From assembly GCF_000280905.1 (NCBI RefSeq), contig NZ_ALAP01000015.1:124001-188000 (forward strand): a DNA stretch of 64,000 nt, given 5' to 3'. Both the position numbers and the translations under genes were made by a program. This stretch comes from Streptomyces sp. AA1529 (GTDB lineage Bacteria; Actinomycetota; Actinomycetes; Streptomycetales; Streptomycetaceae). Below the pieces are notes generated by a model. The model was not told the DNA's origin, did not search any database, and worked only from the letters and a program-made list of their open reading frames with translations. Below are positions 1 to 64,000 of the stretch, in pieces (the first letter of the stretch is position 1; every line of letters begins with the position of its first letter).

Positions 1-1097
1 CCCGCTGTCGTCCGCCCACGCGGCGGCTGTCCCACCGCCTCCGGACCGCCGCCGCTGTCCTGGCCGCGATCCTCGTCGCCGGAACCACCGCGGGCTGCAC
101 CGGAGGGCACCTCTCCGGAGCGGAGGGTTCCGGACCGGCCGACCGCGGCGCCCGCGGCAGCGACGGCCGCACCAGCGGACCACCGCATCCGCGCGCCCCT
201 GTGACCGCCCCACAGGCCCGCCGGATCCTCGACCACTACGAGCGCGTCGCGACCCGCGCCGACCGGCACCGGGACGCCGCCCTGCTGGCCCACGTCGCTG
301 CCGGAAACGCGCTGGAGCGTGCGACGGCGGGCTACGAGCAGTACGACGCGCTCCCGCGCGCCGAACGCGCCGCGTTCGCCCGTCCGACCAGCTTCCGCAA
401 GGCCGAGTTCCACATCCCCGCGGGAGCCCGGTGGTTCATGGTGACGGCCACCCGCACCTCCCCCGAACCGCAGAACACGGTGCTGGTCTTCGCCCGGAAC
501 GGGAAGGACGCGCGGCCGCGGACCACCGCAGGGCACGACAGCGCCCCTGCGGCCGGCTGGCGGCTGCACGCCACGCTGCCCCTCCAGGCCGGAGAGCTGC
601 CCCGGATCTCCACGACCCGCTCCGGCCTCGCGGCCGAGGCCGGGATCTCCACCAGGAGCGGCGCCCTGCGCCCGCACGATGTCCCCGAGATGTACGAGGA
701 CCTGTGGCGCACCGGCGGCACCGGCGAAGCCGCGGCACTCGCGCCCAACGCCGTGACCGAGGAAGCCCGCCGCACCTACCGCCACCGCGACGACGAACTG
801 GGCCCGGAGCACGCCCGAAGACGCTTCGTACCGACGCGACCCAGCCACGACGAGAGCTACGCACTGCGTACCGCCGGAGGAGGAGTGCTGGCGGTCGTGC
901 CCCTCGCACACGAACAGCGGCTGCGCGTCACCGGACCCGGATACCAGATCACCCCCTCCGACGAGGAAGCCGTCTACGACGCGACACCGCGCGACTCCGT
1001 GGTCAGCACCTTTCACGGTCAGGCGCTCGCCCACCTGCCCCGGCACGGACGTCCCGCGGTGCTCTCGGCGAAGTACGCCCTGGTCGACTCGCGGTGA
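1..1097 (+). CDS. Putative lipoprotein, 5' end outside window
   Basis: The frame is open from the left edge, so the start codon lies outside the window; the GTG at 201 is internal. Residues encoded before 201 form a lipoprotein signal: an Arg-rich n-region, a hydrophobic stretch (about 48-86) and a lipobox-like T-A-G-C with the Cys at 96-98. A Gly/Ser/Arg/Pro-rich linker follows, then a soluble domain of about 290 residues that I cannot assign to a family. The protein is probably exported and lipid-anchored on the outer face of the membrane. It converges on ilvE, and the two stop codons are about 50 bp apart. The signal is seen directly; the location is inferred. Confidence 0.7.
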   Translation, partial: RCRPPTRRLSHRLRTAAAVLAAILVAGTTAGCTGGHLSGAEGSGPADRGARGSDGRTSGPPHPRAPVTAPQARRILDHYERVATRADRHRDAALLAHVAAGNALERATAGYEQYDALPRAERAAFARPTSFRKAEFHIPAGARWFMVTATRTSPEPQNTVLVFARNGKDARPRTTAGHDSAPAAGWRLHATLPLQAGELPRISTTRSGLAAEAGISTRSGALRPHDVPEMYEDLWRTGGTGEAAALAPNAVTEEARRTYRHRDDELGPEHARRRFVPTRPSHDESYALRTAGGGVLAVVPLAHEQRLRVTGPGYQITPSDEEAVYDATPRDSVVSTFHGQALAHLPRHGRPAVLSAKYALVDSR

Positions 1098-1146
1098 GGC
1101 CGCCACCGACCGGCATCCTGGACATGGCCGAGCCAGGCGACGCGGC

Positions 1147-2247
1147 TCAGCACACGCGGTGCAGCCAGCCGTGCGCGTCACCGGCGCGGCCGTACTGGAT
1201 GTCCAGAACATGCTCCCGCAACTGGAGCGTCTTCCTGCCCGGCGTTCCCCCGCCCACGGTGAGCGCGTAGCCGCCACCCCCGGAGTCCTCGCCCTTGAAC
1301 CCGGTGATCGGAGTGACCACGGCGGCCGTGCCCGCCGCGAACGCCTCGACGAACGTGCCGTCGGAGATCCCCGCGCGCAGTTCGCCGACCCCGACGGAGC
1401 GCTCCACCACCGTCAGCCCGTGCTGGTCGGCCAGCGCCATCAGACTGTCCCGGGTCACGCCCTCCAGGATGGTGCCCAGCTCCGGAGTGACGAGACGGCC
1501 GTCCGAGGTGACCAGGAAGAGGTTCATCGTGCCCGACTCCTCCAGGTTCCCCTTCCCGGCGCTGTCGAGATACAGCACCTGGTCGCAGCCGTGCTCGGCG
1601 GCCTCCCGCTGCGCCACCAGGCTCCCGGCGTAGTTTCCGCCGCACTTGGCGGCACCCGTACCGCCTTCCGCCGCGCGGCTGTACCTCGTGCTCACCCACA
1701 GGGTGACCCCGGTGACCCCCGACGCGAAATACGGTCCCGCGGGTGACGCGATCACCGCGTACTCCACCCGGGCCGCGGGCCGCACCCCCAGGAACGCCTC
1801 CGAGGCGAACATGAACGGCCGCACATACAGGCTCTCCTCGCCCGCGGGCGCCGGCACCCACGGCTCGTCCGTGCGCACCAGCGCGCAGACACCGGAGACG
1901 AAGTCCTCCTCGGGCAGCACCGGCAGCGCCAGCCGCCGCGCGGACCGTGCGAACCGCCGCGCGTTCGCCTCCGGCCGGAACAGCCACACACTGCCGTCGC
2001 CGTGCCGGTACGCCTTCAGCCCCTCGAAGATCTCCTGCGCGTAGTGCAGCACGGCCGCACTCGGATGCAGCCGGAACGGCTCCAGCGGACCGACCCTGTG
2101 CCCCGTCCAGCCGGCGTCCGCGGTCCAGGTCGCCGAGGCCATGTGATCGGTGAAGTACCGTCCGAACCCCGGCGCCGCCAGGATCGAGGCGCGCGCGTCC
2201 TCACCCACGGGCCGCTCACTGCGCACCACTGCGAACTCCGCACTCAC
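1147..2247 (-). CDS. ilvE: Branched-chain amino acid aminotransferase
   Basis: A class IV PLP-dependent aminotransferase that interconverts branched-chain 2-oxo acids and Leu, Ile or Val using glutamate. The expected Schiff-base lysine is K201, in the motif AAKCGGNYA. The other fold type IV hallmarks are LEESGTMNLF, before the cofactor phosphate site, and the N-terminal EIFEGLKAY. The length of 366 aa fits the family. I placed the start at the GTG at 2245-2247, which has a GGAGGAG ribosome site 6 nt upstream. The open frame extends much further upstream, but only through low-complexity repeat sequence (2550-2632). A TACGAT hexamer (minus strand, 2288-2293) could be a -10 box. Confidence 0.93.
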   Translation of the reverse strand: MSAEFAVVRSERPVGEDARASILAAPGFGRYFTDHMASATWTADAGWTGHRVGPLEPFRLHPSAAVLHYAQEIFEGLKAYRHGDGSVWLFRPEANARRFARSARRLALPVLPEEDFVSGVCALVRTDEPWVPAPAGEESLYVRPFMFASEAFLGVRPAARVEYAVIASPAGPYFASGVTGVTLWVSTRYSRAAEGGTGAAKCGGNYAGSLVAQREAAEHGCDQVLYLDSAGKGNLEESGTMNLFLVTSDGRLVTPELGTILEGVTRDSLMALADQHGLTVVERSVGVGELRAGISDGTFVEAFAAGTAAVVTPITGFKGEDSGGGGYALTVGGGTPGRKTLQLREHVLDIQYGRAGDAHGWLHRVC

Positions 2248-2549
2248 CCTCGGCTCCTCCCGCCTCCCGCCACGACCGGCACCGGGCATCGTAAGTCGCC
2301 CGACCCGCCCCGGACGCGGCTCGCCCGCGGCGCGGCGCGGCGCCCCTCCGTGCGCCGTACAGCGCCCACGGCCGGCACCGGTCAGCCGGCCACCCGACGC
2401 AACCAAGGCCCCGGCCGGAGCCCAGCTGCCCGGGCTCCTCCGGGCAAGCCGAAAAAAATCTCGGCGATCCCGGCGAGCGATGTCGAGAACCCGGGACCGG
2501 CTCCGTCCCCGGAGCGAAGACGGAAACAACACGGAACGACCCGTACACG

Positions 2550-2632
2550 CGGAACAGCCTGTGAACACCGGACAGACTGTGAATGCGGAACAAGCTGTGA
2601 ACACTCAGCAGAAGCCCGACAGACTGTGAACG
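2550..2632. repeat. Imperfect tandem repeat upstream of DGPF gene
   Basis: Four imperfect copies of a unit resembling CGGAACAGCCTGTGAACAC, each containing CTGTGAA, lie in the 423-bp gap between the divergent ilvE and DGPF genes. Read on the minus strand they give a Cys/Phe/Ser/Val repeat that artificially lengthens the ilvE frame. The rest of the gap (2261-2549) shows nothing I can name apart from a possible ilvE -10 box. The repeat could be regulatory or simple sequence decay. Confidence 0.5.
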
Positions 2633-2670
2633 CGGCGCCAAGAGCCGCGTCCGCACCGAGGAGGACCACG

Positions 2671-3078
2671 ATGGCCAAGTACCTGCTGCTCAAGCACTAC
2701 CGCGGCGCCCCGGCCGCGGTGAACGACGTGCCCATGGACCAGTGGACGCCGGAGGAGATCTCGGCGCACATGAAGTACATGCAGGACTTCGCGGCGCGGT
2801 TGCAGGAGACCGGCGAGTTCGTCGACGGCCAGGCACTCGCCCCCGAGGGAACATTCGTCCGCTACGACGGCGAGGGCCGCCCGCCGGTCACCGACGGTCC
2901 CTTCGCCGAGACCAAGGACCTCATCGCCGGCTGGATGGCCATCGACGTCGACAGCTACGAGCGTGCCGTCGAACTGGCCGGAGAACTGTCGGCCGCACCG
3001 GGCGCGGGCGGGAAGCCGATCCACGAGTGGCTCGAACTGCGCCCCTTCCTGACCGAGCCGCCCACCGTCACGGAGTGA
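2671..3078 (+). CDS. DGPF (YCII-related) domain protein
   Basis: A protein of 135 aa with the family signature VTDGPFAETKDLIAGW near its middle, followed by the usual helix ending in an Arg-Ala-Val-Glu-Leu segment. The family has a ferredoxin-like YCII fold; its biochemical role is not settled. ATG 2671 follows a GAGGAGG ribosome site. The gene lies 8 bp upstream of an ECF42-type sigma factor on the same strand. DGPF genes are the recurrent partners and reported targets of ECF42 sigma factors in actinobacteria, so the pair is probably one operon and one regulatory unit. Confidence 0.88.
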   Translation: MAKYLLLKHYRGAPAAVNDVPMDQWTPEEISAHMKYMQDFAARLQETGEFVDGQALAPEGTFVRYDGEGRPPVTDGPFAETKDLIAGWMAIDVDSYERAVELAGELSAAPGAGGKPIHEWLELRPFLTEPPTVTE

Positions 3079-3086
3079 CCTGACAG

Positions 3087-4259
3087 ATGGACGAACTCCT
3101 GCTCCGGCGCCTCACGCCGAGCGTGCTCAGCATCCTCGTCCGCCGCGGAGCCGACTTCGCGGCGGCCGAGGATGCCGTGCAGGAAGCGCTCATCGAGGCG
3201 CTCCGCGTCCGGCCCGCCACCTCCGCACCGGACTCTCCCGGCGGCGGATCCCCCGTGCGGGATCCGCAGGGCTGGCTGGTCACCGTGGCCTGGCGCAAGT
3301 TCCTCGACGCCACCCGGGCGGACAGCGCACGCCGCAGACGCGAAGACCTCGTCGAGGAGCAACCGGCCCCCGGACCCGCCGGCTCCGCGGACGACACCCT
3401 CCAGCTCTACTTCCTGTGCGCCCACCCGTCGCTGACACCGTCGTCCGCTGTCGCGCTCACCCTGCGCGCCGTCGGCGGGCTGACCACCCGCCAGATCGCC
3501 CAGGCGTACCTGGTGCCCGAGGCGACCATGGCCCAACGCATCAGCCGGGCCAAGCGCACCGTCTCCGGAGTACGGTTCGACCAGCCCGGCGACCTCGCCA
3601 CCGTGCTGCGCGTCCTGTACCTCGTCTTCAACGAGGGCTACGGCGGTGACATCGACCTCGTCGCCGAGGCCATCCGGCTCACCCGGCAGCTCGCGGCCGC
3701 CGTCGACCACCCGGAGGTGGCGGGGCTGCTCGCTCTCATGCTGCTCCACCATGCCCGGCGAGCCGCCAGGACAGCGCCCGACGGCAGCCTGGTGCCCCTC
3801 GCCGAGCAGGACCGCGGCCAATGGGACACCGGGGCGATCGCCGAAGGCATCGCGATCCTCCAGGCCGCCCTCGCCCGCGACCGGCTCGGCGAATACCAGG
3901 CGCAGGCCGCCATCGCGGCGCTCCACGCCGACGCGCCCACCGCCGAGGAGACCGACTGGATGCAGATCCTCGAGTGGTACGACGAACTCACACGCTTCAC
4001 GGACAGCCCGATCGTCCTGCTCAACCGCGCCGTCGCCGTAGGCGAGGCCGACGGCCCGCGCGCCGGACTGGCCGCCCTCGCCGCCCTGGACGACTCCCTG
4101 CCCCGCCACACCGCGGTGGCCGCCCACCTCCACGAACGCGCCGGCGACCGGGCGACAGCGGCGCGGCTGTACGCCGAAGCGGCCCGCAAAGCACCCAACC
4201 TCGCCGAACGCGACCACCTGACCCGCCAGGCCGCCCGCCTCAACGCCTCCGCTCCGTGA
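3087..4259 (+). CDS. ECF sigma factor, ECF42 type with C-terminal TPR-like extension
   Basis: A protein of 390 aa. Residues about 10-75 form sigma region 2 (AEDAVQEALIEAL). Residues about 125-160 form region 4, with the helix-turn-helix LTTRQIAQAYLVPEATMAQR. The remaining 220 residues are the long helical, TPR-like extension (DUF6596) that defines ECF42 proteins; the C-terminus has a typical repeat-like segment (ATAARLYAEAARKAPN). No anti-sigma gene is adjacent. In this group the C-terminal extension is reported to be needed for activity in place of a classical anti-sigma factor. The sigma factor probably drives the upstream DGPF gene. Confidence 0.88.
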   Translation: MDELLLRRLTPSVLSILVRRGADFAAAEDAVQEALIEALRVRPATSAPDSPGGGSPVRDPQGWLVTVAWRKFLDATRADSARRRREDLVEEQPAPGPAGSADDTLQLYFLCAHPSLTPSSAVALTLRAVGGLTTRQIAQAYLVPEATMAQRISRAKRTVSGVRFDQPGDLATVLRVLYLVFNEGYGGDIDLVAEAIRLTRQLAAAVDHPEVAGLLALMLLHHARRAARTAPDGSLVPLAEQDRGQWDTGAIAEGIAILQAALARDRLGEYQAQAAIAALHADAPTAEETDWMQILEWYDELTRFTDSPIVLLNRAVAVGEADGPRAGLAALAALDDSLPRHTAVAAHLHERAGDRATAARLYAEAARKAPNLAERDHLTRQAARLNASAP

Positions 4260-4574
4260 CGGCTTCCGCGCCGGCTGCGGCCGACAGCCCGATCCCGCAG
4301 TGCCGCCGCGACCCGGTCCGGACGCCGAGCCACCCACGTCCGTGCTGAGCTGTCGGTTCGGTGAGAGTTCCGCCCTGTCCCGCGCGGAGCCGCACGGTGA
4401 AGTTGCGACGTGCGTCACGGCGGGGCCACAGGTGACCGGCCGGGACGGACTCCAGCCACAGATCTGGGCTCCGACCTTCAAACAACCTGTCGCTGATACG
4501 CGCAGTGAGGTATTTTTCACCTTCTGTGTGGCGCAGCAGCGCTCAAAGGCCCGGGGCCGGTGGGGAGTTGGCAG
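4260..4574. other. Intergenic region, no gene seen
   Basis: This 315-bp stretch between the sigma factor and the zinc-ribbon gene has no convincing reading frame. It becomes more AT-rich toward the right (about 4480-4530), which is where a promoter for the small downstream gene would be expected, but I could not fix a -35/-10 pair. Confidence 0.4.
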
Positions 4575-4742
4575 ATGGGTACGTGCAAGAAATGTGGTGC
4601 CACCGGTCTCGACGACGGCATGACCTTGTGCGATTCATGCTTGCGGGAGATCGGTTCCGCCATGCAGGAGCTGGAGCGTCAAGGCGTCGATCTTCACGAC
4701 CCCGACGACCCCGCGAATCCATTCGCGCCTCCGCAGCGATGA
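4575..4742 (+). CDS. Small zinc-ribbon protein
   Basis: A protein of 55 aa that begins with two CxxC knuckles (CKKCG near residue 4 and CDSC near residue 19), the arrangement of a one-zinc ribbon. An acidic C-terminal tail rich in Asp-Pro follows. ATG 4575 is preferred over the in-frame GTG at 4560 because a GGGGAG ribosome site lies about 7 nt upstream of the ATG. There is no assigned function; small zinc ribbons often mediate protein or nucleic-acid contacts. It is the last chromosomal gene before the integrated element. Confidence 0.55.
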   Translation: MGTCKKCGATGLDDGMTLCDSCLREIGSAMQELERQGVDLHDPDDPANPFAPPQR

Positions 4743-5220
4743 CCACCTCTTCCCGGATGTCCCGTCTCCAGGTGGCCCGGCGATTCCGTCGGGCCCCGTG
4801 GTTGCCGGATCCCCTCATCGCCGGGGAGCACCTCCCCCTCGGAGTCTGCTCCGCGCGGCCTGCCGACGGTTGAAGAGGGGGCCTGACCAGGCTCAACGCC
4901 CCTCATCGCGGTGGTCGCTTGACACGGGTCAGGTGGCGTGGAAACTGGGTAATAGACCAGAAAACCGGAGAATCCCACCGTCGACAGAGACGTCTGTCGG
5001 CAGGAGATTCCCGCAGGCTCTGGCGAGGCCCCCGAAGCCCCTCGCTACCGGAGCCTCGGCGACGACCGAGGTTGATGGCAACGAGAGGACTCCGGGGACT
5101 GTTTTGTGTCACGAGAGGATCCGGATGGGCCTCATCTACCACCGGCCCGCCCCGCCGCCGCCGCGTGGGCACCTCAGCGGACTGATGCCGACTCGGGTCA
5201 TCATGAACCGCGTATACGAC
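4743..5220. other. Intergenic region left of the element
   Basis: About 480 bp with no reading frame I would defend on either strand. It lies between the zinc-ribbon gene and the former tRNA terminator, on the chromosomal side of the left attachment site. The 11-mer CCGCGTATACG occurs here (5208-5218) and again inside the element (5388-5398). Confidence 0.4.
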
Positions 5221-5262
5221 AAACGCCCTGTGACTATCACGATGATGAGTCACAGGGCGTTT
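5221..5262 (-). terminator. Original tRNA-Arg terminator, now separated from the gene
   Basis: A perfect 15-bp inverted repeat: AAACGCCCTGTGACT at 5221-5235 pairs with 5248-5262 across a 12-nt loop. It sits just beyond the 3' fragment of tRNA-Arg left at this junction, so it was probably the native terminator of that tRNA before integration. All but one base of its right arm lies inside the 76-bp attachment repeat. Integration therefore moved a copy of that arm to the intact tRNA at 19184-19255 and left the complete hairpin here. Confidence 0.7.
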
Positions 5263-5324
5263 CGGCACTTCGTTCAAAGTACCCCCGGCAGGATTCGAAC
5301 CTGCGCACACGGCTCCGGAGGCCG
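5249..5324. repeat. Left attachment site with tRNA-Arg 3' fragment
   Basis: A 76-bp direct repeat, identical to 19153-19228. It contains 45 nt of the tRNA-Arg 3' half (T-arm, acceptor 3' strand and half of the anticodon arm, minus-strand sense) plus the right arm of the tRNA terminator. Sequence diverges abruptly at 5325, where the intact tRNA copy continues into its D-arm. This end therefore holds only a tRNA remnant, not a gene. Confidence 0.92.
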
Positions 5325-5471
5325 ACGTGCTTCTCTGCGTCTGTGCAGGTCGGCGCGCTGATCGGCTTGGGCTGGGGGTGCGTCACGCCGCGTATACGCC
5401 GTGGGCGGTCTGTAAGCGGCGACTGCGAAGCGATACCGTCGACATGATCTATGCGGCGGGGAGGCGCGAGC

Positions 5472-6371
5472 ATGACGGCGGAGTTCACTGCTGAGTCGGC
5501 GGGCGCGGTGCTGGGGGAGGCGTGCCGCTCAGCGGGGCTCGACCCTACGGGCGCGGAACTGCTGCGCCTGGGCTCCAACGCGGTGTACCGGCTGTCGACC
5601 GCGCCTGTGGTCGTCCGGATCGCGCGGGACACCGATGCCCTGGACGAGATGTCGCGGGCGGTCGGCGTTGCTCGCTGGCTGGAGACGGAGGACTTCCCCG
5701 CCACGCGCGCGCTGGGCGACGTGGAACAGCCGGCCGTCATCGGTGGCCGCGTCGTCACGTACTGGGTGAACCTTCAGGACGAAGTCGAGTACGCCCGCCT
5801 GGACGAGCTGGCCGACCTGCTGAAGCGGCTGCACTGGCTGGAAGAGCCGAAGTCGCTCGGGCTGCCGCATTACGACCCGTTCGGCAAGGTGTGGGACTCG
5901 CTGCGTGGTCTCGGTAGCGCTGTCTCGGACGGGGACCGGTCGTTCCTGGAGGAGCGGGCGGGAGAGCTGAACAAGGCGTATGACCGCTTGGACTTCGTGC
6001 TGCCGTTCGGCATGATCCACGGGGACGCCAACGTCGGGAACTGCCTCCGCGACCGGACCGGCCGCGCTGTCCTCATCGACCTCGACGGCTTTGCCCTGGC
6101 ACCTCGTGAGTGGGACCTGGTCCTCACCTCGCTGTACTACGAGCGCTTCGGCTGGCACACGCGGACCGAGTACGAGTCCTTCGTGCACCACTACGGGTTC
6201 GACCTGATGAACTGGCCGGGCTACCCGGTGCTGGCTGACGTGCGTGAGCTGATGATGACGCTGTGGCTCGGGCACCAGGTGACGACGAACAGCAGGGCGG
6301 CGGAAGAGTTCCCCCGACGGGTCGACAGCATCCGGACCGGAGGTAGCCGGAAGGATTGGCAGCCGTACTGA
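5472..6371 (+). CDS. Aminoglycoside phosphotransferase-fold kinase
   Basis: A protein of 299 aa with the APH/choline-kinase fold signatures. The catalytic loop is HGDANVGN (H183, D185, N190), and a metal-binding IDLDG follows (D203, D205). An N-terminal lobe with the VVVRIAR strand precedes them. ATG 5472 has a GGGGAGG ribosome site 8 nt upstream; the ATG at 5451 does not. The substrate cannot be predicted, since the fold covers antibiotic, homoserine, choline and fructosamine kinases. The gene is element cargo and converges with the regulator ending at 6372 with no gap. Confidence 0.8.
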   Translation: MTAEFTAESAGAVLGEACRSAGLDPTGAELLRLGSNAVYRLSTAPVVVRIARDTDALDEMSRAVGVARWLETEDFPATRALGDVEQPAVIGGRVVTYWVNLQDEVEYARLDELADLLKRLHWLEEPKSLGLPHYDPFGKVWDSLRGLGSAVSDGDRSFLEERAGELNKAYDRLDFVLPFGMIHGDANVGNCLRDRTGRAVLIDLDGFALAPREWDLVLTSLYYERFGWHTRTEYESFVHHYGFDLMNWPGYPVLADVRELMMTLWLGHQVTTNSRAAEEFPRRVDSIRTGGSRKDWQPY

Positions 6372-7799
6372 TCAGCGGTTTCCGTCGCGCTGTCCCTCGG
6401 CGGCGGCCCACAGCCGGTGTCCATGCGCTTGCTCGCGGAAGGAACGGACAGCGGCTGTCTCTCCCACTGCCAACAGGCCGTCCCGGAACTCCTTGAGGTA
6501 GCTGACACAGCGTGCTGACTTGAGCTGTTCGCCAAGATCAAGAGCGTCGAGGGCTACGCGGCATGCCTCCTCGGGATCTCCGGCCCGAAGGTGGGCGTCG
6601 GCAAGGACCATGGTGGCGAAGAAGTCGCTCCGCACGTGGCTGCCGCTCATGGCGTTCTCAGCATGGGCCACGGCTCGGCGGGCGCTGTTCACGTCGCGGA
6701 AGCAGTGGGCGGCCTCGGCTGCCAGCTCGGCCTCGTCGAAGTAGGTGATCCACTCCGGCTCGTCGCTGCTGTTTCGGCTCTCCAGTGCCTTGGTGGCCTC
6801 GCCGAGTGCTTGTTCGCACGCGCGGATGTCACCCGTACGGGCAAGGGCACGGGCCTCCATCGCGTGGAACTGCGCCATCAGGGTCGGTGTCGCAACGCCA
6901 GAGATGCCCATACGCGCGGCTCGGGCGAGTGTCGCGGCCTCGGTGTAGTTGCCCAGGAACGTGGCCTGGTGGCTCATCGCGGACAGTATGCTCCCCGCCA
7001 GTCGGCGGTCGTCGCCGTCCTGGGCGAGACGGAGCGCCTGGAGGAAGTACCGCTGGGCAAGGCCGTGGTGACACGCGTCGTAGGACATCCAACCGGCCAG
7101 CAGTGTGGACTCCGCGACTGTGGAGAACAGCGCCCGGCCGACAGCTTCCGTGTACTGGCCCGTGAGCAGGGGTGCCACATCTTGGCTGAGGTACTGGACC
7201 ACGGACTGTCGCGCATGCGCGCCGCCGAACCGGTCGTCCATCTCGGCGAACATGTCGCTGGTCGTCTTGATCATCGCTACGTCGGCCAGCCCCACCCGTG
7301 CGCCATCCGTACGGGCGGCCGATGGGAACGAAGGGTCCGGTGCAACCAACCAGCGCAAGGACGCTTCGCTCCACGCGTGCTGTGACGCCTCGGAGAGCAA
7401 CAGCGGCTCGTAACCGTGCAAGTCAGCGCGCCACAACTGGCTGACGGTCTGAAACGCTTCCTCCGGTGTCGGGGGATAACGCGTCTCCAGCAAGCGGGAG
7501 TCCTGGCCGGCGGCGGTACTCAGCCCCAACTCGGCCGGAGCGATGTCGAGCGCCTCGCAGATGAGTGCCCCGTAGAACTCGTCGGGCGTGCTGTGCCCGT
7601 TCTCCCAGGTTGCGATGCGGCGCTTCACGCTGTCGTCGGACGGGAGTGCCTTCCCGTGGCGCTTCGCGCACCGTCGCATCTCGCTGACGAGCCGGAGCTG
7701 TCCCCAGCCGCGGGCCTTGCGAGCCGCGCGGAGGAGTTCCCCAAAGGACCGGTTCGCTTCCGTTCTGATCGCCTCCCCGCGCTTCCGACCAGATGCGAT
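6372..7799 (-). CDS. XRE-family regulator with helical C-terminal domain, unusual start
   Basis: An N-terminal XRE helix-turn-helix is followed by about 380 residues of helical, TPR-like sequence, a common layout for Streptomyces regulators. The DNA-binding domain clearly begins upstream of the first Met codon (7677-7679): the frame reads on through FGELLRAARKARGWGQLRLV. Yet no ATG, GTG, TTG or CTG occurs between that Met and the in-frame stop at 7821-7823. An ATC at 7797-7799 follows a GAGAGG sequence and is the start used here; ATT at 7818-7820 is an alternative. Using Met 7679 would delete half of the HTH. The gene is divergent from the cargo unit beginning at 8021. Confidence 0.7.
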   Translation of the reverse strand: MASGRKRGEAIRTEANRSFGELLRAARKARGWGQLRLVSEMRRCAKRHGKALPSDDSVKRRIATWENGHSTPDEFYGALICEALDIAPAELGLSTAAGQDSRLLETRYPPTPEEAFQTVSQLWRADLHGYEPLLLSEASQHAWSEASLRWLVAPDPSFPSAARTDGARVGLADVAMIKTTSDMFAEMDDRFGGAHARQSVVQYLSQDVAPLLTGQYTEAVGRALFSTVAESTLLAGWMSYDACHHGLAQRYFLQALRLAQDGDDRRLAGSILSAMSHQATFLGNYTEAATLARAARMGISGVATPTLMAQFHAMEARALARTGDIRACEQALGEATKALESRNSSDEPEWITYFDEAELAAEAAHCFRDVNSARRAVAHAENAMSGSHVRSDFFATMVLADAHLRAGDPEEACRVALDALDLGEQLKSARCVSYLKEFRDGLLAVGETAAVRSFREQAHGHRLWAAAEGQRDGNR

Positions 7800-7911
7800 G
7801 CCCTGCTTACCTCTCCGAATCTACGGAATGTGATGCCGCGCTGTCTGCTCGTAATGCGGACCTCTTGCCTCCCTCGGTAGATGATCCAGGGTGACGCGGG
7901 GTTGGAGGGCA

Positions 7912-7938
7912 CGTCATCCCCCGTCACCTCTCGTCATC
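7912..7938. promoter_or_regulatory. Three helically phased CGTCAYC repeats, candidate operator
   Basis: CGTCATC, CGTCACC and CGTCATC begin at 7912, 7922 and 7932, exactly 10 bp apart and so on one face of the helix. An inverted CGTCAC copy lies at 7891-7896. The array is in the divergent promoter region between the XRE regulator and the gene at 8021, the usual place for an autoregulatory operator. That it binds the regulator is inferred. Confidence 0.45.
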
Positions 7939-8020
7939 TGCCCAGCTCAGGGCGGTGCGGCCGAAGGTGGTTCCCACGCGGCCAAACGGCTGGGACTTGG
8001 ACCAACTGAGGTGATTCGAC

Positions 8021-8566
8021 GTGCAGATGATGACAAGAAGGGGAGTTCAGTGGATCTCCTGCGCAGCCGATGACCCGGACGAGTGCCGGGAAGCCTGGCT
8101 GGTTGACCCTCGACGCCCCTACGCGTTTCCGGCTGGACGCTTCTTCGACGTCGTGGTGGTCGGACAGCGGGTCGGGCTGGAGACGTTCGACCAACTCCAG
8201 CGCCACGGTATGCCGCTCGGGCCCGTGATGGCGGACCGCGCCTCCGGTCAAGTCGGCTTCTTCGTCCCCACCTGGGCGCGCGAGCCGTTCGGCCGCATGG
8301 TCCGGCAGGAGTCGGCGGACGAAGCACCTGAGTACCGCTATCTGGGTGAGGGCTCGGTAGTGGTCGTCCCCGGGCCGATGCCGCTGACGGGGGATCGCTA
8401 CATCTGGCTCCGGGCTCCGATGCGTCGACCGGAAGCGTCCCCCTCGCGCATTGCGGCGCTGGCCGCGATGTTCGTCGCCGCCTCGTCTGTCGTGGCTCGG
8501 GCGGACAGGTACGGCCGCGAGCAGACAGCCGCCTCCGCGGAAGGTGAGGCCACCCATGCCGGCTGA
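8021..8566 (+). CDS. Conserved actinomycete protein, distantly primase/polymerase-like
   Basis: A protein of 181 aa with a segment PRRPYAFPAGRFFDVVVV near residue 30 and a later VVVPGPMPLTGDRYIWLR. From memory this pattern belongs to a Streptomyces family that resembles the N-terminal bifunctional primase/polymerase (Prim-Pol) domain, but I see no clear catalytic triad, so function is left open. GTG 8021 has a GAGGTG ribosome site 7 nt upstream. The stop overlaps the next gene by 11 bp, so the two are probably co-translated. Confidence 0.65.
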   Translation: MQMMTRRGVQWISCAADDPDECREAWLVDPRRPYAFPAGRFFDVVVVGQRVGLETFDQLQRHGMPLGPVMADRASGQVGFFVPTWAREPFGRMVRQESADEAPEYRYLGEGSVVVVPGPMPLTGDRYIWLRAPMRRPEASPSRIAALAAMFVAASSVVARADRYGREQTAASAEGEATHAG

Positions 8567-8858
8567 CCACGAACACAGTGGCGACAGCGCGAGCTGGTCC
8601 CCGCTCGACAGCGAGGAGTGGTACGCGGCGCGGGACGCGGTCGCCGGGCTCCGGGACGTACTGATCGCTGCTGGGATGGAACGCGACTTCCCGTACCTGC
8701 GCGCCGACCTGAACGCCTTCGGACACGGGCTGATCGAACTCGGCCGCATCTCGCCGGAGACGGCCGAACGGCTCACGGAGCTGCTGCGGCGGGCACTGGA
8801 GAGCACGTACGAGGTGCCGGGCACGGGCACGAACGGCCGTCAGCAGCGGAACGACTGA
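8556..8858 (+). CDS. Small protein, first of a paralogous pair
   Basis: A protein of 100 aa with no recognised domain. Its central part (AGMERDFPYLRADLNAFGHG) aligns with the next gene product, and both continue into a segment spaced as G-x-I/V-x-P-E/D-x-A followed by a Leu-rich helix. ATG 8556 overlaps the upstream stop codon. It is soluble, mostly helical and has no signal peptide. Function is unknown. It belongs to the 8021-9205 cargo unit. Confidence 0.6.
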   Translation: MPADHEHSGDSASWSPLDSEEWYAARDAVAGLRDVLIAAGMERDFPYLRADLNAFGHGLIELGRISPETAERLTELLRRALESTYEVPGTGTNGRQQRND

Positions 8859-8881
8859 GCAGAGCGGATGAGGTGGACGAC

Positions 8882-9205
8882 GTGACGGACCCCAAGGGGG
8901 TATGCGCGCGGCCTGCGGATTGCCTCACTCCCGGTGTGGCCTACGTACGCGGCTGGGCGGAAGGCAAGCGCGCTGCTGACGGCCTCGCGGAGATGCTGCG
9001 CGCGGTCGGCCTGGAGGTGGACCTGCCGGGGCTCAAGGCGGACGTGAACGTTTTCGGAGACGGCGTCGTCACCCTCGGCACGGTACGTCCGGACGCGGCG
9101 CGGCTGCTGGCCGACTTGCTGACGACTGGGCTGACGGCGGAGATCGCGTGGCAGGAAGACGGCCGCCCGGGACTCGGAGGCGCTGCTGACAGTTCAGCGG
9201 CATAG
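8882..9205 (+). CDS. Small protein, second of a paralogous pair
   Basis: A protein of 107 aa. The region VGLEVDLPGLKADVNVFGDG matches the upstream protein position by position (G-x-E-x-D-x-P-x-L-x-A-D-x-N), so the two genes arose by tandem duplication. GTG 8882 is chosen because a GAGG lies 8 nt upstream; GTG 8873 is an alternative. The 23-bp gap to its paralogue suggests one transcript. Function is unknown. The pair may form a heterodimer, which is a guess. Confidence 0.6.
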   Translation: MTDPKGVCARPADCLTPGVAYVRGWAEGKRAADGLAEMLRAVGLEVDLPGLKADVNVFGDGVVTLGTVRPDAARLLADLLTTGLTAEIAWQEDGRPGLGGAADSSAA

Positions 9206-9238
9206 CATCGCCCGGCGAACAAGCCTGCCAAGCAGCAC

Positions 9239-9305
9239 AGGTGGCTCGTCGTCGGCCGGGACCGGCGCCCCAGCGCCGCAGCCCGAGCCGAACGACGAGC
9301 CACCT
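9239..9305. terminator. Large inverted repeat after the small-protein unit
   Basis: Perfect 14-bp arms, AGGTGGCTCGTCGT at 9239-9252 and its complement at 9292-9305, flank a 39-nt loop that is itself GC-rich and partly self-complementary. It begins 33 bp after the stop at 9205 and precedes the lower-GC NACHT region, so a terminator or insulating structure is likely. There is no U-run. Confidence 0.55.
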
Positions 9306-9689
9306 TCATGTCCGTTGAGCTGTGGGCAAGGAACAAGGGGCAAGAACGGTTGAGTGTTGGCTGAGCTGGGTGTGCGCGGGGTCGTGGGTGACGGCGAATC
9401 AGCATGGTGTCCTCTTTGCTCGCTGGCCAATGGCGTTCTGGCGCCAGAACTGTTGCCTACCTGCTCCAGGCAGGTCGGGTATCGACCGTTGGTCGCCTTC
9501 GCTCGACTTCTGCCCCAGGTCCGTCGGGGGACAGCAGTACTCGGCAGGCGCCGATCAGTAGTTCCTCCAAGGAACCCCAGGGGATCTGCCTGATACCTAC
9601 CTCTGGCGGCAGACTGCGACATAGAGTGTCTGCTTGGTGACGGGCCACTACCAGGATGTGGGCCGACGAACGATCTTCTGAGGAGAATT
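9306..9689. other. Leader region of the NACHT gene
   Basis: This 384-bp stretch shows falling GC content and no convincing gene. Short open frames (for example 9404-9640) have no ribosome site or recognisable protein features. It probably holds the NACHT promoter and 5' leader. A GAGGAG ribosome site is present at about 9679-9684, just before ATG 9690. Confidence 0.4.
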
Positions 9690-12515
9690 ATGGATCCTAT
9701 ATCAGCGGCATTGAGTAGAACTGTGGGCTCAGTGCTGGGCACCCTGGCGGGCGGAGCAATGAAGCAGGGACGGCAGGGCATCAGACACCGACTTGCTCTG
9801 AGCAAAGCGAAAAAGACGCTTAGCCTCCCTTGTAAGGCTGATGCTCTAGGACGGGTGGACAACCTTACGCCCGCATTCCGTGAGTGCATCGTGCAATTCA
9901 TCGGCTCCAGCGAGTTCGAACAGTTTACATTACAGCTTGTGATTGCAGTTTCTTCAAAAAAGAAGAAAATGATCGAGGCGCTACGGAAAACGTTGAGGGA
10001 ATCCCTGCGACTATACAGGACGATTCCTGAGGATGGGGTTGATTGTATTGCTACAGCCTTGTTCGATGATCTGCATCAATCTATCCACGCTTCACTAATT
10101 GCACCGGAAGGACGGAATGGATTTAATCCAATATCTGCGAAGATCGCATCCGCTCAAGCGGCAGCCGCCTTGCGCAATTGTGAAATTCTAGCGCGCATTG
10201 AAGACCTCCACGAATATGACGAGTTCGCTCGGACCTTCAATCGTCAAGTTTCCCTTGTCGACAGCAAGGTCAGGCCACCACAGATCGACACTGGTCGCAA
10301 AATTCCCATTGATCGAATTTACGTGCAGGCTACGCTGGTAGAAGAAGGCGAAAGAGGGGAGGAGACCACGGGAGCCGCTCTTCCCCCCAAGGAGATATTC
10401 GGAATATTCCCCAGGGTTGCCATCTTGGGCGATCCGGGGGGAGGTAAATCTACACTGGCCTCCAAACTATGTGTGGATTTCGCTCGGGGTAAGGTGCGCG
10501 GCTCGGCCAGGGTATCCTTTAAGATCATCGTGCGAGATTTTGGGGTACACTTCAAATCTTCGAAGATGTCAGTTGTTGAATATATTGAAAAAATGTGTGC
10601 TGCCGACTATTCGACTCCGACTCCAGACGGATGTGTCGAATATCTGCTTCTGAACTCGCGTGCCGCAGTCGTATTTGATGGCCTGGATGAGCTGACTGAT
10701 ACATCGTTGCGGCAAGATATGATAAGGGCTGTCGAAGCTTTCTGCCTCGCGTACCCTAGTGCATGGGTTATGGCTACGTCCCGCAAAGTTGGATACGACT
10801 TGGCTCCCTTAGACAGGGATATTTTCGACACCCTGGAGCTGGGAGCATTTTCCCATGACCAGGAGCGAACTTACATCAAAAAATGGTTCAACTCCATGAA
10901 GTCGGGGAGTCAGCATGAGAGAGCATCTCTGGCGGATGGCTTCCTCAATGAGCTCAGTCACGCAAATGAACTGAGTCGCAACCCACTCATGCTTGGGCTC
11001 ATGTGTGCGCTCTACCGGGGAGCCGGGTTCATTCCTCGAAACCGTCCCGAGCTCTACCGCCGGTGCTCGGAATTCTTGTTTGAACGCTGGGACTCCTCTC
11101 GGGGAATTCTGGTCGAGAAGCCATTTGAACGCGGAATCCAGTTCGCCATGTTTGCGCTCGCGTTAAGCATGTTGAAGAACTCTGAGGGGGGTGGACTTAC
11201 CGAAAAGCGACTCATTCAGTTCGCAACGGCTCACCTCCATGGTCGGCATTATGAGGACTTTGATTCTGCTCAGGATGCCGCTCGAAGTTTTGTGAAGTAT
11301 TGTCGTGGGCGCGCATGGGTTCTTACTGATGTGGGGACCGATGCTTCGGGGAATGATCTGTATTCCTTCACGCATCGAACATTTTTGGAATACTTTGCAG
11401 CCCGACAGTTGGTGCGTGAGTGTAGTGATGTCGAATCGCTCGCGTCAGCTATCTATCCGAAGTTGAAGGTGCAAGAGTGGGACGTCGTCTCACAGTTGGC
11501 TATTCAGACTCTAGATGAGCGCTTGGAGGATGCTTCCAATGGCGCTGTAGCTGCCTTGATTGAATTGGCAGAGAACGAGCAAGACCTAGACGCTCAAAAA
11601 TCAATCGCGAGCTTCTGCGTGCGGTCTGTGGAGTTTATGGATTTGCGTCCTTCCGTGTTGCGCTCAATTGTAGATTTTTACTTGCGTACCATCACTCCTG
11701 CGGTGAACGCGGGGAAGGTGGACTATTTCTATGTGGGCGCTGCTGATGCTCTACTTAAGTGTCCTCGCGAGCTTCGGGATGTTGTGGTGGACCAAATGCG
11801 TCGCACTGCGCAGTTGTATCCCGAAGATAAGAACATCCTTGCTCTCGTAGTTAGTCTTGGCCAGCGAATTCCTTGGGATGGTGACTACTGGATAGCGGCA
11901 GACCAAGAGACTATTGAGATGTTCTCCGACCGAATGGATCGGCTAGATGACCAGGAGGTATGGTTTGATGTAATCCAATACAGGTACGGGAGGGTGCCCC
12001 TTCAGCATCTTCTTGACTCACATGGAGTCGGAGCTTTGTTCAATTCACAATTCTGGCCGCTAGGGGATGCGCTCGGGAGGAACCTATTCTCGGATTTCGT
12101 ATATGGGCCAGAGGGAGCCGGAAGGGTAAGATTCGAGGATAGAGGTAAGGTGATCCGAGCGATCTTGAATTCACCTCGGCCTTTGTGTCACACCCTGGGG
12201 TCACATAGATGGATTCACGATGATAGGGATGCGCTCCCGGAGGATGAAGAGCTTCTATTCCTTGTACTTGTGAATTATATGCTCGGTTTGGATTTTCTGG
12301 GGAACGAGACATTTGGGTCGGTTAAGCGTCCTCTCGCAGGGCCTCTGGGTCGGCTATACCAGATGATTCGTCGAGCCCGTAAGGGAGAAGTAAGTTCGGA
12401 TTCCTTGTCCGCCCAGCTGGATATGTTGCCCGCGGCTCAGGTTGATTTCATCACCAGTTGGGCAGCAGAGGGGTTCAAGCTCGTTGAGCGGCATGATCGC
12501 AGCAGTCAGACTTGA
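9690..12515 (+). CDS. NACHT-domain STAND NTPase, candidate anti-phage defence protein
   Basis: A protein of 941 aa in three parts. Residues 1-235 are a helical N-terminal region of the type fused to bacterial NACHT proteins. The NACHT NTPase follows, with Walker A GDPGGGKST (247-255) and Walker B VVFDGLDEL (327-335). NACHT-specific motifs come next: SRNPLMLGLMCALY and, at 558-571, YSFTHRTFLEYFAA. Residues about 600-941 are helical, without obvious LRR or WD repeats, and would be the sensor. Bacterial NACHT proteins include demonstrated anti-phage genes that resemble animal NLRs. Base composition is far below the neighbours (25 of 60 bases G or C in 9901-9960). Leu-TTA codons at 9930 and 11163 could make translation depend on bldA. 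Start ATG 9690 has a GAGGAG site. Confidence 0.88.
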   Translation: MDPISAALSRTVGSVLGTLAGGAMKQGRQGIRHRLALSKAKKTLSLPCKADALGRVDNLTPAFRECIVQFIGSSEFEQFTLQLVIAVSSKKKKMIEALRKTLRESLRLYRTIPEDGVDCIATALFDDLHQSIHASLIAPEGRNGFNPISAKIASAQAAAALRNCEILARIEDLHEYDEFARTFNRQVSLVDSKVRPPQIDTGRKIPIDRIYVQATLVEEGERGEETTGAALPPKEIFGIFPRVAILGDPGGGKSTLASKLCVDFARGKVRGSARVSFKIIVRDFGVHFKSSKMSVVEYIEKMCAADYSTPTPDGCVEYLLLNSRAAVVFDGLDELTDTSLRQDMIRAVEAFCLAYPSAWVMATSRKVGYDLAPLDRDIFDTLELGAFSHDQERTYIKKWFNSMKSGSQHERASLADGFLNELSHANELSRNPLMLGLMCALYRGAGFIPRNRPELYRRCSEFLFERWDSSRGILVEKPFERGIQFAMFALALSMLKNSEGGGLTEKRLIQFATAHLHGRHYEDFDSAQDAARSFVKYCRGRAWVLTDVGTDASGNDLYSFTHRTFLEYFAARQLVRECSDVESLASAIYPKLKVQEWDVVSQLAIQTLDERLEDASNGAVAALIELAENEQDLDAQKSIASFCVRSVEFMDLRPSVLRSIVDFYLRTITPAVNAGKVDYFYVGAADALLKCPRELRDVVVDQMRRTAQLYPEDKNILALVVSLGQRIPWDGDYWIAADQETIEMFSDRMDRLDDQEVWFDVIQYRYGRVPLQHLLDSHGVGALFNSQFWPLGDALGRNLFSDFVYGPEGAGRVRFEDRGKVIRAILNSPRPLCHTLGSHRWIHDDRDALPEDEELLFLVLVNYMLGLDFLGNETFGSVKRPLAGPLGRLYQMIRRARKGEVSSDSLSAQLDMLPAAQVDFITSWAAEGFKLVERHDRSSQT

Positions 12516-12654
12516 GTGCGGCGGAGTCGCTTTGAGCTGCGAGATTACTGCCTAACGCCGCAGAGTTACCGCTCCAGTGGTCGCTGTTCCGGCGGTTCGT
12601 GGAGAGGGCCGGGAGATGGCCGAGGAGCAGGCGGCGGACCTATGCCGCCGGCGT

Positions 12655-12676
12655 GCGGCCCGCGTCAGCGGGCCGC
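12655..12676. terminator. Hairpin between convergent NACHT and GntR genes
   Basis: A perfect 9-bp stem, GCGGCCCGC at 12655-12663 with 12668-12676, and a GTCA loop lie between the NACHT stop (12515) and the GntR stop (12712). A weaker GGCGGC/GCCGCC hairpin lies just upstream (12630-12649). The position suits a bidirectional terminator. Confidence 0.6.
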
Positions 12677-12711
12677 CTTGAAGACGTGGAGAAAGTCTGA
12701 GCCACATCCGC

Positions 12712-13467
12712 TCAGAGGGGGTACGTCAGCTCCAAGTCATTGCCGGGCAGGTGTAGCTCCTCTAGGGCTAGCGGTTGGCCGTCAGAGTCCCGTGTGACCC
12801 GGAGGAGTTGGAGGAGCGGGACGCCATCCGGTAGGCGCAGCGCTTCCGCTTGGTCTGGCAGGGGCATGCGGGTGCGGACGCGCTCGGTGAAGTGGAGTTC
12901 GTGGCCTAGGGCCGACAGGGCTTCGTAGAGCTCCGGTGCGGGAGGCGGGGGCTCTTCTTCGTATCTGGTGCTGACCAGTACGGAGAACGGCACGTACGTG
13001 CGGTGGAGCTGGCGGAGTGGGCTGCCCTCGGCCGTCTGGAGCACGTCGTACGTGAACAGTGGCTCGCCCGGGGGCACGCGGAGTAGGTCCGCCAGTGCGA
13101 CCGGGGCGTCCGTGCGCGTGGCTGTGGGTTCTTCCGCGTTGGTCCAGCGGATGCCGTCGGCCTCGACGTAGCGGCCGTTCGGCTCGCGGCGTACTCCGCG
13201 CGGGCGGGTGAGACTGGGTCGGCTGTGGGGGGAGCGGACGAAGCCGCCGCGGCCGGCCATGACTTCGACCAGCCCGGAAGCTCGTAGCTCTGCAATGCCC
13301 TGGCGCACGGTCGGACGCGTGACGCTGAACTGCTTCGCCAGGGTCTCCTCTGACGGCAGCGGCTGGCCCGACGGGTAGGTGCCGTTCATGATGCCAGCAC
13401 GCAAGTAGTCCGCGATCTGGCGGTACTTGGGCTGTTTCTGCTGATCGCTGGCCCTCTGCGATGGCAT
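12712..13467 (-). CDS. GntR/HutC-family repressor (KorSA-like)
   Basis: A protein of 251 aa. An N-terminal GntR winged helix (PKYRQIADYLRAGIMNGTY, then PSEETLAKQFSVTRPTVRQG) is followed by a UTRA-type effector domain (about 95-245) containing FTYDVLQTAEGSPLRQ. AICEs such as pSAM2 carry a GntR repressor of this kind (KorSA) that controls the pra and tra genes. I chose ATG 13467, with GGGGAG just upstream, over the TTG at 13491. Two copies of a 17-bp palindrome (13560-13620) lie between this gene and the transfer operon and are the likely operators. Confidence 0.88.
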   Translation of the reverse strand: MPSQRASDQQKQPKYRQIADYLRAGIMNGTYPSGQPLPSEETLAKQFSVTRPTVRQGIAELRASGLVEVMAGRGGFVRSPHSRPSLTRPRGVRREPNGRYVEADGIRWTNAEEPTATRTDAPVALADLLRVPPGEPLFTYDVLQTAEGSPLRQLHRTYVPFSVLVSTRYEEEPPPPAPELYEALSALGHELHFTERVRTRMPLPDQAEALRLPDGVPLLQLLRVTRDSDGQPLALEELHLPGNDLELTYPL

Positions 13468-13559
13468 CTGACTCCCCGAATCGCTGGTCAAGCCTCTGCT
13501 GTCTCGATCCGGAGACGAGTCGTCTCCGAACGGGTACAGCGTCTCTCATCCCAACACGG

Positions 13560-13620
13560 TTGACAACCCGTACTACGGGTGGTCACTCTGGACTCTCCGC
13601 AACCCGTACTACGGGTTGTC
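13560..13620. promoter_or_regulatory. Twin palindromic operators of the GntR repressor
   Basis: AACCCGTACTACGGGTT at 13601-13617 is a perfect palindrome of 8-bp arms around a central C. The copy starting at 13565 differs by one base. The copies start 36 bp apart, and the outermost half-sites extend to GACAACCCGTA on both sides. TTGACA at 13560-13565 overlaps the first copy. The sites lie between the divergent repressor and the Pra/Tra operon, so both are probably under repressor control. Confidence 0.75.
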
Positions 13621-13671
13621 AAGCAATCCGGAGGAAGGGCCTTCGGGTGCGACAGACAAGGAGTTCAGAGA

Positions 13672-14049
13672 GTGGTAGCTCTACCGATCGATACGGCGAA
13701 GTTCACGGGGATCATCTGCGCCGTGGCCCCTACGCCGCGCATCGCCAACCGGGAGACCGGACAGCTTCGCGTCGACCGGGACACCGGCCAGACCGTGTAT
13801 CAGGTGGGCCTCTGCCTGATGTCCGGGAGGTCGGCCGATGTCGTCACGGTGAACGTGCCGGGGGAGCCGTCGGGCGTGCAGAACGGGGTGCCCGTTCAGG
13901 TCCGGGACCTGGTGGCCACGCCGTGGGAGAACGAGGGGCGGCACGGGGTCTCGTTCCGGGCGACCGAGATCAAGCCCCTGACGGCTCCGGCAGCCTCGTC
14001 CGCGTCCGGCTCGGCGGCGACGGCGTCCGGGAAGGGGGCCGGACAGTGA
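13672..14049 (+). CDS. SCO3933/Pra-like regulatory protein of the AICE
   Basis: A protein of 125 aa containing NRETGQLRVDRDTGQTVYQV and, later, PWENEGRHGVSFRA. From memory these are the marks of the SCO3933 family, found next to transfer genes in AICEs and related to Pra, the activator of replication, integration and excision in pSAM2. GTG 13672 has an AAGGAG ribosome site 8 nt upstream; the open frame extends upstream through the operator region, which argues against an earlier start. It is the first gene of the element's long operon and overlaps the next gene by 4 bp (GTGA). The activator role is inferred from context. Confidence 0.75.
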   Translation: MVALPIDTAKFTGIICAVAPTPRIANRETGQLRVDRDTGQTVYQVGLCLMSGRSADVVTVNVPGEPSGVQNGVPVQVRDLVATPWENEGRHGVSFRATEIKPLTAPAASSASGSAATASGKGAGQ

Positions 14050-15431
14050 TCGCCCTGGCCTCCGCGAATTCTGCGGGGTCCGCCTCGTCGAGCTGGGTGC
14101 TCGTGGTGGCCGCAGTGCTGGTGTCGGGTCTGCTTCTGGCGGGCCCGGCCCTGCGCCGGCGCTATCCGGTGGCCTGGTGGGTGTGCCTCGGGTTTCCGGT
14201 GGTGTGCATACGGGTCGTGCGGACCTGGCGGCCGTTGATGGCCGGTTGCGGGCTGGCGGTGAGCCGTAAGGCGGCGCTGATGGTCGTCTCCGGGCTCGTC
14301 GGCAACGGTTCCGCTCCGCCACAACCTCGGGTGCCTCACCGTGGACTCATACGGCCGACTCGGGGCGGCTTCTGGTTCCTCGTCCGGCTGCTGCCGGGGC
14401 AGGTGCCGGAGGACTTCGTCAAGGCGGCTCCAGCCATGGCGCACGACTGGGAAGTGCACGCGGTCCGCGTGACGACGTGGAAGCCCGGTCTCGTTCGGGT
14501 GGTGGCCTCGGCCAGTGATCCGCTTAAGGCGCCACAGATACCGAAGCAGCGGGGTGCGGGTCGACTGCTGCGCGTTGCAGTCGGGGCGCTGGAGACCGGT
14601 GCTCAGTGGGTCATCGACCTACGGCAGGTACCGCACTGGCTCATCGTGGGCGCCACTCGTTCCGGCAAGTCGACGCTGATCAATGCCCTCGTCGCGGGCC
14701 TCGCTCGGCAACCTGTCGCGCTGGTCGGCATCGACTGCAAGGGTGGCATGGAACTTTCGCTCTACGGCCCTCGGCTGTCCGCGCTGGCGACCAACCGAAC
14801 ACAAGCGGTCGAGCTGCTCGGCGCGCTGGCCGACCTGACCTTGGACCGGATGACGGTCTGTCGTGCTGCGCGGGTCCGGAACGTCTGGGGGCTGCCGGAG
14901 GACGAACGGCCCGTTCCGATCGTCGTGATCGTGGATGAGCTGGCGGAGCTGTTCCTGGTCGCCAGCCGCAACGAGAAGGAAGAAGCACAGGCGGCGAGTA
15001 CGGCGCTCATCCGGCTGGCGCAACTCGGTGCTGCGCTCGGCGTGTTCCTCGTCGTCGCGGGGCAACGGGTCGGCTCGGATCTCGGACCAGGAGTCACGGC
15101 CCTCCGCGCTCAGCTCGCCGGCCGCGTCTGCCACCGGGTGGCCGACCCCGGTACGGCGGAAATGGCGCTCGGTGACCTCAACCCCGATGCACTGCACGCG
15201 GCGCAGTCGATCACACCCGAACAGGCCGGTACGGCGGTGCTCGCCTCGGCCGACGGCTGGGACCGTGCCCGGTCCCACCTGGTCTCGGAGACGGAAGCGG
15301 AGCGCGTTGCCGCCGAGTATGCGCACCTCACGCCCCACGTGCCGGAGCTGGTCGCAGCAGGGGGAGGAACCTCGGCGGACGACGCTCCCCGCGTGCGGCT
15401 CGAACGACTCGACGGCGAAGAGAACGAGTGA
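14046..15431 (+). CDS. FtsK/SpoIIIE-type conjugative transfer ATPase (TraSA-like)
   Basis: A protein of 461 aa. Two hydrophobic N-terminal segments (about 12-33 and 38-58) anchor it, and an FtsK/HerA motor domain follows. Walker A is GATRSGKST (202-210) and Walker B VVIVDELAELF (D297). Later motifs typical of the family are GVFLVVAGQR and AGRVCHRVADP. In AICEs one such hexameric pump moves double-stranded DNA between mycelial cells. The GTG at 14046 overlaps the upstream stop (GTGA), which indicates translational coupling. The motor domain appears complete. Confidence 0.9.
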   Translation: MIALASANSAGSASSSWVLVVAAVLVSGLLLAGPALRRRYPVAWWVCLGFPVVCIRVVRTWRPLMAGCGLAVSRKAALMVVSGLVGNGSAPPQPRVPHRGLIRPTRGGFWFLVRLLPGQVPEDFVKAAPAMAHDWEVHAVRVTTWKPGLVRVVASASDPLKAPQIPKQRGAGRLLRVAVGALETGAQWVIDLRQVPHWLIVGATRSGKSTLINALVAGLARQPVALVGIDCKGGMELSLYGPRLSALATNRTQAVELLGALADLTLDRMTVCRAARVRNVWGLPEDERPVPIVVIVDELAELFLVASRNEKEEAQAASTALIRLAQLGAALGVFLVVAGQRVGSDLGPGVTALRAQLAGRVCHRVADPGTAEMALGDLNPDALHAAQSITPEQAGTAVLASADGWDRARSHLVSETEAERVAAEYAHLTPHVPELVAAGGGTSADDAPRVRLERLDGEENE

Positions 15432-15449
15432 GAGAGGGGGTGGATTCTC

Positions 15450-15641
15450 GTGATCGTTTCCGTATCCGCGGTGGTGCTGCTCGGCCTTCTGATCTGGTTC
15501 CTGCTGCGCATCCGGTACTTCCGATGGGCCGAGGTGCTGATCTGTTCGACCTTCGGTTTTCTCCTGGCCGAGACCGGCGCCGGACCTGTCGTTCAGGGGG
15601 TCCTGGACGGGCTCGGTGGACTCCTCAGCCAACTGAGCTGA
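15450..15641 (+). CDS. Small membrane protein of the transfer operon
   Basis: A protein of 63 aa with a strong N-terminal transmembrane helix (VSAVVLLGLLIWFLL) and a second hydrophobic stretch around residues 28-45. GTG 15450 is preceded by a GAGAGGGGG ribosome site at slightly long spacing. It lies 18 bp after the transfer ATPase. Small hydrophobic proteins at this position in AICEs and Streptomyces plasmids are often spread (Spd) proteins that help plasmid movement within the mycelium; that role is inferred from position only. Confidence 0.65.
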   Translation: MIVSVSAVVLLGLLIWFLLRIRYFRWAEVLICSTFGFLLAETGAGPVVQGVLDGLGGLLSQLS

Positions 15642-15658
15642 AGGGAGGAGTCGCCCAA

Positions 15659-16015
15659 ATGATCTCCATGAAAAACGGCTCCCGACGGGGCGCGAAGTCG
15701 CCAAACCCGACCCCGTCAGGAACCCACTCCATCCGCTACGTCAGCAGTGAAAGGAGCAGTCTCACTTTGTCCACTGCGCATCGATCGCGCAAACCGTCGC
15801 GCCGCCCCTGGTGCGACCTGAAGGACGACGCTCACCTGAAGTGCCAAGGTTCCGAACAGGTGGTCCTGGCCGACCGCGAGGGCGCTGAGCGGCGCGCCTG
15901 CCCTGCGCACGCCGCCTCGCTCTGGCTGACGGACCCGAGTCTGCGCTTCTCCGCGAAGACTCCACCGGAAGCCATCGCCGCAGTGATGCGGCAGGCGTTC
16001 GGGGGTGGCCGATGA
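15659..16015 (+). CDS. Small AICE protein upstream of rep
   Basis: 118 aa from ATG 15659, which has an excellent GGGAGGAG ribosome site 8 nt upstream. The first ~36 residues are Ser/Arg/Lys-rich, and the conserved-looking part starts near an in-frame TTG at 15767, so an 83-aa form is possible. The core has three cysteines and a histidine (WCDLKDD, LKCQ, ACPAHA), which could bind metal. It overlaps the initiator gene by 4 bp (ATGA). Function is unknown; similar small proteins occur before rep in AICEs. Confidence 0.6.
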   Translation: MISMKNGSRRGAKSPNPTPSGTHSIRYVSSERSSLTLSTAHRSRKPSRRPWCDLKDDAHLKCQGSEQVVLADREGAERRACPAHAASLWLTDPSLRFSAKTPPEAIAAVMRQAFGGGR

Positions 16016-17370
16016 CGGAGGCCAGTGAAGCAGTCGCGGCGCTCATCGAGCGCGCAGGGCGGTCGGACTTCGACGGCTGGCGGCGGAGCGTTCTCCGCCT
16101 CGGCGGCTGCACCAACCCCATTCACCTCGTCGGCTCCGCCGCGTACGTGGACGCTGCCACGGGGGCGGCGCTCCACTCGTACACCTCGGAGGCGCTCGGC
16201 GGTCGGCTCCTGGTCGCGTGCGGCAACCGCCGGGCGACGGTCTGTCCGACCTGCGCTCAGCTCTACCGCGCGGACACGTATCAGCTCATCCGGGCCGGGC
16301 TGGTCGGCGGTAAGGCGGTCGCGGAGACGGTGAGCGGGCACCCTCGGGTGTTCGCCACCCTCACCGCTCCGAGCTTCGGTCCCGTGCACTCGCGGCGGGA
16401 GCGGGGCGGCCGAGTGCTGGCCTGCCGTCCGCGGAAGGCGGGGGAGTGCTGCCCTCATGGCGCTCCCGTCGGGTGCCATACCCGTCATGCGGCGGACGAT
16501 CCGCGACTCGGTGAGCCGCTGTGTCCACGCTGCTACGACTATGCCGGCGCCGTGCTCTGGCAGGCGCAATCCGGTGAGCTGTGGCACCGCTTCACGCTCG
16601 AGCTGCGGCGCGTGCTGGCTCGGCGTGCGGGGCTGTCCCGTTCGACGCTGGCGGATGCGGTGCGGCTTTCGTACGCGAAGGTGGCGGAGTACCAGCGGCG
16701 GGGCCTCGTGCACTTCCATGCCGTCGTCCGTCTCGACGGTCCTGACGGGCCGGGGGAGACGCCTCCTCGCTGGGCAACGTCGGGTCTCCTGGCGGACGCC
16801 GTGCGGGAAGCGGTCGGCCGGGTGCGGGTCGTCGCATACGGGGCCGACGTGGTCGGCTCGCGCGTCCTGCGGTTCGGCGGGCAGTTGGACATCCGTGCCG
16901 TTCCGTCGTCCGACTCGGCGGACGGGCTGTCCTCGTCGGCAGTCGCGGGCTATATCGCCAAGTACGCCACCAAGGGTGCCGAGTCGGCCGGGGCCGTCGA
17001 CGGGCGTATCCGGCACGGCAAGGACCTGGCCACGCTGCCCGTGCGGGATCACGTGCTCCGCATGATCGGCACCTGCTGGTGGCTCGGCGCGCTGCCCTCC
17101 TTCGAGGAGCTGAGGTTGCGGCGCTGGGCACACATGCTCGGCTACCGGGGCCACTTCTCGACCAAGTCCCGCCACTACTCCACCACCCTCGGCGCGCTGC
17201 GCTCGGCCCGTGCGGAGCACCGTGCGCGCGAACAGCGGTCCGCGCTGGGCCTGGACGACCGGGACGTGGTCCTCGTCGGCCAGTGGCGGTACGCCGGGCG
17301 CGGCTACAGCCCGGAGGCCGCCCTGCTCGCGGCCTCGGTCCGGGAAGGCGGTGACGGACATGGCGGCTGA
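16012..17370 (+). CDS. RepSA-like rolling-circle replication initiator
   Basis: A protein of 452 aa. The HUH motif is HFHAVVRLD (H234, H236) and the nicking-tyrosine region is YIAKYATK (Y314, Y318). Several Cys pairs before the HUH motif (CPTC, CPRC, CCPHG) look like zinc knuckles. RepSA-type initiators drive rolling-circle replication of excised AICEs. ATG 16012 overlaps the upstream stop, and the 3' end overlaps the excisionase gene by 11 bp, so rep, xis and int look co-translated, as in pSAM2. Confidence 0.9.
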   Translation: MTEASEAVAALIERAGRSDFDGWRRSVLRLGGCTNPIHLVGSAAYVDAATGAALHSYTSEALGGRLLVACGNRRATVCPTCAQLYRADTYQLIRAGLVGGKAVAETVSGHPRVFATLTAPSFGPVHSRRERGGRVLACRPRKAGECCPHGAPVGCHTRHAADDPRLGEPLCPRCYDYAGAVLWQAQSGELWHRFTLELRRVLARRAGLSRSTLADAVRLSYAKVAEYQRRGLVHFHAVVRLDGPDGPGETPPRWATSGLLADAVREAVGRVRVVAYGADVVGSRVLRFGGQLDIRAVPSSDSADGLSSSAVAGYIAKYATKGAESAGAVDGRIRHGKDLATLPVRDHVLRMIGTCWWLGALPSFEELRLRRWAHMLGYRGHFSTKSRHYSTTLGALRSARAEHRAREQRSALGLDDRDVVLVGQWRYAGRGYSPEAALLAASVREGGDGHGG

Positions 17371-17551
17371 TGAGCTGATGACCGTTCCGCAAGTTCTGGC
17401 CGAACTGGGCGGTGTCTCCCGGCGCACCTTCTACCGCTGGCGCGAGGTGGGACGTGGCCCTGCCTCGCTCAAGCTGCCGAACGGTGAGATCCGCGTCTGG
17501 CGCAGTGAATTCACTGCATGGCTCCGGCGTCGTGAGGAGGAGGTCGTATGA
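17360..17551 (+). CDS. Excisionase, MerR-type helix-turn-helix
   Basis: A protein of 63 aa made almost entirely of one winged helix-turn-helix: LMTVPQVLAELGGVSRRTFY, then a WREVGRGP turn and a basic C-terminus. Such proteins are the recombination directionality factors (Xis) of AICEs and bias the integrase toward excision. ATG 17360 overlaps the end of rep; GTG 17351 is an alternative start. The stop overlaps the integrase start by 4 bp (ATGA). Confidence 0.88.
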   Translation: MAADELMTVPQVLAELGGVSRRTFYRWREVGRGPASLKLPNGEIRVWRSEFTAWLRRREEEVV

Positions 17552-18954
17552 AGTCGCAAGACGTGCGGGTCTGGGAGATCCGGCGCAACAAGTCGAGCAA
17601 GCGGCCCTCCTACGAGGTGCGGTGGAAGGTGGCCGGGAAACCGTTCTCGAAGACGTTCCGCACCAAGGCGCTGGCCGACAGCTACCGGGCCGGCCTCGTC
17701 AAGGCGTCTCGGGCAGGGGAAGGGTTCAACACGGAGACCGGCCTGCCGGGCTCCTTGGTCGAAGCGGCCCCTTCCCTCACCTGGTACGAGTTCGCACTGA
17801 AGTACCTCGCGATGAAGTGGCCGCACGCGGCCCCCAACTCGCGCGACAGCATGAACGAGACGCTGACGCTGGTGAGCACGGTCCTCGTGGGCAAGAAGCC
17901 CGGTCGGCCTGCGGACGCGGTGCTGCGCAAGGCGCTGCGGGGCTGGGCGTTCGTGCACGCGTCGAACGAGGACAAGGAAGAACCACCGGCCAAGGTGAGC
18001 AACGCGCTCGCCTGGGTGGCCAAGGCATCGCTGCCGCTTGCCGACCTGAAGAATCCGGCCGTGATGCGCAACGTTCTCAACGCACTCACGCTGAAGCTGG
18101 ACGGGACTCCGGCCGCGCCGGAGACGGTACGGCGCAAGCGTGCGGTGCTGTCCAACGTCCTCCGGTACGCGGTCGAGGTCGCAGAGCTGAACGAGAATCC
18201 GGTGGCGTCCGTGCAGTGGAAGCCGCCGAAGCTCGCCAAAGAGGTGGACCGTCGGGTCGTGATCAATCCTGTACAGGCTCGGGAGCTGCTGACCGCGCTC
18301 TCGTACGTGGGGCTGTACAAGCGGGCGCGGGGGCGTCGGATGGTCGCGCTGTTCGCCTGCATGTACTACGGCGGGCTGCGGCCGGCGGAAGCGGTCGGCC
18401 TCCGTCTCCAGGACTGCGAACTGCCGGAGAAGGGATGGGGGCGGTTCATCCTGCACAAGACGCGTCCCACGGTGGGGAAGCGGTGGACCGGAACCGGCAA
18501 GGTCCATGATCACCGAGGGCTCAAGAATCGTTCGGAGGACGAAGTCCGGCCCGTGCCGGTGCCGCCGCAACTCGTGCGGATCGTCCGCAAGCACCTTGCG
18601 GAGTTCGGCACGGCCGAAGACGGCCGGCTGTTCTTCAACGAGCGGGGCGGTGTCATCGGCTCGTCGTCGTACTCCCGTACCTGGGAGGAAGCGCGCGCCC
18701 TGGCCCTCACCCCGGAACAGGTCGCTTCACCGCTCGCCGGTACGCCGTACGACCTGCGGCACGCGGCGCTGTCCTCCTGGCTGAACGCCGGAGTCGATCC
18801 GGCCGAGGTGGCGGAGCGCGCGGGCAACAGCGTGGACGTACTGCTGACCCGCTACGCGAAGTGCCTCGACGGTCGGCAGCACGTAGCCAACCAACGGATC
18901 GACGCCCTCTGGGAGGACGGTTCCGACACCGAGGATGCGAGCGAGACCGACTGA
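17548..18954 (+). CDS. Tyrosine integrase of the AICE
   Basis: A protein of 468 aa. The first ~85 residues are an arm-binding-type domain (SYEVRWKVAGKPFSKTF), followed by a core-binding helical domain and the catalytic domain. The active site has R278 (GGLRPAEAVGL), R404-H405 in YDLRH and nucleophile Y436 in TRYAKC. The usual first His of the HxxR box is Tyr (Y401), and the late GHS motif reads GNS; both variants are familiar in Streptomyces integrases. It ends about 200 bp from the right attachment site and would act on the tRNA-Arg 3' end. Confidence 0.93.
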   Translation: MKSQDVRVWEIRRNKSSKRPSYEVRWKVAGKPFSKTFRTKALADSYRAGLVKASRAGEGFNTETGLPGSLVEAAPSLTWYEFALKYLAMKWPHAAPNSRDSMNETLTLVSTVLVGKKPGRPADAVLRKALRGWAFVHASNEDKEEPPAKVSNALAWVAKASLPLADLKNPAVMRNVLNALTLKLDGTPAAPETVRRKRAVLSNVLRYAVEVAELNENPVASVQWKPPKLAKEVDRRVVINPVQARELLTALSYVGLYKRARGRRMVALFACMYYGGLRPAEAVGLRLQDCELPEKGWGRFILHKTRPTVGKRWTGTGKVHDHRGLKNRSEDEVRPVPVPPQLVRIVRKHLAEFGTAEDGRLFFNERGGVIGSSSYSRTWEEARALALTPEQVASPLAGTPYDLRHAALSSWLNAGVDPAEVAERAGNSVDVLLTRYAKCLDGRQHVANQRIDALWEDGSDTEDASETD

Positions 18955-18987
18955 GAGCTGAGAACTGAGAGCTGAACGGCTACCGTC

Positions 18988-19015
18988 AGGCCCCTGGGAA
19001 CCATCCCGGGGGCCT
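18988..19015. terminator. Terminator after int
   Basis: AGGCCCC at 18988-18994 pairs with 19009-19015, and the stem continues inward (GGGA with TCCC) to a 4-nt loop. A short pyrimidine run (TCTC) follows on the plus strand. It lies 33 bp after the integrase stop and closes the element's long operon. Just upstream, CTGAGAGCTGA is directly repeated. Confidence 0.75.
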
Positions 19016-19124
19016 TCTCATGTGTCGGCCCTGACCTGCGGAAACGGGACCGAAATCCATCCCGCGAATACGCCGCGACCACCGACAAACAGCGGCTCGC
19101 AGCCGCATCCGGCTGCACAACGAC

Positions 19125-19166
19125 AAACGCCCCGCAACCAGCATCCAACCTGGTCACAGGGCGTTT
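19125..19166 (-). terminator. Hybrid terminator of the restored tRNA-Arg
   Basis: AAACGCCC at 19125-19132 (element DNA) pairs with GGGCGTTT at 19159-19166 (inside the attachment repeat), and ACCAG at 19137-19141 pairs with CTGGT at 19150-19154. Reading on the minus strand it lies directly 3' of the intact tRNA. The element thus supplies a replacement for the terminator arm that integration removed (compare 5221-5262). Confidence 0.6.
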
Positions 19167-19228
19167 CGGCACTTCGTTCAAAGTACCCCCGGCAGGATTC
19201 GAACCTGCGCACACGGCTCCGGAGGCCG
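19153..19228. repeat. Right attachment site, inside intact tRNA-Arg
   Basis: A 76-bp direct repeat identical to 5249-5324. Here it continues without a break into the tRNA 5' half (19229-19255), so this end restores a full tRNA gene after integration, the normal outcome for tRNA-targeted integrases that carry a copy of the 3' end. Confidence 0.92.
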
Positions 19229-19255
19229 TTGCTCTATCCCCTGAGCTACGGGGGC
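19184..19255 (-). tRNA. tRNA-Arg (anticodon CCG)
   Basis: A complete cloverleaf can be drawn on the minus strand. The acceptor is GCCCCCG with CGGGGGT (a G-U pair at 1-72), the anticodon stem ACGGC/GCCGT encloses the loop CTCCGGA (anticodon CCG), and the T arm is GCAGG-TTCGAAT-CCTGC. The discriminator base is A and CCA is not encoded. A TAGTGT hexamer (minus strand, 19283-19288) upstream is a possible -10 box. The 3' 45 nt come from the integrated element. Confidence 0.95.
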
Positions 19256-19396
19256 GTGGCCGTCTGGGCGGCGACAGGTAGAACACTACCAGGTCACCGG
19301 GGGTGGGACGGAACGCGTTGTGCGGTTGGGTGGGAGCAGGGGTGGAAATGGGCAAATCCCGGACGCGGGTGGAGGGACGCGCCTACGCTTCTGGGT

Positions 19397-19891
19397 GTGC
19401 CAGGTATGTCCGGCCGGGTGCTTGTTGTGGACGACAGCAGCGTCATCCGGCAGTTGATCAGGGTCAATCTCGAGCTGGAGGGCTTCGAGGTGGTGACCGC
19501 AGTCGACGGTGCCGAGTGCTTGGACGTGGTGCATCGCGTGCGGCCTGATGTCGTGACGCTCGATGCGGTGATGCCGCGTCTGGACGGGGTCCGTACTGCC
19601 GAGCGGCTGAGGGCCGATCCGCGTACGAGGCACCTGCCGCTCGCGCTCGTGAGCGCGTGCACCGAGTTGGAGAGCGGGGGTGTGGTCGGCGATGAGAGAG
19701 GCGTGGACGCGTTCCTCGGGAAGCCTTTCGAGCCCGCGGATCTCGTGCAGCTGGTGCACCGGCTGACGTTCGGGAGACCGGGAGCAGCCGGGGCGGAGGG
19801 CGGCGGTTCCGGGAGAGTGCCGGACGGGGCTTCCGATGCCTTCGGCGGCGCCGACGAGGTCTCCGGAGTCTCCGAGACTGTCGAGCCCTGA
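19397..19891 (+). CDS. Single-domain response regulator
   Basis: A protein of 164 aa with a CheY-like receiver. The acidic pair is VVDDS near residue 11, the phospho-acceptor is D56 (VVTLDAVMPRLDG), the switch Ser is in ALVSAC, and the lysine is K109 in FLGKPFEP. A Gly/Ser/Ala-rich tail of about 45 residues follows, with no output domain. No kinase gene is adjacent, so the partner is unknown. GTG 19397 is favoured over ATG 19406: TACGCT at 19384-19389 sits 7 nt upstream, consistent with a leaderless transcript, and there is no good ribosome site. Confidence 0.88.
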   Translation: MPGMSGRVLVVDDSSVIRQLIRVNLELEGFEVVTAVDGAECLDVVHRVRPDVVTLDAVMPRLDGVRTAERLRADPRTRHLPLALVSACTELESGGVVGDERGVDAFLGKPFEPADLVQLVHRLTFGRPGAAGAEGGGSGRVPDGASDAFGGADEVSGVSETVEP

Positions 19892-20019
19892 GTCCGGGAG
19901 TCCCGAACGTGTGGCGGGTCCGGGTGCCTGCCGGCCTCGGGGGTCGGGCGCGGCGCCGGGGTTCGGCGCGGATACGGGGGTGCCCTGCGGGCCCGTGTCG
20001 AGGCGTTGCGTCTCCGTAT

Positions 20020-20064
20020 CCCGCGCTCCGCTGTCCCGCGCTCCGCTGTCCCGCGCACCGTGCT
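20020..20064. repeat. 15-bp tandem repeat before nrtL
   Basis: CCCGCGCTCCGCTGT occurs exactly twice in tandem (20020-20034, 20035-20049), then a third degenerate copy (20050-20064). It lies in the 307-bp non-coding gap between the response regulator and nrtL. The rest of the gap is GC-rich without any other feature I can name, apart from a TACGCT just before the nrtL start. Confidence 0.6.
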
Positions 20065-20198
20065 GCGCTCCGTTTCGGATGCCGTGCGTCGCCGGGGCGG
20101 CGCAGTGCGTGAGCGCGGCCGCGGCGGGGGCCGTGTGGACGTCCCAGCTGCCGAAACCGGTTCGCGCGGACCCACCCCACCTCCCATACGCTTGCTCT

Positions 20199-21164
20199 GT
20201 GACACCCGCCCAGCTCTCCCGCACCATCCGGCAGGCGCTGCCCCATGTGCTGCCCGACGGTCCCGACGGTGAGGTCGTCGCTCCTTCCGCGGGGGACGGG
20301 TCCTCGGCTGACGCGGTGGCTGTGTTCAGCGGTGTACGTGTCGTGGTGGAGTCCCCGCCGCGGCGGGGCGCAGGTGACTACGCGACCGGGGTCGCCTTCC
20401 GGGCGGCGGCGGTCTGCGGCCGTCCCGCGCGGGAGGTCGCGCAACTGCTGTGCGCCCGCCTGGAGGGGGATGTGGACGCGGTCGATGGCGCGGAGGTCGT
20501 CGGTGGCGGGTTCGTGAACGTCACGCTGACGGACGACGCCCGGGTCGCGCTGCTGCGTGCGCTGGCGGAGGGCGGCCCGGCCGAGACCGCAGTCCTGACC
20601 GGGACCACCCCGACCGGGCCCGGGAACCCGGTCCGGGCCGCGGACCCGGTCCGGACCGCGGACGGACGGACAGCGTCCGCCGCCGAGGCACTGCCCACGG
20701 CGCCGCCCACCGCACCGACCGACGTCCCCGCCCGGGACATTCCGCGCTGGGCCGCGGTCACCGGTGAGGATCCGGCGGTGCTCGCCGTGCGTACCGAGCG
20801 TGCGAGTTCGCTCTTCCGGGTGCAGTACGCGCACGCCAGGGTCTGTTCGCTGCTGCGCAACGGGCGCCGGCTCGGGCTGCGCCCGGAGGTGGGGAGCGCG
20901 GTGCCGCTGGAGACTGCGGGTGCCCGGCTGCTGGCGCTGCTCGCGGACCGGGCGCGGGTCACGGCGGCCGGGCCGCTGGCGCGGCATCTGGACGCCGTCG
21001 CCCAGGCGTTCGCCGCCTTCCACGACGTGTGTCCGCCGCTGCCCCGGGGTGAGGAGAAACCCGGGGCCGCGCACTGCGGCCGGCTGGCCCTCGCCGAGGC
21101 CACCGGAGCGGTGCTGGCAGGCGGCCTGTCCCAGCTCGGCGTCAGCGCACCCGCGCATCTGTAG
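20199..21164 (+). CDS. nrtL: ArgS-related anticodon-binding protein NrtL
   Basis: A protein of 321 aa whose C-terminal third is a DALR anticodon-binding domain like that of arginyl-tRNA synthetase ([20 protein letters not shown], then the helical bundle ending FHDVCPPLP). No HIGH or KMSKS catalytic motifs are present, so it cannot aminoacylate. Such proteins lie directly upstream of lysA across Streptomyces. GTG 20199 has TACGCT 6 nt upstream (20187-20192) and no ribosome site, so the mRNA is probably leaderless. The middle (about 125-180) is a Pro/Thr/Ala-rich linker. The true role is unknown. Confidence 0.85.
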
Positions 21165-21198
21165 ACATTTCGCAATCCAGGGACACAGGGACACGATC

Positions 21199-22617
21199 AT
21201 GAGCCGTTCCGCACACCCGGCAGGGCCCCGGCACGCCGACGTTCTTCCCGAGGGCCATTACACGGCGCCTCCGGCCGATCTCAATTCGCTCGACCCGCGC
21301 GTGTGGGCGCAGACCGTGGAGCGCACGCCGGAGGGGGCCGTCGCGGTCGGCGGTCTGGACGTGCGCCGCCTCGCCGAGGAGTTCGGCACCCCGGCGTATG
21401 TGATGGACGAGACCGACTTCCGGGCCCGCTGCCGTGCCTGGCGGGACGCGTTCGGGCCCGATGCCGACGTCTACTACGCGGGGAAGGCGTTCCTCTCCCG
21501 GGCTGTCGTGCGCTGGCTGCACGAGGAGGGGCTGAACCTCGACGTGTGCTCGGGCGGCGAGCTGGCGACCGCGCTGGACGCGGGTATGCCCGCCGAGCGC
21601 ATCGCGCTGCACGGCAACAACAAGTCCGACGAGGAGATCGAGCGGGCCGTCGAGGCGGGTGTGGGGCGGATCGTGCTGGACTCGTTCCAGGAGATCGCCC
21701 GGGTCGCGCACACCGCCGCGCGGCTGGGGCGGCGGCAGCCGGTGCAGATCCGGGTCACGGTCGGTGTCGAGGCGCACACGCACGAGTTCATCGCGACGGC
21801 GCACGAGGACCAGAAGTTCGGGCTGGCGCTGGCCGGGGGCGGCTCCTCCTCCGAGGCAGGCGAGGGACCGGCGGCCGAGGCGGTGCGGCGGGTCCTGATG
21901 CTGGACAGTCTGGAGCTGACCGGGATCCACTCGCACATCGGCTCGCAGATCTTCGACATGGCCGGTTTCGAGGTCTCGGCCCGCCGCGTGGTGGGGCTGC
22001 TGACCCGGATCCGGGACGAGCACGGGGTCGAGCTGCCGGAGATCGACCTGGGCGGCGGGCTGGGGATCGCCTACACGCCGGAGGACGATCCGCGTGAGCC
22101 GCACGAGATCGCCAAGGCGCTGGGGGACATCGTCACGCGCGAGTGCGAGGCGGCGGGGCTGGCGGTGCCGCGGCTGTCGGTGGAGCCGGGGCGTGCGATC
22201 GCCGGGCCGACGGCGTTCACGCTGTACGAGGTCGGCACGCTCAAGGAGCTGGAGGGGCTGCGGACGTATGTGAGCGTGGACGGCGGGATGTCGGACAACA
22301 TCCGTACGGCGCTCTACGACGCCGAGTACAGCGTGGCGCTGGTCTCCCGGGCGTCGGCGGCGGAGCCGATGCTCAGCCGGGTGGTGGGCAAGCACTGCGA
22401 GAGCGGTGACATCGTCGTACGGGACGCGTTCCTGCCCGCCGACCTGGCGCCGGGCGATCTGCTGGCCGTGCCGGCGACCGGCGCGTACTGCCGTTCGATG
22501 GCGAGCAACTACAACCATGCGCTGCGGCCGCCGGTCGTCGCGGTGCGGGACGGGCAGGCGCGGACGATCGTGCGGCGTGAGACGGAGGAGGATCTCCTGC
22601 GGCTCGATGTCGGTTAG
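21199..22617 (+). CDS. lysA: Diaminopimelate decarboxylase
   Basis: Catalyses the last step of lysine synthesis: meso-diaminopimelate to L-lysine and CO2, with PLP. It is a fold-type III alanine-racemase-like barrel of 472 aa. The PLP lysine is K96 in VYYAGKAFL. Other family motifs are [20 protein letters not shown], the glycine-rich phosphate loop [14 protein letters not shown] and, near the C-terminus, the CESGD substrate-binding motif. ATG 21199 follows nrtL by 34 bp. It heads the aspartate-family cluster lysA-hom-thrC-thrB. Confidence 0.96.
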
Positions 22618-22763
22618 CGAGATATACGTCCCACATACTGGAACAGGCGTGGAATCTCCGTATCGGTACGTGAGACTTGACGGGACGAAGACGCCGCGTG
22701 CGGCGGGCCGGAAGGCGGGCCGCACGAGAAGAAGTCGAGAATGAGCCGAGAAGAAGAGGTCAG

Positions 22764-24065
22764 ATGATGCGTACGCGTCCGCTGAAGGTGGCGCTGCTGG
22801 GCTGTGGGGTCGTCGGCTCAGAGGTGGCACGCATCATGACGACGCACGCGGAGGACCTCGCGCAACGCATCGGCGCCCCGGTGGAACTCGCCGGGGTCGC
22901 CGTGCGCCGCCCCGACCGGGTCCGCGCGGGCATCGACCCGGCGCTGGTGACCACCGACGCGGCGGCGCTCGCCGCGCGCGCGGACATCGACGTGGTGGTC
23001 GAGGTCATCGGCGGCCTGGAGCCCGCCCGGACCCTGATCACCTCGGCCTTCGAGCACGGCGCCAGCGTCGTGACCGCGAACAAGGCGCTGCTGGCCGAGG
23101 ACGGCTCCACCCTCCACGAGTCCGCCGACAAGTACGGCGTCGACCTCTTCTACGAGGCGGCCGTGGCCGCCGCCATCCCGCTGGTGCGCCCGCTGCGCGA
23201 GTCCCTGGCGGGCGACAAGGTCAACCGCGTGCTGGGCATCGTCAACGGCACCACCAACTTCATCCTCGACCGGATGGAGTCCACCGGCGCCGGCTACAGC
23301 GAGGCGCTGGACGAGGCCACCGCGCTCGGCTACGCGGAGGCCGACCCCACCGCCGACGTGGAGGGCTTCGACGCCGCCGCCAAGGCCGCCATCCTGGCCG
23401 GTATCGCCTTCCACACCCGGGTGCGGCTGGACGACGTGCACCGCGAGGGCCTGGCCGAGGTCACGGCGGCCGACATCGCCTCCGCGAAACGGATGGGCTG
23501 CACCGTCAAGCTCCTGGCCATCTGCGAGCGGGCCGCGGACGGCCGCTCGGTGACCGCACGGGTGCACCCCGCGATGCTGCCGCTCAGCCATCCGCTCGCC
23601 TCGGTACGGGAGGCGTACAACGCCGTCTTCGTCGAGTCCGAGGCGGCGGGGCAGCTGATGTTCTACGGCCCGGGGGCGGGGGGCTCGCCCACCGCCTCCG
23701 CCGTGCTCGGCGACCTGGTCGCCGCGTGCCGCAACAAGCTCAGCGGCGGCCGCGGCCCCGGCGAGTCCGCCTACGCGCAGCTGCCCGTCTCGCCCATGGG
23801 CGAGGTGGTCACCCGCTACCACATCAGTCTGGACGTCGCCGACAAGCCGGGTGTGCTGGCACAGGTGGCGATGGTCTTCGCCGAGCACGGGGTCTCCATC
23901 GACACCGTGCGGCAGAAGGGCAAGGAGGGCCCGCACGACGGCGCCTGGCTCGTCGTGGTCACCCACCGTGCCCAGGACGCGGCGCTCGGCGCGACGGTCG
24001 AGGCGCTCCGCGGCCTCGACACGGTGCGCGGGGTGGCCAGCATCATGCGGGTCGAGGGGGAGTGA
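22764..24065 (+). CDS. hom: Homoserine dehydrogenase
   Basis: NAD(P)-dependent reduction of aspartate semialdehyde to homoserine, the branch point to threonine and methionine. It has 433 aa: a Rossmann start (VALLGCGVVGSEVA), the catalytic domain with GIVNGTTNFIL and GYAEADPTADVEGFDAAAK, and a C-terminal ACT domain (about 350-430, YHISLDVADKPGVLAQVA), which in this form normally gives feedback inhibition by threonine. ATG 22764 and ATG 22767 are adjacent possible starts after AAGAGGT. It lies 146 bp after lysA. Confidence 0.96.
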   Translation: MMRTRPLKVALLGCGVVGSEVARIMTTHAEDLAQRIGAPVELAGVAVRRPDRVRAGIDPALVTTDAAALAARADIDVVVEVIGGLEPARTLITSAFEHGASVVTANKALLAEDGSTLHESADKYGVDLFYEAAVAAAIPLVRPLRESLAGDKVNRVLGIVNGTTNFILDRMESTGAGYSEALDEATALGYAEADPTADVEGFDAAAKAAILAGIAFHTRVRLDDVHREGLAEVTAADIASAKRMGCTVKLLAICERAADGRSVTARVHPAMLPLSHPLASVREAYNAVFVESEAAGQLMFYGPGAGGSPTASAVLGDLVAACRNKLSGGRGPGESAYAQLPVSPMGEVVTRYHISLDVADKPGVLAQVAMVFAEHGVSIDTVRQKGKEGPHDGAWLVVVTHRAQDAALGATVEALRGLDTVRGVASIMRVEGE

Positions 24066-24195
24066 GCGTGCCGGGCGCCGTCCGCGGGAACGCGCGGGGC
24101 GGCGGACCCGGGGAAGGCGCGGCCGCGGCACGCGGCGCGAGCAGCCGGCGCGGTGGGCAGCGTCGGACAATGGTCAGTAAGGGAGCCGAGGAACA

Positions 24196-25341
24196 GTGAC
24201 CGTCATGGAGCCTGCGATGTCACAGATGCGGGAGGCTGGCGACGCCGGTGCTCCGGCCGCGCCCGCCGCCGGGCCCGGTGCGGGGCGCCCGCAGTGGCGC
24301 GGCATCATCGAGGAGTACCGGGACCGGCTGCCGGTCGCCCCGGGGACCGCGCCCGTCACCCTCCGTGAGGGCGGCACGCCGCTGGTGCCGGCCCAGAAGC
24401 TCTCCGAGCTGACCGGCTGCGACGTCCACCTCAAGGTGGAGGGCGCCAATCCCACCGGTTCCTTCAAGGACCGCGGGATGACGATGGCCATCACCCGCGC
24501 CAAGGAGGAGGGTGCCCAGGCCGTCATCTGCGCCTCCACCGGGAACACCTCCGCTTCGGCGGCGGCCTACGCCGTGCGGGCCGGGATGGTCTGCGCCGTG
24601 CTGGTGCCGCAGGGCAAGATCGCGCTGGGCAAGATGGGCCAGGCGCTGGTGCACGGCGCGAAGATCCTCCAGGTCGACGGCAACTTCGACGACTGCCTGG
24701 AGCTGGCCCGCGGGCTGTCGGACAAATATCCGGTGGCGCTGGTCAATTCCGTCAATCCGGTGCGGATCGAGGGGCAGAAGACCGCGGCGTTCGAGATCGT
24801 GGACATGCTCGGCGACGCGCCCGACATCCACGTCCTCCCGGTGGGCAACGCGGGCAACATCACGGCCTACTGGAAGGGCTACCGCGAGTATCACCAGGAC
24901 GGTCCGGCCGCCCGCACCCCGCGGATGTGGGGCTACCAGGCGTCGGGCGCGGCGCCGATCGTGCGGGGCGAGGCCGTCAAGGAGCCGAGCACCATCGCCA
25001 CCGCCATCCGGATCGGCAACCCGGCGTCCTGGACGCTGGCCGAGCAGGCGCGCGACGAGTCGGGCGGCTTCATCGATGCGGTGACCGACCGTCAGATCCT
25101 GCGTGCCTACCGGCTGTTGGCCGCTCAGGAAGGTGTCTTCGTGGAGCCGGCCTCGGCCGCCTCGGTGGCGGGCCTGCTGCAGGCCGCCGAGCAGGGCAGG
25201 GTCGATCCCGGGCAGCGGATCGTCTGCACCGTCACCGGCAACGGGCTCAAGGACCCGGACTGGGCCGTGGCGGGCGCGCCGCAGCCGATCGTGGTCCCCG
25301 TCGACGCGGACGCCGCCGCCGAGCGCCTCGGCCTGGTCTGA
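24196..25341 (+). CDS. thrC: Threonine synthase
   Basis: Converts O-phosphohomoserine to threonine with PLP (fold type II). It has 381 aa; the Schiff-base lysine is K91 in [10 protein letters not shown], the cofactor ring is held by [14 protein letters not shown], and the phosphate loop is [14 protein letters not shown]. The length matches the short bacterial class. GTG 24196 has GAGG just upstream; ATG 24205 or 24217 are alternatives within a poorly conserved Ala/Pro-rich N-terminus. It sits between hom and thrB. Confidence 0.95.
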
Positions 25342-25567
25342 CCCGGTGTCGCCGCCGGTGCGGTCCGCCGCGCCGGCGGTGCCGCCGCGGTGCCGCCGCA
25401 CCGGAGTTCCGGACCGGATCCGCTCCGCGGGTTTCCCCGGGGTGGTCGCCGGGGCAGACCCCTGGTGCGGGTCTCGACCGAACCGCCCACCCCGACCGGC
25501 CCACCCGGGCCGGCCCCCTCCGGGGCGGGAAGGTTCGGCGCGCGGTACGGACGCGTACCGCGCGGAA

Positions 25568-25608
25568 GCACGGGGAGGCTTACGACACGCATCGTGCGCC
25601 TCCCGTGC
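25568..25608. terminator. Hairpin between thrC and thrB
   Basis: GCACGGGGAGGC at 25568-25579 pairs with GCCTCCCGTGC at 25598-25608 with one bulged base, and an inner CACG/CGTG stem closes the loop. It lies 227 bp after thrC within a 423-bp gap, suggesting that thrC transcription ends here and that thrB has its own promoter between about 25610 and 25740. The first 150 bp of the gap are GC-rich low-complexity sequence. Confidence 0.55.
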
Positions 25609-25764
25609 GCCCTATGTCGCCAGTGAACCCACCTTCGATAGGCTGAGTTTCACCCCGACTCCCGTACGTCCCCGCCACGGGTGTGCCCGGAGCCGTGACC
25701 GGTCCGGCCCAGCCGCGGTCGAGGGGATGCTCCGCACACCCAAACCAAGGAGAGTCATCGAGAG

Positions 25765-26748
25765 ATGGCCGGTCCCGCGTTCCGCGCCGCCGCCGTCCGA
25801 GTGCGTGTCCCCGCCACCAGCGCCAATCTCGGCCCCGGCTTCGACGCACTCGGTCTCGCTCTGGGGATCTATGACGACGTGGTGGTCCGCGTCGCCGACT
25901 CCGGTCTGCACATCGACATCGCGGGCGAGGGCGCCGAGGCCCTGCCCCGGGACGAGGAGCATCTGCTCGTCCGCTCCCTGCGCACCGCCTTCGACCTGCT
26001 GGGCGGGCAGCCGCGCGGCCTGGAGGTGGTGTGCGCCAACCGCATCCCGCACGGCCGCGGCCTGGGCTCCTCCTCCGCCGCCATCTGCGCCGGGGTGATG
26101 GCGGCCCGCGCCGTGACCACCGGCGGCGAGGCCCGGCTGGACGACACCGCGCTGCTGGAGCTCGCCACCGAGATCGAGGGCCACCCCGACAACGTCGCCG
26201 CCTGCCTGCTCGGCGGCTTCACCCTGGCCTGGACGGACGGCGGCGCGGCCCGCGCGCTGCGGATGGCGCCCGCCGCCTCCCTCGTCCCGGTGGTCTTCGT
26301 CCCCGCGCAGCCCCTGCTCACGCAGACCGCCCGGGGGCTGCTGCCGCGCACCGTGCCGCATGTCGACGCGGCGTTCAACGCGGGGCGCGCGGCGCTGCTG
26401 GTGGAGGCCATGACACGCCGCCCGGAGCTGCTGCTGGCCGCCACCGAGGACCGGCTGCACCAGGAGTACCGGGCCCCGGCGATGACGGAGAGCGCGGATC
26501 TGGTCGGCCGGCTGCGCGTCGAGGGCGTTCCCGCCGTGATCTCGGGAGCGGGCCCGACGGTCCTGGCGCTGGCCTCGGACGAGGGCGAGGCCGACAAGGT
26601 GTCCCGGCTGGCGGGTGAGGGCTGGACGGCGAACCGGCTGGCTCTCGACCTGGACGGAGCAAGCGTCCTGCCGCTCTCCGCGGGCGCCCGGAGCGGTGCT
26701 GACGAGGCCGGGGACGCGCCGGGAGGCACGGACAGCGGGTCCCGGTGA
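25765..26748 (+). CDS. thrB: Homoserine kinase
   Basis: Phosphorylates L-homoserine with ATP, providing the substrate of ThrC. It is a GHMP kinase of 327 aa: motif 1 PATSANLGPGFDALGLALG, motif 2 (the ATP phosphate loop) PHGRGLGSSSAA at about residue 94, and motif 3 VPAVISGAGPTVLAL. An AAGGAG ribosome site precedes ATG 25765. The last ~25 residues are a Gly/Asp/Ser-rich tail not typical of the family. Confidence 0.95.
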   Translation: MAGPAFRAAAVRVRVPATSANLGPGFDALGLALGIYDDVVVRVADSGLHIDIAGEGAEALPRDEEHLLVRSLRTAFDLLGGQPRGLEVVCANRIPHGRGLGSSSAAICAGVMAARAVTTGGEARLDDTALLELATEIEGHPDNVAACLLGGFTLAWTDGGAARALRMAPAASLVPVVFVPAQPLLTQTARGLLPRTVPHVDAAFNAGRAALLVEAMTRRPELLLAATEDRLHQEYRAPAMTESADLVGRLRVEGVPAVISGAGPTVLALASDEGEADKVSRLAGEGWTANRLALDLDGASVLPLSAGARSGADEAGDAPGGTDSGSR

Positions 26749-27151
26749 CAGCGGGTTGTGGATCTTCGAGAGGGGGAATGTTTGTTGGATCCGGTAGTGT
26801 TAACCTCAAGTCTGCACGTGCAGTCTCGTGGACTTCGCACAGGTATGTGTGATGGTCCGAAGAGTGCGGTGCTTGCGTGTTCCCCTGGTAGCTCCAGTAG
26901 GGACCACCTCTTCTTCCAGGAGCCTCCCACACTGCTCGGGCCGTTGCCGGGCAGCGGCGAACACGCTCCGGAGCCGACGTGAAGGACATCCATGTCGAGG
27001 CTTCACGCCGAACCCACGTACTGATCTGCCCGCCGTACATCCAGGCGGGACCACCGCCCCGGCCAGGTCCGCACAGACCGGACCGCAGCCGGACAGCACA
27101 ACCGGTCGCCGAGCCAGACTGGCCGACGTCCGCTCCAGGGAAGGACCCTTC
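26749..27151 (+). other. Long leader region of rho
   Basis: A 403-bp non-coding stretch between thrB and rho. Near its start, TAGTGT at 26795-26800 resembles a -10 box, which would give an mRNA leader of about 340 nt. GGGAAT (26774-26779) followed 19 nt later by GTT also loosely fits a sigma-R type promoter. Long leaders before rho are common and can serve autogenous Rho-dependent attenuation. The promoter assignment is tentative. Confidence 0.4.
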
Positions 27152-29212
27152 GTGAGCGACACCACCGATCTGATGGGCGTGAACGCCGATACCGCCGCCG
27201 ACGGTGCCGCGGCGCCCGCCACGGACGCATCCGCCACGCCTGCCTCCGGTGCCGCACCCAGGCGACGGCGCTCCGGCACGGGGCTGGAGGGCATGGTTCT
27301 GGCCGAGCTCCAGCAGGTCGCCTCCGGCCTCGGTATCAAGGGCACCGCGCGGATGCGCAAGAGCCAACTGATCGAGGTCATCAAGGAGCGCCAGGCAGGC
27401 GGAAGTTCGGACTCCGCGCCCGCGGCCTCGGACAAGGGCGGCAAGACCGCCGAGAACAAGCAGGCCAAGCCCGCCAAGAGCGCCGACGCCGGCGCGGAGG
27501 CCACGTCCGGCGGCGAGGGCGCCGAGGAGGCCAAGCCCAAGCGCCGCGCCGCCTCCCGGGCCCGCACCACCGGCGAGGCCGAGGGCGCGCAGCAGGACGG
27601 GCAGGGCCAGATCGACATCCCCGGCCAGACCGAGGGCGACGCCAAGGCGGCCCAGGAGGGCGGCGGCCGCGGCCGCCGCGCCAAGGGCGATGCCGAGGGC
27701 GCCGAGGGCCGCACGGACGGCCGGTCCGGCGGCGAGGGCAAGCAGGACGGCAAGGACAACCGGGACGGCCGGTCCGAGCGCTCCGAGAAGGACGGCAAGG
27801 GCGGCTCCTCCGGCGAGGGCAAGCAGCAGCAGGACCGCCCCTCCAAGCGCGAGCGCCAGCGCGACCGCGACCGCAACCGCAACAAGAACGAAGGCGGTGG
27901 CGGTGGCGGTGGCGGCCAGCAGAACCAGGGCGGCGGCGGTGGCGGCGGCGGCCGCCGCGACGACGGCTTCGACGACGACGGCAGCGGCCGGCGCGGCCGG
28001 CGCGGCCGCTACCGGGACCGCAGGGGCCGGCGCGGTGGCCGCGAGGACTTCGAGCCGCAGATCGCCGAGGACGACGTCCTGATCCCCGTCGCGGGCATCC
28101 TCGACATCCTCGACAACTACGCGTTCGTCCGAACCTCGGGCTACCTGCCGGGGCCGAACGACGTGTACGTCTCGCTGGCCCAGGTCCGCAAGAACGGCCT
28201 GCGCAAGGGCGACCACGTCACCGGTGCGGTGCGCCAGCCGCGGGAGGGCGAGCGGCGCGAGAAGTTCAACGCGCTGGTCCGGCTGGACTCGGTCAACGGC
28301 ATGACGCCCGACGACGGCAAGGGCCGCTCCGAGTTCAACAAGCTCACCCCGCTCTACCCGCAGGAGCGGCTGCGGCTGGAGACGGAGCCCAACCAGCTCA
28401 CTCCCCGGATCATCGACCTGGTCTCGCCGGTCGGCAAGGGCCAGCGCGGTCTGATCGTGGCCCCGCCCAAGGCGGGCAAGACGATGGTGCTGCAGTCGAT
28501 CGCCAACTCGATCACCCGGAACAACCCCGAGTGCCACCTGATGGTCGTCCTGGTCGACGAGCGTCCGGAAGAGGTCACCGACATGCAGCGGTCGGTCAAG
28601 GGCGAGGTCATCTCCTCGACCTTCGACCGCCCGGCCGAGGACCACACCACCATCGCCGAGCTGGCCATCGAGCGGGCCAAGCGGCTGGTGGAGCTGGGGC
28701 ACGACGTGGTGATCCTGCTGGACAACATCACCCGGCTCGCCCGTGCCTACAACCTCGCCGCGCCCACCTCGGGCCGCATCCTCTCCGGCGGTGTGGACTC
28801 CACGGCGCTGTACCCGCCGAAGAAGTTCTTCGGTGCGGCGCGCAACATCGAGGACGGCGGCTCCCTGACGATCCTCGCCGCGGCGCTGGTGGAGACCGGC
28901 TCCCGGATGGAGGAGGTCATCTTCGAGGAGTTCAAGGGCACCGGCAACATGGAGCTCAAGCTCGACCGCAAGCTCGCCGAGAAGCGGATCTTCCCCGCGG
29001 TGGACGTGGACGCGTCCAGCACCCGCAAGGAGGAGATCCTCATGGCGAACGAGGAGCTCCAGATCGTCTGGAAGCTGCGGCGTGTGCTGCACGCCCTGGA
29101 CCAGCAGCAGGCCATCGAGCTGCTGCTGGACAAGATGAAGCAGACGAAGTCCAACGCGGAGTTCCTGCTCCAGATCCAGAAGAACACCCCGACCCCCGGC
29201 GGCCAGGACTGA
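27152..29212 (+). CDS. rho: Transcription termination factor Rho with long disordered insertion
   Basis: A hexameric RNA-dependent ATPase that ends transcription. It has 686 aa against about 420 in E. coli. A Rho_N helical domain lies at about 45-85. Residues about 86-299 are a low-complexity insertion rich in Gly, Lys, Arg, Asp and Glu, with oligo-Gly and RG-type runs. The cold-shock-like RNA-binding domain starts near 300, and the RecA-like ATPase has the P-loop PPKAGKT (K443, T444) and LLDNITRLARAYN. Such insertions are usual in actinobacterial Rho and add RNA affinity. GTG 27152 follows GGGAAGGA. Confidence 0.96.
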   Translation: MSDTTDLMGVNADTAADGAAAPATDASATPASGAAPRRRRSGTGLEGMVLAELQQVASGLGIKGTARMRKSQLIEVIKERQAGGSSDSAPAASDKGGKTAENKQAKPAKSADAGAEATSGGEGAEEAKPKRRAASRARTTGEAEGAQQDGQGQIDIPGQTEGDAKAAQEGGGRGRRAKGDAEGAEGRTDGRSGGEGKQDGKDNRDGRSERSEKDGKGGSSGEGKQQQDRPSKRERQRDRDRNRNKNEGGGGGGGGQQNQGGGGGGGGRRDDGFDDDGSGRRGRRGRYRDRRGRRGGREDFEPQIAEDDVLIPVAGILDILDNYAFVRTSGYLPGPNDVYVSLAQVRKNGLRKGDHVTGAVRQPREGERREKFNALVRLDSVNGMTPDDGKGRSEFNKLTPLYPQERLRLETEPNQLTPRIIDLVSPVGKGQRGLIVAPPKAGKTMVLQSIANSITRNNPECHLMVVLVDERPEEVTDMQRSVKGEVISSTFDRPAEDHTTIAELAIERAKRLVELGHDVVILLDNITRLARAYNLAAPTSGRILSGGVDSTALYPPKKFFGAARNIEDGGSLTILAAALVETGSRMEEVIFEEFKGTGNMELKLDRKLAEKRIFPAVDVDASSTRKEEILMANEELQIVWKLRRVLHALDQQQAIELLLDKMKQTKSNAEFLLQIQKNTPTPGGQD

Positions 29213-29295
29213 CGCCACCCGGCAGCCGGCCGAAGCGCCCGGAGCGGCCCGGACCCCGGTCCGCGAGCCGCTCCGTCGCCCGGACGGGTCAGAAC

Positions 29296-29331
29296 GAGGG
29301 CCGCCCCACCACACACGGTGGGGCGGCCCTC
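29296..29331 (+). terminator. Strong hairpin terminator after rho
   Basis: A perfect 15-bp stem, GAGGGCCGCCCCACC at 29296-29310 with 29317-29331, and a 6-nt ACACAC loop, 83 bp after the rho stop. No U-run follows, as is common in Streptomyces. From here to the LCP start (29332-29623) I see no gene. Confidence 0.85.
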
Positions 29332-29623
29332 GCCGTGCGTCCGGGCCGCTGAGAGCTTGCCCACAGCCCCTCCCGGCCGGTGCCCGCCCGCCGCTCGGCA
29401 GGCGCGAGCGCGTCGTCGCAGGTAAAACGGGAGCAGTGCCGCGTTGCGGCCCGGTCCGTACGCCGTAGTGCCGACCCGCGCTCCTGCCGAGCGCGGCGAC
29501 GCGTTGTGCGACCCTTCCGGCGAGACAGCGCGTCCCCCGCGGGGACGACATCTCGACCGGAACGACCGCACGGCGTCCGCACAGGACACACGGCGCCACG
29601 AGGCAGGACTGAGGGAAGTGACC

Positions 29624-30814
29624 ATGGCGGGCGACAGCTACGAGGGCGACACGGCGGCAGCGCGCCGCTCCGGGGGCATACGTGCCACCGGCCGTCGCCG
29701 CAGGCCGCTCAGCGGAAGCCGGCGCGCCCTGCGGGTCGCGGCCTGGACCGTGGCGGGCGCGCTCGTGCTGGGCGGGGGGAGCCTGGGCTTCGTCTACTTC
29801 AAGCTCGACGGCAACATATCCGGCGTCGACATCAACGCGGCCCTGGGCGCCGACCGGCCGGAGGACACTCCGGACGGCTCCATGGACATACTGGTGCTCG
29901 GCTCGGACAGCCGCGCCGGGGCGAACGCGAAGTACGGCAGGAACGAGGGCGGCGCCCGCTCGGACACGGCGATGGTGCTGCACATCAACGAGAAGCACGA
30001 CAAAGCCAGCGTCGTCTCCATACCCCGGGACACGGTGGTGCAGCGGCCCAGCTGCAAGGGCGACGGGTCCGAGAAGGGCAGGACCGTCCCGGCCCAGCGG
30101 GCCATGTTCAACTCCGCGTACAAGGTCGGCGGCCCCGCCTGCGCCGTCAAGACCGTCGAATCCCTCTCCGGCGTCCGGATGGACCACTACCTCGAGGTCG
30201 ACTTCGCCGGCTTCCAGAAGCTGATCGACACCCTCGGCGGGGTGGAGATGACCACCCACAAGGCGATCGACGACAAGGACAGCCACCTGAAGCTCGAGGC
30301 GGGCACCCACCGCCTCGACGGCGAGCAGTCCCTCGGTCTGGTCCGCACCCGGCACGGGGTGGGCGACGGCAGCGACCTGGGCCGCATCCAGCTCCAGCAG
30401 GCGTTCCTCAAGGCACTGATCGACCAGGTCAACAGCGTCGGCCTGTTCAGCAGCCCCAAGAAGCTCTACGACCTGGCGGACACCGCGACCTCCGCGGTCA
30501 CCACCGACTCGGAGCTGGACTCGGTCGGCAAGCTGACCGGCATGGCGAAGACACTCAAGGGCATCAAGTCCGACGACATCCGGATGACCACGCTGCCGGT
30601 CGCCTACGACCCCGGGGACCCGAACCGGGTGGTGCAGATCCGCTCCAAGACCGCGAAGGTCTGGTCGGCGCTCCGGCACGACGAGCCGGTGCCGAAGTCC
30701 GCCACCAAGGGCTCGGCGGGCGACCGGACCGACATCGGCGGCGTGGTGGACGACGGCCGCGCCAGTGCCTCCGCGACGCCGCAGGCGGGCACCGGGCAGC
30801 AGTCCGACGGCTGA
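29624..30814 (+). CDS. LytR-CpsA-Psr (LCP) family cell-wall ligase
   Basis: A protein of 396 aa. It has a basic cytoplasmic start, one transmembrane helix (about residues 36-60) and an extracellular LCP domain: [12 protein letters not shown], the Arg-containing [10 protein letters not shown] and the late [25 protein letters not shown] enzymes transfer undecaprenyl-linked polymers, such as teichoic acids or other glycopolymers, onto peptidoglycan. ATG 29624 has GAGGGA 7 nt upstream; GTG 29618 is too close to it. The last ~50 residues form a hydrophilic tail. Confidence 0.92.
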
Positions 30815-30933
30815 CCTGCGCCGCGGCGGCCGCCGCAGGGGCGGTCCGGCCCGGCGCGCGGTCCGTCCGGGCGTGCCGACGGGGGCCGCCGGGCCGCGCC
30901 GGCGCCTCCCGGCCGGGCCGTGGCGGCGGTGCC

Positions 30934-30960
30934 GGGAATACCGGGCCCGTCCACCCGGTT
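30934..30960 (+). promoter_or_regulatory. Candidate sigma-R promoter of rpmE
   Basis: GGGAAT at 30934-30939, then exactly 18 nt, then GTT at 30958-30960. This fits the disulfide-stress sigma-R consensus (GGAAT-N18-GTT). rpmE is a reported member of the S. coelicolor sigma-R regulon. The site is about 100 bp upstream of the rpmE start. Confidence 0.6.
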
Positions 30961-31061
30961 TTGGGGGGTGCGGCCACCAGTGGCAAACTGGACCGTCGGC
31001 CCCGGTTCACGGGAAACAACCCGTCTCCCGACCCGGTGCCCTCCCGAACCTAGGAGTGACC

Positions 31062-31286
31062 TTGAAGCGCGACATCCACCCCGAGTACCGCGAGACCCAG
31101 GTGAGCTGCACCTGCGGCAACTCGTTCACCACGCGCACGACCATGTCGGAAGGCATGATCCGCGCGGACATCTGCTCGGCCTGCCACCCCTTCTACACCG
31201 GCAAGCAGAAGATCCTCGACACCGGTGGCCGCGTGGCCCGCTTCGAGGCCCGCTTCGGCAAGAGCGCCGGCAGCGCCAAGAAGTAG
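31062..31286 (+). CDS. rpmE: 50S ribosomal protein L31, zinc-binding (C+) form
   Basis: A protein of 74 aa starting MKRDIHPEY. The four zinc ligands are present as CTC near residue 16 and CSAC near residue 38, so this is the C+ paralogue, which releases zinc and is replaced under zinc starvation. The start is TTG 31062 with an AGGAG ribosome site 5-6 nt upstream; the in-frame GTG at 31056 is too close to that site. A candidate sigma-R promoter upstream fits the thiol/zinc chemistry of the protein. Confidence 0.95.
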
Positions 31287-31295
31287 CGACACCCC

Positions 31296-31346
31296 AGCGC
31301 CGGTCCGCGGCTGCCCCTGCCGGGCAGCGCGGCCCGGCGCTCTTTT
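31296..31346 (+). terminator. Intrinsic terminator after rpmE
   Basis: AGCGCCGG at 31296-31303 pairs with 31334-31341. An inner stem (CCGC/GCGG, then GCTGCCC/GGGCAGC) continues to a short loop, and TCTTTT follows at 31341-31346. It has the classic rho-independent layout with a U-run, rare in this window, and lies 10 bp after the rpmE stop. Confidence 0.88.
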
Positions 31347-31425
31347 GGTGCTCAGCGCCCCAGGCGCCCGCCCGCTGCCCGCTGCGCGGCGGTGCGCCCC
31401 CACTCATCAGCAAGGGATGGCCACG

Positions 31426-32496
31426 ATGTTCGAGGCGGTCGAGGAACTCGTCGGCGAGCACGCCGACCTGGAGCGGCGACTCGCCGATCCGGCGATCCAC
31501 GCCGACCAGGCGGGTGCCCGCCGGCTCAACAAGCGCTACGCCGAACTCACCCCCATCGTCACCGCCTACGGCGAGTGGAAGCGGACCGGGGACGACATCG
31601 GCACCGCGCGGGAACTGGCCGCGGAGGACCCGGACTTCGCCGACGAGATCAAGGAGCTGGAGCGGCGCCGCGAGGAGCTCACCGAGCGGCTGCGGCTGCT
31701 GCTGGTCCCGCGCGACCCCAGCGACGACAAGGACGTCATCCTGGAGATCAAGGCGGGCGAGGGCGGCGACGAGTCCGCGTTGTTCGCCGGTGACCTGCTG
31801 CGGATGTATCTGCGCTACGCCGAGCGCCTCGGCTGGAAGACCGAGCTGATCGAGTCCAACGAGTCCGACCTCGGTGGCTACAAGGACGTCCAGGTCGCCG
31901 TGAAGACGAAGGCCTCGGCCGAACCGGGCCAGGGCGTGTGGGCGCGGCTGAAGTACGAGGGCGGGGTGCACCGTGTGCAGCGGGTGCCCGCCACCGAGTC
32001 CCAGGGCCGCATCCACACCTCGGCGGCCGGCGTCCTGGTGCTGCCGGAGGCGGAGGACGTGGACGTGGAGATCAGCCCGAACGACCTGCGCATCGACGTC
32101 TACCGATCCTCCGGGCCCGGCGGGCAGTCGGTGAACACCACCGACTCGGCCGTGCGCATCACCCACGAGCCGACCGGCATCGTCGTCTCCTGCCAGAACG
32201 AGAAGAGCCAGCTCCAGAACAAGGAGCAGGCCCTGCGCATCCTCCGCGCGCGGCTGCTGGCCGCGGCGCAGGAGGAGGCCGAGAAGGAGGCCTCGGACGC
32301 CCGCCGCAGCCAGGTCCGGACGGTCGACAGGTCCGAGCGGGTGCGCACCTACAACTTCCCGGAGAACCGCATCTCCGACCACCGCGTCGGGTTCAAGGCG
32401 TACAACCTGGACCAGGTGCTGGACGGCGAACTCGACCCGGTCATCCAGGCGTGCGTGGACGCGGACTCCGCGGCCAAGCTGGCCGCCGCTCAATGA
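31426..32496 (+). CDS. prfA: Peptide chain release factor 1
   Basis: Recognises UAA and UAG and triggers peptide release. It has 356 aa. The codon-recognition PxT motif is PAT in [14 protein letters not shown], and the catalytic GGQ lies in [17 protein letters not shown]. The stop-codon preference (RF1, not RF2) follows from PxT. ATG 31426 has AAGGGA 8 nt upstream; ATG 31417 overlaps that site. It is followed by prmC, which methylates the GGQ glutamine, so enzyme and substrate are co-transcribed. Confidence 0.96.
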
Positions 32497-32515
32497 CGCC
32501 CGGGAGGGGGACGGA

Positions 32516-33361
32516 GTGAACGTGCTGCTCGCCGAGGTGGCCCAGGCCACCCAGAGGCTGGCCGACGCGGGTGTGCCCTCACCGCGCTTCGACGCGGAGG
32601 AGCTGGCCGCCTTCGTGCACGGCGTGGGACGGGGCGAGCTGCACCGCGTCGCCGACGCCGACTTCGACGCGCGCTACTGGGAGGCGGTCGCCCGCCGCGA
32701 GGCCCGCGAACCGCTCCAGCACATCACGGGGCGGGCCTTCTTCCGCTACCTGGAGCTGTATGTGGGAGCCGGCGTCTTCGTGCCCCGGCCCGAGACCGAG
32801 TCCGTGGTCGGCTGGGCGATAGACGCGGTACGGGCGATGGACGTGGCCGAGCCGCTGATCGTGGACCTGTGCACCGGCTCCGGTGCCATCGCGCTGGCGC
32901 TCGCGCAGGAGGTGCCCCGCTCCCGGGTGCACGCCGTGGAGCTGGACGAGTCGGCGCTGGTGTGGGCGCGCAAGAACGTCGAGGGCTCGCGGGTGACCCT
33001 GCACCGGGGCGACGCGCGGACCGCGCTGGGCGAGCTGGACGGCCAGGTCGACCTGGTCATCTCCAACCCGCCCTACATTCCGCTCACCGAGTGGGAGTAT
33101 GTGGCGCCGGAGGCCCGCGACCACGACCCCCAGGTCGCGCTGTTCTCCGGCGAGGACGGCCTGGATGTCATCCGCGGCCTGGAGCGCACCGCCCACCGGC
33201 TGCTGCGCCCCGGCGGCGTCGTGGTCGTCGAGCACGCCGACACCCAGGGCGGGCAGGTGCCCTGGATCTTCACCGAGGACCGCGGCTGGGCTGACGCCGC
33301 GGACCACCCCGACCTCAACAACCGGCCCCGTTTTGCCACTGCACGCAGGGAGGTGCCGTAA
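32516..33361 (+). CDS. prmC: Release factor N5-glutamine methyltransferase
   Basis: A SAM-dependent enzyme that methylates the Gln of the GGQ motif of RF1 and RF2. It has 281 aa: an N-terminal helical substrate-binding domain, then a class I methyltransferase fold with the SAM loop [15 protein letters not shown] and the catalytic NPPYIP. GTG 32516 follows a GGGAGGGGG site. It lies 19 bp after prfA, and its stop overlaps the next start (TAATG). Confidence 0.95.
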
Positions 33362-34008
33362 TGGCACGGCGATACGACTGCTCCGACGCGACCGACCGGG
33401 CGACCGGCCTCCGCGAGGCCGCCTCGGCCGTCAGGCGCGGAGAACTCGTCGTGCTGCCGACCGACACCGTCTACGGCGTCGGTGCGGACGCGTTCAGCGC
33501 GGACGCGGTCGGCGATCTGCTGGAGGCCAAGGGGCGCGGCCGCGGCATGCCCTCGCCGGTCCTGGTGGGCTCGCCGAACACGCTGCACGGCCTGGTCACG
33601 GACTTCTCCGAGGCGGCCTGGGAACTGGTCGACGCCTTCTGGCCCGGTGCGCTCACCCTGGTGGCCCGGCACCAGCCGTCGCTGACCTGGGACCTGGGGG
33701 AGACCCATGGCACGGTGGCGGTGCGGATGCCGCTGCACCCGGTCGCGATCGAGCTGCTGAACGAGTTCGGCCCGATGGCCGTCTCCTCGGCCAACCTCTC
33801 CGGGCACCCGGCGCCCAAGGACTGCGACGAGGCCCAGGAGATGCTGGGCGAGTCCGTCGCCGTCTACCTGGACGGCGGCCCCACCCAGGACAACGTGCCC
33901 TCGTCGATCGTGGATGTCACCGGCTCGGTGCCGGTGCTGCTGCGGGCGGGCGCCATCGACGCCGACGAGCTGCGCAAGGTCGTACCGGGCCTGGAGGTGG
34001 CCCCGTAG
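33361..34008 (+). CDS. L-threonylcarbamoyladenylate synthase (TsaC/Sua5 family)
   Basis: Makes threonylcarbamoyl-AMP from Thr, bicarbonate and ATP for the t6A37 modification of ANN-reading tRNAs. It has 215 aa with the YrdC-fold motifs: VVLPTDTVYGVGADA, the KxR-type basic loop (EAKGRGRGMPSPVL), the substrate-binding WPGALTLVA and the later SSANLSGHPAP. It lacks the extra C-terminal Sua5 domain, so it is TsaC-like in size. ATG 33361 overlaps the prmC stop by one base. Confidence 0.92.
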   Translation: MARRYDCSDATDRATGLREAASAVRRGELVVLPTDTVYGVGADAFSADAVGDLLEAKGRGRGMPSPVLVGSPNTLHGLVTDFSEAAWELVDAFWPGALTLVARHQPSLTWDLGETHGTVAVRMPLHPVAIELLNEFGPMAVSSANLSGHPAPKDCDEAQEMLGESVAVYLDGGPTQDNVPSSIVDVTGSVPVLLRAGAIDADELRKVVPGLEVAP

Positions 34009-34670
34009 TGACCGCCCCACCCGGGCGTGGGCCGGCCGCGGCCGGCGGCATAAGCGGCGCCGACGGCGCGTTCCGTATCCTCCACGTCTCCACAGGCAAC
34101 GTGTGCCGCTCGCCGATCACCGAGCGGCTCACCCGGCATGCCCTGGCCGACCGGCTCGGGGAGCGCCGCACGGGCGGCCTCGTGGTCGAGAGCGCGGGGA
34201 CGTGGGGGCACGAGGGCGCGCCCATGGAGGAGAACGCGGTCGCCGTGCTGCTCGAACACGGTGCGGACGCCGAGGGGTTCACCGGGCGCGAGCTGCTGGA
34301 CGAGCACGTGATCCGGGCCGACCTGGTGCTGACGGCCACCCGCGACCACCGTGCGCAGGTGATCTCCATGGGTCACTCCGCGGGCCTGCGCACCTTCACG
34401 CTCAAGGAGTTCACCCGGCTGGTGCGGGCGATAGACCCCGCGACGCTGCCGGTCGCGGGCAGCCCCGAGGACGTGGTGGAGCGGGCCCGCGCGCTGGTGC
34501 AGGCGGCGGCCGCGCTGCGCGGCTGGCTGCTGGCGCCCAGCCCGGAGGCGGACGAGATCTACGACCCCTACGGCGCCCCCATCCCGTACTTCCGCAGCGT
34601 CGGCGAGGAGATCAGCGGAGCGCTGGATCCGGTGGTCACCGCCCTGACGGGGGTCCCGGCGCCTGCCTAG
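34008..34670 (+). CDS. Low-molecular-weight tyrosine phosphatase-like protein, catalytic Cys replaced by Ser
   Basis: A protein of 220 aa with the LMW-PTP fold. The P-loop reads VSTGNVCRSP; in active enzymes the first P-loop position is the nucleophilic Cys (C-x5-R), but here it is Ser (S28, codon 34089-34091), with R34 kept. The C-terminal general-acid loop DPYG is present (DEIYDPYGAPIPYF). It may be inactive as a phosphatase or act as a phosphotyrosine- or phosphate-binding adaptor. GTG 34008 overlaps the Sua5 stop. LMW-PTPs next to polysaccharide genes often control export, and a WecA-type enzyme follows. Confidence 0.85.
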   Translation: MTAPPGRGPAAAGGISGADGAFRILHVSTGNVCRSPITERLTRHALADRLGERRTGGLVVESAGTWGHEGAPMEENAVAVLLEHGADAEGFTGRELLDEHVIRADLVLTATRDHRAQVISMGHSAGLRTFTLKEFTRLVRAIDPATLPVAGSPEDVVERARALVQAAAALRGWLLAPSPEADEIYDPYGAPIPYFRSVGEEISGALDPVVTALTGVPAPA

Positions 34671-34812
34671 ACCGTGCCCTCCCGGCCGCACCACCGCGTA
34701 CCGCCGCACCAGAACCAGCGGTCAGCGGTGAGCGTGTCCTATGGTGTGGGCCTGAACAGCCCGGCCGACCGGGCCTGCGTCCGAACTGCGAGACCTCTGG
34801 GGAGCCTTTCCG

Positions 34813-36156
34813 GTGCGTGAATATCTGCTGACGCTGTGCGTCACGGCTGCGGTCACCTATCTGCTGACCGGGCCGGTGCGGAAGTTCGCCATCGCGGCGG
34901 GCGCGATGCCGCCGGTCCGCGCCCGCGACGTGCACCGGGAGCCGACTCCCCGGCTCGGCGGCATCGCCATGTTCGGCGGACTGTGCGCCGGGCTGTTGGT
35001 CGCTTCACAGCTCACCAACATCGGGAAGCTGTTCACTCTTTCCGATGAGCCCAGGGCGCTGCTCTCGGGTGCCGGGCTGATCTGGCTGATCGGCGTGCTG
35101 GACGACAAGTGGGGCGTCGACGCGCTGGTGAAGCTCGGCGGGCAGATGATCGCCGCCGGTGTGATGGTGCTCCAGGGGCTGACGATCCTGTGGCTGCCGG
35201 TGCCGGGCGTGGGGAACGTCGCACTCACTCCCTTCCAGGGCACGCTGCTCACGGTGGCGCTGGTGGTGATCACCATCAACGCGGTGAACTTCGTGGACGG
35301 CCTGGACGGCCTCGCGTCGGGCATGGTCTGCATCGCGAGTGTGGCGTTCTTCATGTACGCCTACCGCATCTGGTACGGCTACGGCATCGAGGCGGCGGCC
35401 CCCGCCACGCTCTTCGCGGCCGTGCTGATGGGGATGTGCCTGGGCTTCCTGCCGCACAACATGCATCCGGCCCGCATCTTCATGGGCGACTCCGGTTCGA
35501 TGCTGATCGGCCTGGTCCTGGCCGCGGGCGCGGTCTCCATCACCGGCCAGGTCGACCCGGACCTGATGGTCGAGCACACCGGTTCGGTCAAGTCCGCGGT
35601 GCACACGATGGTGCCGCTGTACATGCCGCTGCTGCTGCCGCTGAGCATCATCGCGATCCCGGTGGCCGACCTGGTGATGGCGATCGTGCGGCGCACCTGG
35701 AACGGCCGCTCGCCGTTCGCGGCCGACCGGGGGCATCTGCACCACCGGCTGCTGGAGGTCGGGCACTCGCACAGCCGTGCCGTGCTGATCATGTACTTCT
35801 GGGCCGCGTTGATCGCCTTCGGGGCCGTGGCCTTCTCGGTGCGCTCCTCCAGCCTCGCCATCGTGCTGACGATCGTGCTGCTGAGCGCAGTGGGTCTGGT
35901 GGTGCTGCTGATGCCGCGCTATACGCCGCGGGTGCCCGGCTGGGCGCAGCAGGTGCTGCCGCCCCGGTATCGGAGGGGCGGCCGGGAGGCGGCGGATGCC
36001 GAGGCGGCGCCGGAGTCGGCCGCGGAGGGCGCGGGGGAGCGGGCGGCGCCGCGGGAGGCGGAGCGTGAGCCCGCGATGGCCGGGTTGCACGGGGCGACGG
36101 CCATCGGGGAACGTCGGCAGTTCACCCGGGAGAAGAAGATCAACACCCCTGAGTGA
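34813..36156 (+). CDS. WecA/MraY-family phosphoglycosyltransferase
   Basis: A polytopic membrane enzyme of 447 aa that transfers a sugar-1-phosphate from a UDP-sugar to undecaprenyl phosphate, starting a cell-wall glycopolymer. Motifs in order: PTPRLGGIAMFGG, the GVLDDKWG aspartate pair, NAVNFVDGLDGLASG, FMGDSGSMLIG and the histidine box GHLHHRL. About 10-11 hydrophobic helices are visible. The last ~75 residues are a cytoplasmic-type Ala/Glu/Arg-rich tail. GTG 34813 starts the gene. The likely donor is UDP-GlcNAc by analogy with WecA/TagO, not proven by sequence. Confidence 0.9.
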   Translation: MREYLLTLCVTAAVTYLLTGPVRKFAIAAGAMPPVRARDVHREPTPRLGGIAMFGGLCAGLLVASQLTNIGKLFTLSDEPRALLSGAGLIWLIGVLDDKWGVDALVKLGGQMIAAGVMVLQGLTILWLPVPGVGNVALTPFQGTLLTVALVVITINAVNFVDGLDGLASGMVCIASVAFFMYAYRIWYGYGIEAAAPATLFAAVLMGMCLGFLPHNMHPARIFMGDSGSMLIGLVLAAGAVSITGQVDPDLMVEHTGSVKSAVHTMVPLYMPLLLPLSIIAIPVADLVMAIVRRTWNGRSPFAADRGHLHHRLLEVGHSHSRAVLIMYFWAALIAFGAVAFSVRSSSLAIVLTIVLLSAVGLVVLLMPRYTPRVPGWAQQVLPPRYRRGGREAADAEAAPESAAEGAGERAAPREAEREPAMAGLHGATAIGERRQFTREKKINTPE

Positions 36157-36225
36157 GCTGCTCGGTGAGCAGTCGAAGCCTCTGATACCAGACAAAGTGG
36201 CTGGCGTCAGCTGGAGATGCTCTCT

Positions 36226-36243
36226 GTCACACCTGCGTGTGAC
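36226..36243 (+). terminator. Hairpin after the WecA-type gene
   Basis: GTCACAC at 36226-36232 pairs with GTGTGAC at 36237-36243 around a CTGC loop, 70 bp after the stop. The following stretch (about 36250-36305) is markedly AT-rich for this genome and probably contains the atp operon promoter, although I could not fix its hexamers. Confidence 0.5.
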
Positions 36244-36424
36244 GGGGGGCACACCAAGTAGGTAAAGACCTCATCAAATAGTTTGTGATACCGTTCACGA
36301 AACCCGGTGGCCAGCCGAAGTTCCGCACTCTCGCGGGCTCTTCTGTGGGAGGTCCGCCCTCCGCGCCGGGCTACGCTCTTCCTCGACGACTCACGTCCCC
36401 CAGATTTCCCCCGGAGCACACCAC

Positions 36425-36850
36425 ATGCAGTCGAACGACGCACGCATGCTGCTGCACTGCGCCGTCCCGACCGCCGTGGCCGCTGTCGTGGCCGCAGTGA
36501 TCAGCGGCGTCTTCGCCGGAAGCAAGGGAGCGATCGGCGGCGCCGCCGGAGCGCTCGTGGCGATCCTCTTCATGGGGATCGGCCTCTACGCCCTGCAGCG
36601 CACGGCCAGGTCTCTCCCGCACCTCTTTCAGGCGATGGGTCTGCTGCTCTACACGACGCAGATCCTGCTGCTGCTCGTGGTGCTGATCGCGTTCCGGGAC
36701 ACGACCCTCTTCGACACCAGGAGCTTCGCTCTCGCCCTTCTCGCCAGCACCATCGTGTGGGTGGTCGCGCAGACCCGGGCGCACATGAAGGCGAAGATCC
36801 TGTACGTCGAGCCCTCCTCCAGCTCCGGCGAGAAGGCCAGTGGCACGTAG
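36425..36850 (+). CDS. atpI: AtpI-like protein
   Basis: A protein of 141 aa with four hydrophobic helices (about 10-30, 35-56, 66-87 and 96-114), in the standard first position of the atp operon. AtpI proteins help assemble the c-ring of ATP synthase and are not part of the final enzyme. A short hydrophilic Ser-rich tail ends the protein. It lies 230 bp before atpB, a larger gap than others in the operon. Confidence 0.85.
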   Translation: MQSNDARMLLHCAVPTAVAAVVAAVISGVFAGSKGAIGGAAGALVAILFMGIGLYALQRTARSLPHLFQAMGLLLYTTQILLLLVVLIAFRDTTLFDTRSFALALLASTIVWVVAQTRAHMKAKILYVEPSSSSGEKASGT

Positions 36851-37080
36851 GGGCGGGATAAGTGCTCGTTCGAGCAACTGCTATCGTCCGAGACCAACTG
36901 CGGCGCAGCAGGCGGGGACGGTCGAGGTTCCGCGTTCCGGGAGACGGAACGGGCGCTCTCGCTCTCCGGCCGGCCGCCGCCCCCCAATCCGCAAGACCAG
37001 TCCAGTGCCGCTCCGCGGTCGCACGCCGCGCCGACACACCGAGGTAGCCGTATACATGCGCCATGCAGAAGGAGCTCGCG

Positions 37081-37890
37081 GTGAGTGCTGACCAGATGCT
37101 CGCCTTCGAGACCGATTGCCACATCTTCTCCGGCTGCGGCTTCGAGGCGCCCGGAGTCCATTCGTTCATCTTCAAACCGCTGTTCACCGTCGGTGGCATC
37201 GAGTTCAACAAGACCATGCTGCTGGCGCTGGTGGGCACGGTCGCGATCGTCTGGTTCTTCTGGGCAGCTTTCGCCAGGCCGAAGCTGGTGCCGGGCAAAC
37301 TCCAGATGGTCGGCGAGGCCGGGTACGACTTCATCCGCCGCGGTGTCGTGTACGAAGGGCTCGGCAAGAAGGAAGGCGAGAAGTACGTTCCGCTGATCGT
37401 CTCGCTCTTCTTCTTCGTCTGGATCATGAACATGTGGGCGGTCATTCCGCTCGCGCAGTTCCCCGTGACGTCGGTCATCTCCTACCCGGCGGCCCTGGCC
37501 CTGATCGTGTACGTGCTGTACATCAGCCTCACGTTCAAGCGCAACGGATTCGTCGGAGGCTGGAAGAACCTCTCGGGCTACGACAAGTCGCTCGGCGCGG
37601 TGCTGCCCCTGATCATGTTCCTGGAGCTCTTCCAGAACCTGCTGGTGCGTCCTTTCACCCACGCGGTACGACTCTTCGCCAACATGTTCGCCGGGCACAC
37701 CCTGCTGCTGCTGTTCACGCTCGCCACGTGGTACCTGCTGAACGGCTTCGGCATTCTCTACTCCGGCGTCTCCTTCATCATGACCGTGCTGATGGTGGCC
37801 TTCGAGCTGTTCATCCAGGCGGTTCAGGCGTACGTCTTCGTGCTGCTGGCCACCAACTACATTCAGGGCGCTCTCTCCGAGAGCCACTGA
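37081..37890 (+). CDS. atpB: ATP synthase Fo subunit a
   Basis: The stator channel subunit that carries protons to the c-ring. It has 269 aa with five to six helices. The essential Arg is in PFTHAVRLFANMFAGH, and the C-terminal half keeps the helix ending QAYVFVLLATNYI. GTG 37081 is chosen because AAGGAG lies 6 nt upstream; the in-frame ATG at 37063 would place that site inside the gene. Confidence 0.95.
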   Translation: MSADQMLAFETDCHIFSGCGFEAPGVHSFIFKPLFTVGGIEFNKTMLLALVGTVAIVWFFWAAFARPKLVPGKLQMVGEAGYDFIRRGVVYEGLGKKEGEKYVPLIVSLFFFVWIMNMWAVIPLAQFPVTSVISYPAALALIVYVLYISLTFKRNGFVGGWKNLSGYDKSLGAVLPLIMFLELFQNLLVRPFTHAVRLFANMFAGHTLLLLFTLATWYLLNGFGILYSGVSFIMTVLMVAFELFIQAVQAYVFVLLATNYIQGALSESH

Positions 37891-38211
<321 letters not shown>

Positions 38212-38248
38212 TCCGGCGACCCCGTCCCTTTCGACGAAAGGCACTGAT

Positions 38249-38806
38249 GTGATCGCCTTCGTACAGATGGCGGCCGAGGAGGAGAACCCCCTCGTCCCGC
38301 CGATCCCCGAGTTCGTCATCGGGCTGCTCGCCTTCGCCATCGTCTTCTTCTTCCTGTGGAAGAAGCTCCTCCCGAGCATCAACAAGGTGCTGGAAGAGCG
38401 TCGTGACGCCATCGAGGGCGGCATCGAGAAGGCCGAGGCCGCGCAGCAGGAGGCCGCCGACGTACTCCAGCAGTACAAGGACCAGCTCGCCGAGGCCCGC
38501 CACGAGGCTGCCCGGCTGCGGTCCGAGGCCCAGGAGCAGGGCGCCACGCTCATCGCCGAGATGCGCGCGGAGGGCCAGCGGCAGCGTGAGGAGATCATCG
38601 CCGCCGGTCACGCCCAGGTCGAGGCCGACCGCAAGCAGGCCGCGCAGACGCTGCGCCAGGACGTGGGCAAGCTCGCCACCGACCTGGCGGGCAAGCTCGT
38701 CGGCGAGTCGCTCGACGACCACGCCCGGCAGAGCCGCGTGATCGACCGCTTCCTCGACGGGCTCGAAGACGCCGCCGAGGCAGACGCCAGCGGAGCCGCC
38801 CGATGA
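38249..38806 (+). CDS. atpF: ATP synthase Fo subunit b
   Basis: The peripheral stalk subunit, 185 aa. One N-terminal transmembrane helix (about residues 20-42, FVIGLLAFAIVFFFLWKKLL) is followed by a long charged Ala/Glu/Arg coiled coil to the C-terminus that meets the delta subunit. GTG 38249 has GAAAGG upstream. The stop overlaps the atpH start by 4 bp (ATGA). Confidence 0.95.
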   Translation: MIAFVQMAAEEENPLVPPIPEFVIGLLAFAIVFFFLWKKLLPSINKVLEERRDAIEGGIEKAEAAQQEAADVLQQYKDQLAEARHEAARLRSEAQEQGATLIAEMRAEGQRQREEIIAAGHAQVEADRKQAAQTLRQDVGKLATDLAGKLVGESLDDHARQSRVIDRFLDGLEDAAEADASGAAR

Positions 38807-39618
38807 ATGGTGCGAGCCGTGAGGCGCTTGCCGCCGCGCGCGAGAGCCTGACCGCGCTGACCGACTCCACCTCGGTCGACGCAGCGGCCCTCGCCGACGA
38901 GCTCGCCGCCGTCACCGCGCTGCTGGAGCGTGAGGTCTCGCTGCGCCGGGTCCTCACCGACCCGGCGCGGGACGGCGAGGCCAAGGCGTCGCTGGTGCAG
39001 CGGCTGCTCGCCGGCCAGGTCGGCGGCCCGGCCACCGACCTGGTCACCGGCATGGTCCGCTCCCGCTGGTCCGCGCCGCGCGACCTGGCCGACGCCGTCG
39101 AGCAGCTGGCGGACCTCGCCGACCTGGTGTCGGCCGAGCGGGACGGGCAGCTGGACGACGTCGAGGACGAGCTGTTCCGCTTCGGCAGGACCGCCGTCTC
39201 CTCGCCGCAGCTGCGTGCGGCGCTCGCCAGCCGTACGGCCGGACCGGAGGCCAAGCGCGCCCTGCTGCGGGAGCTGCTGGGCGGCCGGGTCCGGCCGGCC
39301 ACCGAGCGCCTGGTGACCCGGCTGGTCACCCAGCCGCGGGGACGTAGCCTGGACAGTGGGCTGGAAGCCCTCTCCCGGCTGGCTGCCGAGCGGCGCAACC
39401 GTTCGGTCGCCGTCGTGACCTCCGCGGTTCCGCTGAGCGACGAGCAGAAGCGGCGCCTGAGCGCGGCACTGGCCACGCTCTACGGCCGTCAGGTGCACCT
39501 GAACCTGGACGTGGACCCCGAGGTCCTCGGCGGGATCACGGTGCAGGTGGGCGACGAGATCATCAACGGCTCGATCGCCGACCGGCTGGAAGCGGCCAAG
39601 CGGCGGATGGCGGGCTGA
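38803..39618 (+). CDS. atpH: ATP synthase F1 subunit delta
   Basis: Links the b stalk to the top of the alpha3beta3 head. It has 271 aa, about 90 longer than the E. coli protein, because of the N-terminal extension usual in Streptomyces. The C-terminal conserved part reads [20 protein letters not shown] and then a [20 protein letters not shown] strand pair. ATG 38803 overlaps the atpF stop. Confidence 0.94.
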
Positions 39619-39760
39619 AGCAGTACCCGGCGCGCGAGCGCCAACCAACTCAACAAGCACGAAAGCGGCCCGAGTTGGGCCGTACACAGGGAGTCGGGGG
39701 AAAGCGCCCCCCGGAGCCCGAAGGAACTTACGGGCCCAACAAGGAGAGCAGGGAACCCAG

Positions 39761-41332
39761 ATGGCGGAGCTCACGATCCGGCCGGATGAGATCCGGGACG
39801 CGCTGGAGAACTTTGTCCAGTCGTACACGCCGGACGCGGCCTCGCGCGAAGAGGTCGGTACGGTCAGCGCTGCCAGTGATGGCATCGCGAAGGTCGAGGG
39901 GCTGCCCTCGGCCATGGCGAACGAGCTGCTGAAGTTCGAGGACGGCACCCTCGGCCTCGCCCTCAACCTCGAGGAGCGCGAGATCGGTGCGGTCGTCCTC
40001 GGTGAGTTCAGCGGCATCGAAGAGGGCCAGTCGGTCCAGCGGACCGGCGAGGTCCTGTCGGTCCCGGTCGGCGACGGCTACCTCGGCCGTGTCGTCGACC
40101 CGCTGGGTGCGCCGATCGACGGCCTCGGGGAGATCGAGACCGAGGGCCGCCGTGCCCTGGAGCTCCAGGCCCCCACGGTCATGCAGCGCCAGGAAGTCAA
40201 CGAGCCGATGGAGACCGGCTACAAGGCCGTCGACACCATGACGCCGGTCGGCCGCGGCCAGCGTCAGCTCGTCATCGGCGACCGGCAGACCGGCAAGACC
40301 GCGCTGTGCGTCGACACGATCATCAACCAGCGCGACAACTGGCGCTCGGGCGACCCGGACAAGCAGGTCCGCTGCATCTACGTCGCCGTCGGCCAGAAGG
40401 GCTCCACCATCGCGTCCGTGCGCGGCGCGCTGGAGGAGGCGGGCGCGCTGGAGTACACCACCATCGTGGCGGCCCCGGCGTCCGACCCGGCCGGCTTCAA
40501 GTACATCGCCCCGTACACCGGCTCGGCCATCGGCCAGCACTGGATGTACCAGGGCAAGCACGTCCTGGTCGTCTTCGACGACCTGTCCAAGCAGGCCGAC
40601 GCCTACCGTGCCGTCTCGCTGCTGCTGCGCCGTCCGCCGGGCCGCGAGGCCTACCCGGGCGACGTCTTCTACCTGCACTCCCGGCTGCTGGAGCGCTGCG
40701 CCAAGCTCTCCGACGACATGGGCAAGGGCTCGATGACCGGGCTGCCGATCGTCGAGACCAAGGCGAACGACGTCTCGGCGTTCATCCCGACCAACGTCAT
40801 CTCCATCACCGACGGCCAGTGCTTCCTGGAGTCCGACCTGTTCAACGCGGGCCAGCGCCCGGCGCTGAACGTCGGTATCTCGGTCTCCCGCGTCGGCGGC
40901 AAGGCCCAGCACCGGGCGATCCGGCAGATCACCGGCTCGCTCCGGGTGGACCTGGCCCAGTACCGCGAGCTGGAGGCGTTCGCCGCCTTCGGTTCCGACC
41001 TGGACGACGCCTCCAAGGGCGCGCTGGAGCGCGGCAAGCGGATGGTCGAGCTGCTCAAGCAGTCGCAGTACGCCCCGTTCTCCACCGAGGACCAGGTCGT
41101 CTCCGTCTGGTCCGGGACCAACGGCAAGATGGACGACGTGCCGGTCGAGGACATCCGGCGCTTCGAGCGCGAGCTGCTGGACTACATGCACCGCGAGGAG
41201 CAGCCGCTGCTGAACAGCATCCGCGAGGGCGGCAAGATGTCGGACGACACCGTCCAGATGCTGGGTGACGCGGTCGACAAGTTCAAGACGCAGTTCGAGA
41301 CCTCGGACGGCAAGCTGCTGGGCGAGGGCTGA
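39761..41332 (+). CDS. atpA: ATP synthase F1 subunit alpha
   Basis: A non-catalytic nucleotide-binding subunit of 523 aa. P-loop GDRQTGKT at 173-180, the alpha signature [20 protein letters not shown], and the catalytic-site Arg in the downstream segment [10 protein letters not shown]. It is preceded by a 142-bp gap after atpH that holds no gene; AAGGAG lies in the last 20 bp. Full length. Confidence 0.97.
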
Positions 41333-41334
41333 GC

Positions 41335-43718
<2,384 letters not shown>

Positions 43719-43805
43719 CGTCGGGCCCCGGCATCCCGGCGCATCCATGTGCCCCCGTGCGCGGTCGCGAGCGACCGGGTGCGGGATGTGCGCCGGTCGT
43801 GCTCC

Positions 43806-43842
43806 GCGGCGGGGGCGGGTGGAGTACCCGCCCCCGCGCCGC
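43806..43842 (+). terminator. Hairpin between atpD and atpC
   Basis: GCGGCGGGGGCGGGT at 43806-43820 pairs with ACCCGCCCCCGCGCCGC at 43826-43842 (two extra bases bulged on the right arm). A second, smaller hairpin, CGGTCG/CGACCG, lies at about 43765-43780. There is no U-run. The 163-bp atpD-atpC gap is the only long break in the F1 part of the operon; the structure may attenuate or protect the transcript. Confidence 0.6.
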
Positions 43843-43881
43843 ACCCCGTATCCTTTCCCCATCCCAGTCTGAGGAGCCACA

Positions 43882-44265
43882 GTGGCTGAGCTGCACGTCG
43901 AGTTGGTCGCGGCCGACCGCAAGGTCTGGTCCGGCGAGGCCAGCCTGGTCGTCGCGCGTACCTCCTCGGGTGATATCGGCGTCATGCCCGGCCACCAGCC
44001 GCTGCTCGGTGTGCTGGAGTCCGGCCCGGTCACCATTCGTACGACGGGCGAGAGCGGCAACGGCACCGTCGTCGCCGCGGTGCACGGCGGGTTCATCTCC
44101 TTCGCCGACAACCAGCTCTCGCTGCTCGCCGAGATCGCCGAGCTGACCGACGAGATCGACGTCGAGCGGGCGGAGCGTGCGCTGGAGGACGCGAAGTCCC
44201 AGGCGGACGCCGACGCCGAGATGCGCGCCGATGTCCGGCTGCGGTCGGTGACGGCCGCACGCTGA
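43882..44265 (+). CDS. atpC: ATP synthase F1 subunit epsilon
   Basis: The rotor subunit that also inhibits ATP hydrolysis; 127 aa. The N-terminal beta sandwich contains LHVELVAADRKVWSGEA and the loop GDIGVMPGHQPLLGVLE; a short C-terminal helical part (ERAERALEDAKSQADADAEM) completes it. GTG 43882 follows GAGGAG. A TATCCT hexamer about 30 bp upstream could be an internal promoter. Confidence 0.95.
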   Translation: MAELHVELVAADRKVWSGEASLVVARTSSGDIGVMPGHQPLLGVLESGPVTIRTTGESGNGTVVAAVHGGFISFADNQLSLLAEIAELTDEIDVERAERALEDAKSQADADAEMRADVRLRSVTAAR

Positions 44266-44299
44266 CGTCAGTCGCGTCACATCCGGCGCACGACGACCC

Positions 44300-44345
44300 T
44301 CAGCCGCGGGCGGTCCCGGAATTTCCCGGGTCCGCCCGCGGCTGA
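44300..44345 (+). terminator. Terminator of the atp operon
   Basis: A perfect 14-bp outer stem, TCAGCCGCGGGCGG at 44300-44313 with 44332-44345, continues after one mismatch into an inner CCCGG/CCGGG stem. It starts 35 bp after atpC. Very stable, without a U-run. Confidence 0.85.
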
Positions 44346-44414
44346 AGCCATACCGCAGGGTTTGAGAGACTTGTCGCGCGGCAGGTCCCGAAGAGAGCGA
44401 GGAGGTCGGTGACG

Positions 44415-44873
44415 ATGGCCCTTGCTCTGCTGCTGTGCGGCGTGGTCGTCCTGCTGGTGGTGGCGGGACTCCTCGCCTTCGGCGTACGCCGCCGGCTCAT
44501 CCAGCGGTCCGGCGGAACGTTCGACTGCAATCTGCGCTGGGCGGTCTCCGAGGGAGAGGCCGACGACCCCAAAGGAAAAGGCTGGGCGTACGGGATCGCC
44601 CGCTACAACGGAGACCGGATCGAATGGTTCCGCGTCTTCTCCTATGCCCCCAGGCCCCGCCGCCATCTGGTGCGCGGGGCCATCGACGTTCTGGAGCGGC
44701 GCTCCCCGCTGGGCGAGGAGGAGCAGGCGCTGCTCTCCGACGCGGTGGTGCTGGCCTGCGCCGTCGGCCCCGACCGGGTGCGGGTCGAGCTCGCCCTGAG
44801 CGAGGACGCGCTCACCGGCTTCCTCGCCTGGCTGGAGGCCGCACCTCCCGGCCAGCGGGTGAACGTGGCCTGA
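44415..44873 (+). CDS. DUF2550 membrane-anchored protein
   Basis: A protein of 152 aa. One N-terminal transmembrane helix (about 3-25) is followed by a soluble domain with GTFDCNLRW, GWAYGIARYNGDRIEWFRVFSY and PRRHLVRGAIDVLERR, the pattern of DUF2550 proteins found just after atpC in actinobacteria. Function is unknown. ATG 44415 is chosen over GTG 44409 because GGAGG at 44401-44405 is 9 nt away. Confidence 0.82.
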   Translation: MALALLLCGVVVLLVVAGLLAFGVRRRLIQRSGGTFDCNLRWAVSEGEADDPKGKGWAYGIARYNGDRIEWFRVFSYAPRPRRHLVRGAIDVLERRSPLGEEEQALLSDAVVLACAVGPDRVRVELALSEDALTGFLAWLEAAPPGQRVNVA

Positions 44874-44952
44874 CTCGGCCGTACGGCTCGCGCCGGGCGC
44901 GCGGCCCCCGGCCCCCGGCCCCCGGGCCGGAGGTCCGGCGGGACCGCTGCGG

Positions 44953-45639
44953 CTACGGCGCCCCGACACCCCACTCCTGGGCGCGTACGGCGGCCTGGGT
45001 GCGGCTGCGCAGTTCCAGCTTGGCGAGCAGCCTGCTCACATGGGTCTTGACGGTGGCCTCCGCCATGGTGAGGCGGTCGGCGATCTCGGCGTTGGACAGG
45101 CCCCCGCCCAGGCAGCCGAGCACCTCCCGCTCCCGGCGGGTGAGTTCGGCCAGCCCGGGCGGCGGTGCGGCCGGGGCGCCGGGGGAGCGGGCGCCGCCCG
45201 GCGCCGCGGAGCCGGCGAACTCGGCGATCAGCCGCCGGGTCACGGCAGGTGCGATCATGCCCTCGCCGCGTGCGACGGTGCGCACCGCCGCCACCACCTC
45301 GGCCGCCTCGCTGTCCTTGAGCAGGAACCCGGCGGCGCCCGCGCGCAGCGCCCCGAAGACGTAGGAGTCCAGGTCGAAGGTGGTGAGCACCAGGACGTCG
45401 GCGAGCCGGTCGCCGGTGATCTGCCCGGTGGCAGTCACCCCGTCCAGGCGCGGCATCTGGATGTCCATCAGCACCACGTCCGGGGTCAGCTCCCGGGCCA
45501 GCCGGACGGCCTCCTCGCCGTCCCCCGCCTCACCGACGACGTCGATTCCGGCGGCGTTGCGGAGGATGAGCACGAGCCCCGCGCGTACGGCCTGCTGATC
45601 CTCGGCGATCAGTACGCGGATGGTCCGTTCAGCGGTCAC
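44953..45639 (-). CDS. NarL/LuxR-type response regulator
   Basis: A protein of 228 aa. Receiver with the phospho-acceptor D59 (TPDVVLMDIQMPRLDG) and Lys in FLLKDSEA; a Pro/Ala linker at about 143-163; a LuxR helix-turn-helix at about 165-222 (LTRREREVLGCLGGGLSNAE, then VKTHVSRLLAKL). It overlaps the 3' end of the sensor kinase gene by 11 bp, forming a two-gene operon. Confidence 0.93.
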   Translation of the reverse strand: MTAERTIRVLIAEDQQAVRAGLVLILRNAAGIDVVGEAGDGEEAVRLARELTPDVVLMDIQMPRLDGVTATGQITGDRLADVLVLTTFDLDSYVFGALRAGAAGFLLKDSEAAEVVAAVRTVARGEGMIAPAVTRRLIAEFAGSAAPGGARSPGAPAAPPPGLAELTRREREVLGCLGGGLSNAEIADRLTMAEATVKTHVSRLLAKLELRSRTQAAVRAQEWGVGAP

Positions 45640-46981
45640 GCTCCGGCTCCCTCTTCTCGTGCTTCTCGGATGTCCCGTGCTTCCCGGGCCGGCGTGCGGA
45701 GCCGTCGGCGGCCGAGCCGTCGACGGCCGGTTCCGCCTCGTGCGGGGCGGGCAGCACCGCGTGCACCTGCCAGACCCGCTCCCCGGCCGCGCCGTCCGCG
45801 GGCCCCGCGGTCAGCTCGCCCTCCAGCAGTTCGACCCGCTCCCGCATCCCGACCAGGCCCGCACCCGCGCCGGGCGCGCGCGGGGCGCCGTCGTCCACCG
45901 GAGTGTCGCCCAGCGGACTGCGGACCCGGATGCCGAGGGTGTCCGGGCGGGCCGCGTCCCGGTCGAGTGCCACGGTGACGGCGCCGGGGGCCGCGTGTTT
46001 CAGCGCGTTGGTGACGGCCTCCTGGACGACGCGGTAGGCGGCCAGTTCCACGGGGGCCGGAAGGCGCTCGCCGCGGGGCCGGTGGTCGGCCAGGGCGAAG
46101 GTGCGGCCGTCGCCCGCCATGGCCCGGGCCCGCCGCAGCAGCGCCTCCAGCCCCTCCAGCGAGGGCGTCGCGGTCGGCTCCTCGGGACCGTCCGCGTTGC
46201 GCAGCAGCCCGATGAGGCGGCGCATCTCGGCCAGGCCCTGCACGCTGTTCTCCCGGATGACGCCCAGTGCGTCCCGGGTGGCGCCGCCGGCGGCCGGCTC
46301 CGGGAAGGAGAGCGCCGCCGTGGAATGGATGGCGATGGCCGAGAGGTGGTTGGCGACGACGTCGTGCAGTTCACGGGCCATCCGGGCGCGTTCGGCACCG
46401 ACCGCCTGCTTGCGGTCCAGCTCCGCCAGCAGTGCGGTCTGCTCCGCCCGCAACCGCTCGGCGGCCGCTTTGTCGCGGTGGTTGCGGATCATCTCGCCCG
46501 AGGTGGTGGGCACCACGAGCACTCCGGCGCAGGCGGCTCCGACCAGCAGCATCTCCGGGTTCCGGAAGGCGATCAGCAGACCGGCCGAGACCAGCACGCT
46601 GACCACGACCGAAGTCCGCAGCACGGTGCGGGAGAGCCGGGCCGAGCCGTAGAGCACCGCGGCGTAGAGGACGTCGGTGAACAGCACCATGGTCGCCAGC
46701 AGCGACCCCACCGTCAGGTCGGCGACCTCGGCGACCGTGCCCAGCAGCAGCGGGTACGGCTGCCCGAACCGCCGGGACAGCGTGGCCAGGCACATCGCGG
46801 CGAGCGGCAGCAGGACCAGCCAGCGCGGTCCGGTCTGCCACAGCGGTCTGCTGTTCAGTTCGAACGCCCACAGCAGCAGCCCCCCGGCGGCACCGGCGGC
46901 CGCGACCAGCACGTCGTCCCGGTGCGGACGGGGTCCGCGCGGGGTACGAGCGGCCCGGGGTATGGCTGCGGCGGCGATCAC
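45629..46981 (-). CDS. Sensor histidine kinase, NarL-partner type
   Basis: A protein of 450 aa. The N-terminal half has five to six hydrophobic helices (about 25-160) and no large extracellular domain, so it probably senses a membrane or cell-surface signal. The HisKA_3 dimerisation box is MARELHDVVANHLSAIAIHS with H206 as phosphorylation site. The ATPase domain has the N box VVQEAVTNALKHA and GAGLVGMRERVELL. The charged C-terminus (EKHEKREPERDR) is unusual. The start is GTG 46979-46981, with GGAG unusually close, so the exact start is uncertain. Confidence 0.9.
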   Translation of the reverse strand: MIAAAAIPRAARTPRGPRPHRDDVLVAAAGAAGGLLLWAFELNSRPLWQTGPRWLVLLPLAAMCLATLSRRFGQPYPLLLGTVAEVADLTVGSLLATMVLFTDVLYAAVLYGSARLSRTVLRTSVVVSVLVSAGLLIAFRNPEMLLVGAACAGVLVVPTTSGEMIRNHRDKAAAERLRAEQTALLAELDRKQAVGAERARMARELHDVVANHLSAIAIHSTAALSFPEPAAGGATRDALGVIRENSVQGLAEMRRLIGLLRNADGPEEPTATPSLEGLEALLRRARAMAGDGRTFALADHRPRGERLPAPVELAAYRVVQEAVTNALKHAAPGAVTVALDRDAARPDTLGIRVRSPLGDTPVDDGAPRAPGAGAGLVGMRERVELLEGELTAGPADGAAGERVWQVHAVLPAPHEAEPAVDGSAADGSARRPGKHGTSEKHEKREPERDR

Positions 46982-47210
46982 GACTCCAACAGGTCACGGC
47001 CCTCCGGGAGAGAGCGTCCCTTCCGCGGGGCGAGCATCCGGGTGTCCGTCCGGCGCGACGGTCGCGGGCTCGCGGTTCCGGAACCCGGCCGGTGGGACGC
47101 CTCCGGACTTCCCCGGCGGGACCCCTGCGGATTCCGTCCCCCGGCCGACTCAGCCTATCCGGGTCCGCTGTGGCGGCCCTCGTCCGCCGGTGCGAACAAC
47201 CGGAGGCCGG

Positions 47211-47234
47211 GGACTGCATCGAAAGATGCAGTCC
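47211..47234. other. Perfect 10-bp hairpin with GAAA tetraloop
   Basis: GGACTGCATC at 47211-47220 pairs with GATGCAGTCC at 47225-47234 around GAAA, a GNRA tetraloop. It lies in the 418-bp gap (46982-47399) between the divergent kinase and membrane-protein genes, where a terminator is not expected. The stem is less GC-rich than its surroundings. It could be part of a 5' leader, a small RNA or a binding site. The rest of the gap shows no gene. Confidence 0.6.
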
Positions 47235-47399
47235 GGGCCGCCCCGAATCGTCGCGCGCGACGACGCCGCGGGCGGTTCCCGGGCGCCACAGTGGTCAGGC
47301 GCGTCGGGACCGCCCCGCCGCGGACCGGGATACCGGCGGCCGGCCGCGCCGCCGTCGTCCTCCCCTCGTCCCAGGGCCGTGTCGAGAAAGGCTCCGCCT

Positions 47400-48206
47400 G
47401 TGATCGTGACTCTGATCGTCGTCTGCGAGGTCGCCTTCTGGGTGCTGCTCGCCGTGGGCCTCGCCCTGCGCTATCTCGCGAAGCGGCCCCGTGCCGGTGC
47501 CGTCGTGCTGCTGTGCGAACCGCTGCTGGAGGTCGTGCTGCTGCTCGTCACCGCGGTCGACCTGCGCAACGGTGCGGAGCCGGACTGGAAGCACGGGCTG
47601 GCCGCCGTGTACATCGGGTTCACCGCCACCCACGGCCACTACCTGGTCAGGTGGGCGGACGGCCACGCAGCGCACCTGCTCGGCAAGGGGCGGCGCCCGG
47701 CCAGGCCGCCCCGCCACGGCATGGCGCACACCGTGCACGAGTGGAAGATGTGCGGGCGCGCCATCGGCGCGGCCGTCATCGCCGCCGCCCTGCTGCAGGC
47801 CGCGATCTGGTACATCGACGACGCGTCGCAGGCCGCGCCGCTGCGCGAGTGGCAGAGCCGGATGGGCGTGGTGGCCGGTATCAGCCTGCTGATCGCGGTC
47901 AGCTACACGATCTGGCCCAGGCGGCCGAAGCGTGCGGACGAACACGCACACGCACACGCACACGCACACGAACCCGGACCCGGACCCGGACCCGGACACG
48001 GGCAGCGGGCCGAGCGGTTGGAGCGCTCCGGGCCGCCGCGGCCGACGCGCAGGCCAGGTCACGCGGAGTCCGGGTCCGAGCCCTGGCCCGCGCAGTCCGA
48101 TGCCGGTCCCGGACGCACGGAGCCGGAGACCGAAGCGAGGCCCCCGGCCGCCCATCGGCATCCCGAGGGGCGGGCGGACCCGTCGGCCGCGCGGGTCCGG
48201 GAATAA
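47400..48206 (+). CDS. Integral membrane protein with low-complexity tail
   Basis: A protein of 268 aa. Transmembrane helices are seen at about 3-24, 34-55, 120-140 and 160-180. The C-terminal ~85 residues are disordered and contain alternating His-Ala (four and a half units) followed by Pro-Gly (four units), then Pro/Arg/Glu-rich sequence. I do not recognise a family with a known function; similar four-helix proteins are annotated only as integral membrane proteins. GTG 47400 follows GAGAAAGG. Confidence 0.7.
   Translation: MIVTLIVVCEVAFWVLLAVGLALRYLAKRPRAGAVVLLCEPLLEVVLLLVTAVDLRNGAEPDWKHGLAAVYIGFTATHGHYLVRWADGHAAHLLGKGRRPARPPRHGMAHTVHEWKMCGRAIGAAVIAAALLQAAIWYIDDASQAAPLREWQSRMGVVAGISLLIAVSYTIWPRRPKRADEHAHAHAHAHEPGPGPGPGHGQRAERLERSGPPRPTRRPGHAESGSEPWPAQSDAGPGRTEPETEARPPAAHRHPEGRADPSAARVRE
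47943..47996 (+). repeat. In-frame hexanucleotide repeats (His-Ala)n and (Pro-Gly)n
   Basis: Four copies of CACGCA (47943-47966) and, one His and one Glu codon later, four copies of CCCGGA (47973-47996). Each unit is two codons, so copy-number changes keep the frame. The His-rich run could bind metal. Slippage-prone simple sequence inside the preceding gene. Confidence 0.8.
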
Positions 48207-48220
48207 CCGCCGGGCGCGGG

Positions 48221-48259
48221 CCTGCGCCGCTCGGAGGCTCACCCGTGCCGCGGCGCAGG
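48221..48259. terminator. Hairpin between convergent genes
   Basis: CCTGCGCCGC at 48221-48230 pairs with 48250-48259 across a 19-nt loop. It lies 15 bp after the membrane-protein stop and 15 bp before the stop of the minus-strand gene, a suitable place for a bidirectional terminator. Confidence 0.6.
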
Positions 48260-48273
48260 GCGCCGCGAGCGCG

Positions 48274-49101
48274 TCAGGCGTCGGGATCGCGGCCCGGGAC
48301 GTCCTTGGAGTCGGGCTTCTCCAGGGCCTTCAGGGTGGCGCGGGTGTCGGTCTTCAGCCACTCGGTGACCGTGTCGGCGGACGGCGGGTCGGCGTCCTCG
48401 TCGATGCCGCCGCCGAACCAGCTCCAGCGCATCTCGTAGGTCATCCACCCCGCGCGCACGGTCAGCTTGAGGCTGCCCAGGCTGCTGCCCCGCTCCTCCT
48501 TGATCAGGTACGCCTCGTCGCCGAAGCCGTCCACGGAGGTGACCTCGTACTTGTACGTGCGGGACTTCTGGTCCTCCCACACCTGCTGCCGGGAGGCGAA
48601 CTCCCCGCTGGGATCGGACCTCTTGTGCCACTCCACGGTGGTGCTCACGTACGTGGTCGGCGGAGTGCTGGACGTCTCGCCCTTCTTGGTCATCGTGCGG
48701 CTGCACTGGCTGACGTCGTACCCCTTCTGCCGGGAGGAGTAGCCGTCGGGGTAGTCCGAGGAGGTGTCCTTGAGCTCGTAGTCCTCCTTGAACGAGGCGA
48801 GTTCCGCCGTCTCGCACATGTCGTGGTGGAAGCGGTAGCCGCGGAAGTCGGCCGTGTCCTTCTCCAGCGCCCCCGTGGCCATCAGCGTCGCCGCCCAGGT
48901 GACCGAGGCGACCACCACCCCGCCCAGCGCCCACAGCCAGCGCGGCCCGCCGCCGCGTCCCGGCCCTGTCGGGGGCTGCCCGGGCGGGCCGGGCGGCGGA
49001 GTGGACGGCTGCGCGTACGGGTTGAACTGGTACGCGGGTGTCCCGACGGATGTGGGCTGCTGTGAGAAAGGCTGCTGCGGCTGTGCCCCCGGTATGGCCA
49101 T
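48274..49101 (-). CDS. Membrane-anchored protein of unknown function
   Basis: A protein of 275 aa. A Gln/Pro-rich cytoplasmic start of about 50 residues and one transmembrane helix (about 53-77) precede an extracellular domain of about 195 residues. The outer domain has two cysteines (DMCETAEL and SQCSRTMT) that could pair, and Trp-rich strands (TYEMRWSWFGGG). I know no function. ATG 49099-49101 has no ribosome site, but TACTGT (minus strand, 49108-49113) lies 6 nt upstream, consistent with a leaderless mRNA. Confidence 0.72.
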   Translation of the reverse strand: MAIPGAQPQQPFSQQPTSVGTPAYQFNPYAQPSTPPPGPPGQPPTGPGRGGGPRWLWALGGVVVASVTWAATLMATGALEKDTADFRGYRFHHDMCETAELASFKEDYELKDTSSDYPDGYSSRQKGYDVSQCSRTMTKKGETSSTPPTTYVSTTVEWHKRSDPSGEFASRQQVWEDQKSRTYKYEVTSVDGFGDEAYLIKEERGSSLGSLKLTVRAGWMTYEMRWSWFGGGIDEDADPPSADTVTEWLKTDTRATLKALEKPDSKDVPGRDPDA

Positions 49102-49142
49102 GCACGCACAGTACCCGGTTCCCCTCGGCGGCAGACTGCTGG

Positions 49143-49784
49143 CTACAGGTCTGTGACCTGCGGAAGCCGGGCGGTGAACGCTTCCAGGGCGGCGAGGCTG
49201 CCGGCGGTGCCGGTGTGCAGATGACCGGCCATTCCCAGCGCCCGGGCGGCCTCGACGTTCTCCGGGACGTCGTCGACGAACAGCGCGTCCCCGGCGGCGG
49301 CGCCGAGCAGGTCCAGGGTGTGGGTGTAGATGCGCGGATCGGGCTTGGCGAAGCCCACTTCGCAGGAGAGCACGACCGCGTCGGCCACCGGCAGGTGCGG
49401 GGCCAGGTTCGGGCGGGCATCCGGCCAGGCGTTGCTGACGAACGCCGTACGCGCGCGGCCCCGCAGCGCGGCCACCGCGTCCAGCAGCGCCGTGTCCCAC
49501 ACCGGGTCGCCGGCCAGGTCGTGGCGCAGTTCGGCCACGGCTGCCGAGTCCAGGCCGAGCCGCTCGCGGACGACGGACCACCACGCGGCGCCGCTCATCC
49601 GCCCCACGAGCACCTCGGTGTCGTTGCCCGCGTAGACGGCCGTGACGATGTCCCGCTCGGAGCGGCCCAGCCGCGCCGCCCACTTGGCGGCGGCGGCCGG
49701 CAGCTTGTCGGCGACCAGCACCCCGCCCAGATCCATCAGCAGCGCGGGCCGTCCCCGCGCGGGCCGGGCGCCGGGTGGGTTCAC
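49143..49784 (-). CDS. HAD-family hydrolase
   Basis: A protein of 213 aa. HAD motif I is LLMDLGGVLV: the nucleophile Asp is present, and the second position is Gly instead of Asp, as in many phosphatase and haloacid-type members. Motif II is AFVSNAW, and motifs III/IV are KPDPRIY and ALFVDDVPENVEAA. The cap is helical and small. GTG 49784 overlaps the stop of the upstream cobalamin adenosyltransferase (GTGA), so the two genes are translationally coupled; a shared pathway is possible but not established. Confidence 0.88.
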   Translation of the reverse strand: MNPPGARPARGRPALLMDLGGVLVADKLPAAAAKWAARLGRSERDIVTAVYAGNDTEVLVGRMSGAAWWSVVRERLGLDSAAVAELRHDLAGDPVWDTALLDAVAALRGRARTAFVSNAWPDARPNLAPHLPVADAVVLSCEVGFAKPDPRIYTHTLDLLGAAAGDALFVDDVPENVEAARALGMAGHLHTGTAGSLAALEAFTARLPQVTDL

Positions 49785-50353
49785 CGCTCGCCGCCCGGCA
49801 CCCACAGCACGTCGCCGACCGGCTTGTTGGCCGTCCGCGCCAGGATGAACAGCAGGTCGGAGAGCCGGTTGAGGTAGGTCGCCGGCAGCGGGTTCATCGT
49901 CTCGCCGTGCTCCTCCATGGCTGCCCAGGTGGAGCGCTCCGCCCGCCGTACGACGGTGCACGCCTGGTGCAGCAGCGCCGCGCCCGGGGTGCCGCCCGGA
50001 AGGATGAACGAGCGGAGCTTCTCCAGTTCCTCCAGGAAGCGGTCGCAGTCGGCTTCCAGCTTGTCGATGTAGCTCTGCTCGACCCGCAGCGGCGGGAACT
50101 CGGGGTCGTCCACGACGGGCGTGGACAGGTCGGCGCCGACGTCGAACAGGTCGTTCTGCACCCGCAGCAGGACGCTGCGGACCGGCTCGTCCAGTCCGCC
50201 CATGGCCAGTGCGACGCCGATCGCGGCGTTCGCCTCGTTGGCGTCGGCGTACGCCGCGATCCGGGTGTCGGTCTTGGCGGTGCGGCTCATGTCGCCGAGT
50301 GCCGTCGTGCCCTTGTCGCCGGTGCGGGTGTAGATCCGCGTGAGGTTAACCAT
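49781..50353 (-). CDS. ATP:cob(I)alamin adenosyltransferase, PduO type
   Basis: A protein of 190 aa that adenosylates cob(I)alamin to coenzyme B12. Family motifs are IYTRTGDKGTTALGDMSR at the start (ATP loop), the helical VVRRAERS and the C-terminal YLNRLSDLLFILAR. It is a trimeric helical-bundle family of about this length. Methylmalonyl-CoA mutase and other B12 enzymes of the host would use the product. An ATG start at 50353 is clear. Confidence 0.94.
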   Translation of the reverse strand: MVNLTRIYTRTGDKGTTALGDMSRTAKTDTRIAAYADANEANAAIGVALAMGGLDEPVRSVLLRVQNDLFDVGADLSTPVVDDPEFPPLRVEQSYIDKLEADCDRFLEELEKLRSFILPGGTPGAALLHQACTVVRRAERSTWAAMEEHGETMNPLPATYLNRLSDLLFILARTANKPVGDVLWVPGGER

Positions 50354-50407
50354 GCAGCGAGCGTAGCCCGCACCCGCCGGCGGGGAAGGGCGCCGCCGGG
50401 GGAGTCC

Positions 50408-51163
50408 CTAGGCGCCCGCTCTGCGGAACACCCGGGTGCCCAGCGCCAGCGCGGCGGCGGCCAGTGCCACAGCCACCGCCGTGCCGAGTGCCAGGGTGCC
50501 GTCCGCGTAGTCCCCGGTGTAGGCGTCGCGCACGGCCTCGACGACGTACCGGAACGGTACGCAGCGCGAGACGGCGTCCAGCCAGCCCGGCGCCAGCGTC
50601 ATCGGCAGCAGGACTCCGGAGAGCAGCATCGCGGGCATGTTCAGGGAGTTGATCACCGGTGCGAACTCCTGGGGAGTGCTGACCCGCATCGCCAGCGCGT
50701 AGGACAGCGCGGCCAGGGCCGCGGCGAGCAGCCCGACCAGGGCGAAGCCGAGCAGGATCCCGGTCAGCGGCGCGCGCAGTCCCATCGCGACGCCGGCCAG
50801 GACCAGCAGGGCCGACTGCACGGAGAGCTGGAGGACGTCGCGCACGAGCCGGCCCAGCAGCAGCGCGAGCCTGCTCACCGGGGTGACCCGCATCCTCTCG
50901 ACCACGCCGTGGTGCTTCTCCATCAGGAGGGTGAATCCGGCGAAGGCCGAGGAGAAGAGACTGAGCTGGACGAGGAGTCCCGGCACCAGGGTCTGCCAGG
51001 AGTCGCCGTCCCCGCCGATGCTCAGGTCCTCCAGCAGGGGCCCGAAGAACAGCAGGAAGAGCAGGGGTTGGAGGAGGCCGAAGAGCAGTCCGAGCTTCGA
51101 TGCGGCCGTCTGCCGGATGCAGCGGCCGGCGATGATCCGGATGTCGGTCAGCAGCTGGTGCAC
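50408..51163 (-). CDS. ABC-2 type exporter permease
   Basis: A protein of 251 aa with six hydrophobic helices. It contains the ABC-2 signature region around FTLLMEKHHGVVERMRVTPV and, near the end, PFRYVVEAVRDAY. It pairs with the ATPase gene 47 bp upstream. This is the DrrB-like permease of a small-molecule exporter. GTG 51163 is taken as the start (VHQLLTDIRII). The substrate is unknown. Confidence 0.88.
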   Translation of the reverse strand: MHQLLTDIRIIAGRCIRQTAASKLGLLFGLLQPLLFLLFFGPLLEDLSIGGDGDSWQTLVPGLLVQLSLFSSAFAGFTLLMEKHHGVVERMRVTPVSRLALLLGRLVRDVLQLSVQSALLVLAGVAMGLRAPLTGILLGFALVGLLAAALAALSYALAMRVSTPQEFAPVINSLNMPAMLLSGVLLPMTLAPGWLDAVSRCVPFRYVVEAVRDAYTGDYADGTLALGTAVAVALAAAALALGTRVFRRAGA

Positions 51164-51210
51164 AGCGGGGTGGTCCGTTCTCTGCGGAGGCGGTCGGCGG
51201 TCGGGGGGAT

Positions 51211-52041
51211 TCAGACGGCGACGGGGGCCTGTTCCTCGCGCGGGACGGGCCGCCCGGTGACCGCGAGGAACGCCTCGTGCAGTCCGGCCTCGGCCGAGCC
51301 GCCGTAGGTGCGCCGCAGCTCCGCGGAGCTGCCCTGTGCCGCGATCCGCCCGTCGGCCACGATCACCAGCCGGTCGGCGAGCGCGTCGGCCTCGTCCAGG
51401 TGGTGCGTGGTGAGGAAGACGGTCACACCGCGTTCGTCGCGCAGCCGCCGCACCAGCCGCCACACCTCGGCGCGGCTGCCGGGGTCGAGTCCGGTCGTGG
51501 GTTCGTCGAGGAAGAGCAGCGCCGGGTCGTGCGTGAGGGCCATCGCGATGTCGAGCCGGCGCCGCTGCCCGCCGGAGAGCGCGCCGCAGGGGCGGTCGAG
51601 CAGGCCGGTCAGGTCGAGGTCCGCCGCCAGCTCCCGGGTGCGGCGTGCGGCTGCGCTGCTGCTCAGCCGGTAGAGCCTGGCCTGGGTGGTCAGTTCCTCG
51701 TGGACGCGCACGGCGGGGTCGGTGCCGCCGGCCTGGGCGACGTATCCGATGCGCCGCCGTACCCCTCGGGGGTCGGCCCGCAGGTCGTGCCCGGCGACGG
51801 TCGCCGTGCCGGAGCTGGGCGGCAGCAGTGTGGTGAGCATCCGGAGCGTGGTGGTCTTGCCTGCTCCGTTGGGGCCGAGGAAGCCGAGGATCTCGCCCTG
51901 CTCGACGGTGAGGTCGATGCCGCGGACGGCTTCGACGGTGCGGGGCGTGCGGGGTGTGCGGGACAGGCGGAACGTGCGGGATCCAGGGGACTTGGTGCGG
52001 AACGTCCGGGTCAGCCCGGAGGTCCGGATGGCTGCTGGCAT
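51211..52041 (-). CDS. ABC exporter ATP-binding protein (DrrA-like)
   Basis: A protein of 276 aa. Walker A GFLGPNGAGKTTTLRML, signature LSGGQRRRLDIAMAL, Walker B LLFLDEPTTGLD and the H-loop TTHHLDEA. ATG 52041 is the likely start (MPAAIRTSGL). Divergent from a TetR regulator with a direct-repeat operator between the two starts, so expression is probably induced by a compound the pump exports. Confidence 0.92.
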   Translation of the reverse strand: MPAAIRTSGLTRTFRTKSPGSRTFRLSRTPRTPRTVEAVRGIDLTVEQGEILGFLGPNGAGKTTTLRMLTTLLPPSSGTATVAGHDLRADPRGVRRRIGYVAQAGGTDPAVRVHEELTTQARLYRLSSSAAARRTRELAADLDLTGLLDRPCGALSGGQRRRLDIAMALTHDPALLFLDEPTTGLDPGSRAEVWRLVRRLRDERGVTVFLTTHHLDEADALADRLVIVADGRIAAQGSSAELRRTYGGSAEAGLHEAFLAVTGRPVPREEQAPVAV

Positions 52042-52060
52042 GACACCCAGAAAAACAGAG

Positions 52061-52091
52061 TGACTCAAAATTTGCAATGACTCCAAAATTT
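52061..52091. promoter_or_regulatory. Direct-repeat operator between TetR and ABC exporter
   Basis: TGACTCAAAATTT at 52061-52073 and TGACTCCAAAATTT at 52078-52091 repeat with a 17-bp offset in an AT-rich island of a GC-rich region. The right copy overlaps the expected -35 area of tetR (TACGAT -10 at 52112-52117). Probable binding site of the TetR protein. Confidence 0.6.
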
Positions 52092-52123
52092 CATCGGCAC
52101 CACACCCGGCCTACGATGGAGCC

Positions 52124-52777
52124 ATGACCAGCACCGCACCCCAGGAGGGCCGCAGGGAACGGAAGAAGCGCGAGACCCGGCTGCGGATCTCCGACATCGC
52201 CACGGGACTCTTCCTCGACCGCGGCTTCGACGCCGTGACCATCGCCGAGATCGCGGAGGCCGCCGACGTCTCGGTGAACACGGTCTACAACTACTTCCCG
52301 ACCAAGGAGGACCTCTTCTTCGACCGCGCAGAGGAGGTGATCGACCGCCCCTCCCGGTTCGTGCGCGAACGGCTGCCGGGCCAGTCGGCGGCGGACGCGG
52401 TGCTGGGCAGGCTGCGTGCCGAGATCGAGGACCGCAGCGTCTACGCCGGGATGATGGAGGGCTACGACGCCTTCATGCGCTGCATCCACGGGGCGCCCTC
52501 GCTGCTGGCCCGGATGATGCTCATGCAGTACCGCACCGCCGAGCGGCTCACCGAGACCCTCGCCCAGGAGACCGGCGACGACCCCGAGGACCCCATGCCC
52601 CAGCTGGTCGCGGGCGAACTCGTGCACATCTCCAACCAGCTCTTCCGGGGTGCGACCCGGGCCATCGCCGCCGGGATGTCACCCGAACAGGCGGCGCTCG
52701 CCGCGCTCGGGAAGCTCGACACCTACGAGGGGCTCGTCTCCGAGCGCTTCCTCAAGTACGCGGTGCGGCCCGGCTGA
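52124..52777 (+). CDS. TetR-family regulator
   Basis: A protein of 217 aa. An N-terminal TetR helix-turn-helix (RLRISDIATGLFLDRGFDAV, TIAEIAEAADVSVNTVYNYF) and an all-helical ligand domain. ATG 52124 is only 6 nt after a TACGAT -10 box and has no ribosome site, so the mRNA is probably leaderless. Divergent from the ABC exporter, which it most likely represses. Confidence 0.92.
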   Translation: MTSTAPQEGRRERKKRETRLRISDIATGLFLDRGFDAVTIAEIAEAADVSVNTVYNYFPTKEDLFFDRAEEVIDRPSRFVRERLPGQSAADAVLGRLRAEIEDRSVYAGMMEGYDAFMRCIHGAPSLLARMMLMQYRTAERLTETLAQETGDDPEDPMPQLVAGELVHISNQLFRGATRAIAAGMSPEQAALAALGKLDTYEGLVSERFLKYAVRPG

Positions 52778-52966
52778 TGGGACCGGCGGCAGGGTGCGGC
52801 GCGCGGGGTGTGACGTCCGCCATGTGAGACGTGATACGTGTCTCTTCGCCTCCCACACCCCGCCGGGAGGCGCTAATGTCCGCCCAACGAACGGTCATTC
52901 ACAAGGCGCCGGGCACGCCCCCGCAGCGGGCGTGCGGGCCGGCGCGACGAAGTGAGGGTGAAGAAC

Positions 52967-53815
52967 GTGGCGAAGAAGCTCGCCGTCATCGGAGCCGGAC
53001 TCATGGGCTCCGGAATCGCACAGGTCTCCGCTCAGGCGGGCTGGGACGTGACGCTCCGCGATGTGACGGACGAGGCGCTCGCCCGCGGCAGGGACGGGAT
53101 CAAGGCGTCGTACGACAAGTTCGTCTCCAAGGGCAGGCTCGACGCGGCCGACGCGGAGGCCGCCCTCGGCCGGATCACCACCACCACCGACCTGGAGGCG
53201 GTGTCCGAGGCGGATGTCGTCGTCGAGGCCGTCTTCGAGCGGATCGAGGTCAAGCGCGAGATCTTCGCGGCCGTCGACAAGCTCGCCCGCGACGAGGCCG
53301 TCCTCGCCTCCAACACCTCCGCCATCCCGATCACCAAGATCGCGGCGGCCACCGCCCGGCCGGAGCGGGTCGTGGGCACGCACTTCTTCTCGCCCGTGCC
53401 CATGATGGCGCTGTGCGAGCTGGTGCGCGGCCTCAAGACGAGCGACGAAACCCTGGCCACCGCACGGGAGTTCGCCGAGTCGGTCGGCAAGACCTGCGTC
53501 GTCGTCAACCGGGACGTCGCCGGCTTCGTCACCACGCGCCTGATCTCGGCGCTCGTGGTGGAGGCCGCGAAGCTCTACGAGTCCGGCGTCGCCTCGGCCG
53601 AGGACATCGACACCGCCTGCCGGCTCGGCTTCGGCCACGCCATGGGCCCGCTGGCGACCGCCGACCTGACCGGGGTGGACATCCTCCTGCACGCCACGGA
53701 GAACATCCACACCGAGTCCCAGGACGGCAAGTTCGCCCCGCCCGAGCTGATGCGCCGCATGGTCGACGCCGGGGACCTGGGCCGCAAGGCCGGGCAGGGC
53801 TTCTACCAGCACTGA
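52967..53815 (+). CDS. 3-hydroxybutyryl-CoA dehydrogenase
   Basis: A protein of 282 aa that reduces acetoacetyl-CoA or oxidises 3-hydroxybutyryl-CoA with NAD(P). Rossmann start LAVIGAGLMGSGIA, ASNTSAIPI, the catalytic His in THFFSPVPMM, and the substrate domain NRDVAGFVTTRLISAL with GFGHAMGPLATADLTGVD. In Streptomyces such enzymes feed the ethylmalonyl-CoA route or acyl-CoA metabolism. GTG 52967 is preferred; GTG 52952 and 52958 are alternatives. Confidence 0.93.
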   Translation: MAKKLAVIGAGLMGSGIAQVSAQAGWDVTLRDVTDEALARGRDGIKASYDKFVSKGRLDAADAEAALGRITTTTDLEAVSEADVVVEAVFERIEVKREIFAAVDKLARDEAVLASNTSAIPITKIAAATARPERVVGTHFFSPVPMMALCELVRGLKTSDETLATAREFAESVGKTCVVVNRDVAGFVTTRLISALVVEAAKLYESGVASAEDIDTACRLGFGHAMGPLATADLTGVDILLHATENIHTESQDGKFAPPELMRRMVDAGDLGRKAGQGFYQH

Positions 53816-54096
53816 CCTCGGGGCCGGTGCGGTCGGGGGCGGCGCCGATCCGCCCGCCCCTCGGCCGTACCGGCCCCCGCCGCGTGCGGCCCGTCCGGGA
53901 GCGGCGCGCGCGGCCCGGCCGGAGCGGGGAGGTCGGGCCGGACGGCGGCCGGATCGTCGCCCGAGGCACCCGTGGGGGTGAAACTCGGTATCGGTCCGGA
54001 AACGGACGGCAACTCCGCCGCTGTGGCACCAGTCATCCGCAGTGGGACTGCACCAGCATGAGGAATCACGCCACGGACACCACGCCGGGAGCACAT

Positions 54097-54456
54097 ATGC
54101 ATATCAGGGGCGACCACGCCGAGCTGGTCGTCGGAGGTCGTCTCGACGTCCGCAGCGCGGCGGACGCCCGTACGGTCCTGCACGCAGCCGTCGACTCGGG
54201 CGACGGCGACCTCGTGCTGGACCTCGCCGAGCTCGACTCGTGGGACGCCACGGGGCTCGGGGTCATCATGGGCGCACACCGCCGCGCGGGACGCTGCGGC
54301 CGCAGACTCGTCCTGCGCAAGGTGCCCCCGCAGATGCGGCGCCTGCTGGTGGCCACCCGGCTGCACCGGATCCTGGCCATCGAGACCGCCGCGCCGGGCG
54401 CCTCCCCGGCCGCCGGAGCCCGCCCCGGGCAGCCCGGTATCCTGGCGAAGCCATGA
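54097..54456 (+). CDS. STAS-domain (anti-sigma antagonist-like) protein
   Basis: A protein of 119 aa with a STAS fold: HAELVVGGRLDVRSAADART, then DLVLDLAELDSWDATGLGVI. The position equivalent to the phosphorylated Ser of SpoIIAA-type proteins is Thr in DATGLG. The C-terminal ~22 residues are a Pro/Ala-rich tail. ATG 54097 has GGGAG 5 nt upstream; ATG 54058 is a longer alternative. Partner unknown; the next gene encodes a membrane-anchored NTPase-like protein. Confidence 0.85.
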   Translation: MHIRGDHAELVVGGRLDVRSAADARTVLHAAVDSGDGDLVLDLAELDSWDATGLGVIMGAHRRAGRCGRRLVLRKVPPQMRRLLVATRLHRILAIETAAPGASPAAGARPGQPGILAKP

Positions 54457-54571
54457 CAGCCGGGCCGGTACCGCCCTCACGCGCCGTCGCTTCCTGGACA
54501 ATGGGGGCCGTGCGCCGGACCGGCCCCTCCCGGTCGGCCGATCGCGCCACCTGTTCTTGGGAGACATGACG

Positions 54572-56929
54572 ATGGAACGGCACGGCAGCGACCGTCCCGC
54601 ACACGGCGACGAGCAACCGTCCACCAGCGGTGGGACCAGCGGCGAACAGGTCCGGGCCGTCCGGCTCGTCGCCGACCGGTACCTCGTGACGGTCAACCCG
54701 GTCGACGGCAGCGAGGTGGAACCCAGCCCTCCCGGCACCGAGCACGACGCCCCGCGCAAGCGCGCCCTCCGGGACCGTCCGGTCCAGGAGGCCACCGCCG
54801 CCGCGGCGCTGCCCCCCGGCAGCCTCCTGGAGCGCGACGAGGAGCGCGAACGGCTCTCCCGGCTGCTCTCCCGCGGCCGCTCGGTCCGGCTCACCGGGCC
54901 CGCCGGATCCGGGCGCACCGTCCTCCTGGACGCCGTCGCCGAGGACGTCGCCACCCTGGCCCCCGACGGAGTGGTCCGGCTCAACGGGTACCGCCGCACC
55001 CCCAGCGATCTGCTGTACGACCTGTTCGCCGCGGTCCACGACGCCCCCCAGCACCGCCCGGGGAAGGCCGAACTGGACAGCGCACTGGGCGGGATCGGCG
55101 CCGTCGTGCTCGTCGACGACCTGGAGTTCGGCGGTGCGGCGCTCGACGACCTGCTGCGGGCCACCCCCGAATGCGCCTTCCTGTTCACCGCCACGCCCGA
55201 GGCACCCGCGCCCGCTTCCGGCTCCGGCCTCGAAGAGGTGTTCCTGCCCGGACTCAGCCGCACCGCCTGCCTGGAGCTGCTGGAGCGGGCCGTGCACCGC
55301 CAGGCCACCGACGGCGAGGCCGACTGGGCCGCCGACCTGTGGTTCGGCTCCGAAGGGCTGCCGCTCCGCTTCGTCCAGGCCGGCGCGCTGCTGCGGCTGC
55401 AAGGCGGCGAGAGCGTCGTCGCCGACCTGCCGGACGACGTGGCACTCGCCCCCCTGCTGGCCGCGGCTCTCTCCGAGGCGGGCCGCGAGACGCTGCGGCT
55501 CGCCCTCGCGCTCGGCGGAGAGCTGCCGCACGCCGAACACCTGCCGGCCCTGATCGGCGATCCGCAGGCCGCGGACTGCCAGGGTGAACTGCTGGCCGCC
55601 GGACTGCTCAGCCCGGCCGGCGACCACTTCAAGCTCGCCGCGAACTGCGCCGCGGAGCTGACCGAGGCCGGGCACGCCGAGACCGCCATTCCCTACGCCC
55701 TCACCGCCGCTCAGCACTACAGCTGGTGGGCGGGGCAGACCACCGTCACCGCCGACCGCATCGCGCTGGAGGCCGACCCGCTGCTCGCCGCCGTGCGCGG
55801 CGCACAGCGCACGGGCAGCGCCAGCGCCGCCGTACTGCTCGCCCGCACCGCGGCGCCGGTGCTGGCCGCGGCGATGCGCTGGAGCGCCTGGGAGCGAGTG
55901 CTGCGCGCCGGCCAGGAGGCGGCACGGGCTTCCGGGGAGGTCGCCGAGGAAGCCTATTTCCACCACGAGCTGGGCGTGCTGGCCCTCGCCGCCGGCAACC
56001 CCGAGCGGGCCCGCTCCGAACTGGAGACGGCCCTGGGGCTGCGCGGCACACTGGCCGAGCAGCGGGGGACGGTCGCGGGCCGCAGGGCCCTCGCGCTGGT
56101 CACCGACCAGCTCGCCGCCGGGGCCGGGGCGCCGGGCGGTGCCGCCGTGGCCGGTGCACCGACGCCGGGCACACCGCGGGCCGCCGCCGACGCCACCACC
56201 ACTCCGGTGCTCTCGACCGCCGCCGCCCAGCAGCAGCCGGGCGCGACGCTCGTCTCCCCCTCGGACGGTGCGCAGGACGCGGCATCCCCGGCCGGCGGCA
56301 CCGCCTCCGCGAGCCGCCGGCACGGCACCGCGCGCGGCTGGCGCGCCTTCACGAGCAGCAGGCGGAACCTGGCGGCGGCCGGTGCCGGCGCCCTGCTGGC
56401 GGCCGTGCTCGGCACCGTCGTCACCCTGGGCACCGTCTCCGACGAGAGCCCGCCGGACTCCGTGCAGCCGGACTCGGCGACCTCGCAGGACGACGAGGAC
56501 AACGCCCCCGGCGACGCCGCGCCGGAAGACGGCGGCCGGAGCGGGCAGCCGGACCAGCGGCCCGTCGCGGACCGGCCCTCGCCGGACACGGACAGCCCCT
56601 CCTCCTCGCGGGAGGCCGGGAAACCGGGGGAGGAGCCCAGTTCCGCCAAGAGCTCCTCCGAAGCCCCCGACGACCCCAGCAGCCCGCACGAGCCGCCGTC
56701 CTCGCCGGACGATCCGCCCTCCTCGCACCGGCCCCCGTCCTCCTCGCCGGAGGACCCGCCCACTTCCGAGGACCCCTCGCCCACCCCCAGCGACGACCCG
56801 ACCTCCGAGGACCCGCCGAAGACACCCTCCGGCGGCGCGGACAACACCACCACCCAGACCGGTGGCGAACCGCAGCGGTCGCCCAGCGGCAGTGCGGATG
56901 CGAGCGCGCCCGAACCCTCGGCGTCCTGA
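54572..56929 (+). CDS. Membrane-anchored NTPase-like protein with altered P-loop
   Basis: A protein of 785 aa. An N-terminal ~75 residues are variable, then an AAA/STAND-like ATPase domain follows: P-loop GPAGSGRT (109-116) with Arg115 in place of the essential Lys, and a Walker B-like GAVVLVDDLEF. A helical region follows to about 540, then a Pro/Ala/Thr linker, one transmembrane helix (about residues 606-628) and about 155 residues of extracellular Ser/Pro/Asp/Glu-rich sequence. It probably does not hydrolyse ATP normally. Genes of this kind sit at this locus in other Streptomyces (recalled, not checked). ATG 54572 has GGGAG 8 nt upstream. Confidence 0.75.
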   Translation: MERHGSDRPAHGDEQPSTSGGTSGEQVRAVRLVADRYLVTVNPVDGSEVEPSPPGTEHDAPRKRALRDRPVQEATAAAALPPGSLLERDEERERLSRLLSRGRSVRLTGPAGSGRTVLLDAVAEDVATLAPDGVVRLNGYRRTPSDLLYDLFAAVHDAPQHRPGKAELDSALGGIGAVVLVDDLEFGGAALDDLLRATPECAFLFTATPEAPAPASGSGLEEVFLPGLSRTACLELLERAVHRQATDGEADWAADLWFGSEGLPLRFVQAGALLRLQGGESVVADLPDDVALAPLLAAALSEAGRETLRLALALGGELPHAEHLPALIGDPQAADCQGELLAAGLLSPAGDHFKLAANCAAELTEAGHAETAIPYALTAAQHYSWWAGQTTVTADRIALEADPLLAAVRGAQRTGSASAAVLLARTAAPVLAAAMRWSAWERVLRAGQEAARASGEVAEEAYFHHELGVLALAAGNPERARSELETALGLRGTLAEQRGTVAGRRALALVTDQLAAGAGAPGGAAVAGAPTPGTPRAAADATTTPVLSTAAAQQQPGATLVSPSDGAQDAASPAGGTASASRRHGTARGWRAFTSSRRNLAAAGAGALLAAVLGTVVTLGTVSDESPPDSVQPDSATSQDDEDNAPGDAAPEDGGRSGQPDQRPVADRPSPDTDSPSSSREAGKPGEEPSSAKSSSEAPDDPSSPHEPPSSPDDPPSSHRPPSSSPEDPPTSEDPSPTPSDDPTSEDPPKTPSGGADNTTTQTGGEPQRSPSGSADASAPEPSAS

Positions 56930-56973
56930 GGCGCGGTACGGGCGGCCCGCACGGGCCCGCCCGGCGGTGTCGT

Positions 56974-57031
56974 CGCGGTCTTCCGCGGTTCCGCGGTCTC
57001 CTGCGGTTCTCTGCGGCTTCCTGCGGTCTTC
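56974..57031. repeat. Six tandem copies of a 10-bp unit
   Basis: YGCGGTYTYC repeats six times with near-perfect 10-bp phasing (one unit is 8 bp) in the gap between the NTPase-like gene and nucS. Every unit carries GCGG followed by a pyrimidine tract. It may be a curved or protein-binding element, or simple repeat expansion. Confidence 0.6.
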
Positions 57032-57088
57032 CGCTCCCGCGCACGCGGGCGCCTGCACCCGCCTGCACCCCCCTGCGGGCGCAGCACA

Positions 57089-57123
57089 GCGCCCACCGGC
57101 CGCCTCGGCGGTCCGGTGGGCGC
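57089..57123. terminator. Terminator between convergent NTPase-like gene and nucS
   Basis: A perfect 11-bp stem, GCGCCCACCGG at 57089-57099 with 57113-57123, enclosing an inner CGCC/GGCG stem. It lies 27 bp from the nucS stop, placed to end transcription from both sides. Confidence 0.75.
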
Positions 57124-57150
57124 CGACGCCGGTGAGCGCCGCGGCGCGGC

Positions 57151-57813
57151 TCAGAACAGCCGGAGCTTGTCGTCCTCGATGCCGCGCAGACCGTCGTAGT
57201 CGAGGGTGACGCAGGAGATGCCGCGGTCCGCGGCCAGCACCCTGGCCTGGGGCTTGATCTCCTGTGCGGCGAAGACGCCCTTGACGGGGGCGAGATGGGG
57301 ATCGCGGTTGAGCAGCTCCAGATAGCGCGTGAGCTGCTCCACGCCGTCGATCTCCCCGCGGCGCTTGATCTCCACGGCGACCGTCGTCCCGTCGCTGTCG
57401 CGGCCCAGGATGTCGACGGGGCCGATCGCGGTGGGGAACTCACGGCGGATCAGGGACCAGCCCTCGCCCAGCGTCTCCATCCGGTCGGCGAGGAGTTCCT
57501 GGAGGTGCGCTTCCACGCCATCCTTGATCAGCCCCGGATCGGTGCCCAGTTCGTGGGAGGAGTCGTGCAGTATCTCCTCCATCGTGATGATCAGTTTCTC
57601 GCCCGCCTTGTTCTCCACCGTCCAGCGCTGGTCGTCCCCCTCTTTCAGGGTGCACGGGGGAGACATCCAGTTGAGGGGCTTGTACGCCCGGTCGTCGGCA
57701 TGGACGGACACCGAGCCGTCCGCCTTGACCAGGATCAGCCTGGGTGCGGCGGGCAGATGCGCGGTGAGCCTGCCGGCGTAGTCGACCGAGCAGCGGGCGA
57801 TGACGAGACGCAT
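57151..57813 (-). CDS. nucS: Mismatch endonuclease NucS (EndoMS)
   Basis: A protein of 220 aa that makes staggered double-strand cuts at mismatches; it replaces MutS/MutL repair in most actinobacteria. The RecB-like nuclease core contains D134, E148 and K150 ([20 protein letters not shown]). The C-terminal LRLF is the expected sliding-clamp contact. An N-terminal dimerisation domain (about 1-110) precedes it. TAGCGT (minus strand, 57822-57827) sits 8 nt before the ATG, so the transcript is likely leaderless or nearly so. Confidence 0.95.
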
Positions 57814-58032
57814 GGTCGGTCACGCTACTCGACCGCCGCCACCGCGCGCGATTCGCCCCCGGATGGGGTGTTCGGCAGTGGCGCGAGTATTCCCATTCTC
57901 GTGCTGCCCTCACGTCCGGAGCCGTACGGTAAGGCTGGACGTCGCCGTACGAGGTTGCGCGACTACACGGTGATGTCTTTTCACCCCCAAGAGACCCCGG
58001 CCCCAGGGCCCGGGTCGCGAGAGGAGAACCCC

Positions 58033-58425
58033 ATGTCGCTCGACGTCCCACCTGCGCTTCTGGACCAGGCAGAGCGTGGCGAGGTGGATGAGGCGGCGTT
58101 CGTCGACTGCGTCCGCACTTCCCTCCCGTACGCGTGGGAGATGGTCAGTTCGCTCGTCGCGCAGTTGAAGGTGGACGGCGGGGAGTTCGCCGACAACCAG
58201 ACGCCGCCCCCGGACGAGCAGCACCGTGGCCAGTTGCTCCGAGCGCTGGCCAGCGACGCGATCCGCGGTGCCCTGGAGCGGCACTTCGGGGTGCGGCTCG
58301 CCTTCCAGAACTGCCACCGGGTGGCGGTCTTCCCGCTGGACACGTCGGCTGACGACCGGCTCGCCCGCTTCACCTCCATACGCGGGCAGCTCCTCAACCA
58401 GTCGCCGGAGCTGCGCGACTGCTGA
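58033..58425 (+). CDS. SCO5389-family protein
   Basis: A protein of 130 aa, soluble and mostly helical: ALLDQAERGEVDEAAFVDCV, SLPYAWEMVSSLVAQLKVDG and FQNCHRVAVFPLD. This is the conserved actinomycete family found next to nucS; no function is known to me. ATG 58033 has GAGGAG 6 nt upstream. A 16-bp sequence spanning its stop codon (58413-58428) is repeated 20 bp downstream (58433-58448), including a second in-phase-looking stop. Confidence 0.8.
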   Translation: MSLDVPPALLDQAERGEVDEAAFVDCVRTSLPYAWEMVSSLVAQLKVDGGEFADNQTPPPDEQHRGQLLRALASDAIRGALERHFGVRLAFQNCHRVAVFPLDTSADDRLARFTSIRGQLLNQSPELRDC

Positions 58426-58462
58426 GCGGCCCGCGCGACTGCTGAGCGTCGGGGCCGTGTCC

Positions 58463-58492
58463 GTTGCGGCGGTGGGGACCCACCGCCGCAAC
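58463..58492. terminator. Terminator after SCO5389-family gene
   Basis: A perfect 13-bp stem, GTTGCGGCGGTGG at 58463-58475 with 58480-58492, and a 4-nt loop. It lies between convergent genes (stops at 58425 and 58608). No U-run. Confidence 0.8.
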
Positions 58493-58607
58493 GCCGCTGT
58501 GCCCTGCGGCAGTCCGCCGCCGCCCGGCAACACCGTCCGGCTGCAACGTTTTTCGGCCTTTGCGGGAGGCCGCGCCAGGGATCGGATACCGGGCCGCGGC
58601 GCGGCCA

Positions 58608-59654
58608 TCAGACGAGCAGCGGCAGCACCTCGTCGGCCAGCAGCTGGACGTTCCGCAGCGTGCCGTCCCGCTCGCCGGTGCCCTCGACCAACAGCGCGAA
58701 CCGCTCGATCCCGGTGCGCTCGGCCGTCGCCGCGAGCCGTTCGGCGCACAGCCGGGGCGAGCCCACCGCGTGCAGCTCGCACAGCAGTTCCGTGTACGCG
58801 AGCGGGTCCCGCATGGAGCGGGGGCGGCCGTCCACGGTCACATGCTGCCCCAGGCCCTCCTGCAGCCAGCCGGGCATCGCCTTGGTCAGCGCCTGCCGCG
58901 CCTCCTCGTGCGAGTCGCCCACCTGCACGACCCCGGCCGACACATGCCGCCGGGCGGCCGCCGAGACCGCCTCCGGAGCGTGTCCGGCCGCCAGCGCCGC
59001 GCTGCGCCACAGCCGCGTCATGTCCGCCTTGTCCGCGTCCCCGCAGTGCATGCCCAGCAGCATGGGCAGCAGCCGTTCCGCGGCCAGCCGGACGGTTCCC
59101 GGCGAGGTGCAGGCGACGACCACGCCGGGCCCGGTACCCGCACCGGGACCGAGCTGCCCGGCCGGTTCCGGGCGCGGCACCACGGCCACCTCGCGGAAGC
59201 GGTAGCGCTCGCCGTCCGCGCCCACCCGCGGCTCGCTCAGCCAGCGCAGCAGCAGGTCCAGCGCCTCCGGGAAGCCCTCCTCGAACGCCTGGGTCCCGCC
59301 GCCGAAGACCTCCAGATCCACCCACGGGCCGCCGCGCCCGACCCCGAGCGTGAAGCGCCCCTCGGAGAGCAGGTGCAGCAGCGCGGTCTGCTCCCCGAGC
59401 GCGACCGGGTGCGCGTTGGGCAGCACGCTGACCGCGGTGCCGATGCCGATCCGCCGGGTGCGTCCCAGCAGCAGCGCGGCGAGCGTCACCGCCGAGGGGC
59501 ATACGCCGTACGACACGAAGTGGTGCTCGGCGAGCCAGACGTGGTCCAGCCCCGCCCGCTCGGCGGTCTCCGCGACACTCACGACCCGGTCCAGCGCCTC
59601 GCCCTGCTGCTGGCCCGGGAACTGCGCGCCCAGGACGAAAGCTCCAACCTGCAT
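58608..59654 (-). CDS. LLM-class flavin-dependent oxidoreductase
   Basis: A luciferase-like TIM-barrel protein of 348 aa: AERAGLDHVWLAEHHFVSYG, RIGIGTAVSVLPNAHPVALGEQ, and GRFTLGVGRGGPWVDLEVFG. Members are FMN- or F420-dependent monooxygenases or dehydrogenases; the cofactor cannot be decided by eye, although bacterial luciferase-like spacing favours FMN. No operon partner. Substrate unknown. Confidence 0.88.
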   Translation of the reverse strand: MQVGAFVLGAQFPGQQQGEALDRVVSVAETAERAGLDHVWLAEHHFVSYGVCPSAVTLAALLLGRTRRIGIGTAVSVLPNAHPVALGEQTALLHLLSEGRFTLGVGRGGPWVDLEVFGGGTQAFEEGFPEALDLLLRWLSEPRVGADGERYRFREVAVVPRPEPAGQLGPGAGTGPGVVVACTSPGTVRLAAERLLPMLLGMHCGDADKADMTRLWRSAALAAGHAPEAVSAAARRHVSAGVVQVGDSHEEARQALTKAMPGWLQEGLGQHVTVDGRPRSMRDPLAYTELLCELHAVGSPRLCAERLAATAERTGIERFALLVEGTGERDGTLRNVQLLADEVLPLLV

Positions 59655-59955
59655 TCCCCACCGCTCTCATGGCTGCCCGCGGCCGGTCCGGTCCGGGCGG
59701 GCGTTCGGCAGGACCGGACACCCCATCCAGCACTAACGGCGCACGGGGTGCCGAAGGCACGGTCCGGAGCGCTGTTCATCGGATGAACGCCGACGCGCTC
59801 GCACCTGTGGACGGGGGCGTGCGGTCGTCGGTCCTCTGCGTAGGCTGGAAAATACCGGGCCGCCACACCCCACGGCAGCAGAACCGCGCGTACCGCACGC
59901 CGTACCGTGACCGGCCGGGAACGCGCCCATCGCCGTCGACCCCAGAGGTGCCCCC
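59655..59955. other. Divergent intergenic region
   Basis: A 301-bp gap between the LLM oxidoreductase and the small zinc-binding protein gene, which point away from each other. It should hold both promoters. TAGGCT near 59850 is a possible -10 box for the rightward gene. No reading frame of note. Confidence 0.35.
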
Positions 59956-60315
59956 GTGTCCCCGCGTCGTAACCGCTCCCGCAGCGGCGCCGTCAAGTCA
60001 GCCAAGGCCGCCCGCACCGGATCCGGGACCCCGGGTGGCGGGGAGCGCGAGGGGCGGGAGCGGTTCGGGGTGCAGCGCACGGAGGACTGGCAGGGCGAGG
60101 AGTGGGCCGTCCGGCAGATAAGCGGGGGCGCGGCGGTCAAGCACTACCGGTGCCCCGGCTGCGACCAGGAGATCCCGCCCGGCGTCCCGCATGTGGTGGT
60201 CTGGCCTCTGGATGGCGACGTGGCCGACCGCCGGCACTGGCACCGCGCCTGCTGGAACGCGCGGGACCGCCGGAGCGCCAGGCTCCAGCGGTCCCGCAAC
60301 GCACCGCGCTACTGA
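59956..60315 (+). CDS. Small zinc-binding-type protein
   Basis: A protein of 119 aa. A basic Arg/Ser-rich N-terminus (about 1-30) precedes a compact domain with CPGCDQEIPPG and, 30 residues later, HWHRACW, giving a Cys2-His/Cys zinc-site pattern like a treble clef or ribbon. Similar Streptomyces proteins are sometimes labelled ATP/GTP-binding protein, without any visible nucleotide motif. GTG 59956 starts the gene. Function is unknown; nucleic-acid binding is plausible from the charge. Confidence 0.7.
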   Translation: MSPRRNRSRSGAVKSAKAARTGSGTPGGGEREGRERFGVQRTEDWQGEEWAVRQISGGAAVKHYRCPGCDQEIPPGVPHVVVWPLDGDVADRRHWHRACWNARDRRSARLQRSRNAPRY

Positions 60316-60366
60316 CGCGGCTCCGCGGACGCGACGGGGCCCGCGCGGGGCGCCGCCGCACGCGTC

Positions 60367-61299
60367 CTACACGTCGCGCTTGTTGAGCAGCGCGTAGGCC
60401 GCCGCGAGGACGACCAGCGTGACGACCGCCAGGCCGCCCAGCAGCGGCCATCCGGTCGTGTCCTGGTCCTCGCTCATCGGGATCCGGTAGAGGGAGGCCA
60501 GCCCGTTCAGGGGCGAGTACTCCAGCAGCATCCTGCGGACGTCCTGCAGTGCCTCGCCCACCATGAACAGCGCCATCACCAGCGGCAGCAGCACCACGCC
60601 CAGCATCGTGGTGATCGCGCCGGCCGAGTGCCGCAGCAGCGCGCCCACCGCCAGCGACAGCAGCCCCAGCAGTGCCACGTAGAGCCCCGCGCCCACCGTG
60701 GCGCCCAGCCACTCGCCGCCCGAGGCGACGACCTTCCCTCCTTCGAAGGACCCGCTGAAGTCCTCGGCGTTCACGTACGAGGGACGGGTCTGGTCGCCCA
60801 GCAGCGCGGAGTTGATCAGCGCGGTGAGCGTGCAGGCCAGGGTCGTGGTCACGAAGGCCAGCCCGAAGAAGACCACCGCCTTGGCCAGCAGCACCCTGCC
60901 GCGCTGCGGGCAGGCGGTGAGGGTGGTGCGGATCATGCCGGTGCCGTACTCGGAGGTGACCACGAGTACGCCGAGCGTGATCACGCAGATCTGCCCGAGC
61001 ATCAGCCCGAACAGTCCCCCGGCCAGCAGCGGCTGGCCGGTGAAGTCGTCACCGCTCAGTCCCAGCGCCGTCAGGAAGCCGATCCCGACGACGAGTGCGA
61101 ACATCAGACTGAGCGTCCACACGGTGGAGCGGACGGTGCGGATCTTCGTCCACTCCGAGACCAGCGCGTGGCCGAGGTGGGTGCGCGCCATCGGGATGGG
61201 CGAGCTGTAGGGGGCGATCCCGTTCGGCCAGTTCGCCTGCGCCGCCTGCTGCTGCGGCGCACCCGGAGCCGCCTGGCCGTCGTGCTGCTGGATGCTCAT
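60367..61299 (-). CDS. ABC transporter permease, first cassette
   Basis: A protein of 310 aa with six transmembrane helices. A Gln/Pro-rich cytoplasmic start precedes SEWTKIRTVRSTVWTL, the entry into the first helix; VTSEYGTGMIRTTLTACPQR is the conserved cytoplasmic loop of this ABC-2 subfamily. ATG 61299 overlaps the stop of the ATPase gene (ATGA). It is clearly paralogous to the permease at 62940-63710. Substrate unknown. Confidence 0.88.
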   Translation of the reverse strand: MSIQQHDGQAAPGAPQQQAAQANWPNGIAPYSSPIPMARTHLGHALVSEWTKIRTVRSTVWTLSLMFALVVGIGFLTALGLSGDDFTGQPLLAGGLFGLMLGQICVITLGVLVVTSEYGTGMIRTTLTACPQRGRVLLAKAVVFFGLAFVTTTLACTLTALINSALLGDQTRPSYVNAEDFSGSFEGGKVVASGGEWLGATVGAGLYVALLGLLSLAVGALLRHSAGAITTMLGVVLLPLVMALFMVGEALQDVRRMLLEYSPLNGLASLYRIPMSEDQDTTGWPLLGGLAVVTLVVLAAAYALLNKRDV

Positions 61300-62687
61300 C
61301 AGGCGTCCTCGCCTTCGTTCTTGGCGCTGTCGGCCGCGCTGCCGGGGGTGGTGCCGGGGCCGGCGGCGGGCGGGTTCCCGGCCGGTGGGCCGACCGGGGG
61401 CGCGGGACTGTCGGTCGCGTACGGATTCGGGGCGCCCGAGCCGCCCGCCGGGGCCTGCGGCGCCCGCATCTGGAGCGTGCCCCCCTCGGGGGCGCGGGGC
61501 TGCGGCGGAACCGCGGGCGGCGGGCCCTGCGGTGCGGGAGCGCCCTGCTGCGCTGCGGGAGCGCCCGGCTGCATCGGGGCGCCCGGCTGCATGGGGGCGC
61601 CCTGCTGCTGCGGCGGGCCGTACGGAGCCGGGTGCGGGGCACCCTGTGGCGCCGGCGGCATCTGCGGCGCCGCGGCCATCCCCGGAACCGCGGCCGCCTG
61701 CGGCGGCACCGCTCCCGGCCCGGCCGCTCCCGGCGCTCCCATCGGCTGCTGCAGGCCGGAGCGCATGTCGGCCGTCGAGCGGTAGTCCACCGAGCCCTGT
61801 GTGAGGCGCATGTACGCCTCCTCCAGCGACGCCTGGTGCGGCGACAGCTCCCACAGCCGTACGTCGGCGCCGTGCGCCAGATCGCTGATGCGGGGCAGCG
61901 GGAGCCCGGTGACGCGCAGCGCCCCGTCCTCCTCGGGCTGCGCCTGGCCGCCCGCCTCCTGGAGCGCCGTCAGCAGCTTCTCCCGCTGTTGCGGCTCACC
62001 GTCGGGGGTGCGCACCCGTGCGAAGCCGATGGAGTTGTGCTCGATGAACTCCCGCACCGACATGTCGGCCATCAACTGCCCGCGGCCGATGACGATGAGG
62101 TGGTCGGCGGTCTGGGCCATCTCGCTCATCAGATGGCTGGAGACGAACACCGTCCGGCCCTCGGCGGCGAGCTGCCGCATCAGGTTGCGGACCCACAGGA
62201 TGCCCTCCGGGTCCAGGCCGTTGACCGGCTCGTCGAAGAGCAGCACCTGCGGGTCACCGAGCAGCGCCGCGGCGATGCCCAGCCGCTGGCCCATGCCCAG
62301 CGAGAACCCCTTGGAGCGCTTCCGGCCGACGTCCTGCAGTCCCACCACGCCCAGCACCTCGTCGACCCGGCGGGCCGGGATGCCGGAGAGCTGGGCGAGG
62401 GAGAGCAGGTGGTTGCGGGCGCTGCGCCCGCCGTGCACCGCCTTCGCGTCGAGGAGCGCGCCGACCTGGCGGGGAGCGTTGGGCAGCCCGCGGAAGGCGT
62501 GGCCGCCCACGGTGACCTGGCCGGACGTCGGTGTGTCCAACCCCAGGATCATGCGCATCGTGGTCGATTTCCCGGAGCCGTTGGGCCCCAGGAATCCGGT
62601 CACGGCTCCCGGCCGTACCTGGAAGGACAGGTTGTAGACGGCCGTCTTGGCGCCGTAGCGCTTCGTCAGGCCGTACGCCTCGATCAT
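61299..62687 (-). CDS. ABC transporter ATPase with Pro/Gln/Gly-rich tail, first cassette
   Basis: A protein of 462 aa. The first ~300 residues are a normal ABC ATPase: Walker A GFLGPNGSGKSTTMRM, the signature region SLGMGQRLGIAAALLG, Walker B LLFDEPVNGLD and the H-loop SSHLMSEM. The following ~140 residues are disordered and rich in Pro, Gln, Gly and Ala, with GAPMQPGAPMQPGAP repeats. ATG 62687 has AGGGG 6 nt upstream. Overlaps its permease gene by one base. Confidence 0.9.
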   Translation of the reverse strand: MIEAYGLTKRYGAKTAVYNLSFQVRPGAVTGFLGPNGSGKSTTMRMILGLDTPTSGQVTVGGHAFRGLPNAPRQVGALLDAKAVHGGRSARNHLLSLAQLSGIPARRVDEVLGVVGLQDVGRKRSKGFSLGMGQRLGIAAALLGDPQVLLFDEPVNGLDPEGILWVRNLMRQLAAEGRTVFVSSHLMSEMAQTADHLIVIGRGQLMADMSVREFIEHNSIGFARVRTPDGEPQQREKLLTALQEAGGQAQPEEDGALRVTGLPLPRISDLAHGADVRLWELSPHQASLEEAYMRLTQGSVDYRSTADMRSGLQQPMGAPGAAGPGAVPPQAAAVPGMAAAPQMPPAPQGAPHPAPYGPPQQQGAPMQPGAPMQPGAPAAQQGAPAPQGPPPAVPPQPRAPEGGTLQMRAPQAPAGGSGAPNPYATDSPAPPVGPPAGNPPAAGPGTTPGSAADSAKNEGEDA

Positions 62688-62939
62688 CCTTTGCCCCTGG
62701 ACGCAGTTCGGGGCTCGTTCGCCCCCGGACATGGGCTAGGAGGCTACGGGGCGGGGAATCGGTTCCCTACGGCGCCCCCTGGCAGCGCGCACGCCCCTGG
62801 CCGGGCGCCCTCCCGCAAGGCGCGCATACCCGCCCGCAGCGCGCACGCCGGGGACAGCGCACGCCGGGGCGACGCGCACCCGGGTCCGGCGGGGCGACGC
62901 ACCTCCGGGCCCGGTGGCCGGGCCGGCCACCGGCGGGGC

Positions 62940-63710
62940 TCAGGCGTCGCGCTTCTTGAGGACGAGGAAGCCCGCCAGTAGTGCGGCGGCCGTCCAGGCC
63001 ACCATGATCAGCAGCCCTTCCCAGGGCCCGTACGGCCGGTTCAGGGTGTCCGGCACCACGGCCATCACCGTCGTCCCGGCCTGGTCCGGGAGGTACTGGC
63101 CGACCTTCTTGGTCGCCTCGACGTTGCCCAGGATGTTCGAGATCAGGAAGAAGAACGGCATCAGGATCGCGAACGCCAGCAGCGGGCTGCGCAGCACGAA
63201 GGTGATCCCCACGGCGAACATCGCGATCAGCGCCATGTAGAGGCCGCCGCCGACCACCGCGCGCAGCACGCCCGCGTCGCCGATGCCCACCCCGTGCGAG
63301 CCGAGCAGCGCCTGGCCGAGGAAGAACGCGCAGAAGCTGGTGACCATCCCGACGACCAGGACCAGCGCCCCGGCGATCAGCACCTTGCTCCACAGGAACG
63401 TGCCCCGCTGCGGAACCGCGGCCAGCGAGTTGCGGATCATGCCGGTGCTGTACTCGGCCGAGACGATGAGCACACCGAACGCGATCATGGCGAGCTGCCC
63501 GATGCCCATCCCCGCGAAGCTGGTGTAGGTGGCGTCGAACGTCATCCGCTCCGAGCCGGACATGTCGTCGAAGGTGGACGCGGTCACCCCGCAGATCAGG
63601 GCCCCCAGGCCGACCGAGACGAGCAGCGCGGTGGCCAGCGTCCAGACGGTGGAGCGGACGGAGCGGACCTTGGTCCACTCGGACTTGAGTACCCGCGTGC
63701 TGTGGCTCAT
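62940..63710 (-). CDS. ABC transporter permease, second cassette
   Basis: A protein of 256 aa with six helices. LKSEWTKVRSVRSTVWTL and SAEYSTGMIRNSLAAVPQR match the first-cassette permease closely, so the two cassettes arose by duplication. ATG 63710 overlaps the stop of the upstream ATPase gene (ATGA). The gap to the first cassette (62688-62939) holds GC-rich imperfect repeats of GCGCACGCCGGGG and no gene. Confidence 0.88.
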   Translation of the reverse strand: MSHSTRVLKSEWTKVRSVRSTVWTLATALLVSVGLGALICGVTASTFDDMSGSERMTFDATYTSFAGMGIGQLAMIAFGVLIVSAEYSTGMIRNSLAAVPQRGTFLWSKVLIAGALVLVVGMVTSFCAFFLGQALLGSHGVGIGDAGVLRAVVGGGLYMALIAMFAVGITFVLRSPLLAFAILMPFFFLISNILGNVEATKKVGQYLPDQAGTTVMAVVPDTLNRPYGPWEGLLIMVAWTAAALLAGFLVLKKRDA

Positions 63711-64000
63711 CCTCGGCGCCCCTTCCGGTCCTGCCAGTCCTCGCCCCACGCCGGAGGCGGCTGGGCCGGGCCCGGAGGGCTCTGCGTGCCGTCCGGAGGC
63801 GGCGCCGTCCCCTCCTGCGGCACCGGCGCCGGGGGCGCGCCGCCGGGTGCGGCGGCGTGGTACTCGACGCTCTGGGCCGTCAGCCGCATGAACGCCTCCT
63901 CCAGGGAGGCCCGCTGGGTGCTCAGCTCGTGCAGCACCACGCCGTGCTCGGCGGCCAGTTCGCCGATCCGGGGTGCGTCTCCGTCGTCCACCTCCAGGGC
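63707..64000 (-). CDS. ABC transporter ATPase, second cassette (C-terminal part only)
   Basis: The gene runs off the right edge, so only the last 97 residues are visible. They begin in the C-terminal ATPase domain (VLHELSTQRASLEEAFMRLT), which matches ELSPHQASLEEAYMRLT of the first cassette, and end in a Pro/Gln/Gly-rich tail, again like its paralogue. The catalytic motifs lie outside the window. Confidence 0.85.
   Translation of the reverse strand, partial: ALEVDDGDAPRIGELAAEHGVVLHELSTQRASLEEAFMRLTAQSVEYHAAAPGGAPPAPVPQEGTAPPPDGTQSPPGPAQPPPAWGEDWQDRKGRRG

Follow-up and report, generated by a model that had tools for sequence, protein, structure and literature searches.

A NACHT STAND gene in an exchangeable slot of a Streptomyces AICE is a candidate anti-phage gene

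The gene at positions 9690–12515 of the window, the 64,000-nucleotide stretch of Streptomyces sp. AA1529 DNA analyzed here, encodes a NACHT protein of the STAND type and is cargo of an exchangeable slot in an AICE integrated at a tRNA-Arg gene. Because this position is shared with interchangeable genes that are mostly defense-like, a defense role for the gene is likely on positional grounds, and its product probably acts as an anti-phage (or anti-mobile-element) switch that would use ATP-driven oligomerization to bring about shutdown of the host cell. The features of the element are as follows.

5249–5324, no strand: left attachment repeat, 76 bp, perfect copy of 19153–19228
5451–6371, plus: APH-family phosphotransferase, backbone (PF01636; syntenic in sisters)
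6372–7679, minus: NsdA-family TPR-like regulator, backbone (NF053720, 395 bits; syntenic in sisters)
8021–8566, plus: Prim-Pol N-terminal domain protein, backbone (PF09250; syntenic in sisters)
8873–9205, plus: small orf (orf9205, start approximate), backbone, left border of the slot
9239–9305, plus: hairpin at the left slot edge; core at 9256–9284 identical in 25 elements
9321–12650, no strand: exchanged cargo segment; identity to two sisters ends at 9320/9327 and resumes at 12651/12675
9690–12515, plus: NACHT STAND protein, 941 residues, open frame without internal stop
12712–13491, minus: GntR-UTRA regulator, backbone, right border of the slot (profile match; syntenic)
13461–15431, plus: open reading frame with FtsK/SpoIIIE-type transfer ATPase, the real start probably downstream (profile match; syntenic)
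16012–17370, plus: RepSA replication initiator (PF20199, 538 bits)
17360–17551, plus: small Xis-like helix-turn-helix orf (sequence read by eye)
17548–18954, plus: tyrosine integrase (profile match)
19153–19228, no strand: right attachment repeat, 76 bp; it overlaps the tRNA gene at its 3' end
19183–19255, minus: tRNA-Arg(CCG), the integration target

As judged from its genes and ends, the 14-kb element between the 76-bp repeats is a pSAM2-like AICE, the features of that type all being present: the tRNA attachment repeat, a tyrosine integrase, RepSA, an FtsK-like transfer ATPase, and a GntR repressor. The GntR-UTRA regulator at 12712–13491 is one that we take to be KorSA-like, and AICE transfer involves double-stranded DNA, which is moved by the FtsK-like ATPase. 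An earlier sequence-only reading of this DNA had placed the NACHT gene inside an AICE, and the 76-bp repeats, the tRNA-Arg(CCG) gene, and the RepSA, Tra ATPase, integrase, GntR-UTRA, and Prim-Pol genes bear this out. The same reading took the neighboring genes for other cargo, which does not hold, since the phosphotransferase, NsdA-type, and Prim-Pol genes are syntenic in sister elements and belong to the backbone; the APH-family, NsdA-family, and Prim-Pol genes at 5451–8566 are conserved as the left half of the elements of this family. Open reading frames at 7934–8830 and 12782–13549 were rejected as genes because they are in the wrong frames.

The slot itself was delimited by comparison with sister elements. 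A DNA search with the right half of the AICE across 392 Streptomyces genomes gave two very close sister AICEs (96% and 91%), and neither of their genomes belongs to the 13 that have a NACHT match. To the left of the slot, up to 9320/9327, the sisters share 94.3% and 90.5% identity with the window, and to the right, from 12651/12675, 95.2% and 91.0%; between these points nothing in the two sisters aligns with the window. The slot of one contains genes for a GmrSD/Schlafen-type protein and a transposase, and that of the other contains genes for a Trypco2 protein and a trypsin-TPR protein. Backbone gene order was compared in 24 further stretches and two more, with gaps calculated from projected gene ends. 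Those between NsdA and Prim-Pol (331–354, n = 21), Prim-Pol and the small orf (291–339, n = 21), GntR and Tra (551–632, n = 20), and Rep and Int (180–202, n = 20) are nearly constant, the Tra-Rep gap is moderately variable (535–936, n = 22), and the APH-NsdA gap is 3–51 bp save in two elements, in which it is 605 and 950 bp (n = 20). The slot gap ranges from 3377 to 11064 bp (n = 20, the window counted). One place between syntenic genes holds different cargo in sister elements, as is the case in defense hotspots of mobile elements.

Of 21 sister slots that were delimited, 20 were scanned against PADLOC (L163 was left out), the scan covering one or two ORFs per slot, those of greatest length; the right slot edge is incomplete in L167 and L169, and six stretches (L148, L151, L158, L159, L166, and L168) contain no left edge. 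In 15 of the 20 slots, one or more of the large proteins match a PADLOC model at E 1e-3, a figure to be read beside a control restricted to the five right-frame backbone proteins, one of which (the Tra ATPase) also matches. The matches are strong (389–1374 bits) in seven slots: restriction-modification types in three (type III Mod, L134, 842 bits; type I HsdR, L150, 1374 bits; HsdM, L154, 624 bits) together with LmuB of Lamassu (L152, 421 bits), STAND_TPR (L155, 389 bits), PD-Lambda-5_A (L146, 650 bits), and RT_UG23 of the DRT class (L160, 649 bits). Partial-length or moderate matches are found in L131, L149, L161 (TIR, and a DUF4062 protein), L162 (Cap12-type TIR), L164 (HNH effector region), and L169 (type II methyltransferase), and weak ones in L156 (1.5e-9) and L157 (1.9e-10). 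The ORFs scanned from the other five (L132, L147, L153, L165, and L167) gave no match at E 1e-3. Two of these, L132 and L167, encode trypsin-like proteins, with a Trypco2 neighbor in L132. The accessible part of one report (PMC7159879) names the pairing of trypsin-like and Trypco2 proteins in predicted conflict systems, and the trypsin-TPR proteins of L132 and L167 are candidates for defense genes. A further element, L133, with no left edge in view, does not enter the slot count; it carries defense-like cargo, with MTase_III (872 bits) and a UvrD-nuclease. The earlier suggestion that the NACHT gene is a candidate anti-phage gene is strengthened by the frequency of PADLOC-matching proteins in the sister slots.

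The NACHT protein consists of a helical N-terminal region (residues ~1–210), the NACHT domain (~240–400), a winged-helix/ARM region that contains the FTHRTFLEYFAA motif at residues 560–571, and a helical-repeat C-terminal region (~600–930). It passes the curated threshold of Pfam NACHT PF05729 (48.9 bits versus a cut-off of 26.7), and intact Walker A (GDPGGGKST, residues 247–255) and Walker B (VVFDGLDEL, residues 327–335) motifs lie exactly where they had been placed before. The NACHT-specific motif, previously assigned to residues 558–571, is also present, but with the narrower boundaries given above. All three motifs are invariant or nearly so among 31 aligned relatives; it should be noted that a 560-residue relative (P0030) was excluded from relative alignment A1 and that alignment A2 consists of 71 chosen rows. 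None of the PADLOC-DB 2.0.0 models matches the protein at E 1e-3, the best (E 0.021) covering only the P-loop; EruA (NF058535), the sole antiphage NACHT hit in NCBIfam, scores 31.9 bits, below its cut-off of 1000; and Pfam detects no DNA-binding domain, even at E 10.

In the AlphaFold2 model of the protein (pLDDT 79.7, pTM 0.65), the NACHT/winged-helix core matches NLRC4 and NLRP3. The N-terminal region, folded separately, is all helix (pLDDT 78.9) and has no clear match to any solved fold in a structure search. The sequence-only reading had been unable to name a match for either terminal region and had proposed a structure search of both; the N-terminal region was searched alone and the C-terminal region only within the whole model, and nothing could be named for either. 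No residue before Phe179 is conserved in at least 90% of 71 aligned relatives, which argues against an enzyme in the N-terminal region. Within residues 1–35, 28 of the 89 relatives with a complete N terminus (32 of 121 proteins were dropped for a short one) have a GxxxGxxxG pattern, as compared with 5.1 expected by shuffling, but it is missing in the other 61. As the sequences compared are also not independent of one another, and the hydrophobicity of the helix is only moderate, the excess is no more than suggestive. Identity to the eight closest relatives is 70.5% in the NACHT domain, 78.2% in the winged-helix/ARM region, 50.4% in the N-terminal region, and 36.6% in the C-terminal region, and the fastest divergence of the last is the pattern that would be expected of a sensor.

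The protein search scored 7996 candidates, of which 850 were kept at E 1e-3. Among the 120 best of these, eight are 53–58% identical to the query and the next tier 36–42%; the seven named ones among the eight are all from Streptomyces, and the closest relatives are 927–959 residues long. Full-length relatives are rare, being found in five of 392 Streptomyces genomes including that of AA1529 itself, and 13 of the 392 have a match at E 1e-60. The GC content of the gene (0.519, GC3 0.538) is well below that of the window (0.706), and the count of 25 G or C in the 60 bases at 9901–9960, given earlier as a sign of recent transfer, is correct. However, all ten relatives checked have a GC content of 0.51–0.56 within stretches of 0.65–0.70. 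A low GC content has thus persisted in this NACHT family and is no proof of recent transfer; exchange is shown instead by comparison with the sister elements. The TTA codons reported at 9930 and 11163 are both in frame, with a third at 10809, but the bldA control that had been considered on their account is weakly supported, since such codons number from 0 to 8 in the ten relatives, are absent from five, and are not conserved.

In other genomes, an AICE gene is sometimes found close to a NACHT relative. In 11 stretches, drawn from the 12 other genomes with a match at E 1e-60, a backbone-type Tra or Rep gene was found in those of G062 and G136; a search of the scanned stretch of G209 for an AICE gene gave none, and in G025 a RepSA gene was located 12 kb away when the stretch was extended. 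A RepSA gene lies within 15 kb of a NACHT relative in five (G062, G025, G394, G397, and G398) of 17 distinct genomes, a sample of 18 handles (G342 and G400 being the same) that was chosen partly because AICE genes had already been seen there, for which reason the small binomial value obtained is given no weight. In L009 (Streptomyces olivaceus, 12998–13606), about 190 bp separate the end of the 58% relative from a GntR gene, the two being convergent as in the window, although the adjacent Tra gene is only distantly related; the NACHT-GntR neighborhood may recur in another AICE family. The relative in L087 (Streptomyces aculeolatus) is in two pieces in different frames and is probably broken. 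Elsewhere in the AA1529 genome, outside the AICE, is an adjacent pair of NACHT genes (L002 and L003, contig C30, ~211103–215477), both with products that have about 28% identity to part of the 941-residue query.

In the mechanism that we favor, the rapidly diverging C-terminal helical repeats would sense a product of the invader, the NACHT/winged-helix core would open and oligomerize in an ATP-driven manner according to the usual STAND scheme, and the helical N-terminal region, which in part of the family begins with a GxxxGxxxG helix, would function non-enzymatically, most probably through perturbation of the membrane, and thereby abort the infection. Of these steps, the one at the membrane is the least certain and, even granted that this is a defense protein, is rather doubtful. 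A helical region devoid of conserved catalytic residues would fit a homotypic adaptor equally well, and recruitment of a host or chromosomal effector by the N-terminal region, with no action on the membrane, is a possibility to be taken seriously, though still short of an even chance; the cargo is a single gene with no partner in the 3.3-kb segment, which counts against it. The same STAND switch might be directed not at phages but at competing plasmids and AICEs, against which it would guard the element or its host, or it might exclude a second element copy. Carriage by a conjugative element and the presence in sister slots of restriction systems, which act on any incoming DNA, are in keeping with this, but the slot companions include the known anti-phage types LmuB, PD-Lambda-5, TIR, and DRT, and the classes of target are indistinguishable from sequence; we regard it as unlikely.

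Two readings in which the protein has no part in defense appear less probable still. STAND regulators occur in Streptomyces and an NsdA-family regulator is also encoded on the element, so that a role in transcription or development might be envisaged; a regulator would, however, be at odds with the lack of a Pfam DNA-binding domain, with a slot common to restriction and abortive infection-type genes, and with the rarity of full-length relatives, and we consider it improbable. We attach similarly little weight to the view that the gene is selfish or addictive cargo that stabilizes the element, or a decaying passenger. AICE cargo is often pseudogenized and includes toxin-antitoxin pairs, according to the accessible part of PMC9513070, and the cargo segment encodes a single protein with no partner gene seen; on the other hand, the reading frame is unbroken and similar in length to those of the closest relatives, the ATPase motifs are conserved, and there is no antitoxin-like partner.

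Immune proteins resembling NLRs are already known in bacteria, as is the variability of AICE cargo. The bNACHT antiphage proteins are described in the accessible text of PMC12169576 as tripartite, with an N-terminal effector, central NACHT, and C-terminal sensor. The window protein shares this layout and the central NACHT, a likeness of architecture only, based on the model and the C-terminal divergence, but its N-terminal region contains no recognized nuclease or other enzyme. In its predicted fold, the core formed by the NACHT and winged-helix domains resembles the animal NLRs NLRC4, NLRP3, and NOD2, although identity in the structural alignments is 14–20% and no leucine-rich repeats or CARD/PYD were identified. 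STAND_TPR (PADLOC PDLC01173), which occupies the same slot in L155, is likewise a STAND protein but a different one, to whose model the window protein has no match. P2-like phages and P4-like satellites have defense hotspots with interchangeable antiviral genes (PMC9122126); so far as the accessible part of that report goes, these are similar in being a fixed place in a mobile element and differ in that the carrier here is an AICE with an invariant hairpin at the edge of its slot. The cargo of AICEs in a Streptomyces population includes restriction-modification and AIPR systems (PMC9513070), and the int/rep/tra modules of those elements are similar and their cargo differs, but the accessible part of that paper describes no single conserved defense slot or hairpin. 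From the parts accessible, a survey of actinobacterial defense covered plasmids and prophages only (PMC10482375), and diDNase genes are located in AICEs near defense genes (PMC11706625). No description of the AICE slot or hairpin was found in the accessible open-licence literature, a scope outside which subscription papers largely fall. A well-delimited slot in this widespread family of AICEs, filled by restriction systems or an NLR-like gene depending on the strain, offers a direct route to untested immune genes in Streptomyces, whose defense genes have received little experimental study: any slot gene of unknown function becomes a defense candidate, and the constant edges facilitate collection and cloning.

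The edges of the slot have features of their own. At the right, beside the 3' end of the GntR gene (~12677–12705), a short stretch of the type GCCTTGA..ACGTAGAGAAA..TCTGAGCC is recurrent in the sisters. At the left, the hairpin separates the small orf from the exchanged cargo, and identity between the closest sisters stops 14–21 bp past it; as single-strand DNA it has a folding energy of −36.2 kcal/mol (z of −10 versus shuffles). Its 29-base core has a single copy in the AA1529 genome, even when three mismatches are allowed; among 121 Streptomyces genomes it is present in 14, always as an exact match, and the reversed control yielded no match. In a search of 29 element stretches with up to four mismatches, it was found in 25, exact in every case and in one copy per element; the four in which it is missing (L133, L148, L151, and L159) also do not include the left-hand backbone genes. 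The core is missing from ten stretches that carry NACHT relatives in other types of AICE, and the hairpin matches no Rfam family. The arms vary in sequence and yet stay complementary, the longest uninterrupted stem averaging 11.9 bp compared with 6.3 bp when the arms are shuffled, although by this count the stem is at the shuffle level in four of the 25 elements (L134, L150, L153, and L158). On a plain reading, the hairpin is a candidate single-strand origin for rolling-circle replication. A more far-reaching proposal, that this AICE family is a carrier of defense cassettes in which the hairpin serves, integron-like, as a single-stranded recombination site for swapping entire immune modules, restriction systems and NLR-like switches among them, during the single-stranded stage of replication, is a long shot; if the hairpin were the site of exchange, the shuffling of defense genes would be explained. 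The longest perfect stem, 24 bp, is that of L169 (G079), in which the orientation of the hairpin relative to the backbone is inverted.
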